The position numbers and the translations under genes were made by a program. Under the pieces are notes generated by a model, which did not search any database, had not been told where the DNA came from, and saw nothing but the letters and a program-made list of their open reading frames with translations. From contig CAKZYJ010000494.1 of the NCBI GenBank assembly GCA_937884755.1, positions 1 through 64,000 of the forward strand: a DNA stretch of 64,000 nt. The letters run 5' to 3'. Source of the DNA: an uncultured Flammeovirgaceae bacterium (lineage in GTDB: Bacteria; Bacteroidota; Bacteroidia; Cytophagales; Cyclobacteriaceae). Each line of letters starts with the position of its first letter. Position 1 is the first letter of the stretch. This document shows positions 1-64,000 of the stretch, in pieces.

Positions 1-787
1 ACTCGGCCTGAGTACCGGGGCGGATGAAGAATTGCATCTCCATCTGCTCAAACTCTCGCATCCGGAAGATAAACTGTCGGGCGACAATCTCATTTCGAAA
101 GGCTTTACCGATCTGGGCAATTCCGAAAGGAACTTTCTGTCGGGCGGTTTTCTGCACATTTAAAAAGTTGACAAAGATTCCCTGAGCGGTTTCAGGTCGC
201 AGATAGATTTTGCTAGAATCTTCGGCTACTGAACCTACCTGAGTAGAAAACATCAAGTTGAATTGTCTCACCTCCGTCCAATTAGTAGTGCCCGATTCGG
301 GACAAGTGATGTCGTATTCTACAATTAGGTCGCGTACTCCAGCTAAGTCTTCAGCTTCCAGCAACTCGTTCATCCGCTTAATTAATAACTCTGCTTTCTC
401 AACTTCTTCCGCTTTTCTCAACTCCTCTGCCTTATCCTCAATCAGCGTATCGGCCCGGTAGCGTTTGTTAGAATCCTTGTTGTCGATCATGGGATCGTTG
501 AAGCTGTCGACGTGCCCAGAGGCTTTCCAGGTTTGGGGCTGCATAAAGATAGCGGCGTCCAGCCCGACAATGTTATCGTTCAGGCGGGTCATCGCCTGCC
601 ACCAGAATTGCTTCAAATTATTTTTAAGCTCTACGCCGTAGGGACCGTAGTCGTACACGGCTTGCAGACCATCGTAAATTTCACTGGAAGGGTACACAAA
701 ACCGTACTCTTTCGCGTGGGCGATTACTTGCTTGAGCGAACTTTCGGGCTCGTGTGGAGCTGCTTCTTTGGATTTATTCTTTGCCAT
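1..787 (-). CDS. glyS: Glycyl-tRNA synthetase, N-terminal part (cut by window edge)
   Basis: This class II synthetase charges tRNA-Gly with glycine in the cytoplasm. It is absent from the ORF track because its stop lies outside the window. I translated it by hand from the ATG at 785-787. It begins MAKNKSKEAAPHEPESSLKQ and continues through a GFVYPSSEIYDG stretch and a YDYGPYGVELKNN segment typical of the dimeric alpha2 GlyRS. It then reaches the class II motif 2 region (AFRNEI followed by FRMREFEQMEMQFF). About 262 codons are present and the rest of the catalytic core and the anticodon-binding domain lie to the left. The insertion near residues 115-150 is rich in charged residues. No clear Shine-Dalgarno sequence precedes the start, which is normal for Bacteroidota. 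Confidence 0.93.
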   Translation of the reverse strand, partial: MAKNKSKEAAPHEPESSLKQVIAHAKEYGFVYPSSEIYDGLQAVYDYGPYGVELKNNLKQFWWQAMTRLNDNIVGLDAAIFMQPQTWKASGHVDSFNDPMIDNKDSNKRYRADTLIEDKAEELRKAEEVEKAELLIKRMNELLEAEDLAGVRDLIVEYDITCPESGTTNWTEVRQFNLMFSTQVGSVAEDSSKIYLRPETAQGIFVNFLNVQKTARQKVPFGIAQIGKAFRNEIVARQFIFRMREFEQMEMQFFIRPGTQAE

Positions 788-887
788 AACCGCAAAGATA
801 GAAAAGCCCTCCTCGGATTTACAACGAAAGGTCTGAATTATTGACCGCTATCAGTATGTCAGAAGGGAGAAAACGAAAAGAGGTTGG

Positions 888-1484
888 CTAGTATTTTTTA
901 TCAAAATTTACTTTGGCATATACGTCAGTCAGCGATAAGGTTAGATCGAGGACAGGAACCTGTATGTTACTTTCTAACCCACTGGCTTCGGTTAGTTTCC
1001 ACACATCTTGGGCTGAGCTGCGGGAAAACACTTCGATGTGAGGTTTTTCTTGAGAAACTAGTACGTATTCACGCAGACTTTCTATGGTTCGGTAAGCTTC
1101 AAATTTATCACCACGGTCACGAGCTTCGGTACTCTCCGATAGAACCTCCACAATCGTCAAAGGGTTGGTGATAATATCTCGTCGCTCGTCCGTCACAGCA
1201 GGATTGCCTTTAATTACAACCACATCAGGATATACATAGCTGGTAAGGCTAGGGATAAAAACTCTTAGATCACTACCAAATACACTGAACTCTTCCCGCT
1301 CATCTTCCAGGATATTTCCTAACAGACGGATTAATTTGCTAACAATAAAATTATGGGGGATACTGGCTCCAGACATAGATATAACTGTTCCGTCATGATA
1401 TTCATGCTTTTCCTCGCTTCGGCGTTCCTGCTCCAGGTAGGCCTCAGTCGTGATTTTAGGTGGGGCTAGAGTTTCCATCGTCAT
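888..1484 (-). CDS. Uma2-family (DUF820) PD-(D/E)XK nuclease-like protein
   Basis: The 198-residue product matches the Uma2/DUF820 family, which has a restriction-endonuclease-like fold and is usually abundant in cyanobacteria and some Bacteroidota. The N-terminal segment EEKHEYHDG is the usual family opening. The centre carries YPDVVVI, followed by NPLTIVEVLSESTEARDRGD and then KFEAYRTIESLREYVLVSQ. The D of YPD and the E of VEVLS are the expected catalytic acidic residues. The biological role of the family is not established; defence, transposon domestication and DNA repair have all been suggested. A 60-codon ORF lies 39 nt upstream on the same strand and may be co-transcribed. Family assignment is firm; function is not. 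Confidence 0.85.
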   Translation of the reverse strand: MTMETLAPPKITTEAYLEQERRSEEKHEYHDGTVISMSGASIPHNFIVSKLIRLLGNILEDEREEFSVFGSDLRVFIPSLTSYVYPDVVVIKGNPAVTDERRDIITNPLTIVEVLSESTEARDRGDKFEAYRTIESLREYVLVSQEKPHIEVFSRSSAQDVWKLTEASGLESNIQVPVLDLTLSLTDVYAKVNFDKKY

Positions 1485-1523
1485 GTCACTTTTTCTCTCA
1501 ATATAGAAACGTAAAAAAATAGT

Positions 1524-1706
1524 TTATGTCCATTCTACCTGCCTCTTATCGTAAGTCACCGACTTTTCAGGGTAAGTGGCTAATATCAATGTCATCATGT
1601 AGTCCCAACGTTGCTGGGCATTGAGTACTAGGTAGGCAAGTCCATCCTCCGTTTCTGGACCTATATTTGGATTCCAAGAGATATTTCGCTCCGATCTTTT
1701 AGCCAT
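1524..1706 (-). CDS. Small hypothetical protein upstream of Uma2-like gene
   Basis: A 60-residue ORF starts at an ATG and ends 39 nt before the Uma2-like gene on the same strand. It is soluble, with no signal peptide, and has a central RWDYMMTLILATYPEK segment. That segment resembles the short RW-x-Y-hydrophobic helix seen in small Bacteroidota proteins next to nucleotidyltransferase or nuclease genes. This resemblance is from memory and is weak. It does not shadow another gene and is spaced like an operon partner, so I treat it as probably real. I do not assign a function. It could be a regulatory or antitoxin-like partner, but nothing in the sequence proves that. Confidence 0.5.
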   Translation of the reverse strand: MAKRSERNISWNPNIGPETEDGLAYLVLNAQQRWDYMMTLILATYPEKSVTYDKRQVEWT

Positions 1707-1858
1707 TGCTTCTAGGTTTCATCCTCTATGTAGTAAATCGTACGATTCATCGCAGGTGTACTCGAGTGTTGTGGTATTTACATGTTGGTATAGTCATGTA
1801 TCACCTAGTTACTTAAACACATAAGTACCTCAATACTCAAACACTGTAATACTAAAAA

Positions 1859-2914
1859 TCATCCATACTGATCTTCATAGTACTTTTGGTAATTACCAGA
1901 AGTAACATTTTCCAGCCACTCTTCGTTGGCGAGGTACCAGTCTACTGTTTTTTCAATGCCTTCTTCAAACTGAAGGGAGGGGTTCCAGCCCAGCTCATTC
2001 ATAAGCTTATGGGCATCAATGGCGTAGCGCAGATCGTGTCCGGCGCGGTCAGTCACGAAGGTGATAAGTTTCTCAGAAGTTCCTTCGGGACGATCCAGTT
2101 TCTTATCCATCACTTGACATAGCAATCGCACAATATCAATATTTTTCCACTCGTTAAAGCCACCAATGTTATAGGTTTCCCCTACTTTCCCGTTGTGGAA
2201 AATCGTATCAATCGCTCGGGCATGGTCTTCTACGTAGAGCCAGTCGCGCACGTTCTCGCCCTTACCGTAAATCGGTAGCGGCTTGCTGTGCTTGATGTTA
2301 TTGATACAAAGTGGAATCAGCTTTTCGGGAAAATGATTAGGACCATAATTGTTGGAACAGTTGCTGATGACGACAGGTAAATCGTAAGTATTGTGGTAGG
2401 CTCGCACAAAATGATCGGAGCTAGCTTTGGAAGCTGAATAAGGCGACTTGGGGTCATAAGACGTGGTTTCTACAAAGTAACCACCATCATCCAGCGAACC
2501 GTATACTTCGTCGGTTGAGATGTGATAGAACAAGTGATTTTCCAGATCCTCTTTCCATATTTCTTTGGCAGCGTTCAGCAGATTCACCGTTCCGAATACA
2601 TTAGTGCGGATAAAGGCCATCGGATCTTTGATCGACCGATCTACGTGCGACTCCGCTGCCAAGTGTAGTACCGCATCGGGCTTAATCTCCTGAAATAACT
2701 GCTGCATAGCGGCTTCGTCGCTAATATCTCCTTTTACAAAGTGATAATTATCCTTCCCCTCAATATCTTTCAGATTTTCTAGATTACCCGCGTAGGTAAG
2801 CGCATCCAGATTGTAAATCTCGTATTCAGGATACTTTGTTACGAACAAACGCACTACGTGCGAACCGATGAACCCGGCTCCGCCAGTGATCAAAATCTTT
2901 TTAGTTGTTGCCAT
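1859..2914 (-). CDS. rfbB: dTDP-glucose 4,6-dehydratase
   Basis: This enzyme converts dTDP-D-glucose to dTDP-4-keto-6-deoxy-D-glucose, the second step toward dTDP-L-rhamnose and related sugars for surface polysaccharide. The 351-residue length is normal. The Rossmann motif GGAGFIGSHVVR lies at residues 11-22. The catalytic STDEVYGSL stretch is near residue 133, and the YxxxK motif (YSASK) is near residue 159. LHLAAESHVDRSI and NCSNNYGPNHFPEKLIP are family signatures. The gene stands alone; rfbA, rfbC and rfbD are not in the window. It is divergent from gldD across 181 bp. Confidence 0.96.
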   Translation of the reverse strand: MATTKKILITGGAGFIGSHVVRLFVTKYPEYEIYNLDALTYAGNLENLKDIEGKDNYHFVKGDISDEAAMQQLFQEIKPDAVLHLAAESHVDRSIKDPMAFIRTNVFGTVNLLNAAKEIWKEDLENHLFYHISTDEVYGSLDDGGYFVETTSYDPKSPYSASKASSDHFVRAYHNTYDLPVVISNCSNNYGPNHFPEKLIPLCINNIKHSKPLPIYGKGENVRDWLYVEDHARAIDTIFHNGKVGETYNIGGFNEWKNIDIVRLLCQVMDKKLDRPEGTSEKLITFVTDRAGHDLRYAIDAHKLMNELGWNPSLQFEEGIEKTVDWYLANEEWLENVTSGNYQKYYEDQYG

Positions 2915-2976
2915 AAACCCTATGTTTTTAACGAAATTCTATTCAGTAACTTTTCGCGATTCAGTGCAATAATCGG

Positions 2977-2984
2977 TATGTTTG
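2977..2984 (+). promoter_or_regulatory. Candidate Bacteroidota -7 element for gldD-recG
   Basis: TATGTTTG matches the TAnnTTTG -7 consensus of the Bacteroidota primary sigma factor. It lies about 110 nt upstream of the gldD start. No TTG is seen at the usual -33 distance, so the call is weak. Confidence 0.3.
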
Positions 2985-3070
2985 ACGATATATACTAAAG
3001 AGGTTTTACAGAAAATGCAGTGGCTCGTGTAAGATTAAACCCGTAATCTAATAAACTCTCTTTTAGTTAC

Positions 3071-3085
3071 GTATCGTTACGATAC
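3071..3085. repeat. Short perfect dyad just upstream of gldD start
   Basis: GTATCG-TTA-CGATAC is a 6-bp perfect inverted repeat with a 3-nt loop. It ends 10 nt before the gldD ATG, so it could be a leader hairpin near the ribosome entry site or an operator. No function is proven. Confidence 0.4.
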
Positions 3086-3095
3086 TGTACCTACT

Positions 3096-3710
3096 ATGGT
3101 TAGCATGAAATACATTTGCCTAAGTATGATTGTCCTTCTGGAAGTAGCAGTGGCCTGCACCTCCGATTATGTTCCTAAACCTAAAGGATACAACCGGATT
3201 GATTTACCCGAGCATCGCTACGTCAGCTTGCCCGATACTTTGCCCTATAATTTTGAGTACTCATCCCACGCAACTCCTTATCCCGATACTTCGGTAAACG
3301 CCGAACCTTACTGGCTTAACGTCTACTATCCTGAGTATGATGCCAATATTCAGCTTACTTACAAACCGGTGAACCAGAGCGAGGCTATGCTGGAAACGCT
3401 GCTGGAAGATTCCTACCAGCTGACTGCCAATCATCAGATCCGGGCAGCTTCTATTGACGAAAATGTACTAGGAACGCCTAGCGGAAAGAAAGCGCTAATT
3501 GCTGAGCTAACTGGCGAAGTCCCCAGCCAGTTTCAATTTTACATTACCGACTCTACCAATCACTTTTTGCGGGGAGCGCTCTACTTTAAAACCGCCACCC
3601 AAAACGATTCGCTAGCCCCGATCATCGAATTTATTAAAATTGATATGATTCATCTGCTGAATACGTTGGAGTGGGAAGGTGAAGCTACTACCGCCATTGA
3701 TCTTCGCTAA
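3096..3710 (+). CDS. gldD: Gliding motility lipoprotein GldD
   Basis: GldD is a lipoprotein required for gliding and linked to the type IX secretion/gliding machinery in Flavobacterium johnsoniae. The N-terminus is a lipoprotein signal peptide with lipobox AVAC; a second ATG three codons in (MKYICLSM) may be the true start. The mature protein opens with the family signature [12 protein letters not shown], followed by [18 protein letters not shown] and [20 protein letters not shown]. The 204-residue length is usual. recG starts only 5 nt after the stop, so the two are probably co-transcribed. The gene supports a gliding Bacteroidota host. Confidence 0.93.
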
Positions 3711-3715
3711 CCATT

Positions 3716-5812
3716 ATGAGTCGGTTCTTCGATACCAAAATTGATTATCTAAAGGGTGTGGGTGAACGCACCGGAAACCTACTGCGCGAGGAACTGAGCA
3801 TTCATACCTTCGGTGATCTGATTCAGCACTATCCGTTCCGGCACGAAGACCGTTCGCAGTTTCATAAGATAGAAGACATTCGCGAGGACATGCCCTACGT
3901 ACAGGTGATTGGGCACATTCGTAAAGCCGAGATTATCGGAGCCGGACCGAAGAAGCGGTTGGTAGCCGTATTTGTGGATGATACCGGCGAGTTGGAACTG
4001 GTCTGGTTCAAAGGAATTCAGTGGCTATCGGGCAAACTTAAACCCCAGATTGATTACGTGGCTTTCGGTAAACCTAGCCGTTTTGGCCAGAAATTCAATA
4101 TGGCTCACCCCGAGATGGAATTGCTGGCTAGCATCGACCGCGAAAACGGGCAACTCTTTCCAGTGTACCATACTACCGAAAAACTCAAACGGGGCCGGAT
4201 TGATAGTCGTACTATCGCTCGCCTGCAAAAGCGCCTACTGGAAAAAGCCTACGAGCACATTCCCGAAACGCTGCCCGCCTCGCTTATTGAACGTTATCGG
4301 CTGATGCCCAAGCGGGATGCTCTCCGAAATATTCACTTCCCCGAATCCATCAACTGCCTGGAGAAAGCTACTTTCCGGCTGAAGTTTGAAGAACTGTTCT
4401 ACGTACAGCTTCGGCTCCTCACACTCAAGCTTGCCCGGATTGATAAGTATCCTGGTCAGGTATTCGGCGATACTAAACTGGTACACGAGTTTTACGAAAG
4501 CCACCTACCCTTCGAGTTAACCAACGCCCAAAAACGCGTAATCAAAGAGATTTACGCCGACTTGCATTCCGGCAAGCAAATGAATCGCCTGTTGCAGGGC
4601 GACGTGGGTAGCGGGAAAACTATTGTGGCGTTTATCTGTATGCTCATCGCTATCAGTAGTGGTACCCAGGTAGCCCTGATGGCTCCTACCGAAATTTTAG
4701 CCGAACAGCACTACCGCAATCTTACCCCCTTTGCCAATGCAATAGGGTTAGAGATTGCGTTGCTGACCGGATCTACCGGAAAACGAGGCCGCCGAATCAT
4801 CGATGAGATGCTACAAATGGGTACCTTACCGATTCTGGTTGGAACCCACGCCCTGCTGGAAGACCGGGTTCAGTTCAAAAACCTAGGCTTATCCGTAGTA
4901 GACGAACAGCACCGCTTCGGGGTAGCCCAACGGGCGAAACTCTGGCACAAAAATGCCGGAAGTGAGTATCCGCACGTACTGGTGATGACTGCCACTCCCA
5001 TCCCCCGCACGCTGGCCATGACGCTCTACGGCGATCTGGATGTTTCGGTGATTGACGAGTTACCTAAAGGGCGCAAGCCCATCAAAACGTTGCACCGCTT
5101 TGAAAATAAACGGCTACATGTGTTCGGGTTTCTGAAGGAGCAAATTCAGGCCGGACGCCAGGTATACATTGTTTATCCACTGATTGAAGAATCGGAGAAA
5201 TTAGATCTAAAACATCTGGAAGATGGCTACGAGTCTATTCGTCGCGCCTTTCCCGATGTACCCGTAAGTTGCGTACACGGACGTATGAGTGGCTCCGATA
5301 AGGACTACGAGATGCATCTGTTTGCTCAGGGCAAAACTAAAATTATGGTGGCTACCACAGTGATTGAAGTCGGCGTGGACGTACCTAATGCTACGGTGAT
5401 GGTAGTAGAAAATGCCGATCGCTTCGGTTTAGCCCAACTACACCAGTTGCGGGGCCGGGTAGGTCGCGGAGGAGAACAGTCCTACTGCATTCTGATGACC
5501 GACTATAAACTCAGCAAAGACAGTAAAGTACGGTTAGAAACGCTGGTACGCACGACTAATGGTTTTGAGATTGCCGAAACTGATTTGAAGCTACGGGGGC
5601 CAGGTAACATTGAAGGAACTCAACAGAGCGGCGTATTGGATTTACTGGTGGCCGACTTGAGCAAAGACGGTAAAATTTTGCAGGAGGCCCGCCTTTCGGC
5701 CGCTGAAATTCTACAAGATGATCCTGATTTGGTTTCCCTGGAACATGCGCCTATCCGTCAACATATTGATAAAGTGCAGAAAAACACGTTCAACTGGAGC
5801 AGAATTAGCTGA
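3716..5812 (+). CDS. recG: ATP-dependent DNA helicase RecG
   Basis: RecG is a superfamily 2 helicase that remodels stalled forks and branched DNA. The 698-residue protein has the N-terminal wedge (OB-fold) region, with YLKGVGERTGNLL near the start. Its helicase motifs follow in order. Walker A is GDVGSGKT at about residue 298. Motif II is DEQHRFG, a Q replacing the third position of DEAH/DExH as in other RecG proteins. Motif III is VMTATPIPRTLAMTLYGDLD, and motif VI is QLRGRVGRGGEQSYC. The C-terminal LKLRGPGNIEGTQQSG is the RecG TRG-type wedge region. It starts 5 nt downstream of gldD. About 400 nt of non-coding DNA follow before gltB. Confidence 0.97.
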   Translation: MSRFFDTKIDYLKGVGERTGNLLREELSIHTFGDLIQHYPFRHEDRSQFHKIEDIREDMPYVQVIGHIRKAEIIGAGPKKRLVAVFVDDTGELELVWFKGIQWLSGKLKPQIDYVAFGKPSRFGQKFNMAHPEMELLASIDRENGQLFPVYHTTEKLKRGRIDSRTIARLQKRLLEKAYEHIPETLPASLIERYRLMPKRDALRNIHFPESINCLEKATFRLKFEELFYVQLRLLTLKLARIDKYPGQVFGDTKLVHEFYESHLPFELTNAQKRVIKEIYADLHSGKQMNRLLQGDVGSGKTIVAFICMLIAISSGTQVALMAPTEILAEQHYRNLTPFANAIGLEIALLTGSTGKRGRRIIDEMLQMGTLPILVGTHALLEDRVQFKNLGLSVVDEQHRFGVAQRAKLWHKNAGSEYPHVLVMTATPIPRTLAMTLYGDLDVSVIDELPKGRKPIKTLHRFENKRLHVFGFLKEQIQAGRQVYIVYPLIEESEKLDLKHLEDGYESIRRAFPDVPVSCVHGRMSGSDKDYEMHLFAQGKTKIMVATTVIEVGVDVPNATVMVVENADRFGLAQLHQLRGRVGRGGEQSYCILMTDYKLSKDSKVRLETLVRTTNGFEIAETDLKLRGPGNIEGTQQSGVLDLLVADLSKDGKILQEARLSAAEILQDDPDLVSLEHAPIRQHIDKVQKNTFNWSRIS

Positions 5813-6242
5813 TTATATAATTATTCTAAATTTTCTTATGGTTTTTTGATAAAAACAAGCCAAAGCTCATTATTAACAAAATGATAATACGTGATGTAAG
5901 ATTTACGCTCATCTTATAAGATTATCAACAAAAAGAACTAACCATCCGCAGATCATCAACTAAGCCCATACCCTCACTTCTGTTTCCCTATCAGGTTTCC
6001 CAAGCTTATTACAGACATCAGTTTAAGATGTACTAAAAATTAAGTATATTGCTTATTCGCAGAATAAAATTCTGGAAAATTTTGCTGTCACATAGATTGT
6101 GTTGTGACTTGGCTATGTCCCGAAAAAATAAACTAAGCCAATAAAATAGATTGGCAATAAGCAAATTATAGAAATTTTATTCTGATTTCCAATAAAAAAG
6201 CCCACTATCTATTTGTTGAAAGAAAATATTAAAAATTTACAT
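5813..6242 (+). promoter_or_regulatory. gltBD leader region with nested dyads
   Basis: This AT-rich stretch has no convincing gene. Its distal part holds several symmetric elements. GTCACA-N10-TGTGAC lies at 6087-6108. GCCAAT-N7-ATTGGC lies at 6137-6155. A long-range inverted pair joins AGAATAAAATTCT near 6061 and AGAAATTTTATTCTG near 6170. The dyads look like regulator binding sites for the glutamate synthase operon. I could not find a confident TTG/TAnnTTTG promoter here. Confidence 0.45.
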
Positions 6243-9200
6243 ATGAGAAGCTCCCCTCCATCTCTGTACGACTCTACCTTTGAGCACGATGCCTGCGGAA
6301 TCGGATTTGTCGCTCATTTGCAGGGTAAGAAATCGCACAGTATAGTTGACGATGCTATCATCATGCTTCAGAATATGGAGCATCGGGGCGCCTGTGGTTG
6401 TGAGCCGGATACGGGCGACGGAGCAGGTATTTTAGTACAGAAGCCTCATCGCTTCTTTCAGGAAAAAGCTGAATTCGATATTCCGAATTTTGATCAGTAT
6501 GGAGTAGCGATGATTTTCTTTCCGGCCAATGGCGCTCAGCGCGAGGAGTGTCGCAAGCATTTCGACCGAATTATCGATGAATTAGGATTGGAGCTGATCG
6601 GCTACCGTTCGGTACCTACCAATAATCAGAGTCTGGGTCGTTCGGCTAAATTAGTGGAACACCGTATTGAGCAAGCTTTTATCCGCTGGAAAGAAGTTCC
6701 TTCGGCTGATCCGATGGCTTTGGAAAGAAGGCTATACGTACTCAAGAATTACGCTTCGCACACTATCCACCGGAAAGTAGCCGATACGGAAGACACCTTC
6801 TACATTGCCTCCTGCTCTTACAAAACCATCGTGTATAAAGGGCAGCTTACCACTTTCCAGTTGCGTCCCTACTACCTGGATTTACAACACCCTTCCTTCG
6901 ACACGGCCCTGGCTCTGGTGCATTCCCGCTTCTCTACCAATACGTTTCCGAAGTGGAAACTGGCTCAGCCCTTTCGGTTTATCGCCCATAATGGTGAGAT
7001 CAACACTATCCGGGGAAATGTAAACTGGATGCGGTCTAAGGAAGCTCTGCTGAAATCTACCTTGTTTACTGATGAAGAGTTAGAAAAACTGATGCCCATT
7101 TGTAATTCGGCTTTCTCTGACTCAGCTAACCTGGATTTGGCGGTACAACTGCTACACATGGGCGGACGCTCGCTGCCCCACGTGATGATGATGCTGATAC
7201 CGGAAGCCTGGCAAGATAACGACCTGATGGGCGATCCGAAGAAAGCTTTCTACGAGTACTATGCTTCCATGATGGAACCCTGGGATGGCCCGGCTTCTAT
7301 TTGCTTTACCGATGGTGAATTGGTAGGGGCCACGCTCGACCGTAACGGACTACGCCCATCCCGCTACCTGCTCACCGAAGATGATAAACTAATTATGTCT
7401 TCGGAAGCCGGAGCTTTACCAGTTGATGAGTCCAAAGTAACCTTGAAGGGACGGCTGAAGCCCGGCCGAATGTTTGTAGCCGACTTATCCGAAGGCCGTA
7501 TTATCAGTGACCAGGAAATTAAAGAAAGAATCTGCTCGGAGAAGCCCTACCGTGACTGGCTGAATGAGCATCAGTACTTCTTAGATGAGTTGCCGGAACC
7601 ACTCCATGTAAACGGACAGGATACGCATTCTTCCGACCAACTTCCTTTGCTAACCCGGCAACTAGCGATGGGGTTCACTACTGAAGATTTGAAGGTGATT
7701 TTGGCTCCCATGGTAGATAAATCAAAAGAACCAATCGGTTCTATGGGAGCGGATACTCCGTTGGCCGCCCTTTCCAGTCAAAGCCAGCATATTGCTAACT
7801 ACTTCAAGCAGCTTTTTGCCCAGGTCAGTAACCCGCCTATTGATCCCATTCGAGAAAAACTGGTGATGTCGCTGTTCACTAGCCTGGGAAGCACCAAGAA
7901 CATCCTGAACGAAACACCCGAGCACTGCCAGCAAATTAAACTGAAGCAGCCGGTTCTCACTAACGAACAGCTTAAACGCATTAAGTATCTACAGCATCCG
8001 GCGTTCACTGTACAGGTACTAAAGGCGGTATTCCCAGCTACTGGCGAAACCGGAGCATTAGAGCAGGCGATGGAAAAGCTGTCCACCGAAGCCGAACAAG
8101 CAGTATGTAACGGAGCAAATATTTTAGTCATTTCTGACCGAGCATTCAACGAAGATCAGGCACCTATTCCTTCTCTGATGGCAACTGGAGCTGTACATCA
8201 CCACCTCATTCGTAGTGGGTTGCGGGCCAAGACCAGTCTGGTAGTAGAAGCGGGTGATGTACGTGAAACGCATCATTTAGCTACGCTAATCGGCTACGGT
8301 GCCCACGCTATCAACCCCTACCTGGCATTTGCCAGCATCGCCGACTTGCAGCAACGCGGCCTGATCCATAACGACAAACCGCTCGAGAAACTGAACAAAC
8401 GTTTTATTAAAGCGGTAAATGCTGGATTGCTAAAGATTTTCTCTAAAATGGGAATCTCTACTATCCAGTCGTACCACGGAGCGCAAAGCTTTGAAGCTTT
8501 GGGTATTAGTCAGTTCGTAATAGATAAGTGCTTTGCCGGTACGGTGACCCGTATTGGTGGGGTGGAATTTGATGACCTGGCGGAAGAGGTCCTGGTGCGC
8601 CACCGCTTGGCGTTCCCTCAGGAGGCACTGGAAACCACCAGGCTGGAAGTCGGTGGTGTCTACCAATGGAAGCGCCGGGGTGAATATCATATGCTGAACC
8701 CACAAACCATTCATCTACTTCAGCAGGCTACCCGAAAAAATGATTACAAACTATATAAGCAGTACGCCGAAATCATCAATCAGCGTTCGGGACAACTGGC
8801 TACACTCCGGGGGTTAATGCAATTTAAAAAGCGAAACTCCATTCCACTGGGGGAGGTAGAATCTAAAGAAAGCATCTTCAAGCGCTTTGCGACTGGAGCG
8901 ATGTCGTTCGGTTCGCTATCGCACGAGGCTCATTCTACTTTGGCCATTGCTATGAATCGGATTGGCGGCAAAAGCAATAGCGGCGAAGGAGGAGAAGATG
9001 AAATTCGCTTTGAACGCAAGCCCAACGGCGATTGGGAGCGATCTGCCATCAAACAAGTGGCTTCGGGGCGTTTTGGGGTTACTAGTAACTACTTAACGAA
9101 TGCCAACGAGCTTCAAATTAAAATGGCGCAGGGAGCCAAGCCCGGCGAGGGTGGACAATTGCCTGGCCATAAGGTAGACGACTGGATTGGACGGGTGCGA

Positions 9201-10778
9201 AACGCTACTCCCGGAGTAGGACTGATCTCTCCCCCGCCCCACCACGACATTTACTCTATCGAAGATTTAGCCCAGTTGATCTACGACCTGAAGAACGCCA
9301 ATCGCGAAGCGCGGATCAATGTAAAGCTGGTAGCCTCAGCCGGAGTCGGTACTATTGCAGCCGGGGTAGCTAAAGCTCACGCCGATGTAGTACTTATCTC
9401 TGGTCACGACGGTGGAACAGGAGCATCACCTTTGAGTTCAGTACGCCACGCCGGAGTTGCCTGGGAACTAGGTCTGTCCGAAACCCATCAAACCCTGGTA
9501 AAGAATAATCTGCGCAGCCGCATTACAGTGCAGACTGACGGTCAGATTAAGACCGGACGCGATATTGCTATTGCTATTTTGCTGGGTGCTGAGGAATTTG
9601 GAGTTTCTACCGCCGCGCTAGTCACCGAAGGCTGCATCATGATGCGCAAGTGCCATTTGAATACCTGTCCGGTAGGCGTAGCTACGCAAGATCCCGAGCT
9701 ACGAGCGCTGTTTAGCGGAAAACCAGAGCATGTTATCAACCTGTTTACCTTCCTGGCCGAAGATCTACGGGAAATTATGGCTGAGTTAGGCTTCCGTACT
9801 GTAAACGAGATGATTGGGCAGGTAGACGTACTGGAGAAGCGCGACGATGTGAACCACTGGAAAGCCAAGAAAATTGACCTATCCCGAATTCTTTACAAGC
9901 CGGAAACCAGGCCCAACGTAGGTATCTACAAGCAACAGGAGCAAGATCACGGCATTGATGAGGTACTGGATTGGGATTTGATTGAGGCCGCTCTGCCCGC
10001 GTTGGAAGAATTAGAACCGGTGAAGAATGATTTTCGCCTAATCAATACTAACCGTTCGGTAGGGACCATGCTCTCTAATGAGGTTTCCAAGAAGTTCGGT
10101 AGCCCGGGGTTACCCCCCGGCACCATTCATTTTACCTTTAAAGGCTCGGCCGGACAAAGCTTTGCGGCCTTTACTACTAAGGGTATCCGGTTTGAACTGG
10201 AAGGTGAAGCCAACGATTATTTTGGCAAAGGTTTATCGGGCAGCGAGCTGATCATATACCCTCACCGTGAGTCAAAGTACGTACCCGAAGAAAACATGAT
10301 TATCGGTAACGTAGCCTTCTATGGGGCCACTTCTGGCGAAGCCTACATCCGAGGTCAGGCTGGTGAACGCTTCTGCGTTCGCAACTCCGGGGTGAAGGCT
10401 GTGGTAGAAGGTATTGGCGACCATGGTTGCGAGTACATGACTGGCGGTACGGTAGTGGTACTAGGCCGAACCGGCCGAAACTTTGGTGCGGGTATGAGTG
10501 GCGGTATGGCGTTTGTCTACGACGATGAACAACGCTTTCCGGCCTACTGTAACCATGAACAGGTTGACCTGGAAACAATGACTGATGAAGACGAGAATAC
10601 GGTGGTATCTATGCTTCAAAAACACGCTGAGTACACGGGTAGTATGGTGGCTCAGCGCATGCTAACAAACTGGGCACTAAGCCGTAATCACTTCATAAAA
10701 GTAATGCCGCGTGAATACAAGGCCGCTCTCGAGAAGCGACGGGCACAACAGGAGAATAAAACACAAGTAAAAGTATAA
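6243..10778 (+). CDS. gltB: Glutamate synthase (NADPH-type) large subunit
   Basis: GltB transfers the amide nitrogen of glutamine to 2-oxoglutarate, giving two glutamates. The ORF track starts at tandem TTG codons (6213), but I prefer the ATG at 6243, which gives 1511 residues and a short propeptide. The catalytic Cys of the class II glutamine amidotransferase lies in EHDACGIGF, about residue 18 from this ATG, and is expected to become residue 1 after processing. The central FMN-binding synthase domain includes GEGGEDEIRF and PGEGGQLPGHKV. The [3Fe-4S] cysteines lie in CHLNTCPVG. The C-terminal GXGXG beta-helix includes GHDGCEY-like repeats (GDHGCEYMTGGTVVVLG). gltD follows after 104 nt. Confidence 0.97.
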   Translation: MRSSPPSLYDSTFEHDACGIGFVAHLQGKKSHSIVDDAIIMLQNMEHRGACGCEPDTGDGAGILVQKPHRFFQEKAEFDIPNFDQYGVAMIFFPANGAQREECRKHFDRIIDELGLELIGYRSVPTNNQSLGRSAKLVEHRIEQAFIRWKEVPSADPMALERRLYVLKNYASHTIHRKVADTEDTFYIASCSYKTIVYKGQLTTFQLRPYYLDLQHPSFDTALALVHSRFSTNTFPKWKLAQPFRFIAHNGEINTIRGNVNWMRSKEALLKSTLFTDEELEKLMPICNSAFSDSANLDLAVQLLHMGGRSLPHVMMMLIPEAWQDNDLMGDPKKAFYEYYASMMEPWDGPASICFTDGELVGATLDRNGLRPSRYLLTEDDKLIMSSEAGALPVDESKVTLKGRLKPGRMFVADLSEGRIISDQEIKERICSEKPYRDWLNEHQYFLDELPEPLHVNGQDTHSSDQLPLLTRQLAMGFTTEDLKVILAPMVDKSKEPIGSMGADTPLAALSSQSQHIANYFKQLFAQVSNPPIDPIREKLVMSLFTSLGSTKNILNETPEHCQQIKLKQPVLTNEQLKRIKYLQHPAFTVQVLKAVFPATGETGALEQAMEKLSTEAEQAVCNGANILVISDRAFNEDQAPIPSLMATGAVHHHLIRSGLRAKTSLVVEAGDVRETHHLATLIGYGAHAINPYLAFASIADLQQRGLIHNDKPLEKLNKRFIKAVNAGLLKIFSKMGISTIQSYHGAQSFEALGISQFVIDKCFAGTVTRIGGVEFDDLAEEVLVRHRLAFPQEALETTRLEVGGVYQWKRRGEYHMLNPQTIHLLQQATRKNDYKLYKQYAEIINQRSGQLATLRGLMQFKKRNSIPLGEVESKESIFKRFATGAMSFGSLSHEAHSTLAIAMNRIGGKSNSGEGGEDEIRFERKPNGDWERSAIKQVASGRFGVTSNYLTNANELQIKMAQGAKPGEGGQLPGHKVDDWIGRVRNATPGVGLISPPPHHDIYSIEDLAQLIYDLKNANREARINVKLVASAGVGTIAAGVAKAHADVVLISGHDGGTGASPLSSVRHAGVAWELGLSETHQTLVKNNLRSRITVQTDGQIKTGRDIAIAILLGAEEFGVSTAALVTEGCIMMRKCHLNTCPVGVATQDPELRALFSGKPEHVINLFTFLAEDLREIMAELGFRTVNEMIGQVDVLEKRDDVNHWKAKKIDLSRILYKPETRPNVGIYKQQEQDHGIDEVLDWDLIEAALPALEELEPVKNDFRLINTNRSVGTMLSNEVSKKFGSPGLPPGTIHFTFKGSAGQSFAAFTTKGIRFELEGEANDYFGKGLSGSELIIYPHRESKYVPEENMIIGNVAFYGATSGEAYIRGQAGERFCVRNSGVKAVVEGIGDHGCEYMTGGTVVVLGRTGRNFGAGMSGGMAFVYDDEQRFPAYCNHEQVDLETMTDEDENTVVSMLQKHAEYTGSMVAQRMLTNWALSRNHFIKVMPREYKAALEKRRAQQENKTQVKV

Positions 10779-10882
10779 GCCGAAGATTAGGACTTGAATT
10801 CTAGGTTTAGAAAAGTAGGTGTACCAGAGTCTGACACTTAACCTCTAACCTCCAATATCTGATCTTCAAAACCCGATCTACT

Positions 10883-12367
10883 ATGGGAAAACCAACTGGA
10901 TTTAAAGAGTTCAACCGGGAACTGCCGCAGGCGCGTGATCCCAAAGAGCGTATTAATGATTACAAGGAGCTATATCTGGATTTCGACGATAAAAAAACGA
11001 AAAAGCAGGCGGCTCGTTGTATGGACTGCGGTATACCATTTTGTCATAACGGCTGTCCATTGGGCAATAACATTCCCGAATTCAACGATGCAGTATACGA
11101 AGAGAACTGGGAGCTGGCTGCCCAGATTCTTCACTCTACTAACAACTTTCCTGAGTTTACCGGACGAATTTGCCCTGCTCCCTGCGAGGCCTCCTGCGTA
11201 CTGGGAATTATCAAGCCCCCGGTAGCTATTGAGCATATCGAGAAATCTATTGCTGAAAAGGCCTTTGAGCTAGGACTAATACAGCCCCAGCCACCTAAGG
11301 TGCGCACCGGAAAAAAGATTGCCATTGTCGGCTCCGGCCCAGCTGGGTTAGCCGCGGCCGCCCAACTCAATAAAGCCGGCCATTGGGTTACCCTATTTGA
11401 AAAAGACAAGCGAATCGGAGGATTGCTACGCTATGGTATCCCTGATTTTAAAATGGAGAAGTGGGTCATCGACCGTCGCTTGGCCGTGATGGAAGAAGAA
11501 GGAGTTGTTTTTAAAACCAGTGTGCATGTTGGTAAGGATATTACGGCTGAGCAATTAGAAGATGAATTTGACGCGGTAGTCATTACTACCGGAGCAGGTG
11601 TTCCGCGTGACCTACCCATTCCTGGCCGCGAACTGAAGGGAGTGCACTACGCCATGGAATTCCTTACGCAGCAGAATAAGCGGGTATCCAGCGACTGGCT
11701 CACGAACGACTCTGATATTTGGGCTACTGATAAGCACGTGGTAGTAATTGGTGGTGGCGATACCGGCTCCGATTGCGTAGGCACCTCCAATCGGCATCGG
11801 GCCGCTTCAGTGACTCAGATTGAATTAATGCCCAAACCGCCTACTGAGCGAGATGAAGACAATCCCTGGCCACAGTGGCCGATGATCCTACGTACCTCCT
11901 CCTCCCACGAAGAAGGAGCCGAGCGCAATTGGTCCATCATGACTAAAGAATTTGTACACGATGGGCAAGGAAACGTGAAAGGGCTGAAGCTGGCCAAACT
12001 AGAATGGAAGGTAAGTGAGCGGGATGGAAGACCTATGTTCGAAGAAATTCCTGGCAGTGAGTACGAAATTCCCTGCGATTTGGCTTTATTGGCTATCGGA
12101 TTCATGCACACCCAACGCCACGGGCTATTGGAAGATTTAGGAGTAGAGTTAGACCAACGAGGCAATATCGCCGCTGAAGAAGGCCGTTATCAGACCAATA
12201 AGCCTCACATTTTCACTGCGGGTGATGCCCGCCGGGGACAGTCGCTAGTAGTATGGGCTATTGCCGAAGGGCGTGAGGCTGCCCGAGCGGTAGACTTATA
12301 CTTGATGGGACACTCCGAACTGGAAGCTAGAGATGATTCACCCCTCAAAATTTCTAAGGCGGGGTAA
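10883..12367 (+). CDS. gltD: Glutamate synthase small subunit
   Basis: GltD is the FAD-containing beta subunit that passes electrons from NAD(P)H to GltB. The 494-residue protein has the N-terminal iron-sulfur cysteine clusters CMDCGIPFCHNGCPLG and CPAPCEASC. An FAD-binding GSGPAGLAAAAQL motif is near residue 150, and the NAD(P)H-binding GGGDTGSDC motif is near residue 293. LLAIGFMHTQ and FTAGDARRGQSLVVWAI near the end complete the FAD site. It lies in an operon with gltB and is closed by a strong hairpin terminator about 30 nt after its stop. Confidence 0.96.
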   Translation: MGKPTGFKEFNRELPQARDPKERINDYKELYLDFDDKKTKKQAARCMDCGIPFCHNGCPLGNNIPEFNDAVYEENWELAAQILHSTNNFPEFTGRICPAPCEASCVLGIIKPPVAIEHIEKSIAEKAFELGLIQPQPPKVRTGKKIAIVGSGPAGLAAAAQLNKAGHWVTLFEKDKRIGGLLRYGIPDFKMEKWVIDRRLAVMEEEGVVFKTSVHVGKDITAEQLEDEFDAVVITTGAGVPRDLPIPGRELKGVHYAMEFLTQQNKRVSSDWLTNDSDIWATDKHVVVIGGGDTGSDCVGTSNRHRAASVTQIELMPKPPTERDEDNPWPQWPMILRTSSSHEEGAERNWSIMTKEFVHDGQGNVKGLKLAKLEWKVSERDGRPMFEEIPGSEYEIPCDLALLAIGFMHTQRHGLLEDLGVELDQRGNIAAEEGRYQTNKPHIFTAGDARRGQSLVVWAIAEGREAARAVDLYLMGHSELEARDDSPLKISKAG

Positions 12368-12399
12368 TATCATACCTTACGACAAGCTAAAACTATCTC

Positions 12400-12432
12400 A
12401 AAACAGTTAGCATTTCGTTAGCTGTTTTTTTG
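12400..12432 (+). terminator. Rho-independent terminator of gltBD
   Basis: AAAACAGTTAGC and GTTAGCTGTTTT form a stem of about 12 bp (two G-T wobbles) around loop ATTTC, followed directly by a run of seven Ts. It sits 33 nt after the gltD stop on the same strand. Confidence 0.85.
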
Positions 12433-12471
12433 TTGTGTCAAAATACTTACCTTATCAGAAACTCCTGGCTC

Positions 12472-13797
12472 ATGAGATGGTGGTTTCTACTTTTCGTATT
12501 CGTTCTCGGTACCAATACAATCCTTGCCCAAATTAAACTAGTTAAGATTGATGAGGGAAAGCGGAATTATTGGCCTTGAGAGCCTTCCATAGCAATTAAT
12601 CCCCTTCAACCTAAACAAATCGTAGCCGGTAGTGTACTGAGTAATGTTTACTTTTCGAGAGATGCTGGGGTAAGTTGGAATGTCGATACAATCCGTTCGC
12701 CTTACGGAGTTTGGGGCGACCCCTGCTTACTAGCTGACTACAATAATCATTTTTTTTACTTTCACCTATCCTCGCCGGGTAATCAAGGGAGGAACGCCGA
12801 AAGTTGGCTGGACCGAATTGTATGCCAACGCTCTAGTGACGGAGGGCGCACCTGGAGCTCAGGTGCTAGTATCGGTTACCACCCAAACCACAATCAAGAT
12901 AAAGAATGGGCGACAGTGGACCCACAAAATAATCATCTCTACGTAAGTTGGACGGAGTTTGAAGAGTACGGTAGTACTGATCCTGAAGATAGTTCCTCTA
13001 TTGTTATAGCTAAATCTACTGATGCTGGAGAAACTTGGAGTGAACCAATACGGATTAATCAGAAAGCAGGTAATTGCCTGGATGATGACCAAACCGTAGA
13101 GGGAGCAGTACCCGCCGTGGGCCCTGCTGGGCAAGTATACGTGGCCTGGGCTAATAACGATACGCTTTATTTTGATCGCTCTACCGACGGGGGAAATACC
13201 TGGCTAGATAGAGATATCATAGTTGCCCAACAACCAGGGGGCTGGAGCCAATCAGTAGCCGGATTAGCGCGCTGCAATGGTATGCCAGTCACAGTATGTG
13301 ACCTGAGTGATAGTCCTTACCAGGGTACGATCTACGTAAACTGGACTGATCAGCGAAACGGTAGCGACGATATTGATGTTTGGTTAAGTCGTTCAACCGA
13401 TCAGGGAAATACCTGGTCAGAACCATTACGAGTGAATAATGATGAAGCCGGTCATCAACAGTTTTTAACCTGGATGGCAATTGACCCTACAACGGGCTAC
13501 TTGTATGTAGTTTTTTACGATCGCCGTAATACCAGTGGAACTGATACTGATGTGTTTTTAGCCTATTCTACCAATGGTGGAAATCATTTCACTAATGTCA
13601 AGCTCACTGACCAGCCTTTCAAAATAGACAGTTCAACGGTATTTTTTGGCGATTATAACAACGTCACTGCGTACGATCAGCGTATTTACCCCATTTGGAC
13701 GCAGCAAAAAGGAAAGAAACTCAGCATCTGGACCGCTCTAATTCAGCATCAGGATTTGGAAGAAGCAGTAACAAAAACTGGAAAAGAAGCCCAATAG
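12472..13797 (+). pseudogene. Exo-sialidase-like BNR/Asp-box beta-propeller protein, interrupted by in-frame TGA
   Basis: The ORF track gives only the 293-residue 3' part from a GTG at 12916. The same frame extends upstream without other stops to an ATG at 12472 that encodes a good signal peptide (MRWWFLLFVFVLGTNTILAQ). A single TGA at 12577-12579 interrupts it, between ...NYWP and EPSIAINP. Related exported BNR proteins commonly read WEPSIAINP here, so TGG to TGA is the simplest explanation. Six Asp-box-like units are visible (SRDAGVSW, SSDGGRTW, STDAGETW, STDGGNTW, STDQGNTW, STNGGNHF). Full length would be about 441 codons. It resembles sialidase-fold propellers, but catalytic arginines were not confirmed and the substrate is unknown. 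It may be a recent pseudogene or a sequencing error. Confidence 0.75.
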
Positions 13798-13907
13798 CAA
13801 AACCCACTTTCTTTTTAACCTAATAACTAAGGCAATTTTAGTGCATCTATTCTAAAAAAGTAAGATGCTTCCACTATTTTGCACAGTCGTTAATCAAACA
13901 AGATAGA

Positions 13908-16439
13908 ATGCATCGCTTCTTACTTTTACTTACTTGTTGGCTATTAAATGAAACAGCCGTAGCTCAGATACCAAGCCCTCAAGAATTTTTAGGTTATAAC
14001 CTAGGAGAAAGATTTACCCGCTACGACCGGGTTATTGACTACTTTGAAGAAGTAGCCGAAACCGCCGATCATATATCCCTGACTACTTACGGCGAAACCA
14101 ACGAACACCGACCTCTGGTAGTCGCTTACGTAACTTCTCCTGAAAACGCTGCGCAATTGGAGGCTATCCGCCAAGCTAACCTTGCGCGCACGGGCCTAGC
14201 CGAAGTGGATAACGAAGCATTTGATAATTTATCTATTGTGTGGCTTAGCTATAATGTGCACGGTAACGAAGCGGTTGCTACTGAATCTGCCATAGGTGTA
14301 CTCTACGAACTAGCGAGTGGACAGAGTCCCCAGGCGGCCGAATGGCTAGAGAATACGGTAGTCATCATTGATCCTTGCTTAAATCCTGACGGGCACGACC
14401 GCTACGTAAACTGGTACAATCAGAAGGCAAACGCTACACCTAATCCCCAACCCAAATCCTGGGAGCATGATGAACCCTGGCCAGGTGGGCGAATGAATCA
14501 TTATCTGTTTGACCTGAACCGCGACTGGGCCTGGGCTACCCAAAAAGAAACCCGCGAGCGGCTAGCACTATATAACCAGTGGTTGCCTCACATCCATGCC
14601 GACTATCACGAGCAAGGAGTGAACAGTCCGTACTACTTTGCCCCAGCAGCTGAACCCTACCACGCCATCATCACCGACTGGCAGCGAGAGTTGCAAACTG
14701 TGATTGGAAAAAACAATGCTCGCTACTTTGACGAAGCTGGCTGGCTCTACTTCACTCGCGAACGTTTTGATCTGCTGTACCCCAGCTACGGAGATACCTA
14801 CCCTACCTTCAACGGGGCCATTGGGATGACCTACGAGCAGGGCGGTTCGGGACGGGCCGGATTAGCCGTAATTACCGCAGAGGGCGATACCCTCACCTTA
14901 AAAGACCGTATTGACCACCACATCACCACCAGCTTATCCACTATTGAAGTTGCCTCTCAGAACGCTGGCCGTATTGTACAGGAATTTACCGATTTCTTTG
15001 AGAAATCGCGGCAGGGCGATTTTAGCATCTATTCTAGCTACGTAGTGAAGTCTGGTAACAACTCGGAAAAAATCAAAGATCTCCGTTTGCTGCTAGACAG
15101 ACATCAGATTGAGTACAGCGAAAGTACCGCTGCTCGCCGTCTTTCCGGGTTCAGCTACCAGCAAGACCGGGAGATTGACTTCCAACTGGAAGAAGGTGAC
15201 TTGGTGATTTCATCCAGTCAGCCTAAATCGGTACTACTACAAACGCTGTTTGAGCCCGAAGCTGAGCTTGCTGATTCTATTACCTACGACATCACCGCCT
15301 GGGCCATTCCTTACGCCTACGATTTAGACGCCTACGCGCTTGATACCAAAATCAATTCTGTTCAGGAAGTAATCGAAGATACTTTTGCACCCCAGCAGGT
15401 AAGTGAACCAGCCTACGCCTACGTGAGCCGCTGGAACGGCGTTCAGGATGCTCAATTTCTGTCTGAGCTTATTAAGCAGGGAATAAAGGTACGTTACTCC
15501 CAACGGGATTTTTCTCTAGAAGGACGGGCCTTTGATGCTGGAGCACTGATCATTACCCGTGCCAACAATCGCTCGCTCGGCGAACTGTTTGACCAGAAAA
15601 TTATCAGCTTAGCCAATAGGCTACAGCAAGAAATTTTTCCAGTTCGCACCGGCTACGTAGAAAGCGGCTTTGATCTAGGGTCAGGCGAGATACGCTTCAT
15701 TGACCCTCCCAAGGTACTATTGGCTGCAGGCGAGGATGTATCGCCCTATGGCCTTGGAGAAATCTGGTACTACTTTGAGCAGGAAATTGAGTACCCGGTA
15801 TCAGTCATCAACACGGAGAGCTTAAAGAGTGTTGACCTATCGGATTATAACGTACTCATATTACCTAATGGGCGATATGCTCAACTGTTAGAGGGCGTTG
15901 ACCTGAGAGAGTGGATACAGCAGGGTGGAAAAGTAATAGCTTTAGAAAATGCTTTGTCCTACTTTGGAGGTAAAGAAGAATACCAACTCGCCGAGTACTC
16001 CGATGACCAGGAAAAAGTTAATCTCGAGCAACTTAAAGAAGATTTTCGGGAACGCCACCAACTTTCAGCATATGAGGAGCGGGAGCGACGCGGCATTAGC
16101 AATTATATTTCAGGAAGCATCTTTAAGCTGCGTTTAGATAATACCCATCCACTTAGTTTAGGTTATCCCGACCATTACTTTACACTCAAACGAGGAAATA
16201 GTCGCTACGGCTATTTGAAAGAAGGTTGGAATGTAGCTACCCTAACTAGTGCCGACGAGTTGATAAGTGGCTTCGCCGGAGTCGAGATTCAGAAGCAGTT
16301 GACTAATTCACTAATATTTGGAGTGGAAGAAATGGGGAACGGTAGTATTATCTATTTAGTAGACAACCCGCTGTTCCGAGCATTTTGGCAAAATGGCAAG
16401 TTACTATTTAGTAATGCACTATTTTTAGTTGGACAATAA
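13908..16439 (+). CDS. Secreted M14-family zinc carboxypeptidase (843 aa)
   Basis: This is an exported metallopeptidase that removes C-terminal residues or acts on related peptide substrates. The signal peptide ends near VAQ (residue 19). The M14 domain starts with RYDRVIDYFEEVAE. The zinc site HGNEA (HxxE) lies near residue 119, and the IDPCLNPDGHDRYVNW and FDLNRDWAW segments follow. The third zinc ligand is probably in HADYHEQGVNSPYYF. The likely catalytic Glu is in MTYEQGGSGRAG near residue 308. The 400-residue C-terminal part has a glutamine-amidotransferase-like fold appearance (VLLAAGEDVSPYGLGEIWYYFEQ, then NVLILPNG), as in other large Bacteroidota M14 proteins. A second protein of the same architecture lies at 23551-26181. 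Confidence 0.88.
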   Translation: MHRFLLLLTCWLLNETAVAQIPSPQEFLGYNLGERFTRYDRVIDYFEEVAETADHISLTTYGETNEHRPLVVAYVTSPENAAQLEAIRQANLARTGLAEVDNEAFDNLSIVWLSYNVHGNEAVATESAIGVLYELASGQSPQAAEWLENTVVIIDPCLNPDGHDRYVNWYNQKANATPNPQPKSWEHDEPWPGGRMNHYLFDLNRDWAWATQKETRERLALYNQWLPHIHADYHEQGVNSPYYFAPAAEPYHAIITDWQRELQTVIGKNNARYFDEAGWLYFTRERFDLLYPSYGDTYPTFNGAIGMTYEQGGSGRAGLAVITAEGDTLTLKDRIDHHITTSLSTIEVASQNAGRIVQEFTDFFEKSRQGDFSIYSSYVVKSGNNSEKIKDLRLLLDRHQIEYSESTAARRLSGFSYQQDREIDFQLEEGDLVISSSQPKSVLLQTLFEPEAELADSITYDITAWAIPYAYDLDAYALDTKINSVQEVIEDTFAPQQVSEPAYAYVSRWNGVQDAQFLSELIKQGIKVRYSQRDFSLEGRAFDAGALIITRANNRSLGELFDQKIISLANRLQQEIFPVRTGYVESGFDLGSGEIRFIDPPKVLLAAGEDVSPYGLGEIWYYFEQEIEYPVSVINTESLKSVDLSDYNVLILPNGRYAQLLEGVDLREWIQQGGKVIALENALSYFGGKEEYQLAEYSDDQEKVNLEQLKEDFRERHQLSAYEERERRGISNYISGSIFKLRLDNTHPLSLGYPDHYFTLKRGNSRYGYLKEGWNVATLTSADELISGFAGVEIQKQLTNSLIFGVEEMGNGSIIYLVDNPLFRAFWQNGKLLFSNALFLVGQ

Positions 16440-16458
16440 GCTGGCTGGTTAATCTCTG

Positions 16459-17346
16459 CTAGGGAGTTGGCACCAGAAAACCACGCTCTAGCATCCAGGC
16501 TTCGCAGAGTTCGGGCCAGGCCGAGAAGGCTGAGTAGCGGCTGCCCATCCCCAGGCCATGCCTCCCTTTCTCAAATACGTGTAGTTCGGCGGGAATATTC
16601 TTCTCCCGCAGGGCCAGGTAAAAGTAGATACTGTTTTCGGGCGGCACTCCCGTATCTTCGGTAGTGTGTACTAAGAAGGTAGGGGGAGTATCGGCTTTTA
16701 CCTGACGCTCATTGGAAAGTGAGGCTACCAGTTCGGCATCGGCATCTTCGCCGAGTAGTGAGCGTCGGGAACCTTTATGTTGATAATCTTCGGTAAAGGA
16801 AATCACCGGATAAAGTAGTACCATAAAATCAGGGCGGCTGCTTTGCAGATCGATTGGGTCGACAGCGTCAGCTCCGCCGGAATCTAAGTGTGTTCCCAGT
16901 GTTGAGGCCATATGTCCTCCGGCGGAAAATCCTAATACGCCAATCCGGTTAGGATCAATGCCCCATTCTTCTGCGTTGGCTCGTACGGTCCGGATGGCTC
17001 GCTTGCCATCATTCATAGGAATGGGATGTTTGTACCCGTTTTTCCCTAATCGGTAGGTTAATATGTAAGCTGAAACTCCAAAAGAGTTTAGCCACTGAGC
17101 AATCTGATGACCCTCGTGATCCATCGCCAACATGTTATACCCTCCGCCTGGGCACACTACTACCGCCGCGCCGGTAGCCATCGATGCCGATGCAGGATAG
17201 CGAATTAGCGATGGCATATCCTTTTCTTCAGTACCGGTAGCTCCGGGAGCACCTTCCGGCCACAACCGTAGGGTGTCGGGAGATGATTGAGCTAATACAT
17301 TAGCCAGTGTAAAAAAGCTGATTAGTAAGAAGAGAAAAATTTTCAT
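16459..17346 (-). CDS. Secreted alpha/beta hydrolase (esterase, BD-FAE/acetyl-esterase type)
   Basis: The 295-residue exported protein has a signal peptide ending at VLAQ (about residue 20). Motif CPGGGYNML is the oxyanion-hole HGGG-like segment. The nucleophile elbow is GFSAGGHMAS near residue 145, the acid is in HTTEDTGVPPEN, and the catalytic His is in GRHGLGMG near the C-terminus. This is the pattern of bacterial acetyl-xylan or feruloyl esterase-like enzymes that deacylate plant polysaccharides. The exact substrate cannot be read from sequence. It is convergent with the upstream M14 gene. Confidence 0.88.
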   Translation of the reverse strand: MKIFLFLLISFFTLANVLAQSSPDTLRLWPEGAPGATGTEEKDMPSLIRYPASASMATGAAVVVCPGGGYNMLAMDHEGHQIAQWLNSFGVSAYILTYRLGKNGYKHPIPMNDGKRAIRTVRANAEEWGIDPNRIGVLGFSAGGHMASTLGTHLDSGGADAVDPIDLQSSRPDFMVLLYPVISFTEDYQHKGSRRSLLGEDADAELVASLSNERQVKADTPPTFLVHTTEDTGVPPENSIYFYLALREKNIPAELHVFEKGRHGLGMGSRYSAFSAWPELCEAWMLERGFLVPTP

Positions 17347-17460
17347 GTGATGTGCAGATTAGGAACTTTATGTTACAAATTTTTGCGTGAGTTTTCAAAA
17401 ATCTACTTGTATACTCATACTGTGGGTTATACCCAGTTTGAATTACAACCAATTGATTTC

Positions 17461-19383
17461 TTATGAAGATGAAGATAAAAATACCAAAGCATAAGGAGGT
17501 AGATCAAGCGGAGTCGAAAATTCACTGAAATCAGATTCTAAAAATGAAGTAGGAGCTTCAAGGGCTGACGCGAAATTTTTTTCGTCTAAAAGCTTAACGC
17601 TGGAAAATAAATCACCTAAGATTTCTATCGATACCGGTTCCGGTTGTAGGTTAGCCATAATGCCCTTGGTGCCTTGATCAGTGCGAACTACTATCCCTTC
17701 TACCTTCCACGGATGGCTGGATTGAACTTCAAATACTTCTTGTACCTGTTCTGACAACAGATAATGAAACACCAGATACATAGGGTAAGGCGTACCAGGA
17801 GGCAACTGGCCAAGCTCAGAGAAAAAAGGCTCTACTTCCCCCGCTACTATTCCCTTTCTACCGACTGTCTCATAGTAGCTTACTGAGCTTACTCCGGACT
17901 GGATTAGATTTCGTAAGCTACCCACTGTCCAGCCTGCCCCAAACAGCGAAGCCTGACGGGTATCCACTGTTGGCGGTAAGGTGTCGGGATCAAGCGTTGG
18001 CTCTGGCCCGGTAGCGTTAGGGTTTCGCCGCATTTTCAGCGTAACGGGCGACACCTGCACCGGAACCCCATTAGCAAACTCCTGGGCACTAGCTATAGTG
18101 TAGGCCTGGGCCTGTAAGGTTTCAATTAATGATTGATTATCAAACTGATGCACCTGAGGATTAATAGAGTAGCTCAAAAAGTCGAGCTGGTTGCTGGGAA
18201 TGCGTTCCCGGTTGAGTTCGGTGAAGAAGTGATCGGTACCACTACCTAATCGAGCATCAGGGAAGTTACGACGTAATATTGGTATCGTTTCGTTTAATAG
18301 TGCTTCGGGAGTTACCTTATGCTCTTGATGCAAAATCAGTACAGATTTTACTTTTACACCCGATACCACATTAATGAAAGCAGTTAGTTCTTCAGAAACA
18401 TCATTGCTAAAATGTAAAGCAACTTCTAGTAAACAGCCTAATATATTTGCCTCTCTTACTGCCTGTCTCCATATTTGCTGCCAATCTGACTCAAAAAGTT
18501 TAATATCTATCCGATAATAGTCAAACTGAATTTCTTTCAGTAGGCTAATATTTTCTTGACTTAACGTATCAACCTCGGCGGAACGTCCGATGCCAATAGC
18601 TGGCAGCTTGGTAGTAGGTTTTTCAGTAATTGTTATTTGTGGAGTACTCTCATTCACCGAAATATTCGAAGGAGCTTGTTCTAGCTTCAGGAAAACCTCT
18701 TGGTATATTCTTTCGCCCTGAGGGACAGTTACCGGAAAAGGTTTCTCCAGTGGAGTGCAGTACGTTTTAAATGAATCGTCGGTCCAGTTGCGCTGATCCT
18801 CAGTCTCAAAAATGTCTCCGCTAAACTCTATCGAAGCCGTTACCTCTTCAGTAGGAGACCAGCGCATCCGACGAATATTCTTAAACGGCTGATGCGGACT
18901 AATGTAAACCGGAAACTTTCCTTCGGTTTTCTCTTCTTCCGAGCTTTCAATTTGGCAATCAGCTCCTGCTACGCTGGCCGGATGCAGCACACAAAAGCCA
19001 ATGCGGTTGCGCTGAAAGGTGCTGAGTGCCTCGCCTTCCATTGCGAAGCGAATGCTTCCATCCGCCTCACCTGTGATACGGTAGGTGGCAGAAAAATCAA
19101 TGTCTCCCTCCCGATAGCGACAGTTATAAGTTATCGCGAAACCATCGTTCAAGTGCTCAATCTTTTCCTGGGTGAGAGTGGGAGCTACTGTATTCCAGTT
19201 CTGATCGCGTACCGCTGAGTAGATCATCCGCAGCAGCTCCACCTCCCCCGCCCGAATGTAACGTAAATTACCTTCTTCGTACTGACAGCTAAGAGGGCCA
19301 GCGCGTAGTTCGGTAACTTCCGGGGGGCGGTGCGACGAACCACCGTAGTACATGGTTTCTTTAGCGGGTGCAGGTTGAGGCAT
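17461..19383 (-). CDS. D-apionate lactonase-like protein
   Basis: ApnL hydrolyses D-apionolactone to D-apionate in apiose catabolism. The protein carries the ApnL-like pattern of an N-terminal beta domain, a TIM-barrel and a C-terminal domain. I recognise LRAGPLSCQYEEGNLRYIR near the N-terminus, RNRIGFCVLHP, and EDQRNWTDDSFKTYCTPL in the N-terminal domain. A barrel-like centre follows, with LLEVALHFSNDVS and LDFLSYSINPQVHQFD. The ORF track uses a GTG at 19434; the ATG at 19381-19383 (MPQPAPAK) gives 640 residues and fits better. There is no signal peptide, so it is cytoplasmic. The gene is divergent from the DUF819 gene. It is isolated from other apn genes, but a GH140-like gene lies 34 kb away. 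Confidence 0.78.
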   Translation of the reverse strand: MPQPAPAKETMYYGGSSHRPPEVTELRAGPLSCQYEEGNLRYIRAGEVELLRMIYSAVRDQNWNTVAPTLTQEKIEHLNDGFAITYNCRYREGDIDFSATYRITGEADGSIRFAMEGEALSTFQRNRIGFCVLHPASVAGADCQIESSEEEKTEGKFPVYISPHQPFKNIRRMRWSPTEEVTASIEFSGDIFETEDQRNWTDDSFKTYCTPLEKPFPVTVPQGERIYQEVFLKLEQAPSNISVNESTPQITITEKPTTKLPAIGIGRSAEVDTLSQENISLLKEIQFDYYRIDIKLFESDWQQIWRQAVREANILGCLLEVALHFSNDVSEELTAFINVVSGVKVKSVLILHQEHKVTPEALLNETIPILRRNFPDARLGSGTDHFFTELNRERIPSNQLDFLSYSINPQVHQFDNQSLIETLQAQAYTIASAQEFANGVPVQVSPVTLKMRRNPNATGPEPTLDPDTLPPTVDTRQASLFGAGWTVGSLRNLIQSGVSSVSYYETVGRKGIVAGEVEPFFSELGQLPPGTPYPMYLVFHYLLSEQVQEVFEVQSSHPWKVEGIVVRTDQGTKGIMANLQPEPVSIEILGDLFSSVKLLDEKNFASALEAPTSFLESDFSEFSTPLDLPPYALVFLSSSS

Positions 19384-19525
19384 AGCTGAGAGGTTAGGAA
19401 TAAAGTAGTAACTTACAAATTTTTCCGGCACCACTGGGGCTTTTCCTGCTCTTTTGAATCAGGTTGAATTGTTGTACCCAAATCTTTATTGACACTTTTC
19501 GGCAGAAGTAGCTATTCTAAAAGTT

Positions 19526-20713
19526 TTGGTTACTTTGCGAGTTCAAACTCTACTGCCGGTGCCCGATCAATCCTTATATGTGCTTAGTATGTTATGCCTC
19601 AGTGTGCTTATCTGCGAATGGCTGGTGCGAACTACTTTTCTCAAGCACTTGAGCACGGCTCTACTAGTTATTCTATTCGTAGCTTTAATTGCCAATCTGG
19701 GAATTATCCCTTCGGCTTCTCAGGGTTCGCCGGTATACTCAGGTATTTTTGCCTACGTAGCCCCGTTGTCTATCTTTTTCCTACTACTGGATGTAAATCT
19801 GGAAAGCATTCGACGGGCAGGTGCTCCCATGCTCATTCTGTTCGGTATTGGTATTTTGGGGACAGTAGTAGGAGTGTTAGTCGGAATGTTTCTCATCAAC
19901 GGGGCCGAACAATTTAACGAACTGTATCCGCCCATCAGCGGGATGTTCGTGGGCACCTACACCGGAGGAAGCGTCAACTTCAACGCTATCGCCATTCACT
20001 ATAATGTGATGGAAGAAGGAGTGCTATACGCTGGTATGGCCGCGGTAGATAATATTATTACCGCCCTGTGGATGGTAGTAACACTAACTATTCCTACCCT
20101 TTTCCGACGAGGGATGAAGAAAATCGCGCCTAGTGCTCCTGCCCCGGCGGTAGAAGAGCAGCATCCCGAACGGGAAAAGGAAACTATTGGGGTAATGTCC
20201 CTTAGCATCCTGCTAAGTTTAGGTTTGTTCACATTACTCGTATCTAACATCATGGCCGACTGGCTGGCTACGTTTGGCATTGTCATTCCTTCTATACTGA
20301 TTCTGACTACCATTGCGCTGCTATTAGCTCAGATACCCAGTGTACACCAATTGCCAGGCGGACATCTACTCGGCTTATTCAGCGTCTACTTATTCCTGGC
20401 GGTAATTGGTGCCTACTGCGAGTTTGCCGCTCTTAGCCAGATTGGAGACTTAGCCTGGCGCCTGTTGGTGCTGGTAGTTACTATTGTACTGATACACGGC
20501 TTATTCACCTTCGGAGCCGCTGCGCTGGGTAAACTAGATTGGGATGTTGCCGCCGTGGCTTCCCAGGCCAACATTGGCGGATCATCATCGGCGCTAGCCC
20601 TAGCTAAAAGCCTGAACCGGATGGATTTGTATCTACCAGGAATTTTGGTAGGCGCACTGGGGAATGGCGTTGGCACGTATCTGGGTTTTCTAATTGCTGG
20701 CTGGTTAGCGTAG
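19526..20713 (+). CDS. DUF819 family integral membrane protein
   Basis: A 395-residue polytopic membrane protein of the DUF819 (YjcL-like) family, a group of predicted transporters with no fixed substrate. I see about ten hydrophobic helices. Typical family segments are PLSIFFLLLDVNLESIRRAG, GMFVGTYTGGSVNFNAIA, MAAVDNIITALWM and ASQANIGGSSSALALAKS. The GTYTGGSVN and NIGGSSSA loops look like a symmetric pair of substrate-site repeats. The start is uncertain: the track begins at TTG 19526, and the first ATG in frame is 63 nt later (19589), within the first helix. It is divergent from the apionate-lactonase-like gene and may serve the same catabolic theme, which is inference only. Confidence 0.82.
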   Translation: MVTLRVQTLLPVPDQSLYVLSMLCLSVLICEWLVRTTFLKHLSTALLVILFVALIANLGIIPSASQGSPVYSGIFAYVAPLSIFFLLLDVNLESIRRAGAPMLILFGIGILGTVVGVLVGMFLINGAEQFNELYPPISGMFVGTYTGGSVNFNAIAIHYNVMEEGVLYAGMAAVDNIITALWMVVTLTIPTLFRRGMKKIAPSAPAPAVEEQHPEREKETIGVMSLSILLSLGLFTLLVSNIMADWLATFGIVIPSILILTTIALLLAQIPSVHQLPGGHLLGLFSVYLFLAVIGAYCEFAALSQIGDLAWRLLVLVVTIVLIHGLFTFGAAALGKLDWDVAAVASQANIGGSSSALALAKSLNRMDLYLPGILVGALGNGVGTYLGFLIAGWLA

Positions 20714-20799
20714 GGACATTATTAGCACTGCTCTCGCTGAGTTATCCTAAACAATCCATCTGGTCAATATTGTTTATGTTCTTAGTTAACACTCGATCT

Positions 20800-21780
20800 A
20801 TGGCTTATACTACAAAACATCTAACCTGCTTGATTTACCTCACGCTCTGTTTGGTTTCTGTTGGCTTTTCCCAACCCGGTCCAGCGCTGGTACCCGTGAT
20901 TGAAGGTGATTGGTGGACAGTGGCGGGCAACCCCGATCTGGGTAAGCTTACCTCCGATGAGCAGCAGCCAGTTGATTTTGGTATCTGGCAGGCGGCCGAT
21001 AGCACCTGGCAGCTTTGGTCATGCATTCGTAAAACTAAGGCACCCGGTAAAACCCGACTGTTTCATCGCTGGCAAGCCGCTAACCTTACCGACCACGACT
21101 GGACCCCTATGGGCATTGCCATGCAGGCTGATCCAGATTTAGGAGAAGAACCCGGCGGTATGCAGGCTCCCTATGTTACCCGCATTGATAATATGTACCA
21201 TATGTTCTACGGCGACTGGAACCGCATTTGTCTGGCCATCAGTCCCGACGGAATCCGTTTTGAACGCAAGCTGAGCGATGATTCCCCAGCCCTATTTGGT
21301 GACCCCGCCGAAACCAATACCCGCGATGCGATGGTGCTGCACGAAAACGATACCTTTTACGCCTATTATACCGCTCATCCCAACCAGATTGGCGCAGTCT
21401 ATTTACGAACTTCTACTGATCTGGAAACCTGGAGCGAGTCTACTAAGGTAGCCTACGGCGGACAGGCCGGAGGTGATAAGTTCTGGTTAGCCGAGTGCCC
21501 TTTCGTAGTAAAACATCCTTCGGGCTACTATTATCTATTCCGTACTCAATCCTACGGGCGGGTGGTGGATGGCATTACCGAAACCATTCCAAAAACCAGC
21601 GTCTACCGCTCCAAAAACCTGTACGACTTTGGCGTAGACGATGACCAATATTTTGTGGGTACACTGCCAGTTGCTGCCCCCGAAATTTTTCAGCATCAAG
21701 GCCAGTGGTACATCGCAGCTCTTCTACCCGATTTGCAGGGTATCCGCATAGCCGAACTTCACTGGGCACCAGCTCCCTGA
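20800..21780 (+). CDS. Secreted GH43/GH32-like five-bladed beta-propeller protein
   Basis: The preferred start is the ATG at 20800 (MAYTTKHLTCLIYLTLCLVSVGFSQ, a good signal peptide); the track begins 30 nt earlier at TTG. The mature part has the repeated W-x-hydrophobic strands of five-bladed glycosidase propellers: VDFGIWQAADSTWQLWSCIRK, QAPYVTRIDNMYHMFYGDW, TRDAMVLHENDTFYAYYTA, LAECPFVVKHPSGYYYLFRT and APEIFQHQGQWYIAAL. Acidic residues in DFGIW, RDAMV and AECPF sit where catalytic residues would be expected. The family is best described as GH43/GH32-like; substrate unknown. Its 3' end overlaps the convergent amidase gene by 22 nt. Confidence 0.72.
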   Translation: MAYTTKHLTCLIYLTLCLVSVGFSQPGPALVPVIEGDWWTVAGNPDLGKLTSDEQQPVDFGIWQAADSTWQLWSCIRKTKAPGKTRLFHRWQAANLTDHDWTPMGIAMQADPDLGEEPGGMQAPYVTRIDNMYHMFYGDWNRICLAISPDGIRFERKLSDDSPALFGDPAETNTRDAMVLHENDTFYAYYTAHPNQIGAVYLRTSTDLETWSESTKVAYGGQAGGDKFWLAECPFVVKHPSGYYYLFRTQSYGRVVDGITETIPKTSVYRSKNLYDFGVDDDQYFVGTLPVAAPEIFQHQGQWYIAALLPDLQGIRIAELHWAPAP

Positions 21781-23468
21781 TTCTCAGCTATCACTTCCGG
21801 CAGGAAAAACTCGGGGTGCTGATCTTCTAGATCAGTGGCTTGCTGGTAGGTGTGGGCTACTTCCAGAATGGTAGCTTCGTCGTACAGATTACCGATAAAG
21901 GTAATGCTCTGTGGGTGGCCTTCCTCATCAAAGCCGATGGGTACTACCACTACCGGATGGCCAGTCATGTTGGTAATTAGCAATTGGCGTCCGCCCCGAG
22001 TGGGGGTAACTACCACATCGTACTGCTGCATCAGCGAGTCCATCGCCTGGACTAGCTGATAGCGATAACGGTTCGCCTGAATGTACTCCACCGCTGGAAT
22101 AAAGCGCGACTGCCGCAACGCATTGGGCCGGGAACGTTCATCCTGCCGTACCAGTGAGTCATCCCGATTGCTGCGGGTGAGATCATCAAAGGCCGCTCCC
22201 GCTTCAGCATACATGATCAGTGATAAAATCTTTACTGGGAGGGTGCTACTATCCGGTAGGTCTACCGATTGTAAATCAGCTCCTAACTCCCGTAAGGTAG
22301 CCAGAGCCTGCTCGTTATTAGCTTGAGCGGTGGTATCCTTTTCAAAGTATTTTTCCACAAAACCCATTCGTAAGTCCGATAGATCAACTTCGCCATCGTA
22401 AGCAAAATCGGCGCCTACCGTAGTCTGGTCATTAGCATCCGCGCCCCGAATGGCATCAAACACCAGTGCAGCGTCTTCCGCCGAGCGGCAGATTGGGCCC
22501 ACTTTATCCAGGCTCCAACTCAGGGTCATCACTCCGTGGCGGCTCACCCGTCCGAAGGTAGGACGCAACCCGCTGGCTCCGCAACGGGTAGAGGGCGAAC
22601 TGATAGAACCCATCGTTTCGGTACCGATGGCGAAACCAACTAGGCCGGCTACTACTGCTGAGGCTGAACCCGCCGATGACCCGCTGGCGCCTTGCTCTAA
22701 ATCCCAAGGATTTTTAGTGGTGCCGCCAAACCACACATCGCCCCGAGCCAAAGCTCCCGAGGTAAGCTTAGCGATGAGTACTGCTCCGGCATCTTCCAGC
22801 TTTCTTACTACAGTGGCAGTTTCGTTAATCATCTGATTTTTATGGGTGTTGGCCCCCCAGGTGGTTTTGTAGCCTTCTACTGCCAACAGATCCTTTACTC
22901 CGTAGGGAATACCGTGCAACGGCCCCCGATACTTACCCTGCTGTATCTCTTCATCCGCTCTACGAGCCTGCTCCAGCGCTAACTCTTCGGTAACGGTAAT
23001 TACACTCAGCAGGGTATCGTCATAGCGGCGGATACGATCAAGGTACAACTGAGTAAGCTCCATCGATGTAATTTGCCGACTCCTCAAGAGCGAAGCCAGT
23101 TCTAAAATACTGTAAAACGCCAGTGCGTCCTGATTAGCCGGCAGGGCTACTTCAACCGGAATATCCCACTTCGGGGTAATGGAAGAAGTGTCTACGGAAA
23201 AGCCTTTGGGTACCGGATTGAACAGCAGGACGGGTGGCACTTCATTTTTTAGGGTATACTGATGCATCAAATCAAAATCCTCGGCGTTATCCCGCACATC
23301 CGCCAGTAGCGTGTCAATTTCATCGTCGGTCAGATCCAGAGCTAGTAGTTTCTGGGCAGCCTGTACGTCATTATCGATAATCTTCCCGTCCGGTTGAGGC
23401 CCGAACGACAAAAAACAGACAAAAGCAGTAACGAGAGCCGTAGCAGCAATGATCAATAGGTACTTCAC
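21759..23468 (-). CDS. Amidase-signature family amidase (exported or membrane-anchored)
   Basis: This is a 569-residue amidase-signature enzyme that hydrolyses amide bonds. The N-terminus (MKYLLIIAATALVTAFVCFL) is a signal peptide or membrane anchor. The Ser-cisSer-Lys triad is visible: Lys in PYGVKDLLAVEG, the cis-Ser in the glycine/serine stretch GASGSSAGSASAVVAG, and the nucleophile Ser in GTETMGSISSPSTRCG. An extra 120-residue N-terminal region precedes the core, as in other Bacteroidota secreted amidases. It is closely related in layout to enzymes annotated as Asp/Glu-tRNA amidotransferase A, but the signal sequence and lack of gatB/gatC argue against that role. Substrate unknown. Confidence 0.88.
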   Translation of the reverse strand: MKYLLIIAATALVTAFVCFLSFGPQPDGKIIDNDVQAAQKLLALDLTDDEIDTLLADVRDNAEDFDLMHQYTLKNEVPPVLLFNPVPKGFSVDTSSITPKWDIPVEVALPANQDALAFYSILELASLLRSRQITSMELTQLYLDRIRRYDDTLLSVITVTEELALEQARRADEEIQQGKYRGPLHGIPYGVKDLLAVEGYKTTWGANTHKNQMINETATVVRKLEDAGAVLIAKLTSGALARGDVWFGGTTKNPWDLEQGASGSSAGSASAVVAGLVGFAIGTETMGSISSPSTRCGASGLRPTFGRVSRHGVMTLSWSLDKVGPICRSAEDAALVFDAIRGADANDQTTVGADFAYDGEVDLSDLRMGFVEKYFEKDTTAQANNEQALATLRELGADLQSVDLPDSSTLPVKILSLIMYAEAGAAFDDLTRSNRDDSLVRQDERSRPNALRQSRFIPAVEYIQANRYRYQLVQAMDSLMQQYDVVVTPTRGGRQLLITNMTGHPVVVVPIGFDEEGHPQSITFIGNLYDEATILEVAHTYQQATDLEDQHPEFFLPEVIAENQGAGAQ

Positions 23469-23550
23469 AAATGAATACGGTTAAATATAGATGAAGAAAA
23501 TATTTGCCATCCCGTTACAGATTTTTTTGATAAATCCCTCATATTACTAT

Positions 23551-26181
23551 CTACTCTGCCACGGATTGATTCTCGTCTGATTGAAGAGTAGGCAGGTCGT
23601 CGATAGTGCTGCTGTAGATAGCATTAAAGATCAGTTTGTAGGTACTGCGGGGCTGCCCCCGAAACTGAGGGCGGAAGCCAAACAGTATAATATCACCCTG
23701 GCCGTGCATTACGTGCATGAGCGCGCCTTTGCCGCCAATGTGTTTCTTTTCACCAAGCGCCCACCCGCTCATCAGTAAATCATCTTTCGCATAACGAACT
23801 ACGGTTTTCACTGGGGGGTCAGGTATTTGCTCAATATCTTCTTTACCACCCTCGCCTTCGCGTTGCTGCTTCACTATTTCAAAGGCCCGGCTGCGGGAGA
23901 AGGAGGTGGCTACTGTATCTTGCATACCGTAGGCTAGTGGATAGTCAGTATCTACCGTGGCCCGGATTAATGAACCGGGGATAAAAAATTCCTTGCTGGA
24001 TAGGCCCGCTACCGCGTTACGCAATGGTAAGCCAAATTGCTGGATAGCAAAATCACTGGCTTCGTCGAAGGTAATCAAGGTTCCGCCCTGCTTCACGTAA
24101 TTATTTAGCGCTAACGTTCCTTCCAGTCCTAGACCACCGGCATACTCTTCGGGCATGTTGTGTACTGCATGTCCGTGCAAAATACGCGAAGGGCTTTGGT
24201 CGGGAATAATGATCGCGTCGTACCGAGCTAGATCAGCGGTTTGAATTTGCTCATCGTGTAGGGTATCATACTGAAAGCTATACTGGTCTAGTAACCAACG
24301 GGTCCAGCCCTCGTCCATATTGGCCACCCACGACTTATATAATCCCACTCGCGGTTGACGAAGCTGATGCAGGGCCGCCTTGGGCTGATCATTGACTCCA
24401 CTAAATGTCAATCCTAGTGAATCAGCTAGTTGACGCACCTTATTTTCGGCATTGTCCTCATTTTTAATCAATATGGTTCCAGCTACCAGACCACTCGTAC
24501 TCTCACCCAACCAGTAAAGCTCAGCACCATCCTTTAGTAACTGATTTACCGCCAGAGCACTAGCATTATCCTGTGGATTAAGCGCGTAGGCAAACGTAGC
24601 TCTTTTGGCCACTTCCCCAGTAGTGAATTCTACCTCCTGTGTTACTTCCGTTACTTTAATGTCTACTTCTTTATCCAATCGGTCTACGCGTACGCCCATT
24701 TGCATCGGTAGTGTCCAACCAGCCAAATCGTAAGGAGTTTTAGGCGGCCCACCTGGGTAAAGACGCAGATTGGGATACTCTTGTTTCTCTAACAAGTCTT
24801 TTAGATAAGGGCGAAAGGCTTGGGCACCGTACAGCACGTACGAACCCTCAGTGTAGGTAATGTCGCCCAAGCTAAACGAACGAGTAGCTTGGTGTACCTC
24901 CAAGCCACCTTGCAGCAAAATATTAACCAGATTGTAAGCTTCGCTAGGATTCCACTGTTCGGTAGGTACTACGTAGGCGAAAGCGTCGTCTTCGGCTTCA
25001 ATCGCATCGCGGCCCATGCGGTACATGTCATATAGCCACTTTTCTTTACGATCGGCTCCGATGCTGAGGGTCGCCATACCAGCCGTTAGCATATACTCTA
25101 CTGCATCTCGAAAACGAGAATCCCCCCCTTGCCAGGGGTTAGGATAGTTAATCTCAGTCCCGCTAGTAGCAATACCATTGCCGATTGTTTTGGGTACTGA
25201 GTCAGGTGGATAAAAGCGGGGAGTAGGTGTGGTATGGGCTGTTTCGGTCAGTATACCGATCTGATTATGGAAGTAGGGAGCCGTTCGCAATCCTCCGTTC
25301 CACCACATGGTGTAGGTTACATCCGATACCACTCCGGGCATATTGTTTACTGCAAACCGGGTCGCCATTTCGTTACCAACCAAATTCACACCGTTTACCA
25401 CCCCGGGATGAATGTGAGGATTAACCGGCTTAGAGAAGGGCGGAATAAAGATTCGGGCCCAACGGGGAGCTGACTGATGCTGGTTGAGTACAATTTGCGG
25501 ATACCATTCATTAAACAGTAAGTTAGTGACTGCTCGGGTTTCGGGTTGGGTATTCATAAACCAATCACGATTGTTGTCGTGCCCCACGTAATAATGGTAA
25601 AGTACTGGAGGATTAGACGTTTCGTAGGGTGTCCCTAAATTTTTCTCATACCAATTAGCCACTATATCTAATCCATCAGGGTTGATATTGGGCATTAGCA
25701 TAAAAATGACGTTTTCACGAATTTTACGCATCTCCGGGGTTTCTTCAGTAGCTACCATATAGGCCAGCTCCGGCGGGAACTGAGTAGTAGCTCTTTCGGT
25801 AGAGTGAATACCTCCGTCAACCCAGACAATGGCTTTGCCTTCCTGGGCTAGCTGTTGGGCTTCTTCGTCGGAAATACGTGCCCGAGCTAGCTTAGTGTTA
25901 ATGTCTTTCCAGCGGTCTAACTGCTGTAGGTTTTCTTCGCTCGAGATAAATAGTACGTACAGTGGGCGACCTAACACTGAGGTACCAATTTGTTGCATCC
26001 GTACCCGATCACTAGCTGCATCCAGTTGCTTCAGGTAATCGGTGATTTGCGAGTAATCCGCAATTTTATAATCAGCCCCCATCTGAAAACCAATTACTTC
26101 TTTGGGAGTAGGGACTTGGGCGAGAAGGGACGTAGATACTAAAAGGAATAAAAGGTGAAAGATGCGTAGGCTCCGGTTCAT
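23551..26181 (-). CDS. Secreted M14-family zinc carboxypeptidase (876 aa)
   Basis: A second large exported M14 peptidase. The ATG at 26179-26181 (MNRSLRIFHLLFLLVSTSLLAQ) gives a clean signal peptide, so I prefer it to the track start 60 nt upstream. The zinc motif is HSTE (in DGGIHSTERATTQ), and MPNINPDGLDIVANWYEK and GHDNNRDWFM follow. The third ligand is likely in LNQHQSAPRWARIF. The catalytic Glu is in GILTETAHTTPTP. The C-terminal 400 residues resemble a class I glutamine-amidotransferase-like domain (RYDAIIIPDQSPSRIL, GLGLEGTLALNNYVKQGG). The architecture matches 13908-16439, but the two differ enough to be old paralogues. Confidence 0.88.
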   Translation of the reverse strand: MNRSLRIFHLLFLLVSTSLLAQVPTPKEVIGFQMGADYKIADYSQITDYLKQLDAASDRVRMQQIGTSVLGRPLYVLFISSEENLQQLDRWKDINTKLARARISDEEAQQLAQEGKAIVWVDGGIHSTERATTQFPPELAYMVATEETPEMRKIRENVIFMLMPNINPDGLDIVANWYEKNLGTPYETSNPPVLYHYYVGHDNNRDWFMNTQPETRAVTNLLFNEWYPQIVLNQHQSAPRWARIFIPPFSKPVNPHIHPGVVNGVNLVGNEMATRFAVNNMPGVVSDVTYTMWWNGGLRTAPYFHNQIGILTETAHTTPTPRFYPPDSVPKTIGNGIATSGTEINYPNPWQGGDSRFRDAVEYMLTAGMATLSIGADRKEKWLYDMYRMGRDAIEAEDDAFAYVVPTEQWNPSEAYNLVNILLQGGLEVHQATRSFSLGDITYTEGSYVLYGAQAFRPYLKDLLEKQEYPNLRLYPGGPPKTPYDLAGWTLPMQMGVRVDRLDKEVDIKVTEVTQEVEFTTGEVAKRATFAYALNPQDNASALAVNQLLKDGAELYWLGESTSGLVAGTILIKNEDNAENKVRQLADSLGLTFSGVNDQPKAALHQLRQPRVGLYKSWVANMDEGWTRWLLDQYSFQYDTLHDEQIQTADLARYDAIIIPDQSPSRILHGHAVHNMPEEYAGGLGLEGTLALNNYVKQGGTLITFDEASDFAIQQFGLPLRNAVAGLSSKEFFIPGSLIRATVDTDYPLAYGMQDTVATSFSRSRAFEIVKQQREGEGGKEDIEQIPDPPVKTVVRYAKDDLLMSGWALGEKKHIGGKGALMHVMHGQGDIILFGFRPQFRGQPRSTYKLIFNAIYSSTIDDLPTLQSDENQSVAE

Positions 26182-26370
26182 AGTTAGAAAGATCAATAAT
26201 ATAGAACCAGAAAAATACAAAAAATGAGACTCACTAGGCACGTTATTCTGCTAAAAAGTGGCCTATTACGATATTTTAGCAATTGAATTAGCGGTCAGTA
26301 GAAAATTTTAGGCCAGAAGTAAAGGGAAAAGCATTATATTTCCTCCTTTTTTGTTACTAATATTCTTTTT

Positions 26371-27903
26371 ATGCTACGAAAACTTAACCAAGCCGAAATC
26401 ACCTCTATTGCCCAAAAGAGTGACAGGGCCAATAATATTCAGCTTCCCAACTCCCGCTTTTTTGGCTACCCCGACCGAGTTATTCAATTTGGGTCAGGGG
26501 CCTTGCTGCGAGGACTAATAGATCACTTTGTTGACCAGGCTAATCATCAGCGTATCTTTCGAGGAAGAGTAGTAATTGTTAACAATACCCGTTCGGGTCG
26601 TAGTGAAAAGTTCGCAAATCAAGACGGTCTATTCACGATTTGTGAAGAAGGTTTTGTTGACGGCGATACCCAGCGTAATTTTTACGTAAATTCCGCCGTA
26701 TCCCAGGCAATACCTGCCACTGAACATTGGCCTAAAATTCTCAACTGCGCTCACAACGAGGCTATCACAACCGTAATTTCCAATACTACTGAGATTGGTA
26801 TCACCCTTCAGGAAGACGATGACCTTTCGGCCCACCCACCCCAATCGTTTCCAGGGAAACTAACCGCTTTTTTGTACGAACGCTACCAGGCATTTGCCGG
26901 ACTGCCCCAAAGCGGTATGCTGATCATTCCTACTGAACTCATTATCGATAATGGCGATAAATTAAAATCCACCGTTTTAAAGCTTATTGAGATTAACGAG
27001 CTAGAAGACGAGTTTCGGCAGTGGGTTATTCAGCATAATATGTTTTGCAATACTTTGGTTGACCGCATTGTGCCGGGAGAACCAGACCAAAGGAAGCAAG
27101 CCGAGTTAGAAGAGATTTTAGGCTATAAAGACGAATTACTTACGGTAAGTGAAGTATATCGGCTGCTGGCTGTTGAGGGAAAAGAAGAACGCCTGATTCG
27201 CAAGGCTCCGTTTTTGAAAGCTGACCCAGGCATTATCATTGATGAAGATATTACTCCTTATCGGGAGAGGAAACTACGCATTCTCAACGGGGGGCATACC
27301 ATCAGTGTAGCGGCTGGCTTCTTGTGCGGACTGAATACGGTCTTTGACTGTATGCAAGATGCAGTAATGGAAAGTTTTATCTCTCAAACTATTTACGATG
27401 AAATAATTCCTACGCTGGAAATTGACCAGACTATGGCCCGGGAATTTGCTAAAGACGTATTAGATCGTTTTCGCAATCCCTACCTAAATCATCAGCTCAT
27501 TAGTATCACTTTACAGTATACTTCAAAAATGAATATGCGCAATGGACTAACCTTTTCTAGGTACTTGAAAAATACCGGATCAGTTCCTAAAAGAATGTGC
27601 GCTGGATTAGCTGCTTACTTGTTATTCACTAGGCCTATAGAGGAAAAAGATGGAAAGTACTTTGGTGAATTTCAAGCAGAACGCTACCCAATAAACGATG
27701 ACCAGGCTGCATTTTTTTACCAGGTGTGGTCAAATGTAGATGCAGCAAATCAGGAGGAAGTACAAAAATTGGTGCAGCAAATATTAACTCACCAATCATT
27801 TTGGGATCAAGACATGGCGCCTTTTATTGAACAAACTGCCTACTATGTTATCGAATTTAGACGAACTGGCGTCCGAGAAGTCCTATCCTCTATCGTTAGT
27901 TAG
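26371..27903 (+). CDS. uxaB: Tagaturonate reductase (altronate oxidoreductase)
   Basis: UxaB reduces D-tagaturonate to D-altronate with NADH in D-galacturonate catabolism. The 510-residue protein belongs to the mannitol dehydrogenase family of long-chain polyol dehydrogenases. The N-terminal nucleotide-binding region has VIQFGSGALLRGLIDHFVD and VVIVNNTRSGRSEKF. SNTTEIGI, NMFCNTLVDRIVPGEP and the catalytic KLRILNGGHT motif follow. It is a single gene with no uxaA or uxaC beside it in this window. It is likely to work on pectin-derived galacturonate, together with the apiose-related genes elsewhere in the window. Confidence 0.87.
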   Translation: MLRKLNQAEITSIAQKSDRANNIQLPNSRFFGYPDRVIQFGSGALLRGLIDHFVDQANHQRIFRGRVVIVNNTRSGRSEKFANQDGLFTICEEGFVDGDTQRNFYVNSAVSQAIPATEHWPKILNCAHNEAITTVISNTTEIGITLQEDDDLSAHPPQSFPGKLTAFLYERYQAFAGLPQSGMLIIPTELIIDNGDKLKSTVLKLIEINELEDEFRQWVIQHNMFCNTLVDRIVPGEPDQRKQAELEEILGYKDELLTVSEVYRLLAVEGKEERLIRKAPFLKADPGIIIDEDITPYRERKLRILNGGHTISVAAGFLCGLNTVFDCMQDAVMESFISQTIYDEIIPTLEIDQTMAREFAKDVLDRFRNPYLNHQLISITLQYTSKMNMRNGLTFSRYLKNTGSVPKRMCAGLAAYLLFTRPIEEKDGKYFGEFQAERYPINDDQAAFFYQVWSNVDAANQEEVQKLVQQILTHQSFWDQDMAPFIEQTAYYVIEFRRTGVREVLSSIVS

Positions 27904-27980
27904 CCATTAATCAGTCAGCTTTTTCCGGGCAAGACTGTAACCAAATGAAAAAAAGAAACAATGCAGTACCTAACCATTCC

Positions 27981-28024
27981 ATATTAGTAATGTTTATATT
28001 TATATTACTAATGTACTATTTTTT
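27981..28024 (+). terminator. Candidate terminator after uxaB
   Basis: ATTAGTAAT (27983-27991) and ATTACTAAT (28004-28012) form a perfect 9-bp stem with a 12-nt loop. T6 follows at 28019-28024. The stem is AT-only apart from one G-C pair, so it may be weak; an operator is an alternative. Confidence 0.45.
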
Positions 28025-28220
28025 ATATAATAATACAATTTTTTAATGGTAAAATATTAAAAATATAAACTTTCCTATCCCAGCTAAGCTCTAAAAATTG
28101 TGTTTAGCAAACCCACTGCAATTATATAAGACTAGTCTGACAGATAATGATATGAAAAGGAAAAAGTACTTGGTCATGAACTCTCTGTTAGAATCATGAG
28201 ATGACTCTGGCAAGGAGTGA

Positions 28221-28258
28221 AAACAAAAAAGAAGAACTGCATAACTTGCGTTCTTCTT
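28221..28258 (-). terminator. Rho-independent terminator of the receptor/Sia-like operon
   Basis: Read on the minus strand, AAGAAGAAC-GCA and TGC-A-GTTCTTCTT form a 12-bp stem with one bulge around loop AGTTA. TTTTGTTTTC follows. It lies about 85 nt downstream of the siaC-like stop. Confidence 0.8.
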
Positions 28259-28343
28259 ACTACTGAAGATTGAAAGACTTCAGGTGACGAGATAATAAGC
28301 AGAGAAACTTAATGGATCTCTATAAATTCAAATTGTAATATCG

Positions 28344-28751
28344 CTAAATAGCTTCGGGAATAGGGATTAACTTGATTTCAAGTTGAGTATCCTCAATAAA
28401 GTCTTCAGCCTCTTCCAAAATATCATCATCTTCTTCAGGATAGTACCAGTTTATCGTCAAGTCGCCCCCTCGCTCTTGATACTCCTTAAGCACAAGTAAG
28501 ATTTCCAGTATACCTTTAGAAGAACTGGTATTAAAGTAGGTCATCTTAAAATCGAAGGTAAGCGGCCGCCCTGTTTCGGCATACGCTCGCAGCCAGTTAC
28601 ATAAACGCTCGTAAAACTCCCAGGTATTTTCCAGATACGATTCTCCTTCTAATAGACAGTAGCCTTTGGTAGCATCAAAATGTACAGTAGGGGTAAAGAA
28701 TGTATCCTTCTGTCCTTGTATCTCTAATATTTCAGGTTTCAATTCGCTCAT
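28344..28751 (-). CDS. SiaC-family (DUF1987) regulatory phosphoprotein
   Basis: SiaC-type proteins are the phosphorylation targets of a SiaA phosphatase / SiaB kinase switch; in Pseudomonas aeruginosa SiaC activates a diguanylate cyclase. The 135-residue protein has the DUF1987 pattern: TPTVHFDATKGYCLLEGESY, then ENTWEFYERLCNWL, then LTFDFKMTYFNTSSSKGI. The T75-S78 patch of the last motif is where the phosphoacceptor would be expected, by analogy to anti-sigma-antagonist folds. It ends the operon, 18 nt after the SiaB-like gene, and the terminator follows. No diguanylate cyclase is encoded nearby, so the downstream partner is unknown. Confidence 0.88.
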   Translation of the reverse strand: MSELKPEILEIQGQKDTFFTPTVHFDATKGYCLLEGESYLENTWEFYERLCNWLRAYAETGRPLTFDFKMTYFNTSSSKGILEILLVLKEYQERGGDLTINWYYPEEDDDILEEAEDFIEDTQLEIKLIPIPEAI

Positions 28752-28769
28752 ACTTTTGTCTGATAGTAG

Positions 28770-29315
28770 TTACTCTTTATCAATAGTTACAAATAAAGAG
28801 AAAAATGAATGTCGTTCGTCAATGGTATATACTTCAATATCCAACGGATTGTTAGATAAGATAGCGGCCTGTACCAAGCCTATACCCGCTCCTTTACTTT
28901 GATCAGACTGCGGTTGGCGCCGCTGGATTCTCTTTAAACGCCGCAGTTCTTCACGATCAAGCGAGTTTATTGTATTGCAACTGTCTGCTAATCGGCCTAC
29001 GTCTGTAGTATAAACTATATTGCCACAAGAGAAAATATAGCTATTCGCCGTTTCGCTTAGCTGTAAAATACCAACACTTTCGGTACGTCCGGCGTAGCGG
29101 ATTTTCTCGGCCGAGTAAAAAAGTATATTCTGGGCCAATTCAATAAAGATAGAGAATATCTTCCGGCTGGCTTGAGGGAAATTATCTAACTGCCCTCGTA
29201 TATCCTTACTAATCTCTGCCATAATATTAGGGGTAACCGGCCCCTTATAAGAGATCAACAAGTTCTCGTCTTGCAGTATCATTAAGTGATCCATTGTTTT
29301 TCTATTGTGGCTCAT
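28770..29315 (-). CDS. SiaB-family (DUF6272) protein kinase
   Basis: This 181-residue protein resembles SiaB, a GHKL-fold serine/threonine kinase that phosphorylates SiaC. The ATP-site N box is IELAQNILFYSAE (E59, N63). The glycine-rich lid is KGAGIGLVQAA near residue 142. There is no histidine-kinase H box, which fits an anti-sigma-type kinase. It lies 22 nt after the TPR-SpoIIE phosphatase gene and 18 nt before the SiaC-like gene, so the three are almost certainly co-translated as one switch. It might instead be annotated as DUF6272; the context makes the SiaB role likely. Confidence 0.85.
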   Translation of the reverse strand: MSHNRKTMDHLMILQDENLLISYKGPVTPNIMAEISKDIRGQLDNFPQASRKIFSIFIELAQNILFYSAEKIRYAGRTESVGILQLSETANSYIFSCGNIVYTTDVGRLADSCNTINSLDREELRRLKRIQRRQPQSDQSKGAGIGLVQAAILSNNPLDIEVYTIDERHSFFSLFVTIDKE

Positions 29316-29337
29316 TATAATCTTATGATTGAGTTGT

Positions 29338-31992
29338 TTATACTTTTATACCAATTAAGTTTATATCGTCTCGCTGCTCGGTTGATTGCTGATGGCTTTC
29401 TAAAGCCTCTATAAATTTAGTTTCTTGTTCCTCAATAGGGAACTGATACCATTCTTGAATTAAGTTCTTCAGTCGCCGTGACCCAAAACGCTTTCGTTCG
29501 GAATTTGATTGATCTACAAATCCGTCGGTTGTGAGATACAGTGTATCGCCCGGACTGAGATCTAACTGCTGCTCTAACTCAAATTTTTCTCTCTGAATAC
29601 TTCCTACTGTTTTTCTCACGCCTTTCAACACTTCTAAAGATCCTTGACGTACTGCATACAGAGTATGCTTAGCACCCGCATAATGAAGACGTACTGATTG
29701 ATCTGAGTTAGTATCCAATGCACAAATGCCAATATCCATGCCATCCTGGATACTATTATCGTTATCTCTTAATCGCTTTTTTACCTGCCGATTCAGATAA
29801 TCCAGTATTTCGGCAGGGTCTAAAAGCTTCTTATCACGAATTGCTTCATCCATCATATTATAGGCTATCAGCGAAACCAAAGCCCCTGGTACGCCGTGTC
29901 CGGTACAATCTACTACTGATACAATCCGGCGATTTCCATGTTCCGACATCCAGTAAAAATCTCCAGATACAACATCTTTAGGACGAAATATTACAAAGCT
30001 CTGCGGGAATATTTTTTTACTTTCTCTTTTACTAGGAAGTATAGAGAATTGAATTCGCTTAGCATACTGTAGGCTTTCCTGGGTTTTATAATTCTCAATT
30101 TCTAGTATCTGCTTTTGTTTTTCTAATTCTTCTTGAGTTACCTCTAGCTTCATGACACTTGTCTTAAGCATCTGCTCGCTCGCTTTCAAGTACGCATTTT
30201 GTTCCTGAATCTTTACTTGTTGTTCTTGTAACTTTCTATTATCCTGTCTTTTTTGAACAAAACTGTAGGAAAACACACCAATAATAGCCAAGAACGAGGT
30301 AATGATTCCATACCCGTACTTCCGTAAAGTTGCTTCCTGTTTTAGCCTTTGCTTCTGAAGTTTTCTTTCTGCTTCTAATAAAGCAATGGCTTTTTCTTGT
30401 TTTTCTTGTTCTGATTGATTTTGCTCTAGCTCCAGGGTTTGACGCTCCTGTAAACGCTGTAACTCCAGCAACTCTCGTTTCTGTTTTTCCGCTAGCAATT
30501 CTTGTTGAGCAAATGCTAACTGCTGCTCAGTTCGTTCTTTAGCTAACTGCTGATTTAACAGTTCTGCCTGCTGTAAGGCTTGACTCTTTCTTAGGAGTAT
30601 CAGTTCTTTTTCTTTTAGCTTCAGTGTACTCTCTTGGCGCTCTCGCTCTAGACTTAACTGCTCTTGCTCAATAATTAATGATTTTATATATTCTTCTTTC
30701 GCATCAATTCTCTCTTGTATGGTAAGAAGTTTTTTCCGCTCTGCCTTTCTCTGTGCATTTATCCTCCCTCTAATATCCCGATAGCTCTGCTGGTATATTT
30801 CCGCCTGTTCTTCGTTTTTTTCTTCCTGATAGATTATACTTACCAGTTTGTAACTTTCTACTAACTCATGGTTAGCATTCTTGGTAACGGCTAATTTTAT
30901 TGCTTTGTCAGCCATTTTTAAAGCTTGAGCGTAATTCTGGCTCATATAGGCATTAGAGGCTAAGTAGTTGAGCAAGTTAGCTTGCCCCACTATATCCCCG
31001 GATTGTTTTCTTATATCTAATGCTTCATTATACGCATCTTTGGCTCGTGAGAAAAAACCTAGATTAGTATAGGCTACACCAAGGTTAGTAAGCATAGAAA
31101 CCCGCATATCCGGATTTTCAATAATATCGCCGGGTAGTGCTAACGCTCGCTGAAAATAATCGATAGCAGCCTTCAGATTATTATTTCTTTTTTGTAAGAA
31201 CCCTAAGTTGTTCAGAGTTTGTAGGAGCTTGAGGGTATCTCTTTGTTGCAGGCTAATTTTTTGAACCTGCTCTAAGTATTGAATAGCACCACTAATATTA
31301 TTTACCTGCTTGTTTATGTTTGCTAGGGCTTCGTAGATCGCTATGGTAGAAGATATGTCCCTTTGAGATTGGTACAGCTTCGCTAATTGAAGATACGTGT
31401 CCTCTGCCTCTTCGTATTCTTCCAAAGCAAAGTAGCTCTGGGCTAATTTCTGCAATACGCCAGATACGTTAGGAATCTCTTTGTTTAAACGCCGCTTACC
31501 CGTTAAATATACTTGATAGTACTGAATTGCCTTTTGATAAGCCCGACTATCGTAATAGTGATTCCCTATATCACGCTTTACATCGAGAACATTATCTGGC
31601 TGTTGGGCCTTCTCGAAAGCCATGATTGCCCATAACATATGTCTCAAAGACTCTTCTGGCCTCCGTAGCTTCTTGTTGATAATGGCAATCTCATACAAAA
31701 GCGACGCTTCTTCGCTTACTGACTTCTTCGTTCTTGCTACTTGTAGTTTTTGTTCAGCAACCCCTAGTTCTTTCTTTAGTTGGCTTTGGTTGATTGGTCT
31801 AACTTGGGAGTTAATTACCGTGTCCTGGCTCAACATTGATCGGGATGGGGTTGTAGCAGTTTGGGCCACACTCATTAAACTCATCCACAATAGCAGTACA
31901 ATAACAACGAATACCTTTATCACAAACGATAAGGGGAGCCTATCAATTACTGGTAGTTGTAACTTTGCTATATGGTATCGCCCTCTAATCAT
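29338..31992 (-). CDS. TPR-repeat SpoIIE-type PP2C phosphatase (SiaA-like sensor)
   Basis: An 884-residue membrane protein predicted to dephosphorylate the SiaC-like protein. Residues 23-44 form a hydrophobic signal or anchor (VFVVIVLLLWMSLMSVAQ). Residues about 80-430 are tandem TPRs (for example AIQYYQVYLTGKRRLNKE and AIDYFQRALALPGD). Residues about 430-560 are a long charged coiled coil. A second transmembrane helix (YGIITSFLAIIGVFSYSF) precedes another coiled coil. The C-terminal SpoIIE/PP2C domain has DVVSGDFYWM, VVDCTGHGVPGAL, LYLTTDGFVDQSN and QRDDINLIGI, which supply the metal-binding aspartates. The TPR region would therefore be periplasmic. Its ATG directly abuts the TAG stop of the TonB-dependent receptor gene, indicating translational coupling. 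Confidence 0.88.
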   Translation of the reverse strand: MIRGRYHIAKLQLPVIDRLPLSFVIKVFVVIVLLLWMSLMSVAQTATTPSRSMLSQDTVINSQVRPINQSQLKKELGVAEQKLQVARTKKSVSEEASLLYEIAIINKKLRRPEESLRHMLWAIMAFEKAQQPDNVLDVKRDIGNHYYDSRAYQKAIQYYQVYLTGKRRLNKEIPNVSGVLQKLAQSYFALEEYEEAEDTYLQLAKLYQSQRDISSTIAIYEALANINKQVNNISGAIQYLEQVQKISLQQRDTLKLLQTLNNLGFLQKRNNNLKAAIDYFQRALALPGDIIENPDMRVSMLTNLGVAYTNLGFFSRAKDAYNEALDIRKQSGDIVGQANLLNYLASNAYMSQNYAQALKMADKAIKLAVTKNANHELVESYKLVSIIYQEEKNEEQAEIYQQSYRDIRGRINAQRKAERKKLLTIQERIDAKEEYIKSLIIEQEQLSLERERQESTLKLKEKELILLRKSQALQQAELLNQQLAKERTEQQLAFAQQELLAEKQKRELLELQRLQERQTLELEQNQSEQEKQEKAIALLEAERKLQKQRLKQEATLRKYGYGIITSFLAIIGVFSYSFVQKRQDNRKLQEQQVKIQEQNAYLKASEQMLKTSVMKLEVTQEELEKQKQILEIENYKTQESLQYAKRIQFSILPSKRESKKIFPQSFVIFRPKDVVSGDFYWMSEHGNRRIVSVVDCTGHGVPGALVSLIAYNMMDEAIRDKKLLDPAEILDYLNRQVKKRLRDNDNSIQDGMDIGICALDTNSDQSVRLHYAGAKHTLYAVRQGSLEVLKGVRKTVGSIQREKFELEQQLDLSPGDTLYLTTDGFVDQSNSERKRFGSRRLKNLIQEWYQFPIEEQETKFIEALESHQQSTEQRDDINLIGIKV

Positions 31993-33981
31993 CTAAAATC
32001 TCAGATTCAGTCCTAGCCAATACATACCACGCGTTTGATCCCCAAAAGCGTATTCTAAATTTCGGTTGTCTAGCAGGTTCTGACTGCTAAAAAATACTGA
32101 GTGGTCCTCCCATATTTGATAAGATAACTTGCCACTCAAATTAAACTTAGAGGGGATCTGAAAGAAATGTGGCCTTTCGGTGTACTCATGCTGAGTATAG
32201 TAATAAAGTGATGCAAAAGCCTGTAGCTTCCCAAAAAAGGCTGTATATCTTCCAGTAATACCGCCAAACAGACTTGGTAAGGTACCAGGCCACTCAAAAC
32301 CATTATCAGATTCAGATAAAATCTTGGTTACGAATCCTGATAAAAGTAATCTACTAACCTGCCAGTCGATTTTTCCTGATATACCGGAACGGGCATAATA
32401 AGAAGTATTTATCCATTGTGTGCTATCTATCTCATTAGAAGGTTGATAATTAAAGTAGGTTATTTCTGTATTAACGTTTTTCGTAATTTGATAACGATAT
32501 TTTGCTTCGTAGGAAATCATTGCTTGAGGTTGTACAGATGCTTGAGGGTCAACAGTAGAAAGGTAATCGGGGTGACCAGGAGCATGTTCACCTAACGAAA
32601 TCGCAGCACTAATTTGATGTGAAGGATATAATTTGAGCAGAGCACTTAATTGATGGTTAATTAGCAGTTGTTTAGCCTCAGGATAATAATCACCCCGGTT
32701 AGCCATAATAACATTAAACCGATTCTGAAACAGATAAAATTGCTGAGACAGATTGATACTGTACCGTTGTCCTAATAATGAAGAGTACTGTAATTGGCTG
32801 TCTCTATCAAGAGAAACACTATCAGCCTCATTCTCCTTGTACTGATAGTTTAACGCTTCCGTTCCTAAACCGAATCTATAGCTTTTCCAATCACGAGCGT
32901 ATTCTATTCTTCCAAAGTATCGTGCTGCGTTTTCCCACAAGCGGTTGTCATACTCACCGTAACTAAAGGATTCCCGCTGATAAGAAGCGTATACAGTAAT
33001 TGGTTTCCAAGACGTTCGCAGAGACGCCCAATTAGAGTTAGATAGCCTATTGGTTAAAGCTATCTGCTGAATCCTTTGGTGTAGTGCCTGAGATTCTGAA
33101 TTTTGCATTCCTCCTTCTAACTGAATCCCAATCTCATTATTCCATTGGTAATTAGCGTTTATGTAGGCACCCGAATTTCGTAAAGCACCTTTAGCTATAG
33201 GATTGGTATTCTTTGCATCGATTTGATAAAAAAGTAAAGAATCACTGGGCACATAACGACGTTGACTGAAGATGTAATATTCATCCTGAAATCGAGAAAG
33301 TTGATTATAAAAACCAGACACTTTAGCTCGAAAACGTCCTCCCTGATTGAAGCTAATACTGCCTTGATAAGCTTGATTATCTCGTAACCCAACCCGGCCA
33401 TTTGCTTGCGTTCGCAGCCCTATTCCATTATCAGATTTAGTAACAATATTGATAATACCGTCCGTTGCTTCCGGACCATACCAGGCTCCTTGAGAAAAAC
33501 GTATAACTTCAATACGTTTGATATCCTGCAGCGCTATTGGGAGCGCTTCCCACCATACAGTTTGCTCTAAAAAGTTATAGTACGGAACCTCATTGATCAT
33601 GAGTAAGATTGCATTCCGATTATCTAGCGTCTCATTCGGACGCGATGTCCCCCGTAGATGCAGCGTGTAATTTCCGTTCGTACTTTGACGAACAAAAACA
33701 TCAGGCGATAAGCGTAAAGCCTCTAATAAGGTAGTGGCACCTGATATTTTTATTTCTTCGTGAGTAATAAGTGTATTACTTATTGCAGCCTCATCTACAC
33801 CTTGATTGCTCTTAGTAAGGCTATAAATTATCTGATTTTCTTCCTGCTCAGACTGTAATTCCATTCCCAGAATATCATCGGCTACCGTCAGGGTATAAGA
33901 AGTCGAGTCTGACGTCTGGGCAGTGGTTTTCAGTACAATGAAAACGAAGGCTAATACTGTTAATACTCCTTTAATCTTCAT
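31993..33981 (-). CDS. TonB-dependent receptor, first gene of the Sia-like operon
   Basis: A 662-residue outer-membrane receptor. The signal peptide ends near TTAQ (about residue 22). The plug domain includes ISGATTLLEALRLSPDVFV, HLRGTSRPNE, AILLMINEVPYY and GPEATDGIINIVTK, the last being the plug's conserved C-terminal strand. The rest is a 22-strand type beta-barrel, rich in alternating aromatic strands and ending in YWLGLNLRF, a standard outer-membrane C-terminal Phe. It lacks the CarboxypepD-like N-terminal domain and SusD partner of polysaccharide receptors, so it is not a SusC. It may take up a small ligand or act as a surface input for the phosphatase encoded next, which starts one base after its stop. 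Confidence 0.88.
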   Translation of the reverse strand: MKIKGVLTVLAFVFIVLKTTAQTSDSTSYTLTVADDILGMELQSEQEENQIIYSLTKSNQGVDEAAISNTLITHEEIKISGATTLLEALRLSPDVFVRQSTNGNYTLHLRGTSRPNETLDNRNAILLMINEVPYYNFLEQTVWWEALPIALQDIKRIEVIRFSQGAWYGPEATDGIINIVTKSDNGIGLRTQANGRVGLRDNQAYQGSISFNQGGRFRAKVSGFYNQLSRFQDEYYIFSQRRYVPSDSLLFYQIDAKNTNPIAKGALRNSGAYINANYQWNNEIGIQLEGGMQNSESQALHQRIQQIALTNRLSNSNWASLRTSWKPITVYASYQRESFSYGEYDNRLWENAARYFGRIEYARDWKSYRFGLGTEALNYQYKENEADSVSLDRDSQLQYSSLLGQRYSINLSQQFYLFQNRFNVIMANRGDYYPEAKQLLINHQLSALLKLYPSHQISAAISLGEHAPGHPDYLSTVDPQASVQPQAMISYEAKYRYQITKNVNTEITYFNYQPSNEIDSTQWINTSYYARSGISGKIDWQVSRLLLSGFVTKILSESDNGFEWPGTLPSLFGGITGRYTAFFGKLQAFASLYYYTQHEYTERPHFFQIPSKFNLSGKLSYQIWEDHSVFFSSQNLLDNRNLEYAFGDQTRGMYWLGLNLRF

Positions 33982-34152
33982 GGATGATAGTTGCTTCGCC
34001 CTACAATGCGGAGTAGTTCAATACAGCAGGTAATTTTGTGGTATAACACTTTAGTATATAGGATGCAAATTAAGGCGCAGCTAGACAACTACCATCGAAG
34101 AATACTTTATCATAGCACTAGCGTATGTTATTTAGCTATTTTAAACCTATAC

Positions 34153-36621
34153 TTAATCCGGCTGGATATTGATCCAGTCTATCCGAAGCAGTTCTTCGTC
34201 TCCTGTACCCCCAGTGAATTCTAGTTGGATGTCGTGATATCCAGATGAAAGTGACGTAAGAGTTACTGACACGGTTTGCCAGTTATCCCATCCACCCGTA
34301 GGCGGTACCGTTACCATTCTTATAAAAGCACCTCCATCTTTTATCACAATAAACTTGTTATCTGCATTGTTGTTCGATACTCTAAACTGGAACTCGTAAT
34401 CGCCGCTGCTTGATACATTCACTTCATAATTCACTGTATTGCCCTCATTTATAGAACCAAGATAGTAGTCCCCCGATGCTGTTGGCGAGTAAACCCGCTC
34501 TACTCCGTCACTTTGACTGTAGCTTTCTACCTCGAGAGTACCCGATGCCTCCTGAACGGGGACATTATCTGTTGTCACAGAGATAGCATTCGAGTATGCT
34601 GAAGGGCTTCCTTCCACCACAGCACGCACTCGATAATAATAAGTTGTAGACGGCTGTAAGCTAGCAATCATTGAATAAGTTGCTTCTACCGACACATTTT
34701 CGTAGCCAGGTACGATGGTAGTAAATCCAGCATCCGTTGCTACGTCTAACAAATAGTGAGAGGCATCTTCAACCAGACTCCAGCTTGCATAGATATCATA
34801 TGCATTGTTAGTTATTGGCTGTTGTGCCACCGGAGTACCTATTGTACTTGTTTGTACCGATATGATTGCTGAATAGTCAGAGGCAGTATTAGTATTATGA
34901 GCCCTAACCCGGCTATAGTAAACAGTATTCTCATTTAAACCTTCGACTAATAGGGATGTACCGTTCGTTACAGCTTCCTCGTAACCGCTAACTATACTGA
35001 GGAATTGATTATCCGTAGCTATATCAACAGTATAGTAGGTAGCGTCCGATGTCACATCCCAAGAAATAATAAACTCTGTGTAGGTGACATTAGAGGCAGT
35101 AATGTTAGTGGGAATATCTAAGGCAGTAGGTGATTTCGCTAATTGCTGATTAGCAATATTTGAGTATGACGAATAGTTAGTACCTTCTTTAGCTCGCACA
35201 CGATAGTAATACATTATATCTGCTTTCATATCCTGTACGTTATACAATGTATCTGTAATATCCTGTATAGTCTTGGTAATAGTTGAGAAATTAGGGTCAG
35301 TGCTTACTTCCAGCAAATAATTTTCGGCTTCTTCTACTGAAGACCATGATGCTGTAAACGAAGTACTACTTATATCTGAGGCTGCATGCAATACGGGAGC
35401 AGATAATAAAGTAGTAGTTACTTGAATAGTATTTGATGGATTAGAATCTGAATTCAGACCTGAGGTGGTTAAACGATAATAGTAGGTGGTATTTTGTTGA
35501 AGTCCGGTTACTTCTACTGACGTATCGTTTAGCATAAGCCCTTCATATCCACTCACAAACTGAGTAAAATACTCATCTGCTGCTACATCGAGTCTGTAGC
35601 TTTCTGCGGAAGGTACTGTCTGCCAGTTGGCTTGAAAACTGTTGCGCTGGATATTACTACCTGCTAATGCTACCGGCACATCCAAAGGCTGGGTAGTAAC
35701 AGTACCTTTATCTGAGTATTCGGAAAATGATTTTTCGTTATTTGCACGTACCCGGAAGTAATAAGTAGTATTAGCATTTAGGTTATCTAACAGAAACTGT
35801 GTACCACTGACAATTTCGTTCTGCACTAAAAAGGACTGAGCTTCTAAAAATAAAGGGTCAGTAGTAACTTCTATGGTGTAATCTACCGCACCTGTTACTG
35901 GTTGCCAACTGAAAGCAAACTCATTTTGTGTTACATTTCGTGTTTCTTCAATTACTGGTTTAGTTAACTCAGTAGTGATTAAGTGAATAGTATTTGAGAA
36001 ACCGGATGTGATATCTTCATTCCTTGCCAGAACTCGGTAGAAATAGTCCTGATCTACTTTTAAATCGTCTTTTATTATAACTGAAGTGTCTTTAGTAACA
36101 ATACGTTGAACGGAAGATGAATTAGTAAACTCAATATCAGAAGCTACCTCAACCTCGTAAATTTCAGCCTCGTCTATTTTCTGCCATTTCGCGGTAAATC
36201 GGGTCGGGCCTATCTCTGAAGCACTTAATGCCAAAGGGGTGGGCATACCTAGGGTATTCACTGCTACAATATCCGAAAATCTAGTTTGCTCACCAGTGCT
36301 AAGTTGAGCGATTAGACGATAATAATAAGTGTGGGCTACTTCTAAATTTTGTACTACTAGAAAAGTATCTTCAACCTCTACTGGAGTTTCATTAATTAGA
36401 AATTCTTCGTCAAACGACCCATCCATGGCTACTTCAACAATATAGCTTTTTGCTCCCAACAATGGTTTCCATGTAGCAGTAAAGCCAGTAGTCGTAATCT
36501 TTTCCGGCTGAACCGAAATAGGAATTGGATCTATAAACTCCTGAATTTCTGGAGTACAACCTAAGAAAAAGATAAGCTGAACAATAATGACAAATAGTAT
36601 TGATTTATAAATTCTATTCAT
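34153..36621 (-). CDS. FN3-repeat lipoprotein with C-terminal carbohydrate-binding-like domain
   Basis: An 822-residue surface-type lipoprotein. The lipobox is FLGC (Cys22). Seven fibronectin type III-like repeats of about 95 residues follow, each with a F-x-x-x-W strand (FTATWKPL, FTAKWQKI, FAFSWQPV, FQANWQTV, FTASWSSV, FIISWDVT, IYASWSLV) and a TYYYRVRA-like strand. The last 130 residues (LEVESYSQSDGV, GDYYLGSINEGNTVNYEV, GGWDNWQTVSVTL, LRIDWINIQ) look like a CBM6/CBM35-type carbohydrate-binding domain. No catalytic domain is seen, so it is probably a surface adhesin or glycan-capture protein. It lies 171 bp upstream of the receptor gene on the same strand, and co-regulation is possible but unproven. 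The gene is AT-richer than the catabolic genes. Confidence 0.83.
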   Translation of the reverse strand: MNRIYKSILFVIIVQLIFFLGCTPEIQEFIDPIPISVQPEKITTTGFTATWKPLLGAKSYIVEVAMDGSFDEEFLINETPVEVEDTFLVVQNLEVAHTYYYRLIAQLSTGEQTRFSDIVAVNTLGMPTPLALSASEIGPTRFTAKWQKIDEAEIYEVEVASDIEFTNSSSVQRIVTKDTSVIIKDDLKVDQDYFYRVLARNEDITSGFSNTIHLITTELTKPVIEETRNVTQNEFAFSWQPVTGAVDYTIEVTTDPLFLEAQSFLVQNEIVSGTQFLLDNLNANTTYYFRVRANNEKSFSEYSDKGTVTTQPLDVPVALAGSNIQRNSFQANWQTVPSAESYRLDVAADEYFTQFVSGYEGLMLNDTSVEVTGLQQNTTYYYRLTTSGLNSDSNPSNTIQVTTTLLSAPVLHAASDISSTSFTASWSSVEEAENYLLEVSTDPNFSTITKTIQDITDTLYNVQDMKADIMYYYRVRAKEGTNYSSYSNIANQQLAKSPTALDIPTNITASNVTYTEFIISWDVTSDATYYTVDIATDNQFLSIVSGYEEAVTNGTSLLVEGLNENTVYYSRVRAHNTNTASDYSAIISVQTSTIGTPVAQQPITNNAYDIYASWSLVEDASHYLLDVATDAGFTTIVPGYENVSVEATYSMIASLQPSTTYYYRVRAVVEGSPSAYSNAISVTTDNVPVQEASGTLEVESYSQSDGVERVYSPTASGDYYLGSINEGNTVNYEVNVSSSGDYEFQFRVSNNNADNKFIVIKDGGAFIRMVTVPPTGGWDNWQTVSVTLTSLSSGYHDIQLEFTGGTGDEELLRIDWINIQPD

Positions 36622-36851
36622 ATGAATATAATTTTATCGCTACTAATATAATTATTATTATATTAATATTTAATTTATTCTATAACATGAAGCCTATATC
36701 TCGGTTTTACTTGACGTGACTAAATCAATGTTTTTGTCATTTTATAGCCTATCATCACACGATTATATCTATGCTTATTCTTATATTTTTACTCACAATC
36801 CTATAAATTCTACCAAATCTCATTTAACGTCGTAGATAATACATTGTAAGA

Positions 36852-36883
36852 TTATTGCCATTTTGGCAATAAGGTTATTTTTG
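36852..36883 (+). promoter_or_regulatory. Candidate promoter overlapped by a perfect dyad
   Basis: TTG at 36855-36857, an 18-nt spacer and TATTTTTG at 36876-36883 match the Bacteroidota TTG-N(17-23)-TAnnTTTG promoter pattern. The inverted repeat TTATTGCCA-TTT-TGGCAATAA (36852-36872) covers the -33 element, so it could be an operator. The leader to the kinase start would be about 200 nt. Confidence 0.45.
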
Positions 36884-37030
36884 TATTAATCACAAGTAGA
36901 GAATTATTGCAATAAGATATTCAAGCAAATAACATTCTTATATTACATAATTCAGCAATTATTATGTTTATTGATATATTTGTATAATGAATAGTTTTAA
37001 ATCCGTTTACACAACCTACAAGTCAAATAG

Positions 37031-37038
37031 TATATTTG
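37031..37038 (+). promoter_or_regulatory. Candidate -7 element close to histidine kinase gene
   Basis: TATATTTG matches TAnnTTTG and lies 50 nt before the kinase ATG, the best distance for its promoter. No TTG is visible at the -33 position, so support is modest. A second copy of TATATTTG lies at 36975-36982. Confidence 0.35.
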
Positions 37039-37087
37039 ATTTAATATATATTGAAATATTATGACTCGTTGTTAACTGAGGAAATAT

Positions 37088-38242
37088 ATGGTTCCGAATG
37101 AATTCTCTTCTGAGAAAAAAACGACTAACGAACCCGATTACGCTATCGTAAAGGAGATACTCGGCGCATGTACTGATATAGTACTTATATTTGATGACAA
37201 CTTAAACGTTTGTTTTGTAAATAAATATGCACTAGATCTACTTAATTACGGTGAAGACGATTTATTAGGACAACATATCACTCAGATATTCCCTAAGCGG
37301 CAGCATCAGATGCTTGAATCAATCATTGAAAGTGTAGAAGACGGGCTGAAAGTGCAGGATCGCCGATCATATCTGAATGTAAGAGGAAAAAAAAATATCT
37401 CAGTAACTCTTTCTTTTTCAATGACATGTCGAGAACATTCTTTCAAGTATGTTCTAATTGCCAAAGACCAAAGACAGTACACTAAAGCTACAGACGCACT
37501 AAAACAGAAAAACGAAGAACTCAAAACGTTAATCTACCGTGCTTCACATGATTTAAAGGGTCCTCTAGCCTCGGTTAAAGGACTTTTTAACTTACTAAAA
37601 GATGAACCCGACGATACCGAAACACTGAAATACTATCTGGGACTAATTGAAAAAAGTGTTGATAAGTTAGAAGATACTTTGTCGGGATTACTCGAGGTAG
37701 GTCTTTCTTCCAAGAAAAACTTAGAGTACTCTCCGGTGAATGTCCGTACTTGCCTCGAGGAAATTATTGAGCGTTTTGAGAATTACCCAGGTCGCGAAGA
37801 TGTCATTATTCACCTTACAGCCAACACTGATCTGCTTATTCACACCGAAAAGAAGATATTTCAATCTATATTTCAGAATCTTATTGAAAATAGCATCAAG
37901 TATCGTAAGCCCAATCAAAACGATGCCGTGACAAAGATATCGGCCCGAAGGTTCCAATACGGAATTAAAATTAAGGTAAAAGATAACGGGCTAGGCATGG
38001 ATCGGAACTTGCAAAAGCGAGCCTTTGATATGTTTTACCGGGGTCACGAACATTCTGAAGGAAGCGGGCTTGGATTATTCATTGTAAAGAACAATGCAGA
38101 AAAGCTCGGTGGTGAGATCAGCCTTAAAACTAGTCTGAACATGGGAACTGAAATTTGGGTATACATACCAGACAAAGAGCAAATGCAAATGGTCAATGAT
38201 AAATCGGTAATATCAGAAGAGAGCACCGAGATGCTGATCTGA
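37088..38242 (+). CDS. PAS-domain sensor histidine kinase
   Basis: A 384-residue soluble kinase with no transmembrane segments. A PAS domain spans about residues 19-130 (DIVLIFDDNLNVCFVNKYAL, YGEDDLLGQHITQIFP). A short coiled coil leads to the H box RASHDLKGPLASVKGL, with His154 as the phosphorylation site. The HATPase_c domain has an N box (FQNLIENSIKYRKP), a G1 box (VKDNGLGMD) and a G2 box (GSGLGLFIVKNNAEKLGG). There is no receiver domain and no response regulator gene adjacent, so it is an orphan. The ASHDLKGPL type of H box is common in Cytophagales PAS kinases. Confidence 0.93.
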   Translation: MVPNEFSSEKKTTNEPDYAIVKEILGACTDIVLIFDDNLNVCFVNKYALDLLNYGEDDLLGQHITQIFPKRQHQMLESIIESVEDGLKVQDRRSYLNVRGKKNISVTLSFSMTCREHSFKYVLIAKDQRQYTKATDALKQKNEELKTLIYRASHDLKGPLASVKGLFNLLKDEPDDTETLKYYLGLIEKSVDKLEDTLSGLLEVGLSSKKNLEYSPVNVRTCLEEIIERFENYPGREDVIIHLTANTDLLIHTEKKIFQSIFQNLIENSIKYRKPNQNDAVTKISARRFQYGIKIKVKDNGLGMDRNLQKRAFDMFYRGHEHSEGSGLGLFIVKNNAEKLGGEISLKTSLNMGTEIWVYIPDKEQMQMVNDKSVISEESTEMLI

Positions 38243-38550
38243 AGCCAATACTCAGGCCACTGTGGTACGGTATCACCCTTCTCAAGTGCCCCCCACGATG
38301 GCTTAAATCAGACGAAAACCGACTTCAAAATCCCTCATTAGCCTACTCGGCCCGGCCTGAATGTCAACACGCCCTAGTCTATTCAGAAATCAATCAGAAA
38401 ATTTCTACCGAGGAAGGGGAATCTGGCACACACTCGACCTTGTGTATAGCATAGACTTAACACGATTCTCGCAGATCAATACTGTTTTCCAAAATCGTAA
38501 TTGGTAACTTACCATTGTTTGGTATATTTATTAAAAACCTCCTAACCTCC

Positions 38551-40158
38551 ATGCTTAACCAGTTTCATTATGGAATCTGCTTTCTCATTCTAACACTAGT
38601 AACTGGCAGTTGTAGTCAGAAAGAGCCACCAAAGAGGCCTAACATCTTATTCGCAATTAGCGATGATCAGTCGTTTGCACATACCAGCTTTTACGGAACC
38701 TCCTGGGTGCAGACTCCGGCTTTTGATCGGGTAGCCAATGAAGGAGTTTACTTTCAGAATTGCTACGCCGGCTCCCCAGGTTGTGCTCCTTCTCGTAGTT
38801 CTATTGTTACCGGACGCTATCATTGGCAAAATGAGCAGGCGGGGCAACATGCCGCCGGTTGGCTAGCGAATTATGTACCCTTTATAGACATACTCTCGAC
38901 TAACGGGTACCATACCGGATATACTGGTAAAGGAGTAGGGCCGTTCAAATACGGCGATCCACCGCTGCGTAGTCAGAATGCTGCCGGAGAAGCCTACAAT
39001 AGTCTCGCCTACGAACCCGGAAGTGCCGATGATGAGCGCTTCGCCGAGAAAATCCGAACCACAAACTACTCCGCCAATTTCAGACAGTTTATGGAGCAAC
39101 GAGAGGCTGATACACCTTTCTTTTTCTGGTACGGAGCTTCCGAACCCCATCGGGATTACGAAAAGGACTCCTGGAAAAGGTACGGTAAGTCATTAGATAG
39201 TGTAAAGGCTCCAGCTTTTATGCCCGATACCGAAGAAATACGAGGCGACCTACTGGATTACGCGGTAGAAATTGAGTGGTTCGATCTTCATCTGGGACGA
39301 ATGATTGACTATCTAGAAGAGATAGGCGAACTGGATAATACAATCATCATCGTCACGGCTGATAATGGTATGCCGTTCCCCAGAGCTAAGGCTAACGCCT
39401 ACGAGTACGGAGTTCACGTACCCATGACAATACGCTTTCCTCAGCAATTTCCGGCCGGAAGAAAAGTAGCCAATCCCGTGAGCTTCGTAGATCTGGCACC
39501 AACTATCCTGGAACTTACCCAAACTAGTGCTGAAGGGATGCTCCCTATTAGTGGACGCAGTCTGGTTACCTTACTAAAATCTGAGCAGGAAGGTACGCTG
39601 GATATAGCGAATGACTATGTACTGGCAGGGCGAGAGCGTCATTCTTCTTCCCGTTACCAAAACTTAGGGTATCCCCAACGAATGTTGCGCCGAGGCCAGT
39701 ATTTATATATCTGGAACATGAAACCGGAACGATGGCCCGCGGGTGCTCCCCAACGTTTGCTCTCCGACTCTACCGAAGAATTACACCCTTACTACGGCAT
39801 TGATGAGGAAAGAGTACATCACTCCGATTGGGCCTTTACCGATATCGACGCGGCCCCCTCCAAGTCGTTTATTGTAGAACATCACGATGATGAAGAATAT
39901 GCAGAGTATTTTGATCTGGCAGTAGGCAAACGACCAGAGTACGAACTGTTTGACGTAGAAAAAGATCCTAACTGCTTAACCAACTTAGCCACCGATCCCG
40001 AGTTTACTGGCATAATGAGCGAACTGAACGAAATCATGCTTCAGGAGCTCACTGCTACCGAAGACCCTCGGGTGGTAGGGCCTAATCCTGAATTGTTCGA
40101 TACCTATCCCCGCTACAGTCCCATGCGATATTTTCCTAAACCCGATTGGGCGTTATAA
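38551..40158 (+). CDS. Lipoprotein sulfatase (type I, S1 family)
   Basis: A formylglycine-dependent sulfatase that removes sulfate esters from carbohydrates. The ATG at 38551 gives a lipoprotein signal with Cys near residue 21 (LVTGSC); the track start is a TTG 36 nt upstream. RPNILFAISDDQS supplies the metal-binding aspartates. The maturation motif CAPSRSSIVTGRY has the Cys that becomes formylglycine, and IIIVTADNGMPFPRAK supplies further metal ligands. The shape is closest to heparan N-sulfatase-like S1 enzymes, but substrate cannot be decided. It is consistent with degradation of sulfated marine glycans. An anaerobic or FGE-type maturase is not in the window. Confidence 0.92.
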   Translation: MLNQFHYGICFLILTLVTGSCSQKEPPKRPNILFAISDDQSFAHTSFYGTSWVQTPAFDRVANEGVYFQNCYAGSPGCAPSRSSIVTGRYHWQNEQAGQHAAGWLANYVPFIDILSTNGYHTGYTGKGVGPFKYGDPPLRSQNAAGEAYNSLAYEPGSADDERFAEKIRTTNYSANFRQFMEQREADTPFFFWYGASEPHRDYEKDSWKRYGKSLDSVKAPAFMPDTEEIRGDLLDYAVEIEWFDLHLGRMIDYLEEIGELDNTIIIVTADNGMPFPRAKANAYEYGVHVPMTIRFPQQFPAGRKVANPVSFVDLAPTILELTQTSAEGMLPISGRSLVTLLKSEQEGTLDIANDYVLAGRERHSSSRYQNLGYPQRMLRRGQYLYIWNMKPERWPAGAPQRLLSDSTEELHPYYGIDEERVHHSDWAFTDIDAAPSKSFIVEHHDDEEYAEYFDLAVGKRPEYELFDVEKDPNCLTNLATDPEFTGIMSELNEIMLQELTATEDPRVVGPNPELFDTYPRYSPMRYFPKPDWAL

Positions 40159-40235
40159 TCCAGTAGCCCACTACAGTTTAGTTGCCCTTTTCTTTCTCGA
40201 GTGGTTTGCGTATCTTTTCTGTACCAAACCGCCCT

Positions 40236-41093
40236 ATGGAAAACTATCAAAATAAGACCGATCTGCTCATCTCATCTCAGGATGGCTTCTCATTATTCTA
40301 TCAAAAGTGGATACCCACCGAAAAAGTTGAACGGATCATCGTTTTTCAGCACGGACTGGGAGAACATTCCGATCGTTATCAAAACCTAATTCAGGCGTTT
40401 AGCGGTACGGGAACGGCTTTTTATGCACCAGATGCCCGAGGCCACGGCCGGAGTGGTGGTAAGCGAGGGCACGTAGCCCGCTTCCAACATTTTATCCACG
40501 ATCTTCATGATTTGATTCAGCGAGTACGGCAGGAAAACGACAATCAAAAGGTGTTTTTGCTAGGGCACTCCATGGGAGGAGCTATCGTGTTAAAGTACGC
40601 ACTCACCAAGGATTATCAGGATGGGCTTCGTGGTCTGATTGGTTCCTCACCGGGCGTTGAGCCGGTTATGGACTGGATCAAGAAAATTCAGAAGCCAGTA
40701 GCGGCTGTTCTGTCTCGAGTAGCTCCCTCCCTAACGCTGGATAATCAATTGGATGTTAACAATTTATCGCATAACGAACACGTGGTAACCGCCTACCAAG
40801 CCGATCCGTTGGTGCATTCCAAAGCTTCCACCCTGCTGGGCTACTCCCTATTCAATGTACATCACGATATTTATCGGGCAGCTTCTTCGATACAAATTCC
40901 GGTATATCTGATGCACGGCACTGCCGACCGGCTCACTAACCCCGAAGCTACGCAAAAATTCTATGAGCTTCTGGGTAGCACGGATAAAACGTTGCGTTTG
41001 TACCCCGGATTGTACCACGAAACGATGAACGAACGAGCGGAAGACCGACAACGAGTGCTAGACGAACTTAAAACCTGGGTATTAGCCCGCTAA
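40236..41093 (+). CDS. Alpha/beta hydrolase, monoacylglycerol lipase-like
   Basis: The 285-residue product from ATG 40236 (MENYQNKTDLL) is a cytosolic serine hydrolase; the track starts 54 nt earlier at TTG. Signature segments are IIVFQHGLGEHSDRYQ, APDARGHGRSGGKRG, the nucleophile elbow LLGHSMGGAIVLKYA, the acid in LMHGTADRLTNPEA, and the His in LYPGLYHETMNE. This layout matches monoacylglycerol lipase/lysophospholipase family enzymes. The next hydrolase gene begins 4 nt after the stop, so the two form a small operon. Confidence 0.88.
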   Translation: MENYQNKTDLLISSQDGFSLFYQKWIPTEKVERIIVFQHGLGEHSDRYQNLIQAFSGTGTAFYAPDARGHGRSGGKRGHVARFQHFIHDLHDLIQRVRQENDNQKVFLLGHSMGGAIVLKYALTKDYQDGLRGLIGSSPGVEPVMDWIKKIQKPVAAVLSRVAPSLTLDNQLDVNNLSHNEHVVTAYQADPLVHSKASTLLGYSLFNVHHDIYRAASSIQIPVYLMHGTADRLTNPEATQKFYELLGSTDKTLRLYPGLYHETMNERAEDRQRVLDELKTWVLAR

Positions 41094-41097
41094 TAGT

Positions 41098-42114
41098 ATG
41101 AGAAAGTGGTGGATTGCCGGAGTAATATCCTTGTTAACTATTTTTTCGGCAGTAGCAATTACTGTTTTTTTCTGGACCCAGACTCCCCACGGCACCCTAC
41201 ACTATCTGGCCGCTATCGGCCTACGCTTTATTTATGAGCCTCCCGATGTTCAAAACTACTCCCCCGCCGAGTTACGGGAAAGATATTGGCGGGAAGAGTC
41301 TACCTCTGCGGAATATCTGAACTATGTTTCTAACACAAAAGATACGATCGCTCTCACTACGGAAGGCGGTATTGTGATAAGATTATATTATCCTTCTTCA
41401 GCGAAGAATCTTCCTATCATTGTCTATTACCACGGAGGTGGGTTTGTATTCGGAACACTGAATGAGTACGATCTGCTCTGCGCCAAGTTGGCTGATAGGA
41501 CTTCAGCCTTGGTAGTATCAGTAGATTACCGGTTAGCACCCGAGCATCCTTACCCAACGGCAGCGCAAGATGCTTACGCTGCCCTGCAGTGGGTATACCA
41601 AAATGCTCCCTCAATCGGTGGTGACAGTACCCGACTGGCCGTCGCCGGCGATAGTGCCGGAGGTAATTTGGCCACCGTAGTATCGATGATGACCCGAGAT
41701 AGTAGTGAAGCATTCGTAGATTATCAGGTGATGCTGTATCCGGCTACTCAGTCGATAGACTTAACCACTGTATCTCACCAAAATTTCGGCGAAGACTACG
41801 GAATCACTACTCGGCAGATTGACTGGTATATTGAACAGTATCTTCCCGATGAATCGGATCGGTACGAAGCCTACGCTTCCCCACTGCTAGCCGAAGATCT
41901 AAGCAGCCTTCCTCCGGCTTTGGTAGTACTGGCCGGGTTTGACCCACTAAAAACCGAAGGTGAGCAGTATGCTAAGAAACTTCAGGCCACGGGCGTACCA
42001 GTCAGATTGCTAACTTATGAAAGTATGATCCACGGTTTTGCTAATATTCCTGAGTTTCCTCAATCGGAAGAGTTACTAGATGAGATAGCAAGTGCTTTAG
42101 AGGCGGTATTCTAA
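41098..42114 (+). CDS. Alpha/beta hydrolase fold-3 (HSL-type) esterase with N-terminal anchor
   Basis: A 338-residue esterase of the hormone-sensitive lipase group. Residues 1-25 form a hydrophobic signal or anchor (WWIAGVISLLTIFSAVAITVFF). The oxyanion motif is YYHGGGFVFG, the YRLAPEHPYP signature follows, and the nucleophile is in AGDSAGGNLAT. The acid is in VLAGFDPLKTEG, and the His is in SMIHGFAN. It is co-transcribed with the preceding lipase-like gene (4 nt apart) and overlaps the convergent ExbB-like gene by 4 nt at its stop. Substrate is probably a short acyl ester. Confidence 0.9.
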   Translation: MRKWWIAGVISLLTIFSAVAITVFFWTQTPHGTLHYLAAIGLRFIYEPPDVQNYSPAELRERYWREESTSAEYLNYVSNTKDTIALTTEGGIVIRLYYPSSAKNLPIIVYYHGGGFVFGTLNEYDLLCAKLADRTSALVVSVDYRLAPEHPYPTAAQDAYAALQWVYQNAPSIGGDSTRLAVAGDSAGGNLATVVSMMTRDSSEAFVDYQVMLYPATQSIDLTTVSHQNFGEDYGITTRQIDWYIEQYLPDESDRYEAYASPLLAEDLSSLPPALVVLAGFDPLKTEGEQYAKKLQATGVPVRLLTYESMIHGFANIPEFPQSEELLDEIASALEAVF

Positions 42115-42494
42115 TTTTCAGCTAGTTGAGCTTGGGATGACGATACTTGGATTTGGGTCAGGTAGAAATAGAGTATACGCGAGAGGATCAGAATGAACAA
42201 GCCGTAGGCGGTGGTAATAAAACTTACTTTTAATCCTCCTGCTAACATTGCTGTAGAAATATCTCCAGCAGCCTCTACATAATCAAATGCTTGTATCAGT
42301 CCGATAACCTGGGCAAAAAGACCCAGAAAGAAGCAGAACAGCCCAATCTGCTTAATCGCTGATGCTGACCAGGAAGTGGGAGTGGACCGGGTGATGAGGT
42401 GCCGCACGAACAAACCAATCATAACCAGACCCAATAAACTCAGCGTAAGCATGTATCCGAGTCCTCCCTCAAAGTGCCATTCAATAATTTTCAT
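42111..42494 (-). CDS. Small MotA/TolQ/ExbB-like membrane protein
   Basis: A 127-residue protein with three predicted membrane helices (GYMLTLSLLGLVMIGLFVRHL, IGLFCFFLGLFAQVIGLIQAF, MLAGGLKVSFITTAYGLFILILSRI). The GLFAQVIGLIQAF and AGGLKVSFITTAYGL segments resemble the conserved helices 2-3 of ExbB/TolQ, where the proton pathway runs. It lacks the long cytoplasmic loop of a full ExbB, and no ExbD partner is adjacent. It may be a minimal channel-like protein that works with others, or a distant relative with another role. Confidence 0.65.
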   Translation of the reverse strand: MKIIEWHFEGGLGYMLTLSLLGLVMIGLFVRHLITRSTPTSWSASAIKQIGLFCFFLGLFAQVIGLIQAFDYVEAAGDISTAMLAGGLKVSFITTAYGLFILILSRILYFYLTQIQVSSSQAQLAEN

Positions 42495-42705
42495 AACGTA
42501 TTAGTGATGAGTGAAACATACCCCAATCGTACACTAAATATATCAACATCCGAAGAAACATCGGTGGATACCCGGAAACCGACGACAAACTACTTTTAAC
42601 GGTAGGTATTCCTCTTACTTCAGTCTGGAAAGTATTCTGACTGCACTATCCGGTCAAGTAACGACGGTTTCGGCGCAGCCAGCCAAAAAATAGTATTTTG
42701 GAGTT

Positions 42706-43755
42706 ATGGTTGCCAGACGCACTCCGTATGTTTTAATTCAGGTTGTTTTCTGGATACTGTTGCTGCTATTTAGCATTTATTACCTCGGACGGGAGGAGCA
42801 GCGGTACGCTGAGGGAGTAATCGTAAGCCTGCTGTATTTACCGGTGGTAGCCGCTACGGCTTATTTTATTTCCCGTTATCTTATTCCCCGCTATCTGCTT
42901 CAGGAAAGGTTTGTCCTCTTCTCTATCTATCTGCTCTACACCTTTATAGGCTCAGTTTACGCCTCACTGATGGTGATTATCACTAGCCTAATTGGGCTGG
43001 CCAATTTTGACTACAGCAATCTGCTGACCCCTATTCGCAACATCACCTCATTCATCGGTATTATCCACTTCTTCATTGTCCTGTTTGTCGCTATCAGCGT
43101 GACCGAGCAGTGGCATACTATGCAGCAAAGATATCTGCTGGCCCTGCAAGAGAAAAGTCAGGCTGAGCTGCGCTTTCTGAAAACTCAACTGCACCCCCAC
43201 TTTTTATTCAATACTCTCAATAACCTGTACTACCTCACATTGAATAAGTCTGACCAGGCTCCCGAGGTAGTGCTAAAATTAAGTCAGCTACTCGATTATG
43301 TGTTACAGCAGGGTAAAGAAGCCTGGGTAAGTCTGGCGGAGGAATGCGAGCGCATGCGCGATTTCGTCTACCTGGAATCGCTACGCTACCAGGATCGGTT
43401 AAAGTTAGAAATTGCTACAGATGAAGGATTGGAAAACTGGAAATTTCCTCCGCTGCTGTTAATCACACTGGTAGAAAACAGCTTTAAACACGGATTGAAA
43501 CAAACCCGAGGACCAGCATCCATTCGGGTGCAGGTTAACATTGAGGACGAAACATTGGCGATTACTGTAAAGAACTCGCAGTCTAAGTCCACTAAGAAGG
43601 TTACGACCCGTGGTATCGGACTGCCCAATATTCAGCGTCAGCTTGACCATCTGTATTCCGACGACTATCGTTTGTCACTCCATGACCTTCCGGAGTCGTT
43701 TACTGTCTATTTAACCCTTCCTGCTTATGCCTACCATCAAATGTCTGATTGCTGA
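42706..43755 (+). CDS. LytS/YehU-type sensor histidine kinase
   Basis: A 349-residue membrane kinase of the His_kinase (PF06580) class. The N-terminal half carries about four membrane helices (VLIQVVFWILLLLFSIYYL, VIVSLLYLPVVAATAYFI, and others up to residue 145). The H box is LKTQLHPHFLFNTLNNLYYL, with the HPHFLFN signature. The ATPase domain has PPLLLITLVENSFKHGLK as the N box and TRGIGLPNIQRQL as the glycine loop. It overlaps the LytTR regulator gene by 29 nt, so the two form a coupled two-component pair. The signal is unknown. Confidence 0.93.
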   Translation: MVARRTPYVLIQVVFWILLLLFSIYYLGREEQRYAEGVIVSLLYLPVVAATAYFISRYLIPRYLLQERFVLFSIYLLYTFIGSVYASLMVIITSLIGLANFDYSNLLTPIRNITSFIGIIHFFIVLFVAISVTEQWHTMQQRYLLALQEKSQAELRFLKTQLHPHFLFNTLNNLYYLTLNKSDQAPEVVLKLSQLLDYVLQQGKEAWVSLAEECERMRDFVYLESLRYQDRLKLEIATDEGLENWKFPPLLLITLVENSFKHGLKQTRGPASIRVQVNIEDETLAITVKNSQSKSTKKVTTRGIGLPNIQRQLDHLYSDDYRLSLHDLPESFTVYLTLPAYAYHQMSDC

Positions 43756-44428
43756 CGACGAGCCCTATGCCCGGCAACTTATTGTGGATTACGCCCGGCG
43801 GGTTCCCTTTCTGGAGGTGGTAGCCACCTGCCGGGATGCTTGGGAGGTAGCCGAACGGTTAGAAAAAGAGAGCGTCGATTTACTATTACTGGATATTGAA
43901 ATGCCCGAGTGGGATGGAATATCACTGCTAAAAACCTGTGAATCGGCTCCCCGAGCGATCCTGATTACCGCTCATCGCGATTATGCCGTACAAGCCTTTG
44001 ATCTGGAGGTGGTAGATTACCTGTTGAAACCGGTGAGCTTCGAGCGCTTCCTGAAAGCTATCTATCGCTTTCGTAAGCAGCACGCAACCAGTTTTGACCA
44101 ACGGCCTCACCCCGAGAATTCTGCGCTATTTCTAAAACAAAACCGCCAGATGGTGCGGGTAGATTTTTCTGACATCAGCTACCTGGAGGTGATGGGAGAT
44201 TATGTAAAAGTGATTCCGAAAACCGGCGACCCCATTGTTTCTAAGATCACCCTGAAAGAGGTACTCAGCAAACTGTCCGAAGAGGCCTTCTTGCAAATCC
44301 ACCGTTCCTTTGTGGTAGCCAAAAGCGAAGTGGAAGCGATTACCACCGATAAAGTAAAAGTAGGCGATCAATGGCTGGCAGTGAGCCGCCCCTTTCGTGA
44401 TCAGGTACGACAATTGTGGAATGGCTAG
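43727..44428 (+). CDS. LytTR-family response regulator
   Basis: This 233-residue DNA-binding response regulator is the partner of the overlapping LytS-type kinase. The receiver domain begins KCLIADDEPYARQL, with the phosphoacceptor Asp in LLLDIEMPEWDGI (about residue 58) and the conserved Lys in VVDYLLKPVSFERF. The C-terminal LytTR domain has FLKQNRQMVRVDFSDISYLEVMGDYVKV and FLQIHRSFVVAKSEVEAI. It probably regulates genes near or away from the locus, but no target site could be identified here. The start ATG at 43727 is well supported by homology of the receiver. Confidence 0.95.
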   Translation: MPTIKCLIADDEPYARQLIVDYARRVPFLEVVATCRDAWEVAERLEKESVDLLLLDIEMPEWDGISLLKTCESAPRAILITAHRDYAVQAFDLEVVDYLLKPVSFERFLKAIYRFRKQHATSFDQRPHPENSALFLKQNRQMVRVDFSDISYLEVMGDYVKVIPKTGDPIVSKITLKEVLSKLSEEAFLQIHRSFVVAKSEVEAITTDKVKVGDQWLAVSRPFRDQVRQLWNG

Positions 44429-44429
44429 T

Positions 44430-44795
44430 TCATATCCACTCCTGATCGTTGGTCGTTTTTTCGTGTTCTACTTCGCCGGTATGTTTCGTTGAGATAGGCT
44501 CAATGAGCATGAGCCAGACTTCCTCACCGTTGGTGCGGGGCAAGTGCTCCACTCCCTTAGGCACCACCAGTATTTCTCCTTCGTGTACTTCCACCGTTTT
44601 ATCCCGAAAATCCATATACAGCGTGCCCTTCTGAACGATGAACAACTCGTCTTCGTCGGCATGGCTGTGCCAGACTAGTTCATCTTTTACTTTAGCGAGC
44701 TTGATATACTGACCGTTTAGCTCCCCAATAATTTTGGGGGTCCAGTGCTCCTGGAATTTGCTAAACTTATCGTGTAGATTAATTTTATTCATCAC
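44430..44795 (-). CDS. Cupin-domain protein
   Basis: A 121-residue single-domain cupin. The first motif is WHSHADEDELFIVQKG (metal-binding H-x-H-x-E pattern). The second is EGEILVVPKGVEHLPRTNGE, ending in the His ligand. Such proteins bind a metal and may be enzymes or sensors. The start lies 7 nt after the stop of the eIF1-like gene, so they are probably co-transcribed. The substrate cannot be read from sequence. Confidence 0.9.
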   Translation of the reverse strand: MMNKINLHDKFSKFQEHWTPKIIGELNGQYIKLAKVKDELVWHSHADEDELFIVQKGTLYMDFRDKTVEVHEGEILVVPKGVEHLPRTNGEEVWLMLIEPISTKHTGEVEHEKTTNDQEWI

Positions 44796-44802
44796 GCTGT
44801 TA

Positions 44803-45147
44803 TTATCCTCCGGCCGGTTTAGCCGCGTAACCCTGTTTCTGCAAATAGGCCACTACCTTATCGCGCTGGTCACCTTGAATCAGAATTTCTCTCTCCTTGG
44901 TGCTACCACCTACACCACAGTGACTTTTTAGTTTTTTACCCAAATCTTTCAAATCATCGTCCGAACCAACGAAGTCGCGGACTACGGTAACTCGCTTACC
45001 GCCTCCCTTACTTTCGCGCCACACCCGCAGCTTCTGCTCGCCGAGTGGCAACGTCTCTTCCTGATTGGGTTCATCCGACTCGTATGAGTAATCCGGGTTG
45101 GTAGAGTATACAATTCCGCTTTGATTTCTTTTATTCTTTCGGCCCAT
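44803..45147 (-). CDS. eIF1/SUI1-family translation factor (YciH-like)
   Basis: A 114-residue protein with the SUI1 fold, related to bacterial YciH and eukaryotic eIF1, which influences initiation fidelity. The core reads VWRESKGGGKRVTVVRDFVG, then LKDLGKKLKSHCGVGGSTKE, then ILIQGDQRDKVVAYLQKQGYAAK. These are the conserved elements around the ribosome-facing loop and C-terminal helix. The N-terminal 40 residues are polar and probably disordered. It forms a likely operon with the cupin gene 7 nt downstream. Its physiological role in Bacteroidota is not well known. Confidence 0.92.
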   Translation of the reverse strand: MGRKNKRNQSGIVYSTNPDYSYESDEPNQEETLPLGEQKLRVWRESKGGGKRVTVVRDFVGSDDDLKDLGKKLKSHCGVGGSTKEREILIQGDQRDKVVAYLQKQGYAAKPAGG

Positions 45148-45245
45148 GTAAAAAATTGATTGAATGAAAAAACTGTGCTACTCAAACAGCACTAAACAAA
45201 GTTAGCGATATTAGCTATGCTTCCTAAACGTAATTTTTGATAATT

Positions 45246-45986
45246 CTATTTGGCAGTTTCGTATTTCCACCCCATCAAATTCATCATCCGGCAGAATTCT
45301 GTTTGTAACGAGGCTTCAACTAAAATTTTCTGTTGGGTTACCGGATGGGTAAACCGAAGCGATTCCGCGTGCAGCAGCATGGTTTCCATTTGCCAGCGCT
45401 CTTTGAACAGCCGGTTCTGCTTATTGCAGCCGTGCGGCCGGTCACCGATAATCGGGTGACGGATGTGGTTGAAGTGCTTGCGAATTTGGTGCTGCCGACC
45501 GGTACGCGGCTTTACTGCTACCAGCGAATAACGGGAGGTAGGGTGCTTACCGAATGACACGGGTAGTTCAGCCCGTTCTAGGGTTTGGTACTCGGTGAAT
45601 GCCTCCTGAAGCTTACCATCATCCCGGCGTAGCGGATAGTCAATCTCGCCTTTATCTTCGGTGTGGCCCCGGACAATCGCCAGATATCGTTTCTCTACTT
45701 CGTTGTTCATAAACTGAGTTTGAAGAGCCGTCAGCACCGGCGAACTCAAGGCAAATAACAGCACTCCCCCGGTTTTCCGATCAATACGGTGAGCGGGGTA
45801 GACTGGCTGACCGAGTTGATCGCGCAGCAGTTGCAATGCCACCTCACTCACATCCTTAGCAATACGACTACGATGCACCAACAACCCATGCGGCTTACTA
45901 ATCGCCACTAAATCCGAATCCTGATAAATAATTGGTAACACAGTGGTAAAGGTAGCTGATTTAGAACAGAAGATTTCTTTTGCCAA
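45246..45986 (-). CDS. truC: RluA-type pseudouridine synthase, TruC-like
   Basis: TruC-type enzymes isomerise U65 of some tRNAs to pseudouridine. The 246-residue protein opens IYQDSDLVAISKPHGLLVHRS. The catalytic Asp lies in PAHRIDRKTGGVLLFA. EKRYLAIVRGH, VAVKPRTGRQHQIRKHFNHI and HPIIGDRPHGCNKQN follow; the last is characteristic of TruC. There is no S4 domain, which also points to TruC over RluC/D. Short upstream AT-rich DNA separates it from the divergent GHKL ATPase gene. Confidence 0.85.
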   Translation of the reverse strand: MAKEIFCSKSATFTTVLPIIYQDSDLVAISKPHGLLVHRSRIAKDVSEVALQLLRDQLGQPVYPAHRIDRKTGGVLLFALSSPVLTALQTQFMNNEVEKRYLAIVRGHTEDKGEIDYPLRRDDGKLQEAFTEYQTLERAELPVSFGKHPTSRYSLVAVKPRTGRQHQIRKHFNHIRHPIIGDRPHGCNKQNRLFKERWQMETMLLHAESLRFTHPVTQQKILVEASLQTEFCRMMNLMGWKYETAK

Positions 45987-46070
45987 GAGAGTCTATCCTT
46001 TATAAGAGAATTTTTAACTTGCTTTATTGGTGAGGTTAGTCTCACTTGTAATTCGCTCTCAGTATAGATT

Positions 46071-47831
46071 ATGGAAAGTAACTTCAGAATATCGCCTCGC
46101 ATTCTCGAGCACTTAGGTGTATCAGCATATACGAGCCTAAAAAAGTGTCTCGCTGAGCTTTGTAGCAATTGTTACGACGCTGACGCAGAACATATTGAAA
46201 TCACACTACCAGATGATTTTCAAGGCAACGCAAGTATAATCATCAAGGATGACGGCATCGGAATGTCGTCTAAAGATATTGAAGAAAAATACCTGTTTAT
46301 TGGCTATAACAGACGTGAGGTTAATGACAACGATAAATCGTTTAGAAAGAACCGACCAGTGATTGGAAATAAAGGAATAGGAAAATTAGCTGGTTTCGGA
46401 GTTGCAAATACTATCAAAATAGTAACTATTAAAGATGGCGGGAAGTCTGAATTAACACTCCATAAACGTATCTTTGATAATTTTGAAACACTTGCTGAGT
46501 GTAAAATTCCAATTAATGTCTCGAGTACAACTGAAGAACCTGGAACGACTTTAGAACTATCTAATCTTTCTGTAAAGCTCAAACCTATAGAAGCAAATCA
46601 ATTACGCAGACACCTGTTCAAAACTCTACCAAATGTTCCTGATTTTCTGATCAGAGTAAATGGAACACCCTGTTCAGCAGATGATGTTTTAGGCACTAAA
46701 TATCCAATTAAACATACAATAGATGGAATTGGCACCATAACAGGCTATTACATTATTGCGAATACCCGGCAGAAAAATCCTGGGTTAGTAGTCAGAGTCA
46801 GAAAGAGAGCTGTAACTGAACCAAGCTTATTTGGTCTAGAAGCAAGAAGTCACTTTTCGTTTTCAGCCGAAAAGATCGTTGGTGAGATTGAAGCCGATTT
46901 TCTTGACCCATACATAAACACTAGCCGAGATGATTTTTTAGAAGAAATAGAAGAGGTTCAAGTCTTTAAGCTTTATCTAAGAGATTTTTTCAAAGAAATT
47001 ATAGATGGGATTGAAAAAGAAGCAGAAGGAAAAAGAACTAGAAAGTTAATTGAAGTACCTGATGTTCAAGAGAAACTATCGAAACTTCCTCCTCACATTA
47101 GAAACAAAGCGAAAAAAGTCATTGAGGGTGTTGTTTTGAAATTAAAGACCGCTAGTGATGAAGAGGTAAATGAATTGGTAGATTGGATTATCAGATATTT
47201 TGATTCAAATGTTTTGAGAGAGCTTATGAATTCCATAATGCAAGCAGAAGTCAACGATGTCGAAAGATTATCTGCCTTGATTAGTGAATGGGGTTTAAAA
47301 CAGATGAATAATGTTACAGAAATTATTAAGGAGCAGATAGACATAATTAAAAAACTGGAAGAATTAATTGATAGTGACAAAGCTCTTGAAATAGAAGTAC
47401 ACAAACTCATTGAGGGAAATTTATGGCTTGTTAAGGAAGGTCTAGAACTATGGGCTAGTGATAAGCCATTAAAAAGAGTCTTGGATAACCATTTTGATAA
47501 GCTGTATAAAGACAACCAAGACGAAAGACCTGATTTGATTTGTCGCTCTAGGGACTCAGGTAATCAGGCAGTGATTATGGAGTTCAAAAGGCCTAGAGTA
47601 AAGATCAAAATGGATCACATAACACAGGCACTAACTTATGAGAGTATAATAAAGGCTCACAGACCTAATATTACTTTTGAAACTTATGTGATGGGACGTG
47701 AATACAATCCTGATGTAATGGCAAGTAAAGACAAACTTGCAAAAGGAGACTTATTTCTGTGGAGCTTCAGTGAATTGCTTCAAAGAACACGTTCTAGATT
47801 TGAACAGATATTGGAAATATTAAACAAATAG
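46071..47831 (+). CDS. GHKL ATPase fused to Shedu-like PD-(D/E)XK nuclease (putative defence protein)
   Basis: A 586-residue protein with two parts. The N-terminal GHKL (Hsp90/MutL/MORC-like) ATPase has the N box AELCSNCYDADA (E29, N33), G1 box KDDGIGM (residues 59-65) and G2 loop GNKGIGKLAGFG (99-110). Residues about 320-450 are helical with coiled-coil character. The C-terminal region has IEGNLWLVKEGLEL, then RPDLICR, then MEFKRPRV and ITQALTYESI. This yields D488, E504-x-K506 and Q519, the D-ExK-Q pattern of DUF4263/Shedu nucleases. The gene is visibly AT-richer than its neighbours and sits alone between a tRNA-modification gene and a kinase-like gene, which fits transfer. Likely role: ATP-gated DNA cleavage against phage, by inference. 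Confidence 0.75.
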   Translation: MESNFRISPRILEHLGVSAYTSLKKCLAELCSNCYDADAEHIEITLPDDFQGNASIIIKDDGIGMSSKDIEEKYLFIGYNRREVNDNDKSFRKNRPVIGNKGIGKLAGFGVANTIKIVTIKDGGKSELTLHKRIFDNFETLAECKIPINVSSTTEEPGTTLELSNLSVKLKPIEANQLRRHLFKTLPNVPDFLIRVNGTPCSADDVLGTKYPIKHTIDGIGTITGYYIIANTRQKNPGLVVRVRKRAVTEPSLFGLEARSHFSFSAEKIVGEIEADFLDPYINTSRDDFLEEIEEVQVFKLYLRDFFKEIIDGIEKEAEGKRTRKLIEVPDVQEKLSKLPPHIRNKAKKVIEGVVLKLKTASDEEVNELVDWIIRYFDSNVLRELMNSIMQAEVNDVERLSALISEWGLKQMNNVTEIIKEQIDIIKKLEELIDSDKALEIEVHKLIEGNLWLVKEGLELWASDKPLKRVLDNHFDKLYKDNQDERPDLICRSRDSGNQAVIMEFKRPRVKIKMDHITQALTYESIIKAHRPNITFETYVMGREYNPDVMASKDKLAKGDLFLWSFSELLQRTRSRFEQILEILNK

Positions 47832-47874
47832 ATACTATTCAAAACATTAGTCACAAAACTGTTAGCCATTAAAC

Positions 47875-48753
47875 ATGCCTACGCACCTAGAAGCAGAAGT
47901 TCGTGTAACTGAGCGTTTAGTAAAACAACTTATCGTTTCCCAGTTTCCGGATTTCGCTCATTTTTCGGTGGTATTTTTGGATGCAGGTTGGGATAATAAA
48001 AACTATCGGCTGGGTTCAGATTATCTGGTTAGAATTCCGAGAAGAAAAGAGGCGGCGATACTTCTACAGAATGAGATAGCCTGGCTACCTAAACTAGAAA
48101 AACACCTTCCTATCAGCATTCCTGCACCCGTTCGGGTGGGTCAACCTGATTCGCACTACCCCTGGGTTTGGAGTATTGTTCCCTGGTTCAGCGGAACCAC
48201 TGCCGATCGGGAATCACTGAACGAAACCGAAGCACTAAAATTGGTAGCTTTCCTGCGAGTACTTCACGGACAAGGCTCCCAAAATGCTCCAGTTAATCCG
48301 TTCCGGGCGGTTCCCATAGCGCATAAGTCGGATAAGGTAGCGCAGCATCTAAAAGAAATAAGCGCAGAAACCGATTTGGTTTCCGATAAATTGCTAGCAT
48401 TGTGGCAGGAAGCGGTAGCCGAAACGTCTCCGTCAGAAAGCTGCCTGATTCACGGTGATTTACACCCGCTGAACGTGATTGTGCAGAATGGCAGCATTTC
48501 GGCTATTGTGGATTGGGGAGATATTACCACAGGTGATGCGGCAACGGATTTAGCCAGCCTTTGGATGCTTGTTGATAATAAAGATGTTCGCCAACGAGCT
48601 TTGCAAGAATACGGGGCTTCGGAAAGCTTGGTTAAAAGAGCCATTGGTTGGGCTATCTTCTTGGGTATCATTCTGCTGCACACCGGGCTTACGGTAGATG
48701 CTAAGTACACCAATGTGGGTCAACGAATACTGAAAATCATTAATGAAGAATAA
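47875..48753 (+). CDS. Aminoglycoside phosphotransferase-family kinase
   Basis: A 292-residue APH/choline-kinase fold protein. The P-loop-like region is in DAGWDNKNYRLGSDYLVRIPRR, with the ATP-binding Lys in the next strand. The catalytic loop CLIHGDLHPLNVIV carries the HGDLHxxN motif, followed by the metal-binding AIVDWGDITTGDAATDLA. This fold serves antibiotic resistance and also small-metabolite phosphorylation; no evidence favours a resistance role. The preceding GHKL ATPase gene ends 43 nt upstream and differs in base composition. Confidence 0.87.
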   Translation: MPTHLEAEVRVTERLVKQLIVSQFPDFAHFSVVFLDAGWDNKNYRLGSDYLVRIPRRKEAAILLQNEIAWLPKLEKHLPISIPAPVRVGQPDSHYPWVWSIVPWFSGTTADRESLNETEALKLVAFLRVLHGQGSQNAPVNPFRAVPIAHKSDKVAQHLKEISAETDLVSDKLLALWQEAVAETSPSESCLIHGDLHPLNVIVQNGSISAIVDWGDITTGDAATDLASLWMLVDNKDVRQRALQEYGASESLVKRAIGWAIFLGIILLHTGLTVDAKYTNVGQRILKIINEE

Positions 48754-48778
48754 ACAGCACTATTAACTTTTAAGAAGT

Positions 48779-49711
48779 ATGCGAAAGCCCCTATTACTTT
48801 TTCTACTATCAGTCCTAACTTTCTACCCCAGTTTTTCTCAACCTTCCACTGACAGTTCGCGAACGGTCGCTATTACCATTGACGATCTGCCGGTGGTAAC
48901 TCGCCGCTATACTTCAGCCGTGAGGCTAGACATTACCCAGCGGTTAGTACGGAGTTTGGTAGAGAATGAGGTGCCAGCCATCGGTTTTGTGAACGAAGTA
49001 AAACTGTTTAAGAACGGAATATTAGATCAGGCCAAGGTAGACCTGCTTAAAATCTGGCTGGAAGCCGGACTGGAGCTGGGAAATCATACCTACTCCCACC
49101 CCAGTTTGCACAAAGTCAGCCTCACCGAATACCAGCAGGAAATTTTAGAGGGCGAGATTATTACTAAGAAAATCAGTGAGCCCTACGGCCAGGCCCCGCG
49201 CTACTTCCGCCATCCGTTTCTGCACACCGGGCGCAGTGTAGCCATCCGTGATTCGCTAAATCAGTTTCTGGAGGAACACGGCTACCAGGTAGCTCCGGTC
49301 AGCGTGGATAACTCCGACTACTGGTTTGCAGCGGCTTACGAACGAGCTCTTATCAACGAAGACGCCGATATGCAGCGGCGGATACGGGAAGCGTACCTTA
49401 CCTACATGGAAGATTATTTTGCCTACTACGAGCAGCAATCGCAGGCGCTGCTGGGGCAGGAGGTTGCCCAGATTTTACTGCTACACGCTAATGCGCTTAA
49501 TGCCGATACTTTTGATGCCCTGGCCGAAATGATACGCCAACGGGGTTACACTTTCGTTTCGCTGGGCAAAGCCCTGGAAGATACCTTTACCGGATCAGGC
49601 GGCATTTCCTGGATTCATCGTTGGGCGATTACGCAAGGTAAGAAAGGCGAGTTTTTTAGTGGGGAACCTGAGGTGCCCGAATTCGTTGATAAACTTGCCA
49701 ATAGCTTTTAA
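48779..49711 (+). CDS. Secreted polysaccharide deacetylase (NodB-like, CE4)
   Basis: A 310-residue exported hydrolase with signal peptide ending near SFSQ. The NodB homology motifs are visible. Motif 1 is AITIDDLPVV, where the DD supplies the metal-binding and base aspartates. Motif 2 is LGNHTYSHPSLH (H-x-x-x-H metal ligands). Motif 3 is RYFRHPFLHTG. The later ILLLHANALNADTF has the catalytic His. Such enzymes remove N- or O-acetyl groups from peptidoglycan, chitin or xylan. A DinB-like gene begins 9 nt later on the same strand. Confidence 0.88.
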   Translation: MRKPLLLFLLSVLTFYPSFSQPSTDSSRTVAITIDDLPVVTRRYTSAVRLDITQRLVRSLVENEVPAIGFVNEVKLFKNGILDQAKVDLLKIWLEAGLELGNHTYSHPSLHKVSLTEYQQEILEGEIITKKISEPYGQAPRYFRHPFLHTGRSVAIRDSLNQFLEEHGYQVAPVSVDNSDYWFAAAYERALINEDADMQRRIREAYLTYMEDYFAYYEQQSQALLGQEVAQILLLHANALNADTFDALAEMIRQRGYTFVSLGKALEDTFTGSGGISWIHRWAITQGKKGEFFSGEPEVPEFVDKLANSF

Positions 49712-49720
49712 TTTTTAGTC

Positions 49721-50287
49721 ATGACCGCCCAAAGGTTGCTGGATCAACTTCAGCAGGAATCTCAAAAAATAATACAACAGGTGCAGGAGCAATTGCTTTC
49801 GCTAGATGAGCGAACACTGCGCCAACGCCCCGCTCCCCAGCAGTGGAACGCTCTGGAGTGCCTCGAGCACCTATCACTCACCTACGATTATTACCTTCCG
49901 CAAATGGAGGAAGCGATTCACGAAGCTCCCACCGATACCAGCGAAGAAACCTACGAGTCTACCTGGCTCGGGCGAATGTCTATTAGCTCCATGAAACCCA
50001 AGAAGGACGGTAAAATATCCTTCAAAATGAAAACCTTCGAGCGTATTAAGCCCATGACGGATCACCGCTCACCCGAAGAGGTCATTAACCGCTTTATCAA
50101 CCACCAGCAAACCTTTGAGTATCTCACCCAGCAGGCGCAAAATGTGTCGGTGAACAATACTAAAGTTACTACCCTAGCTGGCCCGTTAGTGCGCCTTCGC
50201 CTCGGCGACTGCTTTCGCTTTTTACTAGCCCACACCCAACGGCACCTACTGCAAGCCCAACGAGCACTACCTTCAATTAATGACTAA
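49721..50287 (+). CDS. DinB-family protein
   Basis: A 188-residue DinB/DUF664-like four-helix bundle protein. Metal-binding histidines are expected in LECLEHLSLTYDYYLPQM and in LLAHTQRHLLQAQRAL near the C-terminus, a pattern common to the family. Such proteins often act as metal-dependent thiol transferases or are of unknown role. It starts 9 nt after the deacetylase stop, suggesting one transcript. The sequence is rich in Gln and Glu. Confidence 0.85.
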   Translation: MTAQRLLDQLQQESQKIIQQVQEQLLSLDERTLRQRPAPQQWNALECLEHLSLTYDYYLPQMEEAIHEAPTDTSEETYESTWLGRMSISSMKPKKDGKISFKMKTFERIKPMTDHRSPEEVINRFINHQQTFEYLTQQAQNVSVNNTKVTTLAGPLVRLRLGDCFRFLLAHTQRHLLQAQRALPSIND

Positions 50288-50293
50288 TGAGTG

Positions 50294-50338
50294 ATGATTG
50301 ATGACTAATCATAATACTATTCATTACTCATCAATCAT
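50294..50338. terminator. Imperfect 16-bp hairpin between convergent genes (candidate bidirectional terminator)
   Basis: ATGATTGATGACTAAT (50294-50309) and ATTACTCATCAATCAT (50323-50338) pair over 16 bp with a single mismatch and a 13-nt loop. The hairpin fills the gap between the DinB and SMP-30-like stops. It also holds short direct repeats of ATGACTAAT. There is no clean T-run, so it may stop transcription weakly. Confidence 0.5.
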
Positions 50339-51387
50339 TAATCATCAAACAGAGGTAAGCGCATCAGGTACATATCGGCCGTAATATACAAGGCGGATTC
50401 ATCGTCGTTAAACGCACAGTTGGCCGTGGCCTGTCCGGTTTTGAGCGTGCCTAAATGCGTGCCCTCCGCGTTAAAAATCCATACGCCTCCCGGCCCGGTA
50501 GCGAATACGTGGCCGCTGCTGTGGACGGCCATACCGTCGGGTAAGCCCTTCTCCTCACCCACCTGGTCGGTGGCATCGTAGAAGACGCGTCCGTTGTCAA
50601 TGGTTCCGTCGTCCAGCACATCGTAGGCCATCCAGATGGCGCGCTCCGGGTCGGAATTGGCTACGTACAGTGTTTTTTCATCGGGCGAGAACGCAATGCC
50701 ATTGGGGTGGCTCATTTCATCCGTCAGCAGGGTCAGGCTGCTATCGGCCACCGAAAAGCGATACACTCCCTGAAAGTCCAACTCCTTCTCCTCGCTATCC
50801 GCTCCGCCGGGTAGGCCGTAGGGTGGGTCGGTAAAGTATATATCACCGTTACTGTGAAAGACTGCATCGTTAGGGCTATTCAGCCGCTTTCCTTCGTACT
50901 CCCCTACAATCGCAACAAAATCAGACTGCGGATTATCCAGCGGAGCATTCATGCGAGCTACCTGCCGGTTGCCGTGCTGACAGAGTACCAGATTTCCGTT
51001 ATCATCTAGCAGCAAGCCATTAGAGCCTGGTTCCTTTCCGGTAAATTCTGCTCCCGAAAATCCAGCTGGCTCCAAATACAGTGAGATGCTATCGCCCTCC
51101 TGCCACTTGTATACCCGATTGGGCGGAATATCCGAGAACAGCAGATAACCACCATCTCGCGGAACCCAAACCGGCCCTTCCGACCAGTCGAAGCCTTCGG
51201 CCAGCAACTCCAACTGAGCATCAGCCGAAACCACCTGATTCAAGGCGTCGTCAACCCGGTCAATCGTACCGACGGTGGGGTAAGCTGGAGCGGTCTCCTC
51301 AACCTCCCCTAAGGTGGATTGATTGGGAGAAGATGAGCAGGCGAAGAGAATAGATAGGCCCAGTGTGTAGCAGGATTGTCGTAGCAT
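50338..51387 (-). CDS. SMP-30/gluconolactonase-family lipoprotein
   Basis: A six-bladed beta-propeller lactonase or esterase exported as a lipoprotein. The preferred start is the ATG at 51385-51387 (MLRQSCYTLGLSILFAC), giving lipobox LFAC; the track start is 30 nt upstream. Family motifs are EGFDWSEGPVWVP, the metal-binding SPNDAVFHSNGDIYFTDPPYG, HPNGIAFSPDEKTLYVANSD, and DGMAVHSSGHVFATGPGG. The first Glu and the Asn/Asp residues of these loops match the known divalent-cation site. Sugar lactone hydrolysis is plausible, including lactones from sugar oxidation, but the substrate is unproven. Confidence 0.88.
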   Translation of the reverse strand: MLRQSCYTLGLSILFACSSSPNQSTLGEVEETAPAYPTVGTIDRVDDALNQVVSADAQLELLAEGFDWSEGPVWVPRDGGYLLFSDIPPNRVYKWQEGDSISLYLEPAGFSGAEFTGKEPGSNGLLLDDNGNLVLCQHGNRQVARMNAPLDNPQSDFVAIVGEYEGKRLNSPNDAVFHSNGDIYFTDPPYGLPGGADSEEKELDFQGVYRFSVADSSLTLLTDEMSHPNGIAFSPDEKTLYVANSDPERAIWMAYDVLDDGTIDNGRVFYDATDQVGEEKGLPDGMAVHSSGHVFATGPGGVWIFNAEGTHLGTLKTGQATANCAFNDDESALYITADMYLMRLPLFDD

Positions 51388-51536
51388 GTCGTCGGTTTTT
51401 GCGTTCATATTACGCATTTTTCCAGAAAATGCAATTCGGAGAATACAGTTTGAGTTGTCTCATCCCTCCCGATGAATTAACACATCAGCCTCAGATGAGT
51501 TAACTAAGTAGCGAAAAGAAAAAAAGCATCTATCTC

Positions 51537-53015
51537 ATGAAAATACTCTTAACCGGCGCTAATGGCTACATTGGAGTGAGGCTGTTGCCCGTGTTAGTAC
51601 GGTCGGGCCATACCGTAGTTTGTATGGTGCGCGACCGACGCCGAATGAACATTGACCAATCGCTGGTTGAGTCGGGTTGTGTTGAGTTTTGCGAGGCTGA
51701 TTTACTGAAGCCAGAAACCCTTACGGATCTTCCGAATGATATTGAAGCTGCTTACTACCTGGTGCACTCAATGGGAGGCCGAGGTAATTTTGAAGAAATG
51801 GAGCAGCAAGCGACTAATAACTTTGTCAATCAGGTCAGCAAAACTCAGTGTCAGCAAATTATTTATCTCAGCGGCATCGTCAATGACGATAATCTTTCCA
51901 AACACTTACGATCGCGTAAAAATGTGGAAGACGTCTTGCTCAATAGCGGAGTGCCGACCACAGTGCTGCGAGCAGCCATTATTATTGGTTCGGGGGGAGC
52001 GTCGTTTGAGATTATTCGCGATCTGGTAGAGAAACTACCACTTATGGTAGCTCCCAAATGGGTCAGTACCAAATGTCAGCCTATTGCGCTGCGCAACGTA
52101 CTACAGTATCTGGAAGGGGTACTAGGTAAGGAGGCTGCCTACCAGCGAATATTTGATATTGGCGGGCCCGATGTACTCACCTACGAACAGATGCTAATGC
52201 AATTTGCCAAAGTACGTGGTTTAACCCGGCACATTATTATGGTACCAGTGCTTACCCCCCGCCTCTCGTCTCTTTGGTTGTACTTCGTCACCAGCACCTC
52301 CTTCAAGCTAGCTCGCAGCTTGGTTGATAGCATGAAGAACGAAGTTGTGGTGAAGAAACGCGGTATTGAGAATGTGGTACAATTAGAGCATCTGATCCCC
52401 TACGAAGAGGCTGTACAACGAGCATTTCAGCGAATTGCCCAACGGGAGGTAGTTTCCAGTTGGAAAGACTCGCTAAATAGCAGTAAGGTAGATATTAACC
52501 TGCTGGACCATGTGAAGGTACCCGAACACGGAGTTTTCCGTGATGTGCGTAAAGTACCGTTTAGTAAGCCCAAAGAACAGGTAATTGAAAATATATGGAG
52601 CATTGGGGGCGAACGAGGTTGGTACTACCTGGGCTTTCTGTGGGAGATTCGGGGAATATTAGACCAGATGATCGGTGGAGTAGGATTACGGCGGGGGCGC
52701 CGCAGCAACAGCGAATTAGTACCGGGCGATGCCCTAGATTTCTGGCGAGTACTGGTAGCCGACAAGAAAAAGGGTAGACTGCTGCTCTACGCCGAAATGA
52801 AACTGCCGGGTGATGCCTGGCTGGAGTTTAAGGTGATTGAGGAAAACGGGCAGAACTATTTATTACAGACAGCTACTTATCGCCCGCAGGGCGTAGCCGG
52901 ACGACTGTACTGGTGGTCAGTCTGGCCTTTCCACGGCTTTGTCTTTCCGGGTATGGCTAAGCGAGTGATTCGCTTCGAGGAAAAAATTCCTGACGTCGGG
53001 GAGGTAGCAGCGTAA
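51537..53015 (+). CDS. SDR-family NAD(P)-binding protein with DUF2867 domain
   Basis: A 492-residue protein. The N-terminal 300 residues form an atypical short-chain dehydrogenase (NmrA/YbjT-like), with TGANGYIGVRLLP as the dinucleotide loop and YYLVHSMGGRGNFEEME, YLSGIVND and GVPTTVLRAAIIIGSG following. The C-terminal part (from about residue 320) is a DUF2867 domain, with GWYYLGFLWEIRGILDQMIGGVGLRRGRR and GDAWLEFKV. The fused pair is common in Bacteroidota and actinobacteria, but its reaction is not established. The protein is soluble and the gene stands alone. Confidence 0.9.
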   Translation: MKILLTGANGYIGVRLLPVLVRSGHTVVCMVRDRRRMNIDQSLVESGCVEFCEADLLKPETLTDLPNDIEAAYYLVHSMGGRGNFEEMEQQATNNFVNQVSKTQCQQIIYLSGIVNDDNLSKHLRSRKNVEDVLLNSGVPTTVLRAAIIIGSGGASFEIIRDLVEKLPLMVAPKWVSTKCQPIALRNVLQYLEGVLGKEAAYQRIFDIGGPDVLTYEQMLMQFAKVRGLTRHIIMVPVLTPRLSSLWLYFVTSTSFKLARSLVDSMKNEVVVKKRGIENVVQLEHLIPYEEAVQRAFQRIAQREVVSSWKDSLNSSKVDINLLDHVKVPEHGVFRDVRKVPFSKPKEQVIENIWSIGGERGWYYLGFLWEIRGILDQMIGGVGLRRGRRSNSELVPGDALDFWRVLVADKKKGRLLLYAEMKLPGDAWLEFKVIEENGQNYLLQTATYRPQGVAGRLYWWSVWPFHGFVFPGMAKRVIRFEEKIPDVGEVAA

Positions 53016-53088
53016 AGGTCGGAGGCTAGAGTCTGGAGGTCATCGCAGTACGGTATTCGTATTGTCTGGGTTTTGACGTACAAAAACG

Positions 53089-54513
53089 CTATTTAAATAG
53101 CGGTACTCCCCCCGGAACCCCAAACTCCCTTTCCACATTATCCAGCACCAATACCCAATCATTCCCTCTTAGTCTTGTCGCTGGAGTGAAAGCTCTGATA
53201 CCGGTGGCATCCATGTCTCCAATGAGCGTCGTAGCCCCAGTCTGACAATTGAACCACCAGGCTTTTGCCCGAGGCCAACCGCAAAGATCAAGATCTAAGC
53301 GAACCTCTTTACCCGCGGCTAAATACACCATCACGTAGTCATCTCCACGGGTAGCTACATTATATTCGGTTTCTGGCATATATTTATTCGTCACAATTTG
53401 CTGGAACGGAATACGATCTAGAAACGGGCGGCTTTCTAATAACTTCCGCACATGAAACATATCCTCGGCACCAGGGAGATTCAAAACATCGTACCAATAA
53501 TGCCTGGCCCAGCGAGTAGGTTGGTGCTGGGGAGCGTTCATCTGCCATACATCATGGCAACCGTAGGTGTGCCCAAAAGCCCCACTAAACAGCGATTGAT
53601 AGGCTGCCTGACGCACATCAGCATCATCAAACCACCCAAATGTCTGATAATCCCAATCCACTGGAAAATGCTCATACCGTGGCTCACCATCAAGTACCGG
53701 CTTAATAGGTGTACGTTCATAGTCCGGAATTAGCCAACGGATATATGCGGCATAAGAGCGCTGTCCATGACTGGTTTGTATCATATTAAAATCCAACCAA
53801 TCCGCATCATGAAACCATTGTGAAGAGCTGTGTGCTCCATTAGGATGAAAGGTCATCAAATGATTTTTATCCTGAGATTTTATACCTTCCGCCATAGCGG
53901 TCCAAATAGGATTTTTTTCCTCGCTGCCCGGTCGGTCGGCTCCCATGAGATAAATAATATTAGAAAAGTTTCGGTAGCGTTTACCGATGATCTCTCCGTA
54001 GATTCTGGCATTTTCTACGGTAAAAATTTCTGGCCCCACCCCGTGCCTTTTGGTCACCTTGTCTCCCCAAGTTGGTACCAGTCCAATAAACATTCCTTTT
54101 TCGGCAGCCTTCTTGATGATCCAGTCTACATGTAGAAAATAGGCTTCGTTAATTTTGGTCGGATCATACCCCTCCAGAGGAAGATGACCTTCCGCGTTCG
54201 GAACATCCAGCCCCTCCAACTCGGCTAGAATCACGGCTTGTATTACCGTAAAGCCTTTAGCTCTACGATTTTCAAGATACATGGCAGCCTCATCCTTTGA
54301 AAGTCGATGAAATAGCTCCCAGGCTGTGTCCCCTAACCAGAAGAAGGGAGTGCCGTCTTCAAAAACCAGAAATCGTTTATTTTCTGAAACCCGTAATTTT
54401 CCGTGATCAAGATTATCGGATGGACCTACCCAAGTCGATTGACCTCGGGTAAAAAGAGGTAAGAAAATAAGAAGGGTTGCGAAGGATAATAGCCAATGAT
54501 TGCTGCGTAACAT
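53089..54513 (-). CDS. GH140-like apiosidase (DUF4038) with C-terminal beta domain
   Basis: A 474-residue secreted glycosidase. GH140 enzymes release apiose-linked side chains from rhamnogalacturonan II or related glycans. The signal peptide ends near RGQ (about residue 25). The DUF4038 catalytic TIM-barrel opens LRVSENKRFLVFEDGTPFFWLGDTAWELFHRL, and FTVIQAVILAELEG and MFIGLVPTWGDKVTKRHG follow. PVLDGEPRYEHFPVDW likely carries the catalytic Glu. GHTYGCHDVWQMN is a family signature. The C-terminal 95 residues (from RGDDYVMVYLAAGKEVRLDL) form a putative collagen-binding-like domain, as in GH140. It lies some 34 kb from the D-apionate-lactonase-like gene, with which it would make a logical pathway. 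Confidence 0.85.
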   Translation of the reverse strand: MLRSNHWLLSFATLLIFLPLFTRGQSTWVGPSDNLDHGKLRVSENKRFLVFEDGTPFFWLGDTAWELFHRLSKDEAAMYLENRRAKGFTVIQAVILAELEGLDVPNAEGHLPLEGYDPTKINEAYFLHVDWIIKKAAEKGMFIGLVPTWGDKVTKRHGVGPEIFTVENARIYGEIIGKRYRNFSNIIYLMGADRPGSEEKNPIWTAMAEGIKSQDKNHLMTFHPNGAHSSSQWFHDADWLDFNMIQTSHGQRSYAAYIRWLIPDYERTPIKPVLDGEPRYEHFPVDWDYQTFGWFDDADVRQAAYQSLFSGAFGHTYGCHDVWQMNAPQHQPTRWARHYWYDVLNLPGAEDMFHVRKLLESRPFLDRIPFQQIVTNKYMPETEYNVATRGDDYVMVYLAAGKEVRLDLDLCGWPRAKAWWFNCQTGATTLIGDMDATGIRAFTPATRLRGNDWVLVLDNVEREFGVPGGVPLFK

Positions 54514-54697
54514 TCCAGCAATTTACAAAACCAAATATGAAATTGTTGGTCACTCTAATAACAATTTTGCATTGGTAAAGTAATCCTAGTGTTCTATCAG
54601 TCAGTAAGAAATCAGTCACCAAAGCTTGTTTAATCCGTAGAAATTGGTTAGAAAGCGGATTACTAATTTTACCGTATATTCCTAAACCTCCGGTTTT

Positions 54698-55813
54698 TTG
54701 AAAGACATCATCATCATTGGCGGCGGACTGGCCGGGCTGATTAATGCCATTCGCCTGGCGGAGGCCGGATTAAACGTGCTTCTGCTAGAAAAGAAAACCT
54801 ATCCCTTCCACCGGGTATGTGGGGAGTATATTTCTAACGAAGTAGTGCCGTTTCTGGAATCGATTAATGCGTTCCCTTACGAACTGGAACCTTCCTCTAT
54901 CCGAGAATTTACCTTAACGGCCTGTTCGGGAGCTTCGGCCAGTATGCCGCTCGATTTGGGTGGGTTTGGAGTGAGCCGCCACGCGCTGGATCATTTTCTC
55001 TACCAGCGGGCTCAACAAGCCGGGGCTGAAATCTGTCAGCAAACGGCGGTACAATCAGTAGATTTTTCGGAGGGTCATTTTCGGGTTACATTGCCACAGA
55101 ATGAAGTGGTAGAAGCAAGATTGGTGATTGGGGCTTACGGCAAACGCGCCCGGTTAGATAAGCAACTGGATCGGCCATTTATCCAGCAACGCTCGCCCTA
55201 CATCGGGGTGAAGTATCATATGCGAGTAGATTTCCCGGATGATATAATTGCCCTTCATAACTTTCCCGGGGGCTACTGTGGAATCTCCCGGGTAGAAGAT
55301 GGGCGCTATAATGTATGTTATCTGGGCAGTCGGGCACAACTTCGCAAACACGGTTCCATTGAAGCGATGGAAGCTAAGGTACTGCACCAAAATCCGTATC
55401 TTAAAAATCTGTGGCACTCCGCTGAATTTCTGCTCGACCAGCCGGAAGTGATCAACGAAATATCTTTCGCGCCCAAACAACCGGTTGTCAACCACATCCT
55501 GATGTCGGGCGATACCGCCGGACTCATTACTCCGCTCTGCGGCAACGGTATGGCCATGGCCATCCACTCCGCAAAAATCCTCTCCGACCTGATTATTCAG
55601 CACTACAGTCCCGTTGGTTTCGATCGTACCGCATTAGAAACCCAGTACGCCGACGCCTGGAAAAGGCAATTTGCCGCTCGCCTCTGGGTAGGGCGCAACA
55701 CCCAACGACTATTTGGTGCCAAAATCAGTTCCGAAATTGGAGTACAGTTGGTGAAGCGCTGGCGCTCCGCTGCCCGTAGCATCATGCGCTACACCCACGG
55801 AGAGCCATTCTAG
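54698..55813 (+). CDS. FAD-dependent oxidoreductase, geranylgeranyl-reductase-like
   Basis: A 371-residue flavoprotein. The FAD-binding motif IIIGGGLAGLINAIRLAEAG occupies residues 4-23, followed by LLEKKTYPFHRVCGEYIS and a second FAD motif in MSGDTAGLITPLCGNGMAMAIHS. This is the geranylgeranyl reductase/FixC-like group. The start must be the TTG at 54698 or later, because a TAA lies four codons upstream in frame and no ATG precedes the nucleotide-binding motif. The FAD loop therefore begins at residue 8. Function could be in menaquinone, carotenoid or lipid-unsaturation chemistry; this is inference. Confidence 0.85.
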   Translation: MKDIIIIGGGLAGLINAIRLAEAGLNVLLLEKKTYPFHRVCGEYISNEVVPFLESINAFPYELEPSSIREFTLTACSGASASMPLDLGGFGVSRHALDHFLYQRAQQAGAEICQQTAVQSVDFSEGHFRVTLPQNEVVEARLVIGAYGKRARLDKQLDRPFIQQRSPYIGVKYHMRVDFPDDIIALHNFPGGYCGISRVEDGRYNVCYLGSRAQLRKHGSIEAMEAKVLHQNPYLKNLWHSAEFLLDQPEVINEISFAPKQPVVNHILMSGDTAGLITPLCGNGMAMAIHSAKILSDLIIQHYSPVGFDRTALETQYADAWKRQFAARLWVGRNTQRLFGAKISSEIGVQLVKRWRSAARSIMRYTHGEPF

Positions 55814-55916
55814 GTAGGCAGGGCACCTCTCAGTTACTAAACCTCGGCTAACACATTAGAAAATTATTTCTATCTTAAAGTCAGAACTATTGCTAAAGTC
55901 GCTTAAAATCGAATAA

Positions 55917-56858
55917 ATGGATTCTGATATTAAAGAGCTATATGAGCTGTTACTTCCGAGGTTAGAAGCACTTGAAGAGCAGCGACTTGTCGTTCTTAAG
56001 AAGCTGGAATCTATCAAAAAAACCTCCCTAATCGTAGGGGGGATTATTCTGGTATTATTATTCTTCGTGATGGGTCTTTTCTGGGGATCGGTGGTATCAG
56101 CAACAATAAGTATCACGGTATACACCCTGCTGTATCACCGGGCAGTAAATGATTTCAAGAGAAATTATAAGCAAAATATCTTTCAGGAACTGATTCAAGC
56201 ATTAGGTCCGCAGTACAGCTACGATATGGATGGTAACCTAGAAGAAGATATCATGAAAGAAAGCGGTCTCTTTCACCAGTTTAATTCAGTCAAATGTGAA
56301 GATCTGATTCAGGGCGATTTTGATCGGTACGCTTTCCAAATGGGAGAAATTAACCTATGGTACAACTGGGCGAATAATAAAAATGACGTTGACAGAGGTG
56401 GGGCTACTTCCTATATTTTTAAAGGGCTGTTTTTTGTTGGCACTACCCCAGTTCACTTTCCGCTCAAGATCTGGATTCTTTCCAAGTTTACTCCCCAGGT
56501 GCACCCGGTGAGCCGCATTAACGATGATTGGGAAAAAGTAGAAGTGAAACACTTAGCGTTCAGGAAAGAGTATCAGGTGTATTCGGATAATAAAGCGATG
56601 GCTACCAAACTACTCCAGCCCAAAATTCTGGAAACTATTCTATCGGCTCGAGAGAAAGTGGTGGAAGATAAGATGCGCTACGAAATATCTTTTCAGGGGA
56701 ATCAGGTGTACGTTTCAATAGCCACCACCAAGGAGTTATTTGAACCGCAGATCAGTACTCCCATGACTGATTTTGACGTATTCGCCGCCAACTTTAAGTT
56801 TCTGACTAATACTACCAGCTTACTGAAAAATCTGAATATTTCCGAAAATTTAGCCTGA
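55917..56858 (+). CDS. DUF3137 membrane protein
   Basis: A 313-residue protein with two adjacent hydrophobic segments near residues 38-70 (TSLIVGGIILVLLFFVMGLFWG, then SATISITVYTLLYH). The rest is soluble. The YKQNIFQELIQALGP and NSVKCEDLIQGDFD regions match DUF3137, whose members often lie beside LemA. LemA is absent here. The C-terminal VYVSIATTKELFEPQISTPM pattern fits the family. No function is established. Confidence 0.8.
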   Translation: MDSDIKELYELLLPRLEALEEQRLVVLKKLESIKKTSLIVGGIILVLLFFVMGLFWGSVVSATISITVYTLLYHRAVNDFKRNYKQNIFQELIQALGPQYSYDMDGNLEEDIMKESGLFHQFNSVKCEDLIQGDFDRYAFQMGEINLWYNWANNKNDVDRGGATSYIFKGLFFVGTTPVHFPLKIWILSKFTPQVHPVSRINDDWEKVEVKHLAFRKEYQVYSDNKAMATKLLQPKILETILSAREKVVEDKMRYEISFQGNQVYVSIATTKELFEPQISTPMTDFDVFAANFKFLTNTTSLLKNLNISENLA

Positions 56859-56922
56859 ATGGTAACAGCTTGTTAGCCGCATGCTGCTTTCGAACTACTT
56901 TTCCCTAGTGGCTTACGTATCC

Positions 56923-58488
56923 ATGAAAATTGCCAGTTACACCTTCCTTTCACTATTGCTGATCGTTACCGTAAATAATGTGGGCAATAGTCAGGTTTTA
57001 CCCAGTGAAATACAATTTGTCCGGCAGGGTGTGCAGAGAATGATCTTCGACGAAGAGCAGTCAATCCTGCTAGCCAAGCTCGAGCCTAAAGCAGTAGTTG
57101 GCTTGTCTACCATGTATCCCATCCGTCATTACTTAAGTGAGAAGGCCGAAGTTTCGGTAAGTAATGAACAGTTGGTAATCCAGTCTGAGCAGAAAACCCG
57201 AACCGGAATATGGTTGGGAGGCTTTAATCCGTTTGCCACCTACTCTATCGATCTGGCTTCGTGCAGCGGAGAAGGAGAAATTGGTTTTGAATTTTCTGAT
57301 ACCAACCAACAGGAGCAGTTCATTATCACTGTCTTGGTTAAGGACACTTTGCTTACTGGAGTACAGCTCAAGGTTACCAAAAACGATGAAGTAATAGCCG
57401 AAGAATCGGTGGCGGTAAATCTTACGGGACAAGAAAGCATCAAGGGCAAAATCATCTTGCAGATGCTAGGCAGCGGGCTGGTGCTATATTCGCATAATCA
57501 AGGCTTGCCAAAAGTGATAGGACAGAGCGATTTCAATACCTACCTGGACTTACGTAGCAAACATTGTATTCATTCGTTTCAGTCGAGCTTATACCTGCAA
57601 CTGCTAGAAGGGCAGGTGGCGATCAACCAAGCCAAAATAGCCCTTACCACCGGGGTTGGACTGGCTGATATCAGAGCAATTACCTACGAAAATGGTGATC
57701 CCTTGCTGGATAAGGGGCGGCTGTGGTATACCATGTCTATTCGGGGGCGGGCCTTACCCCACCATATTCAAGGCGTATTTAGCATGAACCCATCCGTGTT
57801 TGACGTCAGACTGGAGGGTGTTATCTTATTTGACCGTGACGATGGCCTACTCCGCAACGAGATCGCTTCCCATATTTTTTACGACCGCACCCAGGACCTC
57901 TGGCGAGGGATCACTACGGGCTTTAGCGCCTTCGCTAATCCCGATGAAGAAAAAAAGCAGTTGCTGGTCGTGGAGAGTAAAAGGGATCCCCGCTTCGGCT
58001 TCTCCGTAATGAGCGCCACACCCTTTGGGGTAGTGGGAGATATTGAAGACCCTCATTTGCTGTTCGATGCGGAAGCAGGAAAATGGCGGATGCTCACCTG
58101 TGTGAACCAGGATGGTTATAAAGCCATCATGCTGGAATCAGACTATTGGAATAAAGAGTACGAACAAATTGCCGGTCCGGTGAAGCACAACTCCACCGGC
58201 ACATCCCTTCAGAAAATCGGAGATAAGCTGTACGCCTTTTCCGGAAGTAAGGAGAGAGAAATATTCATTTATACTTACCCCGATCTGGCAGAAGTTGGTA
58301 CCTTACAAATGGATTTACCTCCCTGGAACGAAACATCCGGTACCAGAGTATGGCCCAATGTAATTCAATTACCCGAAGGTTATCCTTTCAAATACGTAGC
58401 GCTGATGATGGATCGTTTTGACTACCCCGGCATGCCCGAACCGAACTGGACCTACGGCGCTATTTATCTGTACCACGGGTACGACTGA
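56923..58488 (+). CDS. Secreted beta-propeller-type protein, glycosidase-like C-terminal part
   Basis: The ATG at 56923 (MKIASYTFLSLLLIVTVNNVGNSQ) gives a clear signal peptide, so I prefer it to the track start 42 nt earlier. The N-terminal region about residues 30-240 is beta-rich with VVGLSTMYPIRHYLSEKA and IWLGGFNPFATYSIDL. From about residue 245 the strands GRLWYTMSIRGRALPHHIQGVFSMNP, FGVVGDIEDPHLLFDAEAGKWRML, YAFSGSKEREIFIYTY and KYVALMMDRFDYPG resemble five-bladed propellers of GH32/GH43 type. I do not recognise the exact family and cannot name catalytic residues with certainty. It overlaps no real gene, because the next gene should start at 58523. Confidence 0.65.
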   Translation: MKIASYTFLSLLLIVTVNNVGNSQVLPSEIQFVRQGVQRMIFDEEQSILLAKLEPKAVVGLSTMYPIRHYLSEKAEVSVSNEQLVIQSEQKTRTGIWLGGFNPFATYSIDLASCSGEGEIGFEFSDTNQQEQFIITVLVKDTLLTGVQLKVTKNDEVIAEESVAVNLTGQESIKGKIILQMLGSGLVLYSHNQGLPKVIGQSDFNTYLDLRSKHCIHSFQSSLYLQLLEGQVAINQAKIALTTGVGLADIRAITYENGDPLLDKGRLWYTMSIRGRALPHHIQGVFSMNPSVFDVRLEGVILFDRDDGLLRNEIASHIFYDRTQDLWRGITTGFSAFANPDEEKKQLLVVESKRDPRFGFSVMSATPFGVVGDIEDPHLLFDAEAGKWRMLTCVNQDGYKAIMLESDYWNKEYEQIAGPVKHNSTGTSLQKIGDKLYAFSGSKEREIFIYTYPDLAEVGTLQMDLPPWNETSGTRVWPNVIQLPEGYPFKYVALMMDRFDYPGMPEPNWTYGAIYLYHGYD

Positions 58489-58522
58489 CACCTTTCAACT
58501 CAGCCCTCACCAAGCAACCGAC

Positions 58523-59710
58523 ATGAAAGCACTACTGACAGCATTTTTCTTTATGATCATCGCAACTTTAGTTCAAGCTTGCTCGCCAGCCCCAACTGAG
58601 GAGGAAGAAAGCTGGACCTTCGTAAGTATGCCCGATTTTCTGAACGTAGACTGCGATTACCCGCAGGAGGGTTGGGAAGATGCGCTTTCCTACGTACTGC
58701 AATCGGTGAAAGATGAAAACCCGGATTTTCTGCTGGTGGCTGGCGACCTGGTGATGGGGCACTGGGATGCCCCCGAATGGAATGATGCCGATACTATTCA
58801 GAAGTACGCTAATCGCTACTATTCCGCCTGGAAAAGCCGAATGGAGCAGCACGGATTGAAATACTACACCGCTATCGGAGACCACGAGGTAGGCGATAAC
58901 CCCTGGCACACTGACAAGAAATTAGCCGCGGTAAAAATGTATAAAGAAGCCTTTAACCACCACCTTGGTATGCCCCAGAACGGACCAGACCATATGAAGG
59001 GCACTGCCTTTTGGTGGCGGCACAAAAACGTGCTATTTATTTCGGTAGATGTTTTTGAACCCGGCGACAGCGATCAGGGCTTGGTCAAGGCGGGAGTAAC
59101 CGGCAAGCAACTTCAGTGGTGTCGGCAGGTACTGGAAGATAATGCGGATGCCACGCATAAAATTGTGATGGGGCATACCCCTGTACTGAGTCCGGTACGG
59201 CAGTGGAGTTCCAGTGGCCTAACCATTGAAGAGGGAGCAGAATCGGAGTTTTGGCAGTTGATGAAATCGTACAATGTGGATGCCTACCTCTGCGGTGAGG
59301 TGCACGCTATTACCTGTACCGAACGGGACGGTATTATGCAGGTAGCTCACGGTGGTTTGATCGGCTACAACACCCGCACGAACTATATGGTAGTTAAAGT
59401 GAGCGACAACAAACTGGAACTGACGCTCAAGGAGGTAGATATGCTGCCGCAGGGCGACCATCTGTGGCAAACCAAAAACAACCGCCCTTTAGAGGAAGTA
59501 ATCATCAGCGAAGAGAGTAGAAATAGCGGCTTCTATCCGGTAGGACTAATTACCATTGATAAAACTAATGGCAAAAATTTTACTAATCGCCGAGGGCTAT
59601 TTTTGAAGAAATACGAAGCCATGAGTGAGCGCGCTGTCCCCATTTTCAGAAAAAATAATCAACAGAATATTCCTACCGAAGTGACCAAAGTGGTGGTCGA
59701 GAAGGAATAA
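58523..59710 (+). CDS. Lipoprotein metallophosphoesterase
   Basis: A calcineurin-like phosphoesterase exported as a lipoprotein. I chose the ATG at 58523 (MKALLTAFFFMIIATLVQAC), since the track start 105 nt earlier lies inside the previous gene and lacks a signal. Motifs for the dinuclear metal site are visible in order: an early D in SMPDFLNVDCDYP, GDLVMGHWD, GDHEVGDNPWH, VMGHTPVLS and GEVHAITC. GD, GDHE and the H residues match the family. The first motif deviates from the usual DxH, with a D-x-x pattern. Substrate may be a phosphorylated sugar or nucleotide, which is unproven. Confidence 0.85.
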   Translation: MKALLTAFFFMIIATLVQACSPAPTEEEESWTFVSMPDFLNVDCDYPQEGWEDALSYVLQSVKDENPDFLLVAGDLVMGHWDAPEWNDADTIQKYANRYYSAWKSRMEQHGLKYYTAIGDHEVGDNPWHTDKKLAAVKMYKEAFNHHLGMPQNGPDHMKGTAFWWRHKNVLFISVDVFEPGDSDQGLVKAGVTGKQLQWCRQVLEDNADATHKIVMGHTPVLSPVRQWSSSGLTIEEGAESEFWQLMKSYNVDAYLCGEVHAITCTERDGIMQVAHGGLIGYNTRTNYMVVKVSDNKLELTLKEVDMLPQGDHLWQTKNNRPLEEVIISEESRNSGFYPVGLITIDKTNGKNFTNRRGLFLKKYEAMSERAVPIFRKNNQQNIPTEVTKVVVEKE

Positions 59711-59844
59711 TTGGAAACTACTACTAACGAGTTCATCATCTCCCTTCGCGGCCTAAGCAAGCTTAGTATTTTCGTTGCTATTCGCACAATTGGTATATTG
59801 GCAGCTAACACTCAGTATAACGCTAGTTTGATAAACTCCTAACC

Positions 59845-60912
59845 ATGAGAAAAACCTTCTACCTATTTTGTACCCTGCTCATGCTCGCTGGGGTGAGTAG
59901 TCTCGCCCAGACCTTCCCCGGCGAAGATTGGAATTACACCGAAATCCCCCAAGCCCAGGGCTGGGATGCTGAAAAAAGTGAGGCCTTCCGCCGCTACATT
60001 ATCGATAGTTCTTACGTCACCGGCCTGCTTATTGTGCACGACGGTAACATTGTGTTTGAGTATGGCGACGTGGAGGAGAATAGCTATATCGCCTCCTGCC
60101 GTAAAAGTGTGTTGGCCATGCTGTACGGCGAATACGTGGAAAATGGTCAGATCGATCTGGACAAAACCATTGAGGAGCTCCGCCTTGATGATGTAGAAGG
60201 CATTTTGCCCATTGAGAAACAGGCTACCATCCAGGATTTGATTTCGGCTCGCTCTGGAGTGTATCACCCTGAAGGGTACCCCGGCGGCATGCAGCAGTAC
60301 GCCCCGGCGCGAGGCTCGGTAGAACCGGGTTCCTACTGGCTGTACAGCAACTGGGATTTCAACGTAGCCGGCTACGTATTTGAACAGGAAACCGGGAAAA
60401 ACATCTACGATGAAGTAGAACGAAAATTAGCCCAACCGCTAAATATGCAAGACTGGGACCGATCGCTACAACAGAAGCAGGGCGATACTACCATCTCTAA
60501 GTACCTGGCCTACCCCATGTGGTTTTCTACCCGCGATATGGCCCGCATCGGCTTGCTCATGCTGCACCACGGCAACTGGAATGGTAAACAACTCATTAGC
60601 GAAGCGTGGGTGGACGAAATGCTGAAGCAACGCACCTCGTACGAAGAACTAAATAGCAACGTTCCGGTATTTGAAGGGACCGGCGTGGATTTTGGCTACG
60701 GCTACATGTGGTGGCTCTGGGAAAATACCTCGGACGAACGACTAAAAGGCGCTTATTCCGCTCAGGGGGCGATGGGGCAAAGCATTACAGTCTACCCTGC
60801 CATCAATACAGTAGTGGCCTACAAAACCAAAGCTGCCTACCGAAGGCGCAACAGCCGGGAGGTTCGGTTAGACTTACTCAAAAAAGCCGCTGAACTTTAT
60901 ACCGCTCGTTAG
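59845..60912 (+). CDS. Secreted serine hydrolase of the beta-lactamase/penicillin-binding fold
   Basis: A 355-residue exported hydrolase of the class C beta-lactamase/esterase group. The signal peptide ends near SLAQ. The nucleophile SxxK motif is SCRKSVLAM near residue 83, and the YxN motif is YSNWDFNVAGYVFE. The third motif lies in SAQGAMGQSITVYP near the C-terminus, in place of KTG. These points support an esterase or peptidase rather than a true lactamase. It starts a short run of hydrolase genes with the SGNH protein that follows 54 nt later. Confidence 0.88.
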   Translation: MRKTFYLFCTLLMLAGVSSLAQTFPGEDWNYTEIPQAQGWDAEKSEAFRRYIIDSSYVTGLLIVHDGNIVFEYGDVEENSYIASCRKSVLAMLYGEYVENGQIDLDKTIEELRLDDVEGILPIEKQATIQDLISARSGVYHPEGYPGGMQQYAPARGSVEPGSYWLYSNWDFNVAGYVFEQETGKNIYDEVERKLAQPLNMQDWDRSLQQKQGDTTISKYLAYPMWFSTRDMARIGLLMLHHGNWNGKQLISEAWVDEMLKQRTSYEELNSNVPVFEGTGVDFGYGYMWWLWENTSDERLKGAYSAQGAMGQSITVYPAINTVVAYKTKAAYRRRNSREVRLDLLKKAAELYTAR

Positions 60913-60966
60913 CTGATAATGTAGCGATACTATCATTTTATCCCCATCCGAGCCACTTCCGCCGCT

Positions 60967-61893
60967 ATGAAACAATTACTCCTTTACTTGTCCTTTTTAG
61001 TTGGATTTCAGATTAGTGGGCACGCTCAGTCAGCGTATGAATTACCGCAATCAGTGAAGAAGATATTGTTTCTGGGGAATAGTATTACGTGGAGTGGCGA
61101 ATACGTGGACTTCGTAGAGACTTACTTCAGGGCGGTTAAGCCCGAGCATTCGCTGGAATTTATCAATGCGGGCCTGCCTAGCGAAACGGTATCCGGTTTA
61201 TCCGAACCCAACCATGCCGACGGTAAGTTTCCGCGCCCCGATTTACACGAACGTTTATCACGGGTACTAACAGCGATAAAGCCCGATCTGGTGATTGCCG
61301 GCTACGGTATGAACGATGGGATATATCTACCGTTTGATGAGGACCGATTTAGCAAATTCAAAGAGGGCATCGTCTGGCTTCATAATGAGGTTGTAAAGCA
61401 AGGTATTGCTATCATCCACGCAACGCCCCCCGTATTTGACGAGCGAAAAGGAGCGGCCTACGCCAACGTGCTGGACATTTACTCAGACTGGCTAATTAGC
61501 AAACGATACACCGCCAACTGGAACGTGATTGATATCCACTGGCCCATGCGAAAATACCTGGAAGGCAGACGGCTTACTGATGCTGCTTTTACCCTGGCCG
61601 AGGATGGAATCCACCCTGGCACTACCGGTCACTGGCTGATGGCTAAAGAGGTATTATTGTATCTGGGAGAGCAAGAGGTAGCCTCAGCCGATAGCATTGA
61701 GGAAGCGCTATCGTCTTTCCAAAACGTCGATAAGCTATTGCGGCTGGTAAGCGAACGTCAGGAAATTCTAAGGAACGCCTGGTTAACTCACACCGGCCAC
61801 CAACGACCCGGCTTACCAGCGGGGATACCCATCTCTGAAGCCAAGGAAAAGGCGGAAGCGATTGATCAAGAAATTTCTGAGTTAGCGCAGTGA
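60967..61893 (+). CDS. Secreted SGNH/GDSL-family hydrolase
   Basis: A 308-residue exported SGNH hydrolase, a class that includes carbohydrate acetyl esterases. The signal peptide ends at HAQ (about residue 21). Block I is LFLGNSITWSGEY with the nucleophile Ser. The block II Gly lies in FINAGLPSETVSG, and the block III Asn is in VIAGYGMNDGIYLP. Block V is LAEDGIHPGTTGHWLMAKE, which supplies the Asp-His pair. The last 60 residues are helical and outside the usual core. Deacetylation of plant or algal glycan is likely but not proven. It overlaps the PIN remnant's GTG start by 4 nt. Confidence 0.9.
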   Translation: MKQLLLYLSFLVGFQISGHAQSAYELPQSVKKILFLGNSITWSGEYVDFVETYFRAVKPEHSLEFINAGLPSETVSGLSEPNHADGKFPRPDLHERLSRVLTAIKPDLVIAGYGMNDGIYLPFDEDRFSKFKEGIVWLHNEVVKQGIAIIHATPPVFDERKGAAYANVLDIYSDWLISKRYTANWNVIDIHWPMRKYLEGRRLTDAAFTLAEDGIHPGTTGHWLMAKEVLLYLGEQEVASADSIEEALSSFQNVDKLLRLVSERQEILRNAWLTHTGHQRPGLPAGIPISEAKEKAEAIDQEISELAQ

Positions 61894-62135
61894 TAAAATG
61901 CAAAGTAGTGCTTAGCATTAGCAAAATAATTCGCCTTGTCGATATCCAATCGGTAGGTAAATCAACCGTTGAAAAAGCCGCTCAATCCGAGTTTAAGGAT
62001 TTTGAAGATGCCCTACAAAACTACTGTGCCGAAGAAGCCAAAGTGTCTACCATAGTCACCCGAAACGTGAAGGATTACAATAAAAGCAATTTATCAATTC
62101 TAACACCATCTGAGTTGCTTGCAGTGGTTGCTTAG
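61890..62135 (+). pseudogene. PIN-domain (VapC-like) toxin remnant, C-terminal half only
   Basis: The 81-residue ORF starts at a GTG inside the SGNH stop region and matches only the C-terminal half of a PIN-domain protein. The diagnostic stretch is FKDFEDALQNYCAEEA, then STIVTRNVKDYNKSNLSILTPSELL. These hold the later acidic residues of the RNase active site. The first half, with the N-terminal D-x-N and the first acidic residues, is missing, as is any antitoxin gene. I call it a decayed toxin left by a deletion or insertion event. Expression of a stable product is unlikely. Confidence 0.75.
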
Positions 62136-62453
62136 CCGCGAAAGTTACACCACATCTCTTTGGTGAATAGAAAAACCTTCTCCAGGTAAAATTTCCAATA
62201 CTCCCAAATGTGTAAGATTGAGCGAGGCCAAAGGATTCTACAGCAGAACCTTGGTTGAAGGTTAGCCAAACCGAGAAGTTCATATTCTTTGTAAAAAGTG
62301 TTAGATTCTTTATTAGAGTTTGTATATTAAACCATGTAGTCATTAGTGGTTATTACACCTGAATAATATCGGCTTAGAAAAATAGTATTACCGATAGAAA
62401 AAATAACGGAGATATTGCAATTATCAATTTGTTAGTGGCAAGTGATAAATTAA
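62136..62453. other. Intergenic region between PIN remnant and TIR gene
   Basis: About 318 nt, AT-rich, with no gene that I can support. A 95-codon minus-strand ORF crosses it into the PIN remnant and looks random. No promoter match was found. Confidence 0.5.
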
Positions 62454-63725
62454 ATGAATAATTCAGTACATAAAAGAGACTTTGACATATTTCTTAGTTA
62501 TGCAAGTGAAGACAGACACATTGCCGACAATATAGATAACTGGTTATCTGAATTCGCAGGCTTCCAAGTTTGGTATGCACCAAGAGAATTAAGTGGAGGC
62601 TCATTACTTGCCACCGATCTTCAAAAGGCGATTTCTCGTTCTAGAGGAATAATCATCATCGCTACCCAAAACTCTGTAGACAAAGGGTGGGTTAAGAACG
62701 AATACAATTCTGCGATGGATGAAAAAAGTAATCATCCTGATTTTAGAGTAGTTATACTTAGATTCGGCACGTCATCGCCTGACAATATTATGAAAGGAAT
62801 GACTTGGATTAATATTGAACAAGAAAAATTATCACCGGATAATGCAATTTCCATAATCAAATCATTTTATCCTGGAGAGAAAAGACCTAATCCAAGTAAT
62901 TCAAAAGACATTTATATAAGTTGTTCTTGGAGAGCAAATGATAACAGAAGTGCCATATCTGTAATGATGCAATTAGATAAAATAGGTTTTCGACTCATTG
63001 GAGATTCTGAGGATCAACAGAAATTTGGCGAAGGGAATAGAGTTGAAAGAATCATGTCAAGCTGTGGTGCATTTGTTTGTATCATTCCTTTCCGAAATAA
63101 TCAAGAAGCCAATGATGGAGAAAGGCCATATAAATACTTTCTGAAAGAAATAGATTATGCTAACCAGTTACAAATTCCAACTTTAATAATCTCTGATCCA
63201 AAAATCATTTCGGTCAATGGGCAAAAGAATCAGTGGCTTCAGTTAGATACAAATGCTCATGAAATTAGTGATGAGATAAAAATAGAAATTGAAAACTTGA
63301 TGGATGAATGGCGTAAACCACCAAATCCACAATATATATTTTGTGCTTTAGACTTGGATAATGAAGCAAAAAATGCCACAAATTATTTCCGACACTTAAT
63401 TGAAAGGATAACAGGCATGGTCACAATTATTGGTACAGATATTTCTGATGAACCGATACAATTATCCATTATTCAGTCCATACAAAATTCATTTTTAACA
63501 GTAGCTGATATTTCGGACGACAATCTTAATACTTGCATAGAAGCAGGAATAGCAATTTCTTCAAAGGCTAATGTTGAACTTATTTCAAAAGGGGAACCTA
63601 GAAGACCACCATTCATGCTAAGATCTTTGCAACTAATTACTTTTGAAGATGATATCGAGAAAGTAGGTAGAATTCACAAAATTGTATTTCCGTACAGACG
63701 AAGAATAATAAATGCTGAACTCTAA
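62454..63725 (+). CDS. Tandem TIR-domain protein with C-terminal deoxyribosyltransferase-like domain (putative defence effector)
   Basis: A 423-residue protein with no signal or membrane segment and three Rossmann-like units. Residues 8-140 form a TIR domain: DFDIFLSYASEDRH, then QVWYAPRELSGGS, then SVDKGWVKNEYNSAM with the predicted catalytic Glu83. Residues about 151-285 form a second TIR-like unit: DIYISCSWRANDNRSA, then IGFRLIGDSED, then KYFLKEIDYANQLQIP with Glu232 at the matching place. Residues about 293-423 have FLTVADISDDNLNTCIEAGIAI and then PPFMLRSLQLITFEDD, a pattern like nucleoside 2-deoxyribosyltransferase-like domains (vADltd-NpNvxyElGiA, then LR). The gene is AT-rich and follows a PIN-toxin remnant, as in defence regions. 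NAD+ cleavage on infection is the likely role, by inference. Confidence 0.8.
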   Translation: MNNSVHKRDFDIFLSYASEDRHIADNIDNWLSEFAGFQVWYAPRELSGGSLLATDLQKAISRSRGIIIIATQNSVDKGWVKNEYNSAMDEKSNHPDFRVVILRFGTSSPDNIMKGMTWINIEQEKLSPDNAISIIKSFYPGEKRPNPSNSKDIYISCSWRANDNRSAISVMMQLDKIGFRLIGDSEDQQKFGEGNRVERIMSSCGAFVCIIPFRNNQEANDGERPYKYFLKEIDYANQLQIPTLIISDPKIISVNGQKNQWLQLDTNAHEISDEIKIEIENLMDEWRKPPNPQYIFCALDLDNEAKNATNYFRHLIERITGMVTIIGTDISDEPIQLSIIQSIQNSFLTVADISDDNLNTCIEAGIAISSKANVELISKGEPRRPPFMLRSLQLITFEDDIEKVGRIHKIVFPYRRRIINAEL

Positions 63726-63854
63726 ATATCTGTCATTTACACTAGATATGACGGCATACCTCGAATGGTCGCATATTATTATCCGTCAGAAACAGAAAAA
63801 AGGACAAGTCCCAATGAACTTACCCTTTCGTTTATAAATACTCTAACAATTACA

Positions 63855-64000
63855 TCAACCCATATTAATATCCCGTTGGGCGAAGGGCTGATCGTACAAA
63901 CGGGAACCCGTCGCCTCATACAACGCGTTGGCTAAGGCGCCCATTACCGGTGGTAAGGAAGGCTCGCCCAGTCCGGTAGGATCAATGCCGTTCTCTACGA
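63855..64000 (-). CDS. Xanthine dehydrogenase-family molybdopterin-binding subunit, C-terminal end (cut by window edge)
   Basis: The last 48 codons of a minus-strand gene running off the right edge; it is too short for the ORF track. I translated it by hand: it reads [20 protein letters not shown], then [19 protein letters not shown], then AQRDINMG and stop. The G-x-GEPxxPPVxxALANA pattern is the conserved C-terminus of the large subunit of xanthine dehydrogenase and isoquinoline 1-oxidoreductase-type enzymes. These use a molybdopterin cofactor to hydroxylate heterocycles or oxidise aldehydes. The rest of the gene and any iron-sulfur subunit lie outside the window. Confidence 0.8.

Follow-up and report, generated by a model that had tools for sequence, protein, structure and literature searches.

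A five-gene operon on the minus strand (36621 to 28344) of the window, the 64,000-nt stretch of Cyclobacteriaceae DNA analysed here, looks like a new route by which an outside signal could pass through both membranes. Its genes encode, in order, a lipoprotein with FN3 and CBM6 domains, a TonB-dependent receptor (TBDT), a phosphatase in which a signal peptide, TPRs, a stalk, a transmembrane (TM) helix and a SpoIIE domain follow one another, a SiaB-family kinase and a SiaC-family protein. The reading that we somewhat favour is trans-envelope signalling, in which the surface lipoprotein and the receptor would act on the periplasmic TPR-stalk, and this on the PP2C phosphatase and the phosphorylation of SiaC. 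Host family, order and class refer below to the Cyclobacteriaceae, Cytophagales and Bacteroidia, the lineage of the source genome. The features of the locus are as follows.

34153..36621, minus strand: gene 1, lipoprotein (lipobox LGC with acidic residues after the Cys, about six FN3 repeats, C-terminal CBM6)
31993..33981, minus strand: gene 2, TonB-dependent receptor (signal peptide, disordered N-terminal tail, plug, ~22-strand barrel)
29338..31992, minus strand: gene 3, TPR-SpoIIE phosphatase (Pfam TPR and SpoIIE, 1.6e-23; structural model; match to 6k4e)
28770..29315, minus strand: gene 4, SiaB-family (HATPase-like; DUF6272) protein kinase (NF038262, 6kko, E-L-A-Q-N box)
28344..28751, minus strand: gene 5, SiaC-family phosphoprotein (PF09345, 4.8e-39; 6kko)
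28219..28258, minus strand: Rho-independent terminator (hairpin AAGAAGAAC...GTTCTTCTT and a U-run)
37088..38242, plus strand: divergent PAS-HisKA-HATPase histidine kinase (Pfam; membership of the system uncertain)

The original prediction had described four genes, from the receptor to the SiaC-like protein, packed on one strand, spaced 0, 22 and 18 nt apart and closed by a terminator. All of this was borne out, including the direct contact of the receptor stop with the phosphatase start (junction TTT TAG ATG ATT), and the terminator has a minimum free energy of -12.6 kcal/mol (z of -3.57 relative to shuffled sequences). The four-gene unit itself had to be extended, as the operon starts one gene earlier, with the FN3 lipoprotein. 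No Bacteroidetes-type promoter was found on the minus strand 5′ of gene 1. The divergent PAS histidine kinase is highly conserved in closer relatives and stands beside the operon at seven of the fetched loci (L036-L040, L042, L043); the fetched Ohtaekwangia, Fulvivirga and G049-type loci do not have it. Three relatives (L039, L040, L042) carry a solitary response-regulator receiver gene just 3′ of SiaC.

We examined the conservation of this arrangement in 149 genomes of the host family, where separate searches for the receptor and for the phosphatase gave adjoining top matches. Linkage of the receptor to the switch in relatives had been set beforehand as a condition for the proposal, and the receptor was found immediately upstream of the phosphatase, on the same strand, in every one of the 11 full-length phosphatase orthologues that were fetched from family genomes (gap of -27 to +6 nt), with SiaB and SiaC downstream in each (11/11). 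The lipoprotein precedes the receptor at 10 of these 11 loci, the eleventh being split between contigs, and a twelfth receptor-phosphatase locus (L070, in genome G002) is interrupted by a contig end. The arrangement of receptor and SiaB/SiaC also occurs in Fulvivirga kasyanovii, F. marina and an Ohtaekwangia-like genome, the named carriers further include Catalimonadaceae JC749, and the gene order is retained even where receptor identity drops to 21%. Since the same order is found in all 11 family orthologues, the arrangement is beyond chance, and this census rules out a chance neighbourhood or an accident of a single species. The receptor is not a fixture of every SiaABC-type locus: two SiaBC loci of the same genome (C203 and C40) have other sensors and no receptor, and it is present at only 6 of the 80 named SiaC loci.

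Searched with the phosphatase profile, several other families of the order yielded full-length relatives, and among the full-length matches listed we scored the presence of a TBDT within 1.1 kb. An adjacent TBDT accompanies 38 of the 77 order-wide TPR-SpoIIE proteins outside the family, compared to 2 of 80 SpoIIE proteins that do not have these TPRs, with the same profiles used for both sets; the Fisher p value of this contrast (1.4e-12) is only a guide, because related sequences are not independent. The linkage takes several forms: at L168 and L169 the phosphatase gene comes first, followed by those for the lipoprotein and the receptor, at L166, L167, L199 and L208 the receptor is transcribed divergently from the phosphatase, and at L163 an IS transposase separates the two genes. 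None of the 38 receptor-linked phosphatases outside the family has SiaB or SiaC in cis, and SiaC is encoded elsewhere in all 28 order genomes tested, in 3 to 44 copies each. With this count, and with three proteins that have SiaC and no receptor, SiaB/SiaC was rejected as the receptor's conserved partner across the order. The succession of receptor, SpoIIE protein, SiaB and SiaC stands in full within the family; across the order, half of the phosphatases are linked to a receptor, and the receptor pair occurs without SiaB/SiaC. In summary, the widely conserved unit consists of the receptor and the TPR-SpoIIE phosphatase, and SiaB/SiaC in cis belong to one lineage only.

When 91 phosphatases were placed on a tree, a fully supported clade of 15 united the family loci with Fulvivirga and one f19 locus, and all 15 are receptor-linked. 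The receptor-linkage label is clustered on this tree (0 of 500 shuffles as low), yet linkage has arisen or disappeared on many occasions. Strong TPR-SpoIIE matches outside the order were confined, in a class-wide sample, to family f62 (two genomes). Among TPR-SpoIIE genes with no recognised TBDT, those at L228 and L230 are preceded by a gene for a secreted protein of 783-791 aa (L228:2067-4442, L230:2883-5234), which may be a different outer-membrane partner, and at L177 and L178 the divergent neighbour is a histidine kinase in the receptor's stead.

The receptor and the phosphatase also diverge together. Over 51 pairs, receptor distances correlate with those of the TPR region (r = 0.71), the stalk (0.63) and the catalytic domain (0.59). 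When paralogues were swapped within the 11 genomes that hold at least two pairs, none of 2000 swaps reached the observed 0.71 (mean 0.60), indicating that each receptor diverges with its own adjacent phosphatase. Such paired divergence is predicted by a partnership, and inheritance as one unit yields it as well.

The lipoprotein of gene 1 matches the Pfam families fn3 (1.5e-43) and CBM_6 (7.8e-25). Among its homologues, fn3 is present in 13 of 13 and CBM6 in three, and the C-terminal CBM6 is carried by the lipoprotein in the source genus. Many homologues have acidic residues behind the lipobox Cys, which we take to be a hint of surface exposure in Bacteroidota lipoproteins. The lipoprotein and receptor genes are 171 nt apart here and 167-171 nt apart across the source genus; in most relatives the two genes either overlap by 13-47 nt at the receptor start or are separated by no more than ~70 nt, and at four loci of family f15 the spacing is 245-857 nt.

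The receptor itself matches Plug (7.8e-11), and its AF2 model is a plugged, BtuB-like barrel of ~22 strands (TMt up to 0.80). Plug is the sole Pfam match in each of 13 receptor homologues, none of which has an STN signalling domain by Pfam, and only ~42 residues precede the plug. This fits the earlier view that signalling here is unlike the FecR/sigma type. The first ~42 mature residues are disordered and contain a recurrent motif, Y-x-L-x-V-x-x-D-I-L, which, judging from its sequence, could be a TPR ligand or a TonB box. Other TBDTs of the same broad class adjoin a gene for a YfiR/HmsC-like periplasmic protein (DUF4154; L062:5271-7985, L063:5310-8101, L068:5693-8287, L074:6432-9059, L075:4079-6546), with histidine kinases too at L063, L074 and L075; this neighbourhood is possibly a second link between TBDTs and signalling.

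The phosphatase consists of a signal peptide, a TPR superhelix (residues ~61-390), a stalk helix (~394-544), a TM helix (561-579), a cytoplasmic helix and the PP2C/SpoIIE domain (~660-884). An N-terminal hydrophobic segment is found in 85 of 88 relatives and a TM helix ahead of the catalytic domain in all 88. Because the TPR region is placed between the signal peptide and a single TM helix, it is predicted to be periplasmic, as had been proposed for this SiaA-like protein; the charges flanking the TM helix are insufficient alone to decide its orientation. The stalk is continuous in the model from 394 to 544, its far half being of low confidence (pLDDT < 50 at 506-565). As a single helix, 150 residues would be ~22 nm long, which is comparable to the width of the periplasm. 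Stalks of receptor-linked phosphatases measure 165-172 residues (10-90% range) and those of unlinked ones 165-176. As receptor-less TPR-SpoIIE proteins have similar stalks, the stalk and the TPR region are not specific to receptor partners, and their length was discarded as a marker of partnership, the medians of core TPR and stalk in linked versus unlinked proteins being only two residues apart. Structurally, the TPR part resembles peptide-binding TPRs, such as those of LGN and the Rap/NprR peptide sensors. The nearest solved structure to the phosphatase is the PP2C domain of SiaA (6k4e, E 6e-45 over 598-882, TMt 0.84), and the catalytic, metal-binding Asp residues of the PP2C domain (D678, D695, D753, D823, D827, D875 and D876) are invariant. 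An AlphaFold model of a receptor-phosphatase fusion, with the TAG stop read as Gln, folded both halves (pTM 0.47); its output gave no interface score.

The last two genes encode the switch. The kinase scores 147.8 bits with NF038262 (cut-off 85), matches SiaB in 6kko (E 2e-15) and keeps the E-x-x-Q-N box as E-L-A-Q-N. The SiaC-family protein matches 6kko as well (E 1.7e-18), with YFNTSS aligned to YLNTSS; its T75 occupies the aligned position of the phosphosite T68 in Pseudomonas SiaC, and N74 and T75 are invariant. Going by these matches, the system appears to work like the SiaABC switch, and two of its proteins are genuine members of the SiaB and SiaC families. The P. aeruginosa switch relies on the phosphorylation of T68 by SiaB and its reversal by SiaA, and it is the unphosphorylated form of SiaC that activates the cyclase SiaD (PMC7647112, PMC8457831); the SiaC fold is STAS-related, and DUF1987 proteins have been suggested to be general modulators of adjacent proteins (PMC8457831). 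SiaC-family genes occur in other settings too. The genomes G193 and G245 (order f15) show a striking expansion to 42 and 44 of them, and in L113-L129, mostly from rumen and gut Bacteroidales, SiaB-SiaC-SiaB-SiaC-SiaC genes are arrayed in tandem, and the opposite strand often carries a SpoIIE gene. At L001 (C377 of the same genome as our operon), L049, L055 and L066, which represent several genera, SiaC lies apart from SiaB and SpoIIE and adjoins, as judged by eye only, 6-carboxytetrahydropterin synthase-like and GTP cyclohydrolase-like genes.

With SiaA-, SiaB- and SiaC-like parts and a conserved phosphosite, the locus might be taken for a standard SiaABC-D module whose SiaC activates a diguanylate cyclase encoded elsewhere. 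We consider this extremely improbable, as the SiaA, SiaB and SiaC proteins stay below the P. aeruginosa equivalog cut-offs (NF038263, 208.1 of 700 bits; NF038264, 89 of 225; NF038265, 87.9 of 150) and a GGDEF domain was found in none of the 12 locus-bearing genomes, compared to 8 of 14 control genomes. The original prediction had noted no diguanylate cyclase nearby, and this now holds genome-wide. Across the 149 family genomes, GGDEF is present in only six (absent from 143) and SiaC in 100. Hence, the Pseudomonas SiaD output is excluded in the 12 carriers, and the output must differ; for canonical GGDEF cyclases, a cyclase output is ruled out in the assemblies tested. The system is not the P. 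aeruginosa SiaABCD module.

The main rival to trans-envelope signalling is that the genes share their regulation while the proteins make no contact. In that case, the lipoprotein and receptor would serve as a pair in uptake or adhesion, and the phosphatase switch would be co-encoded so that one stimulus makes both; the TPRs would sense another periplasmic cue (e.g., a cell-wall fragment or a peptide), or use of the imported substrate would be under the control of the switch. Operons of co-directional, overlapping genes would produce the same linkage and co-divergence, and the resemblance to LGN and Rap/NprR, as well as the many TPR-SpoIIE homologues that have no adjacent receptor, speak in its favour. 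We nevertheless regard it as rather unlikely, given that the linkage survives changed order and divergent transcription, that receptor divergence is closer to that of the TPR region than to that of the catalytic domain, and that a constant long stalk would put the TPRs near the outer membrane. The same anatomy permits the reverse direction, in which the phosphatase line would act from inside on the gating or assembly of the receptor or lipoprotein and SiaB/SiaC would form the input side, and the occurrence of the receptor-phosphatase pair outside the family without SiaB/SiaC in cis agrees with this. Such a direction seems to us quite improbable, since the catalytic side is accompanied by a kinase and a substrate of its own and since, to our knowledge, the known SpoIIE, RsbU and SiaA phosphatases with membrane sensor parts carry signals in, not out.

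In trans-envelope signalling, the reading that we prefer, the FN3 lipoprotein (here also with CBM6) and the TonB-dependent barrel would respond to a ligand from outside, which is probably a glycan or an adhesion target. The TPR superhelix, borne on a stalk whose ~150-170 residues suffice to extend as far as the outer membrane, would read the state of the receptor, perhaps via its disordered N-terminal tail, and this reading would alter the activity of the cytoplasmic PP2C/SpoIIE domain. The latter would remove the phosphate placed by SiaB on T75 of SiaC, and dephosphorylated SiaC would bind a target other than a diguanylate cyclase.

Compared to known systems, the operon is closest to SiaABC(D) of P. 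aeruginosa (PMC7647112, PMC8457831), with which it shares a PP2C/SpoIIE phosphatase, a SiaB-type kinase and a SiaC-type substrate in the operon order A-B-C, the phosphosite Thr and NTS surface, and the nearest solved structures for all three proteins. It differs in its sensor, in which a long stalk carries a TPR superhelix in the periplasm (the SiaA model matches residues 620-883 only), in being headed by the FN3 lipoprotein and outer-membrane receptor, and in the absence of SiaD and of any GGDEF domain from the genome. New here are the lipoprotein with the outer-membrane receptor, the sensor made of TPRs and a stalk, and the lack of a cyclase. Like the pairs of TBDT and surface lipoprotein (the Bacteroides B12 TBDT, 8bmx; SusCD), it has a lipoprotein gene adjoining that of the TBDT and a BtuB-like barrel, but an FN3 array takes the place of a SusD/BtuG-like lipoprotein, and the pair is coupled to a protein phosphatase. 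As in FecA/FecR/sigma signalling, a TBDT would be the first to receive the outside signal and an inner-membrane protein has a periplasmic part; here, however, the receptor has no STN, the five genes include no FecR or sigma gene, and the inner-membrane partner is a PP2C phosphatase. The RsbU/SpoIIE partner-switching phosphatases likewise have a PP2C-type phosphatase that acts on a small substrate, which here, as far as sequence tells, would be a SiaC (DUF1987) protein, and the TPR-stalk sensor would be coupled to the outer membrane. Among the open-access papers searched, we found none uniting these parts.

We tentatively propose that TBDT-coupled TPR-stalk-PP2C phosphatases may form a general signalling class of the Cytophagales, in which receptors, often with an FN3 lipoprotein, each have their own phosphatase and feed a shared SiaC pool with non-cyclase targets. 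If true, this class would be a TBDT signal route distinct from FecR/sigma. There are few known ways for a TonB-dependent receptor to report inside the cell, and the receptor-phosphatase pairing would add one. It would also give an input to the SiaC proteins, which are abundant in Bacteroidota genomes without GGDEF cyclases, and their output can then be sought. The cultured carriers Fulvivirga kasyanovii and F. marina make receptor-phosphatase signalling testable.
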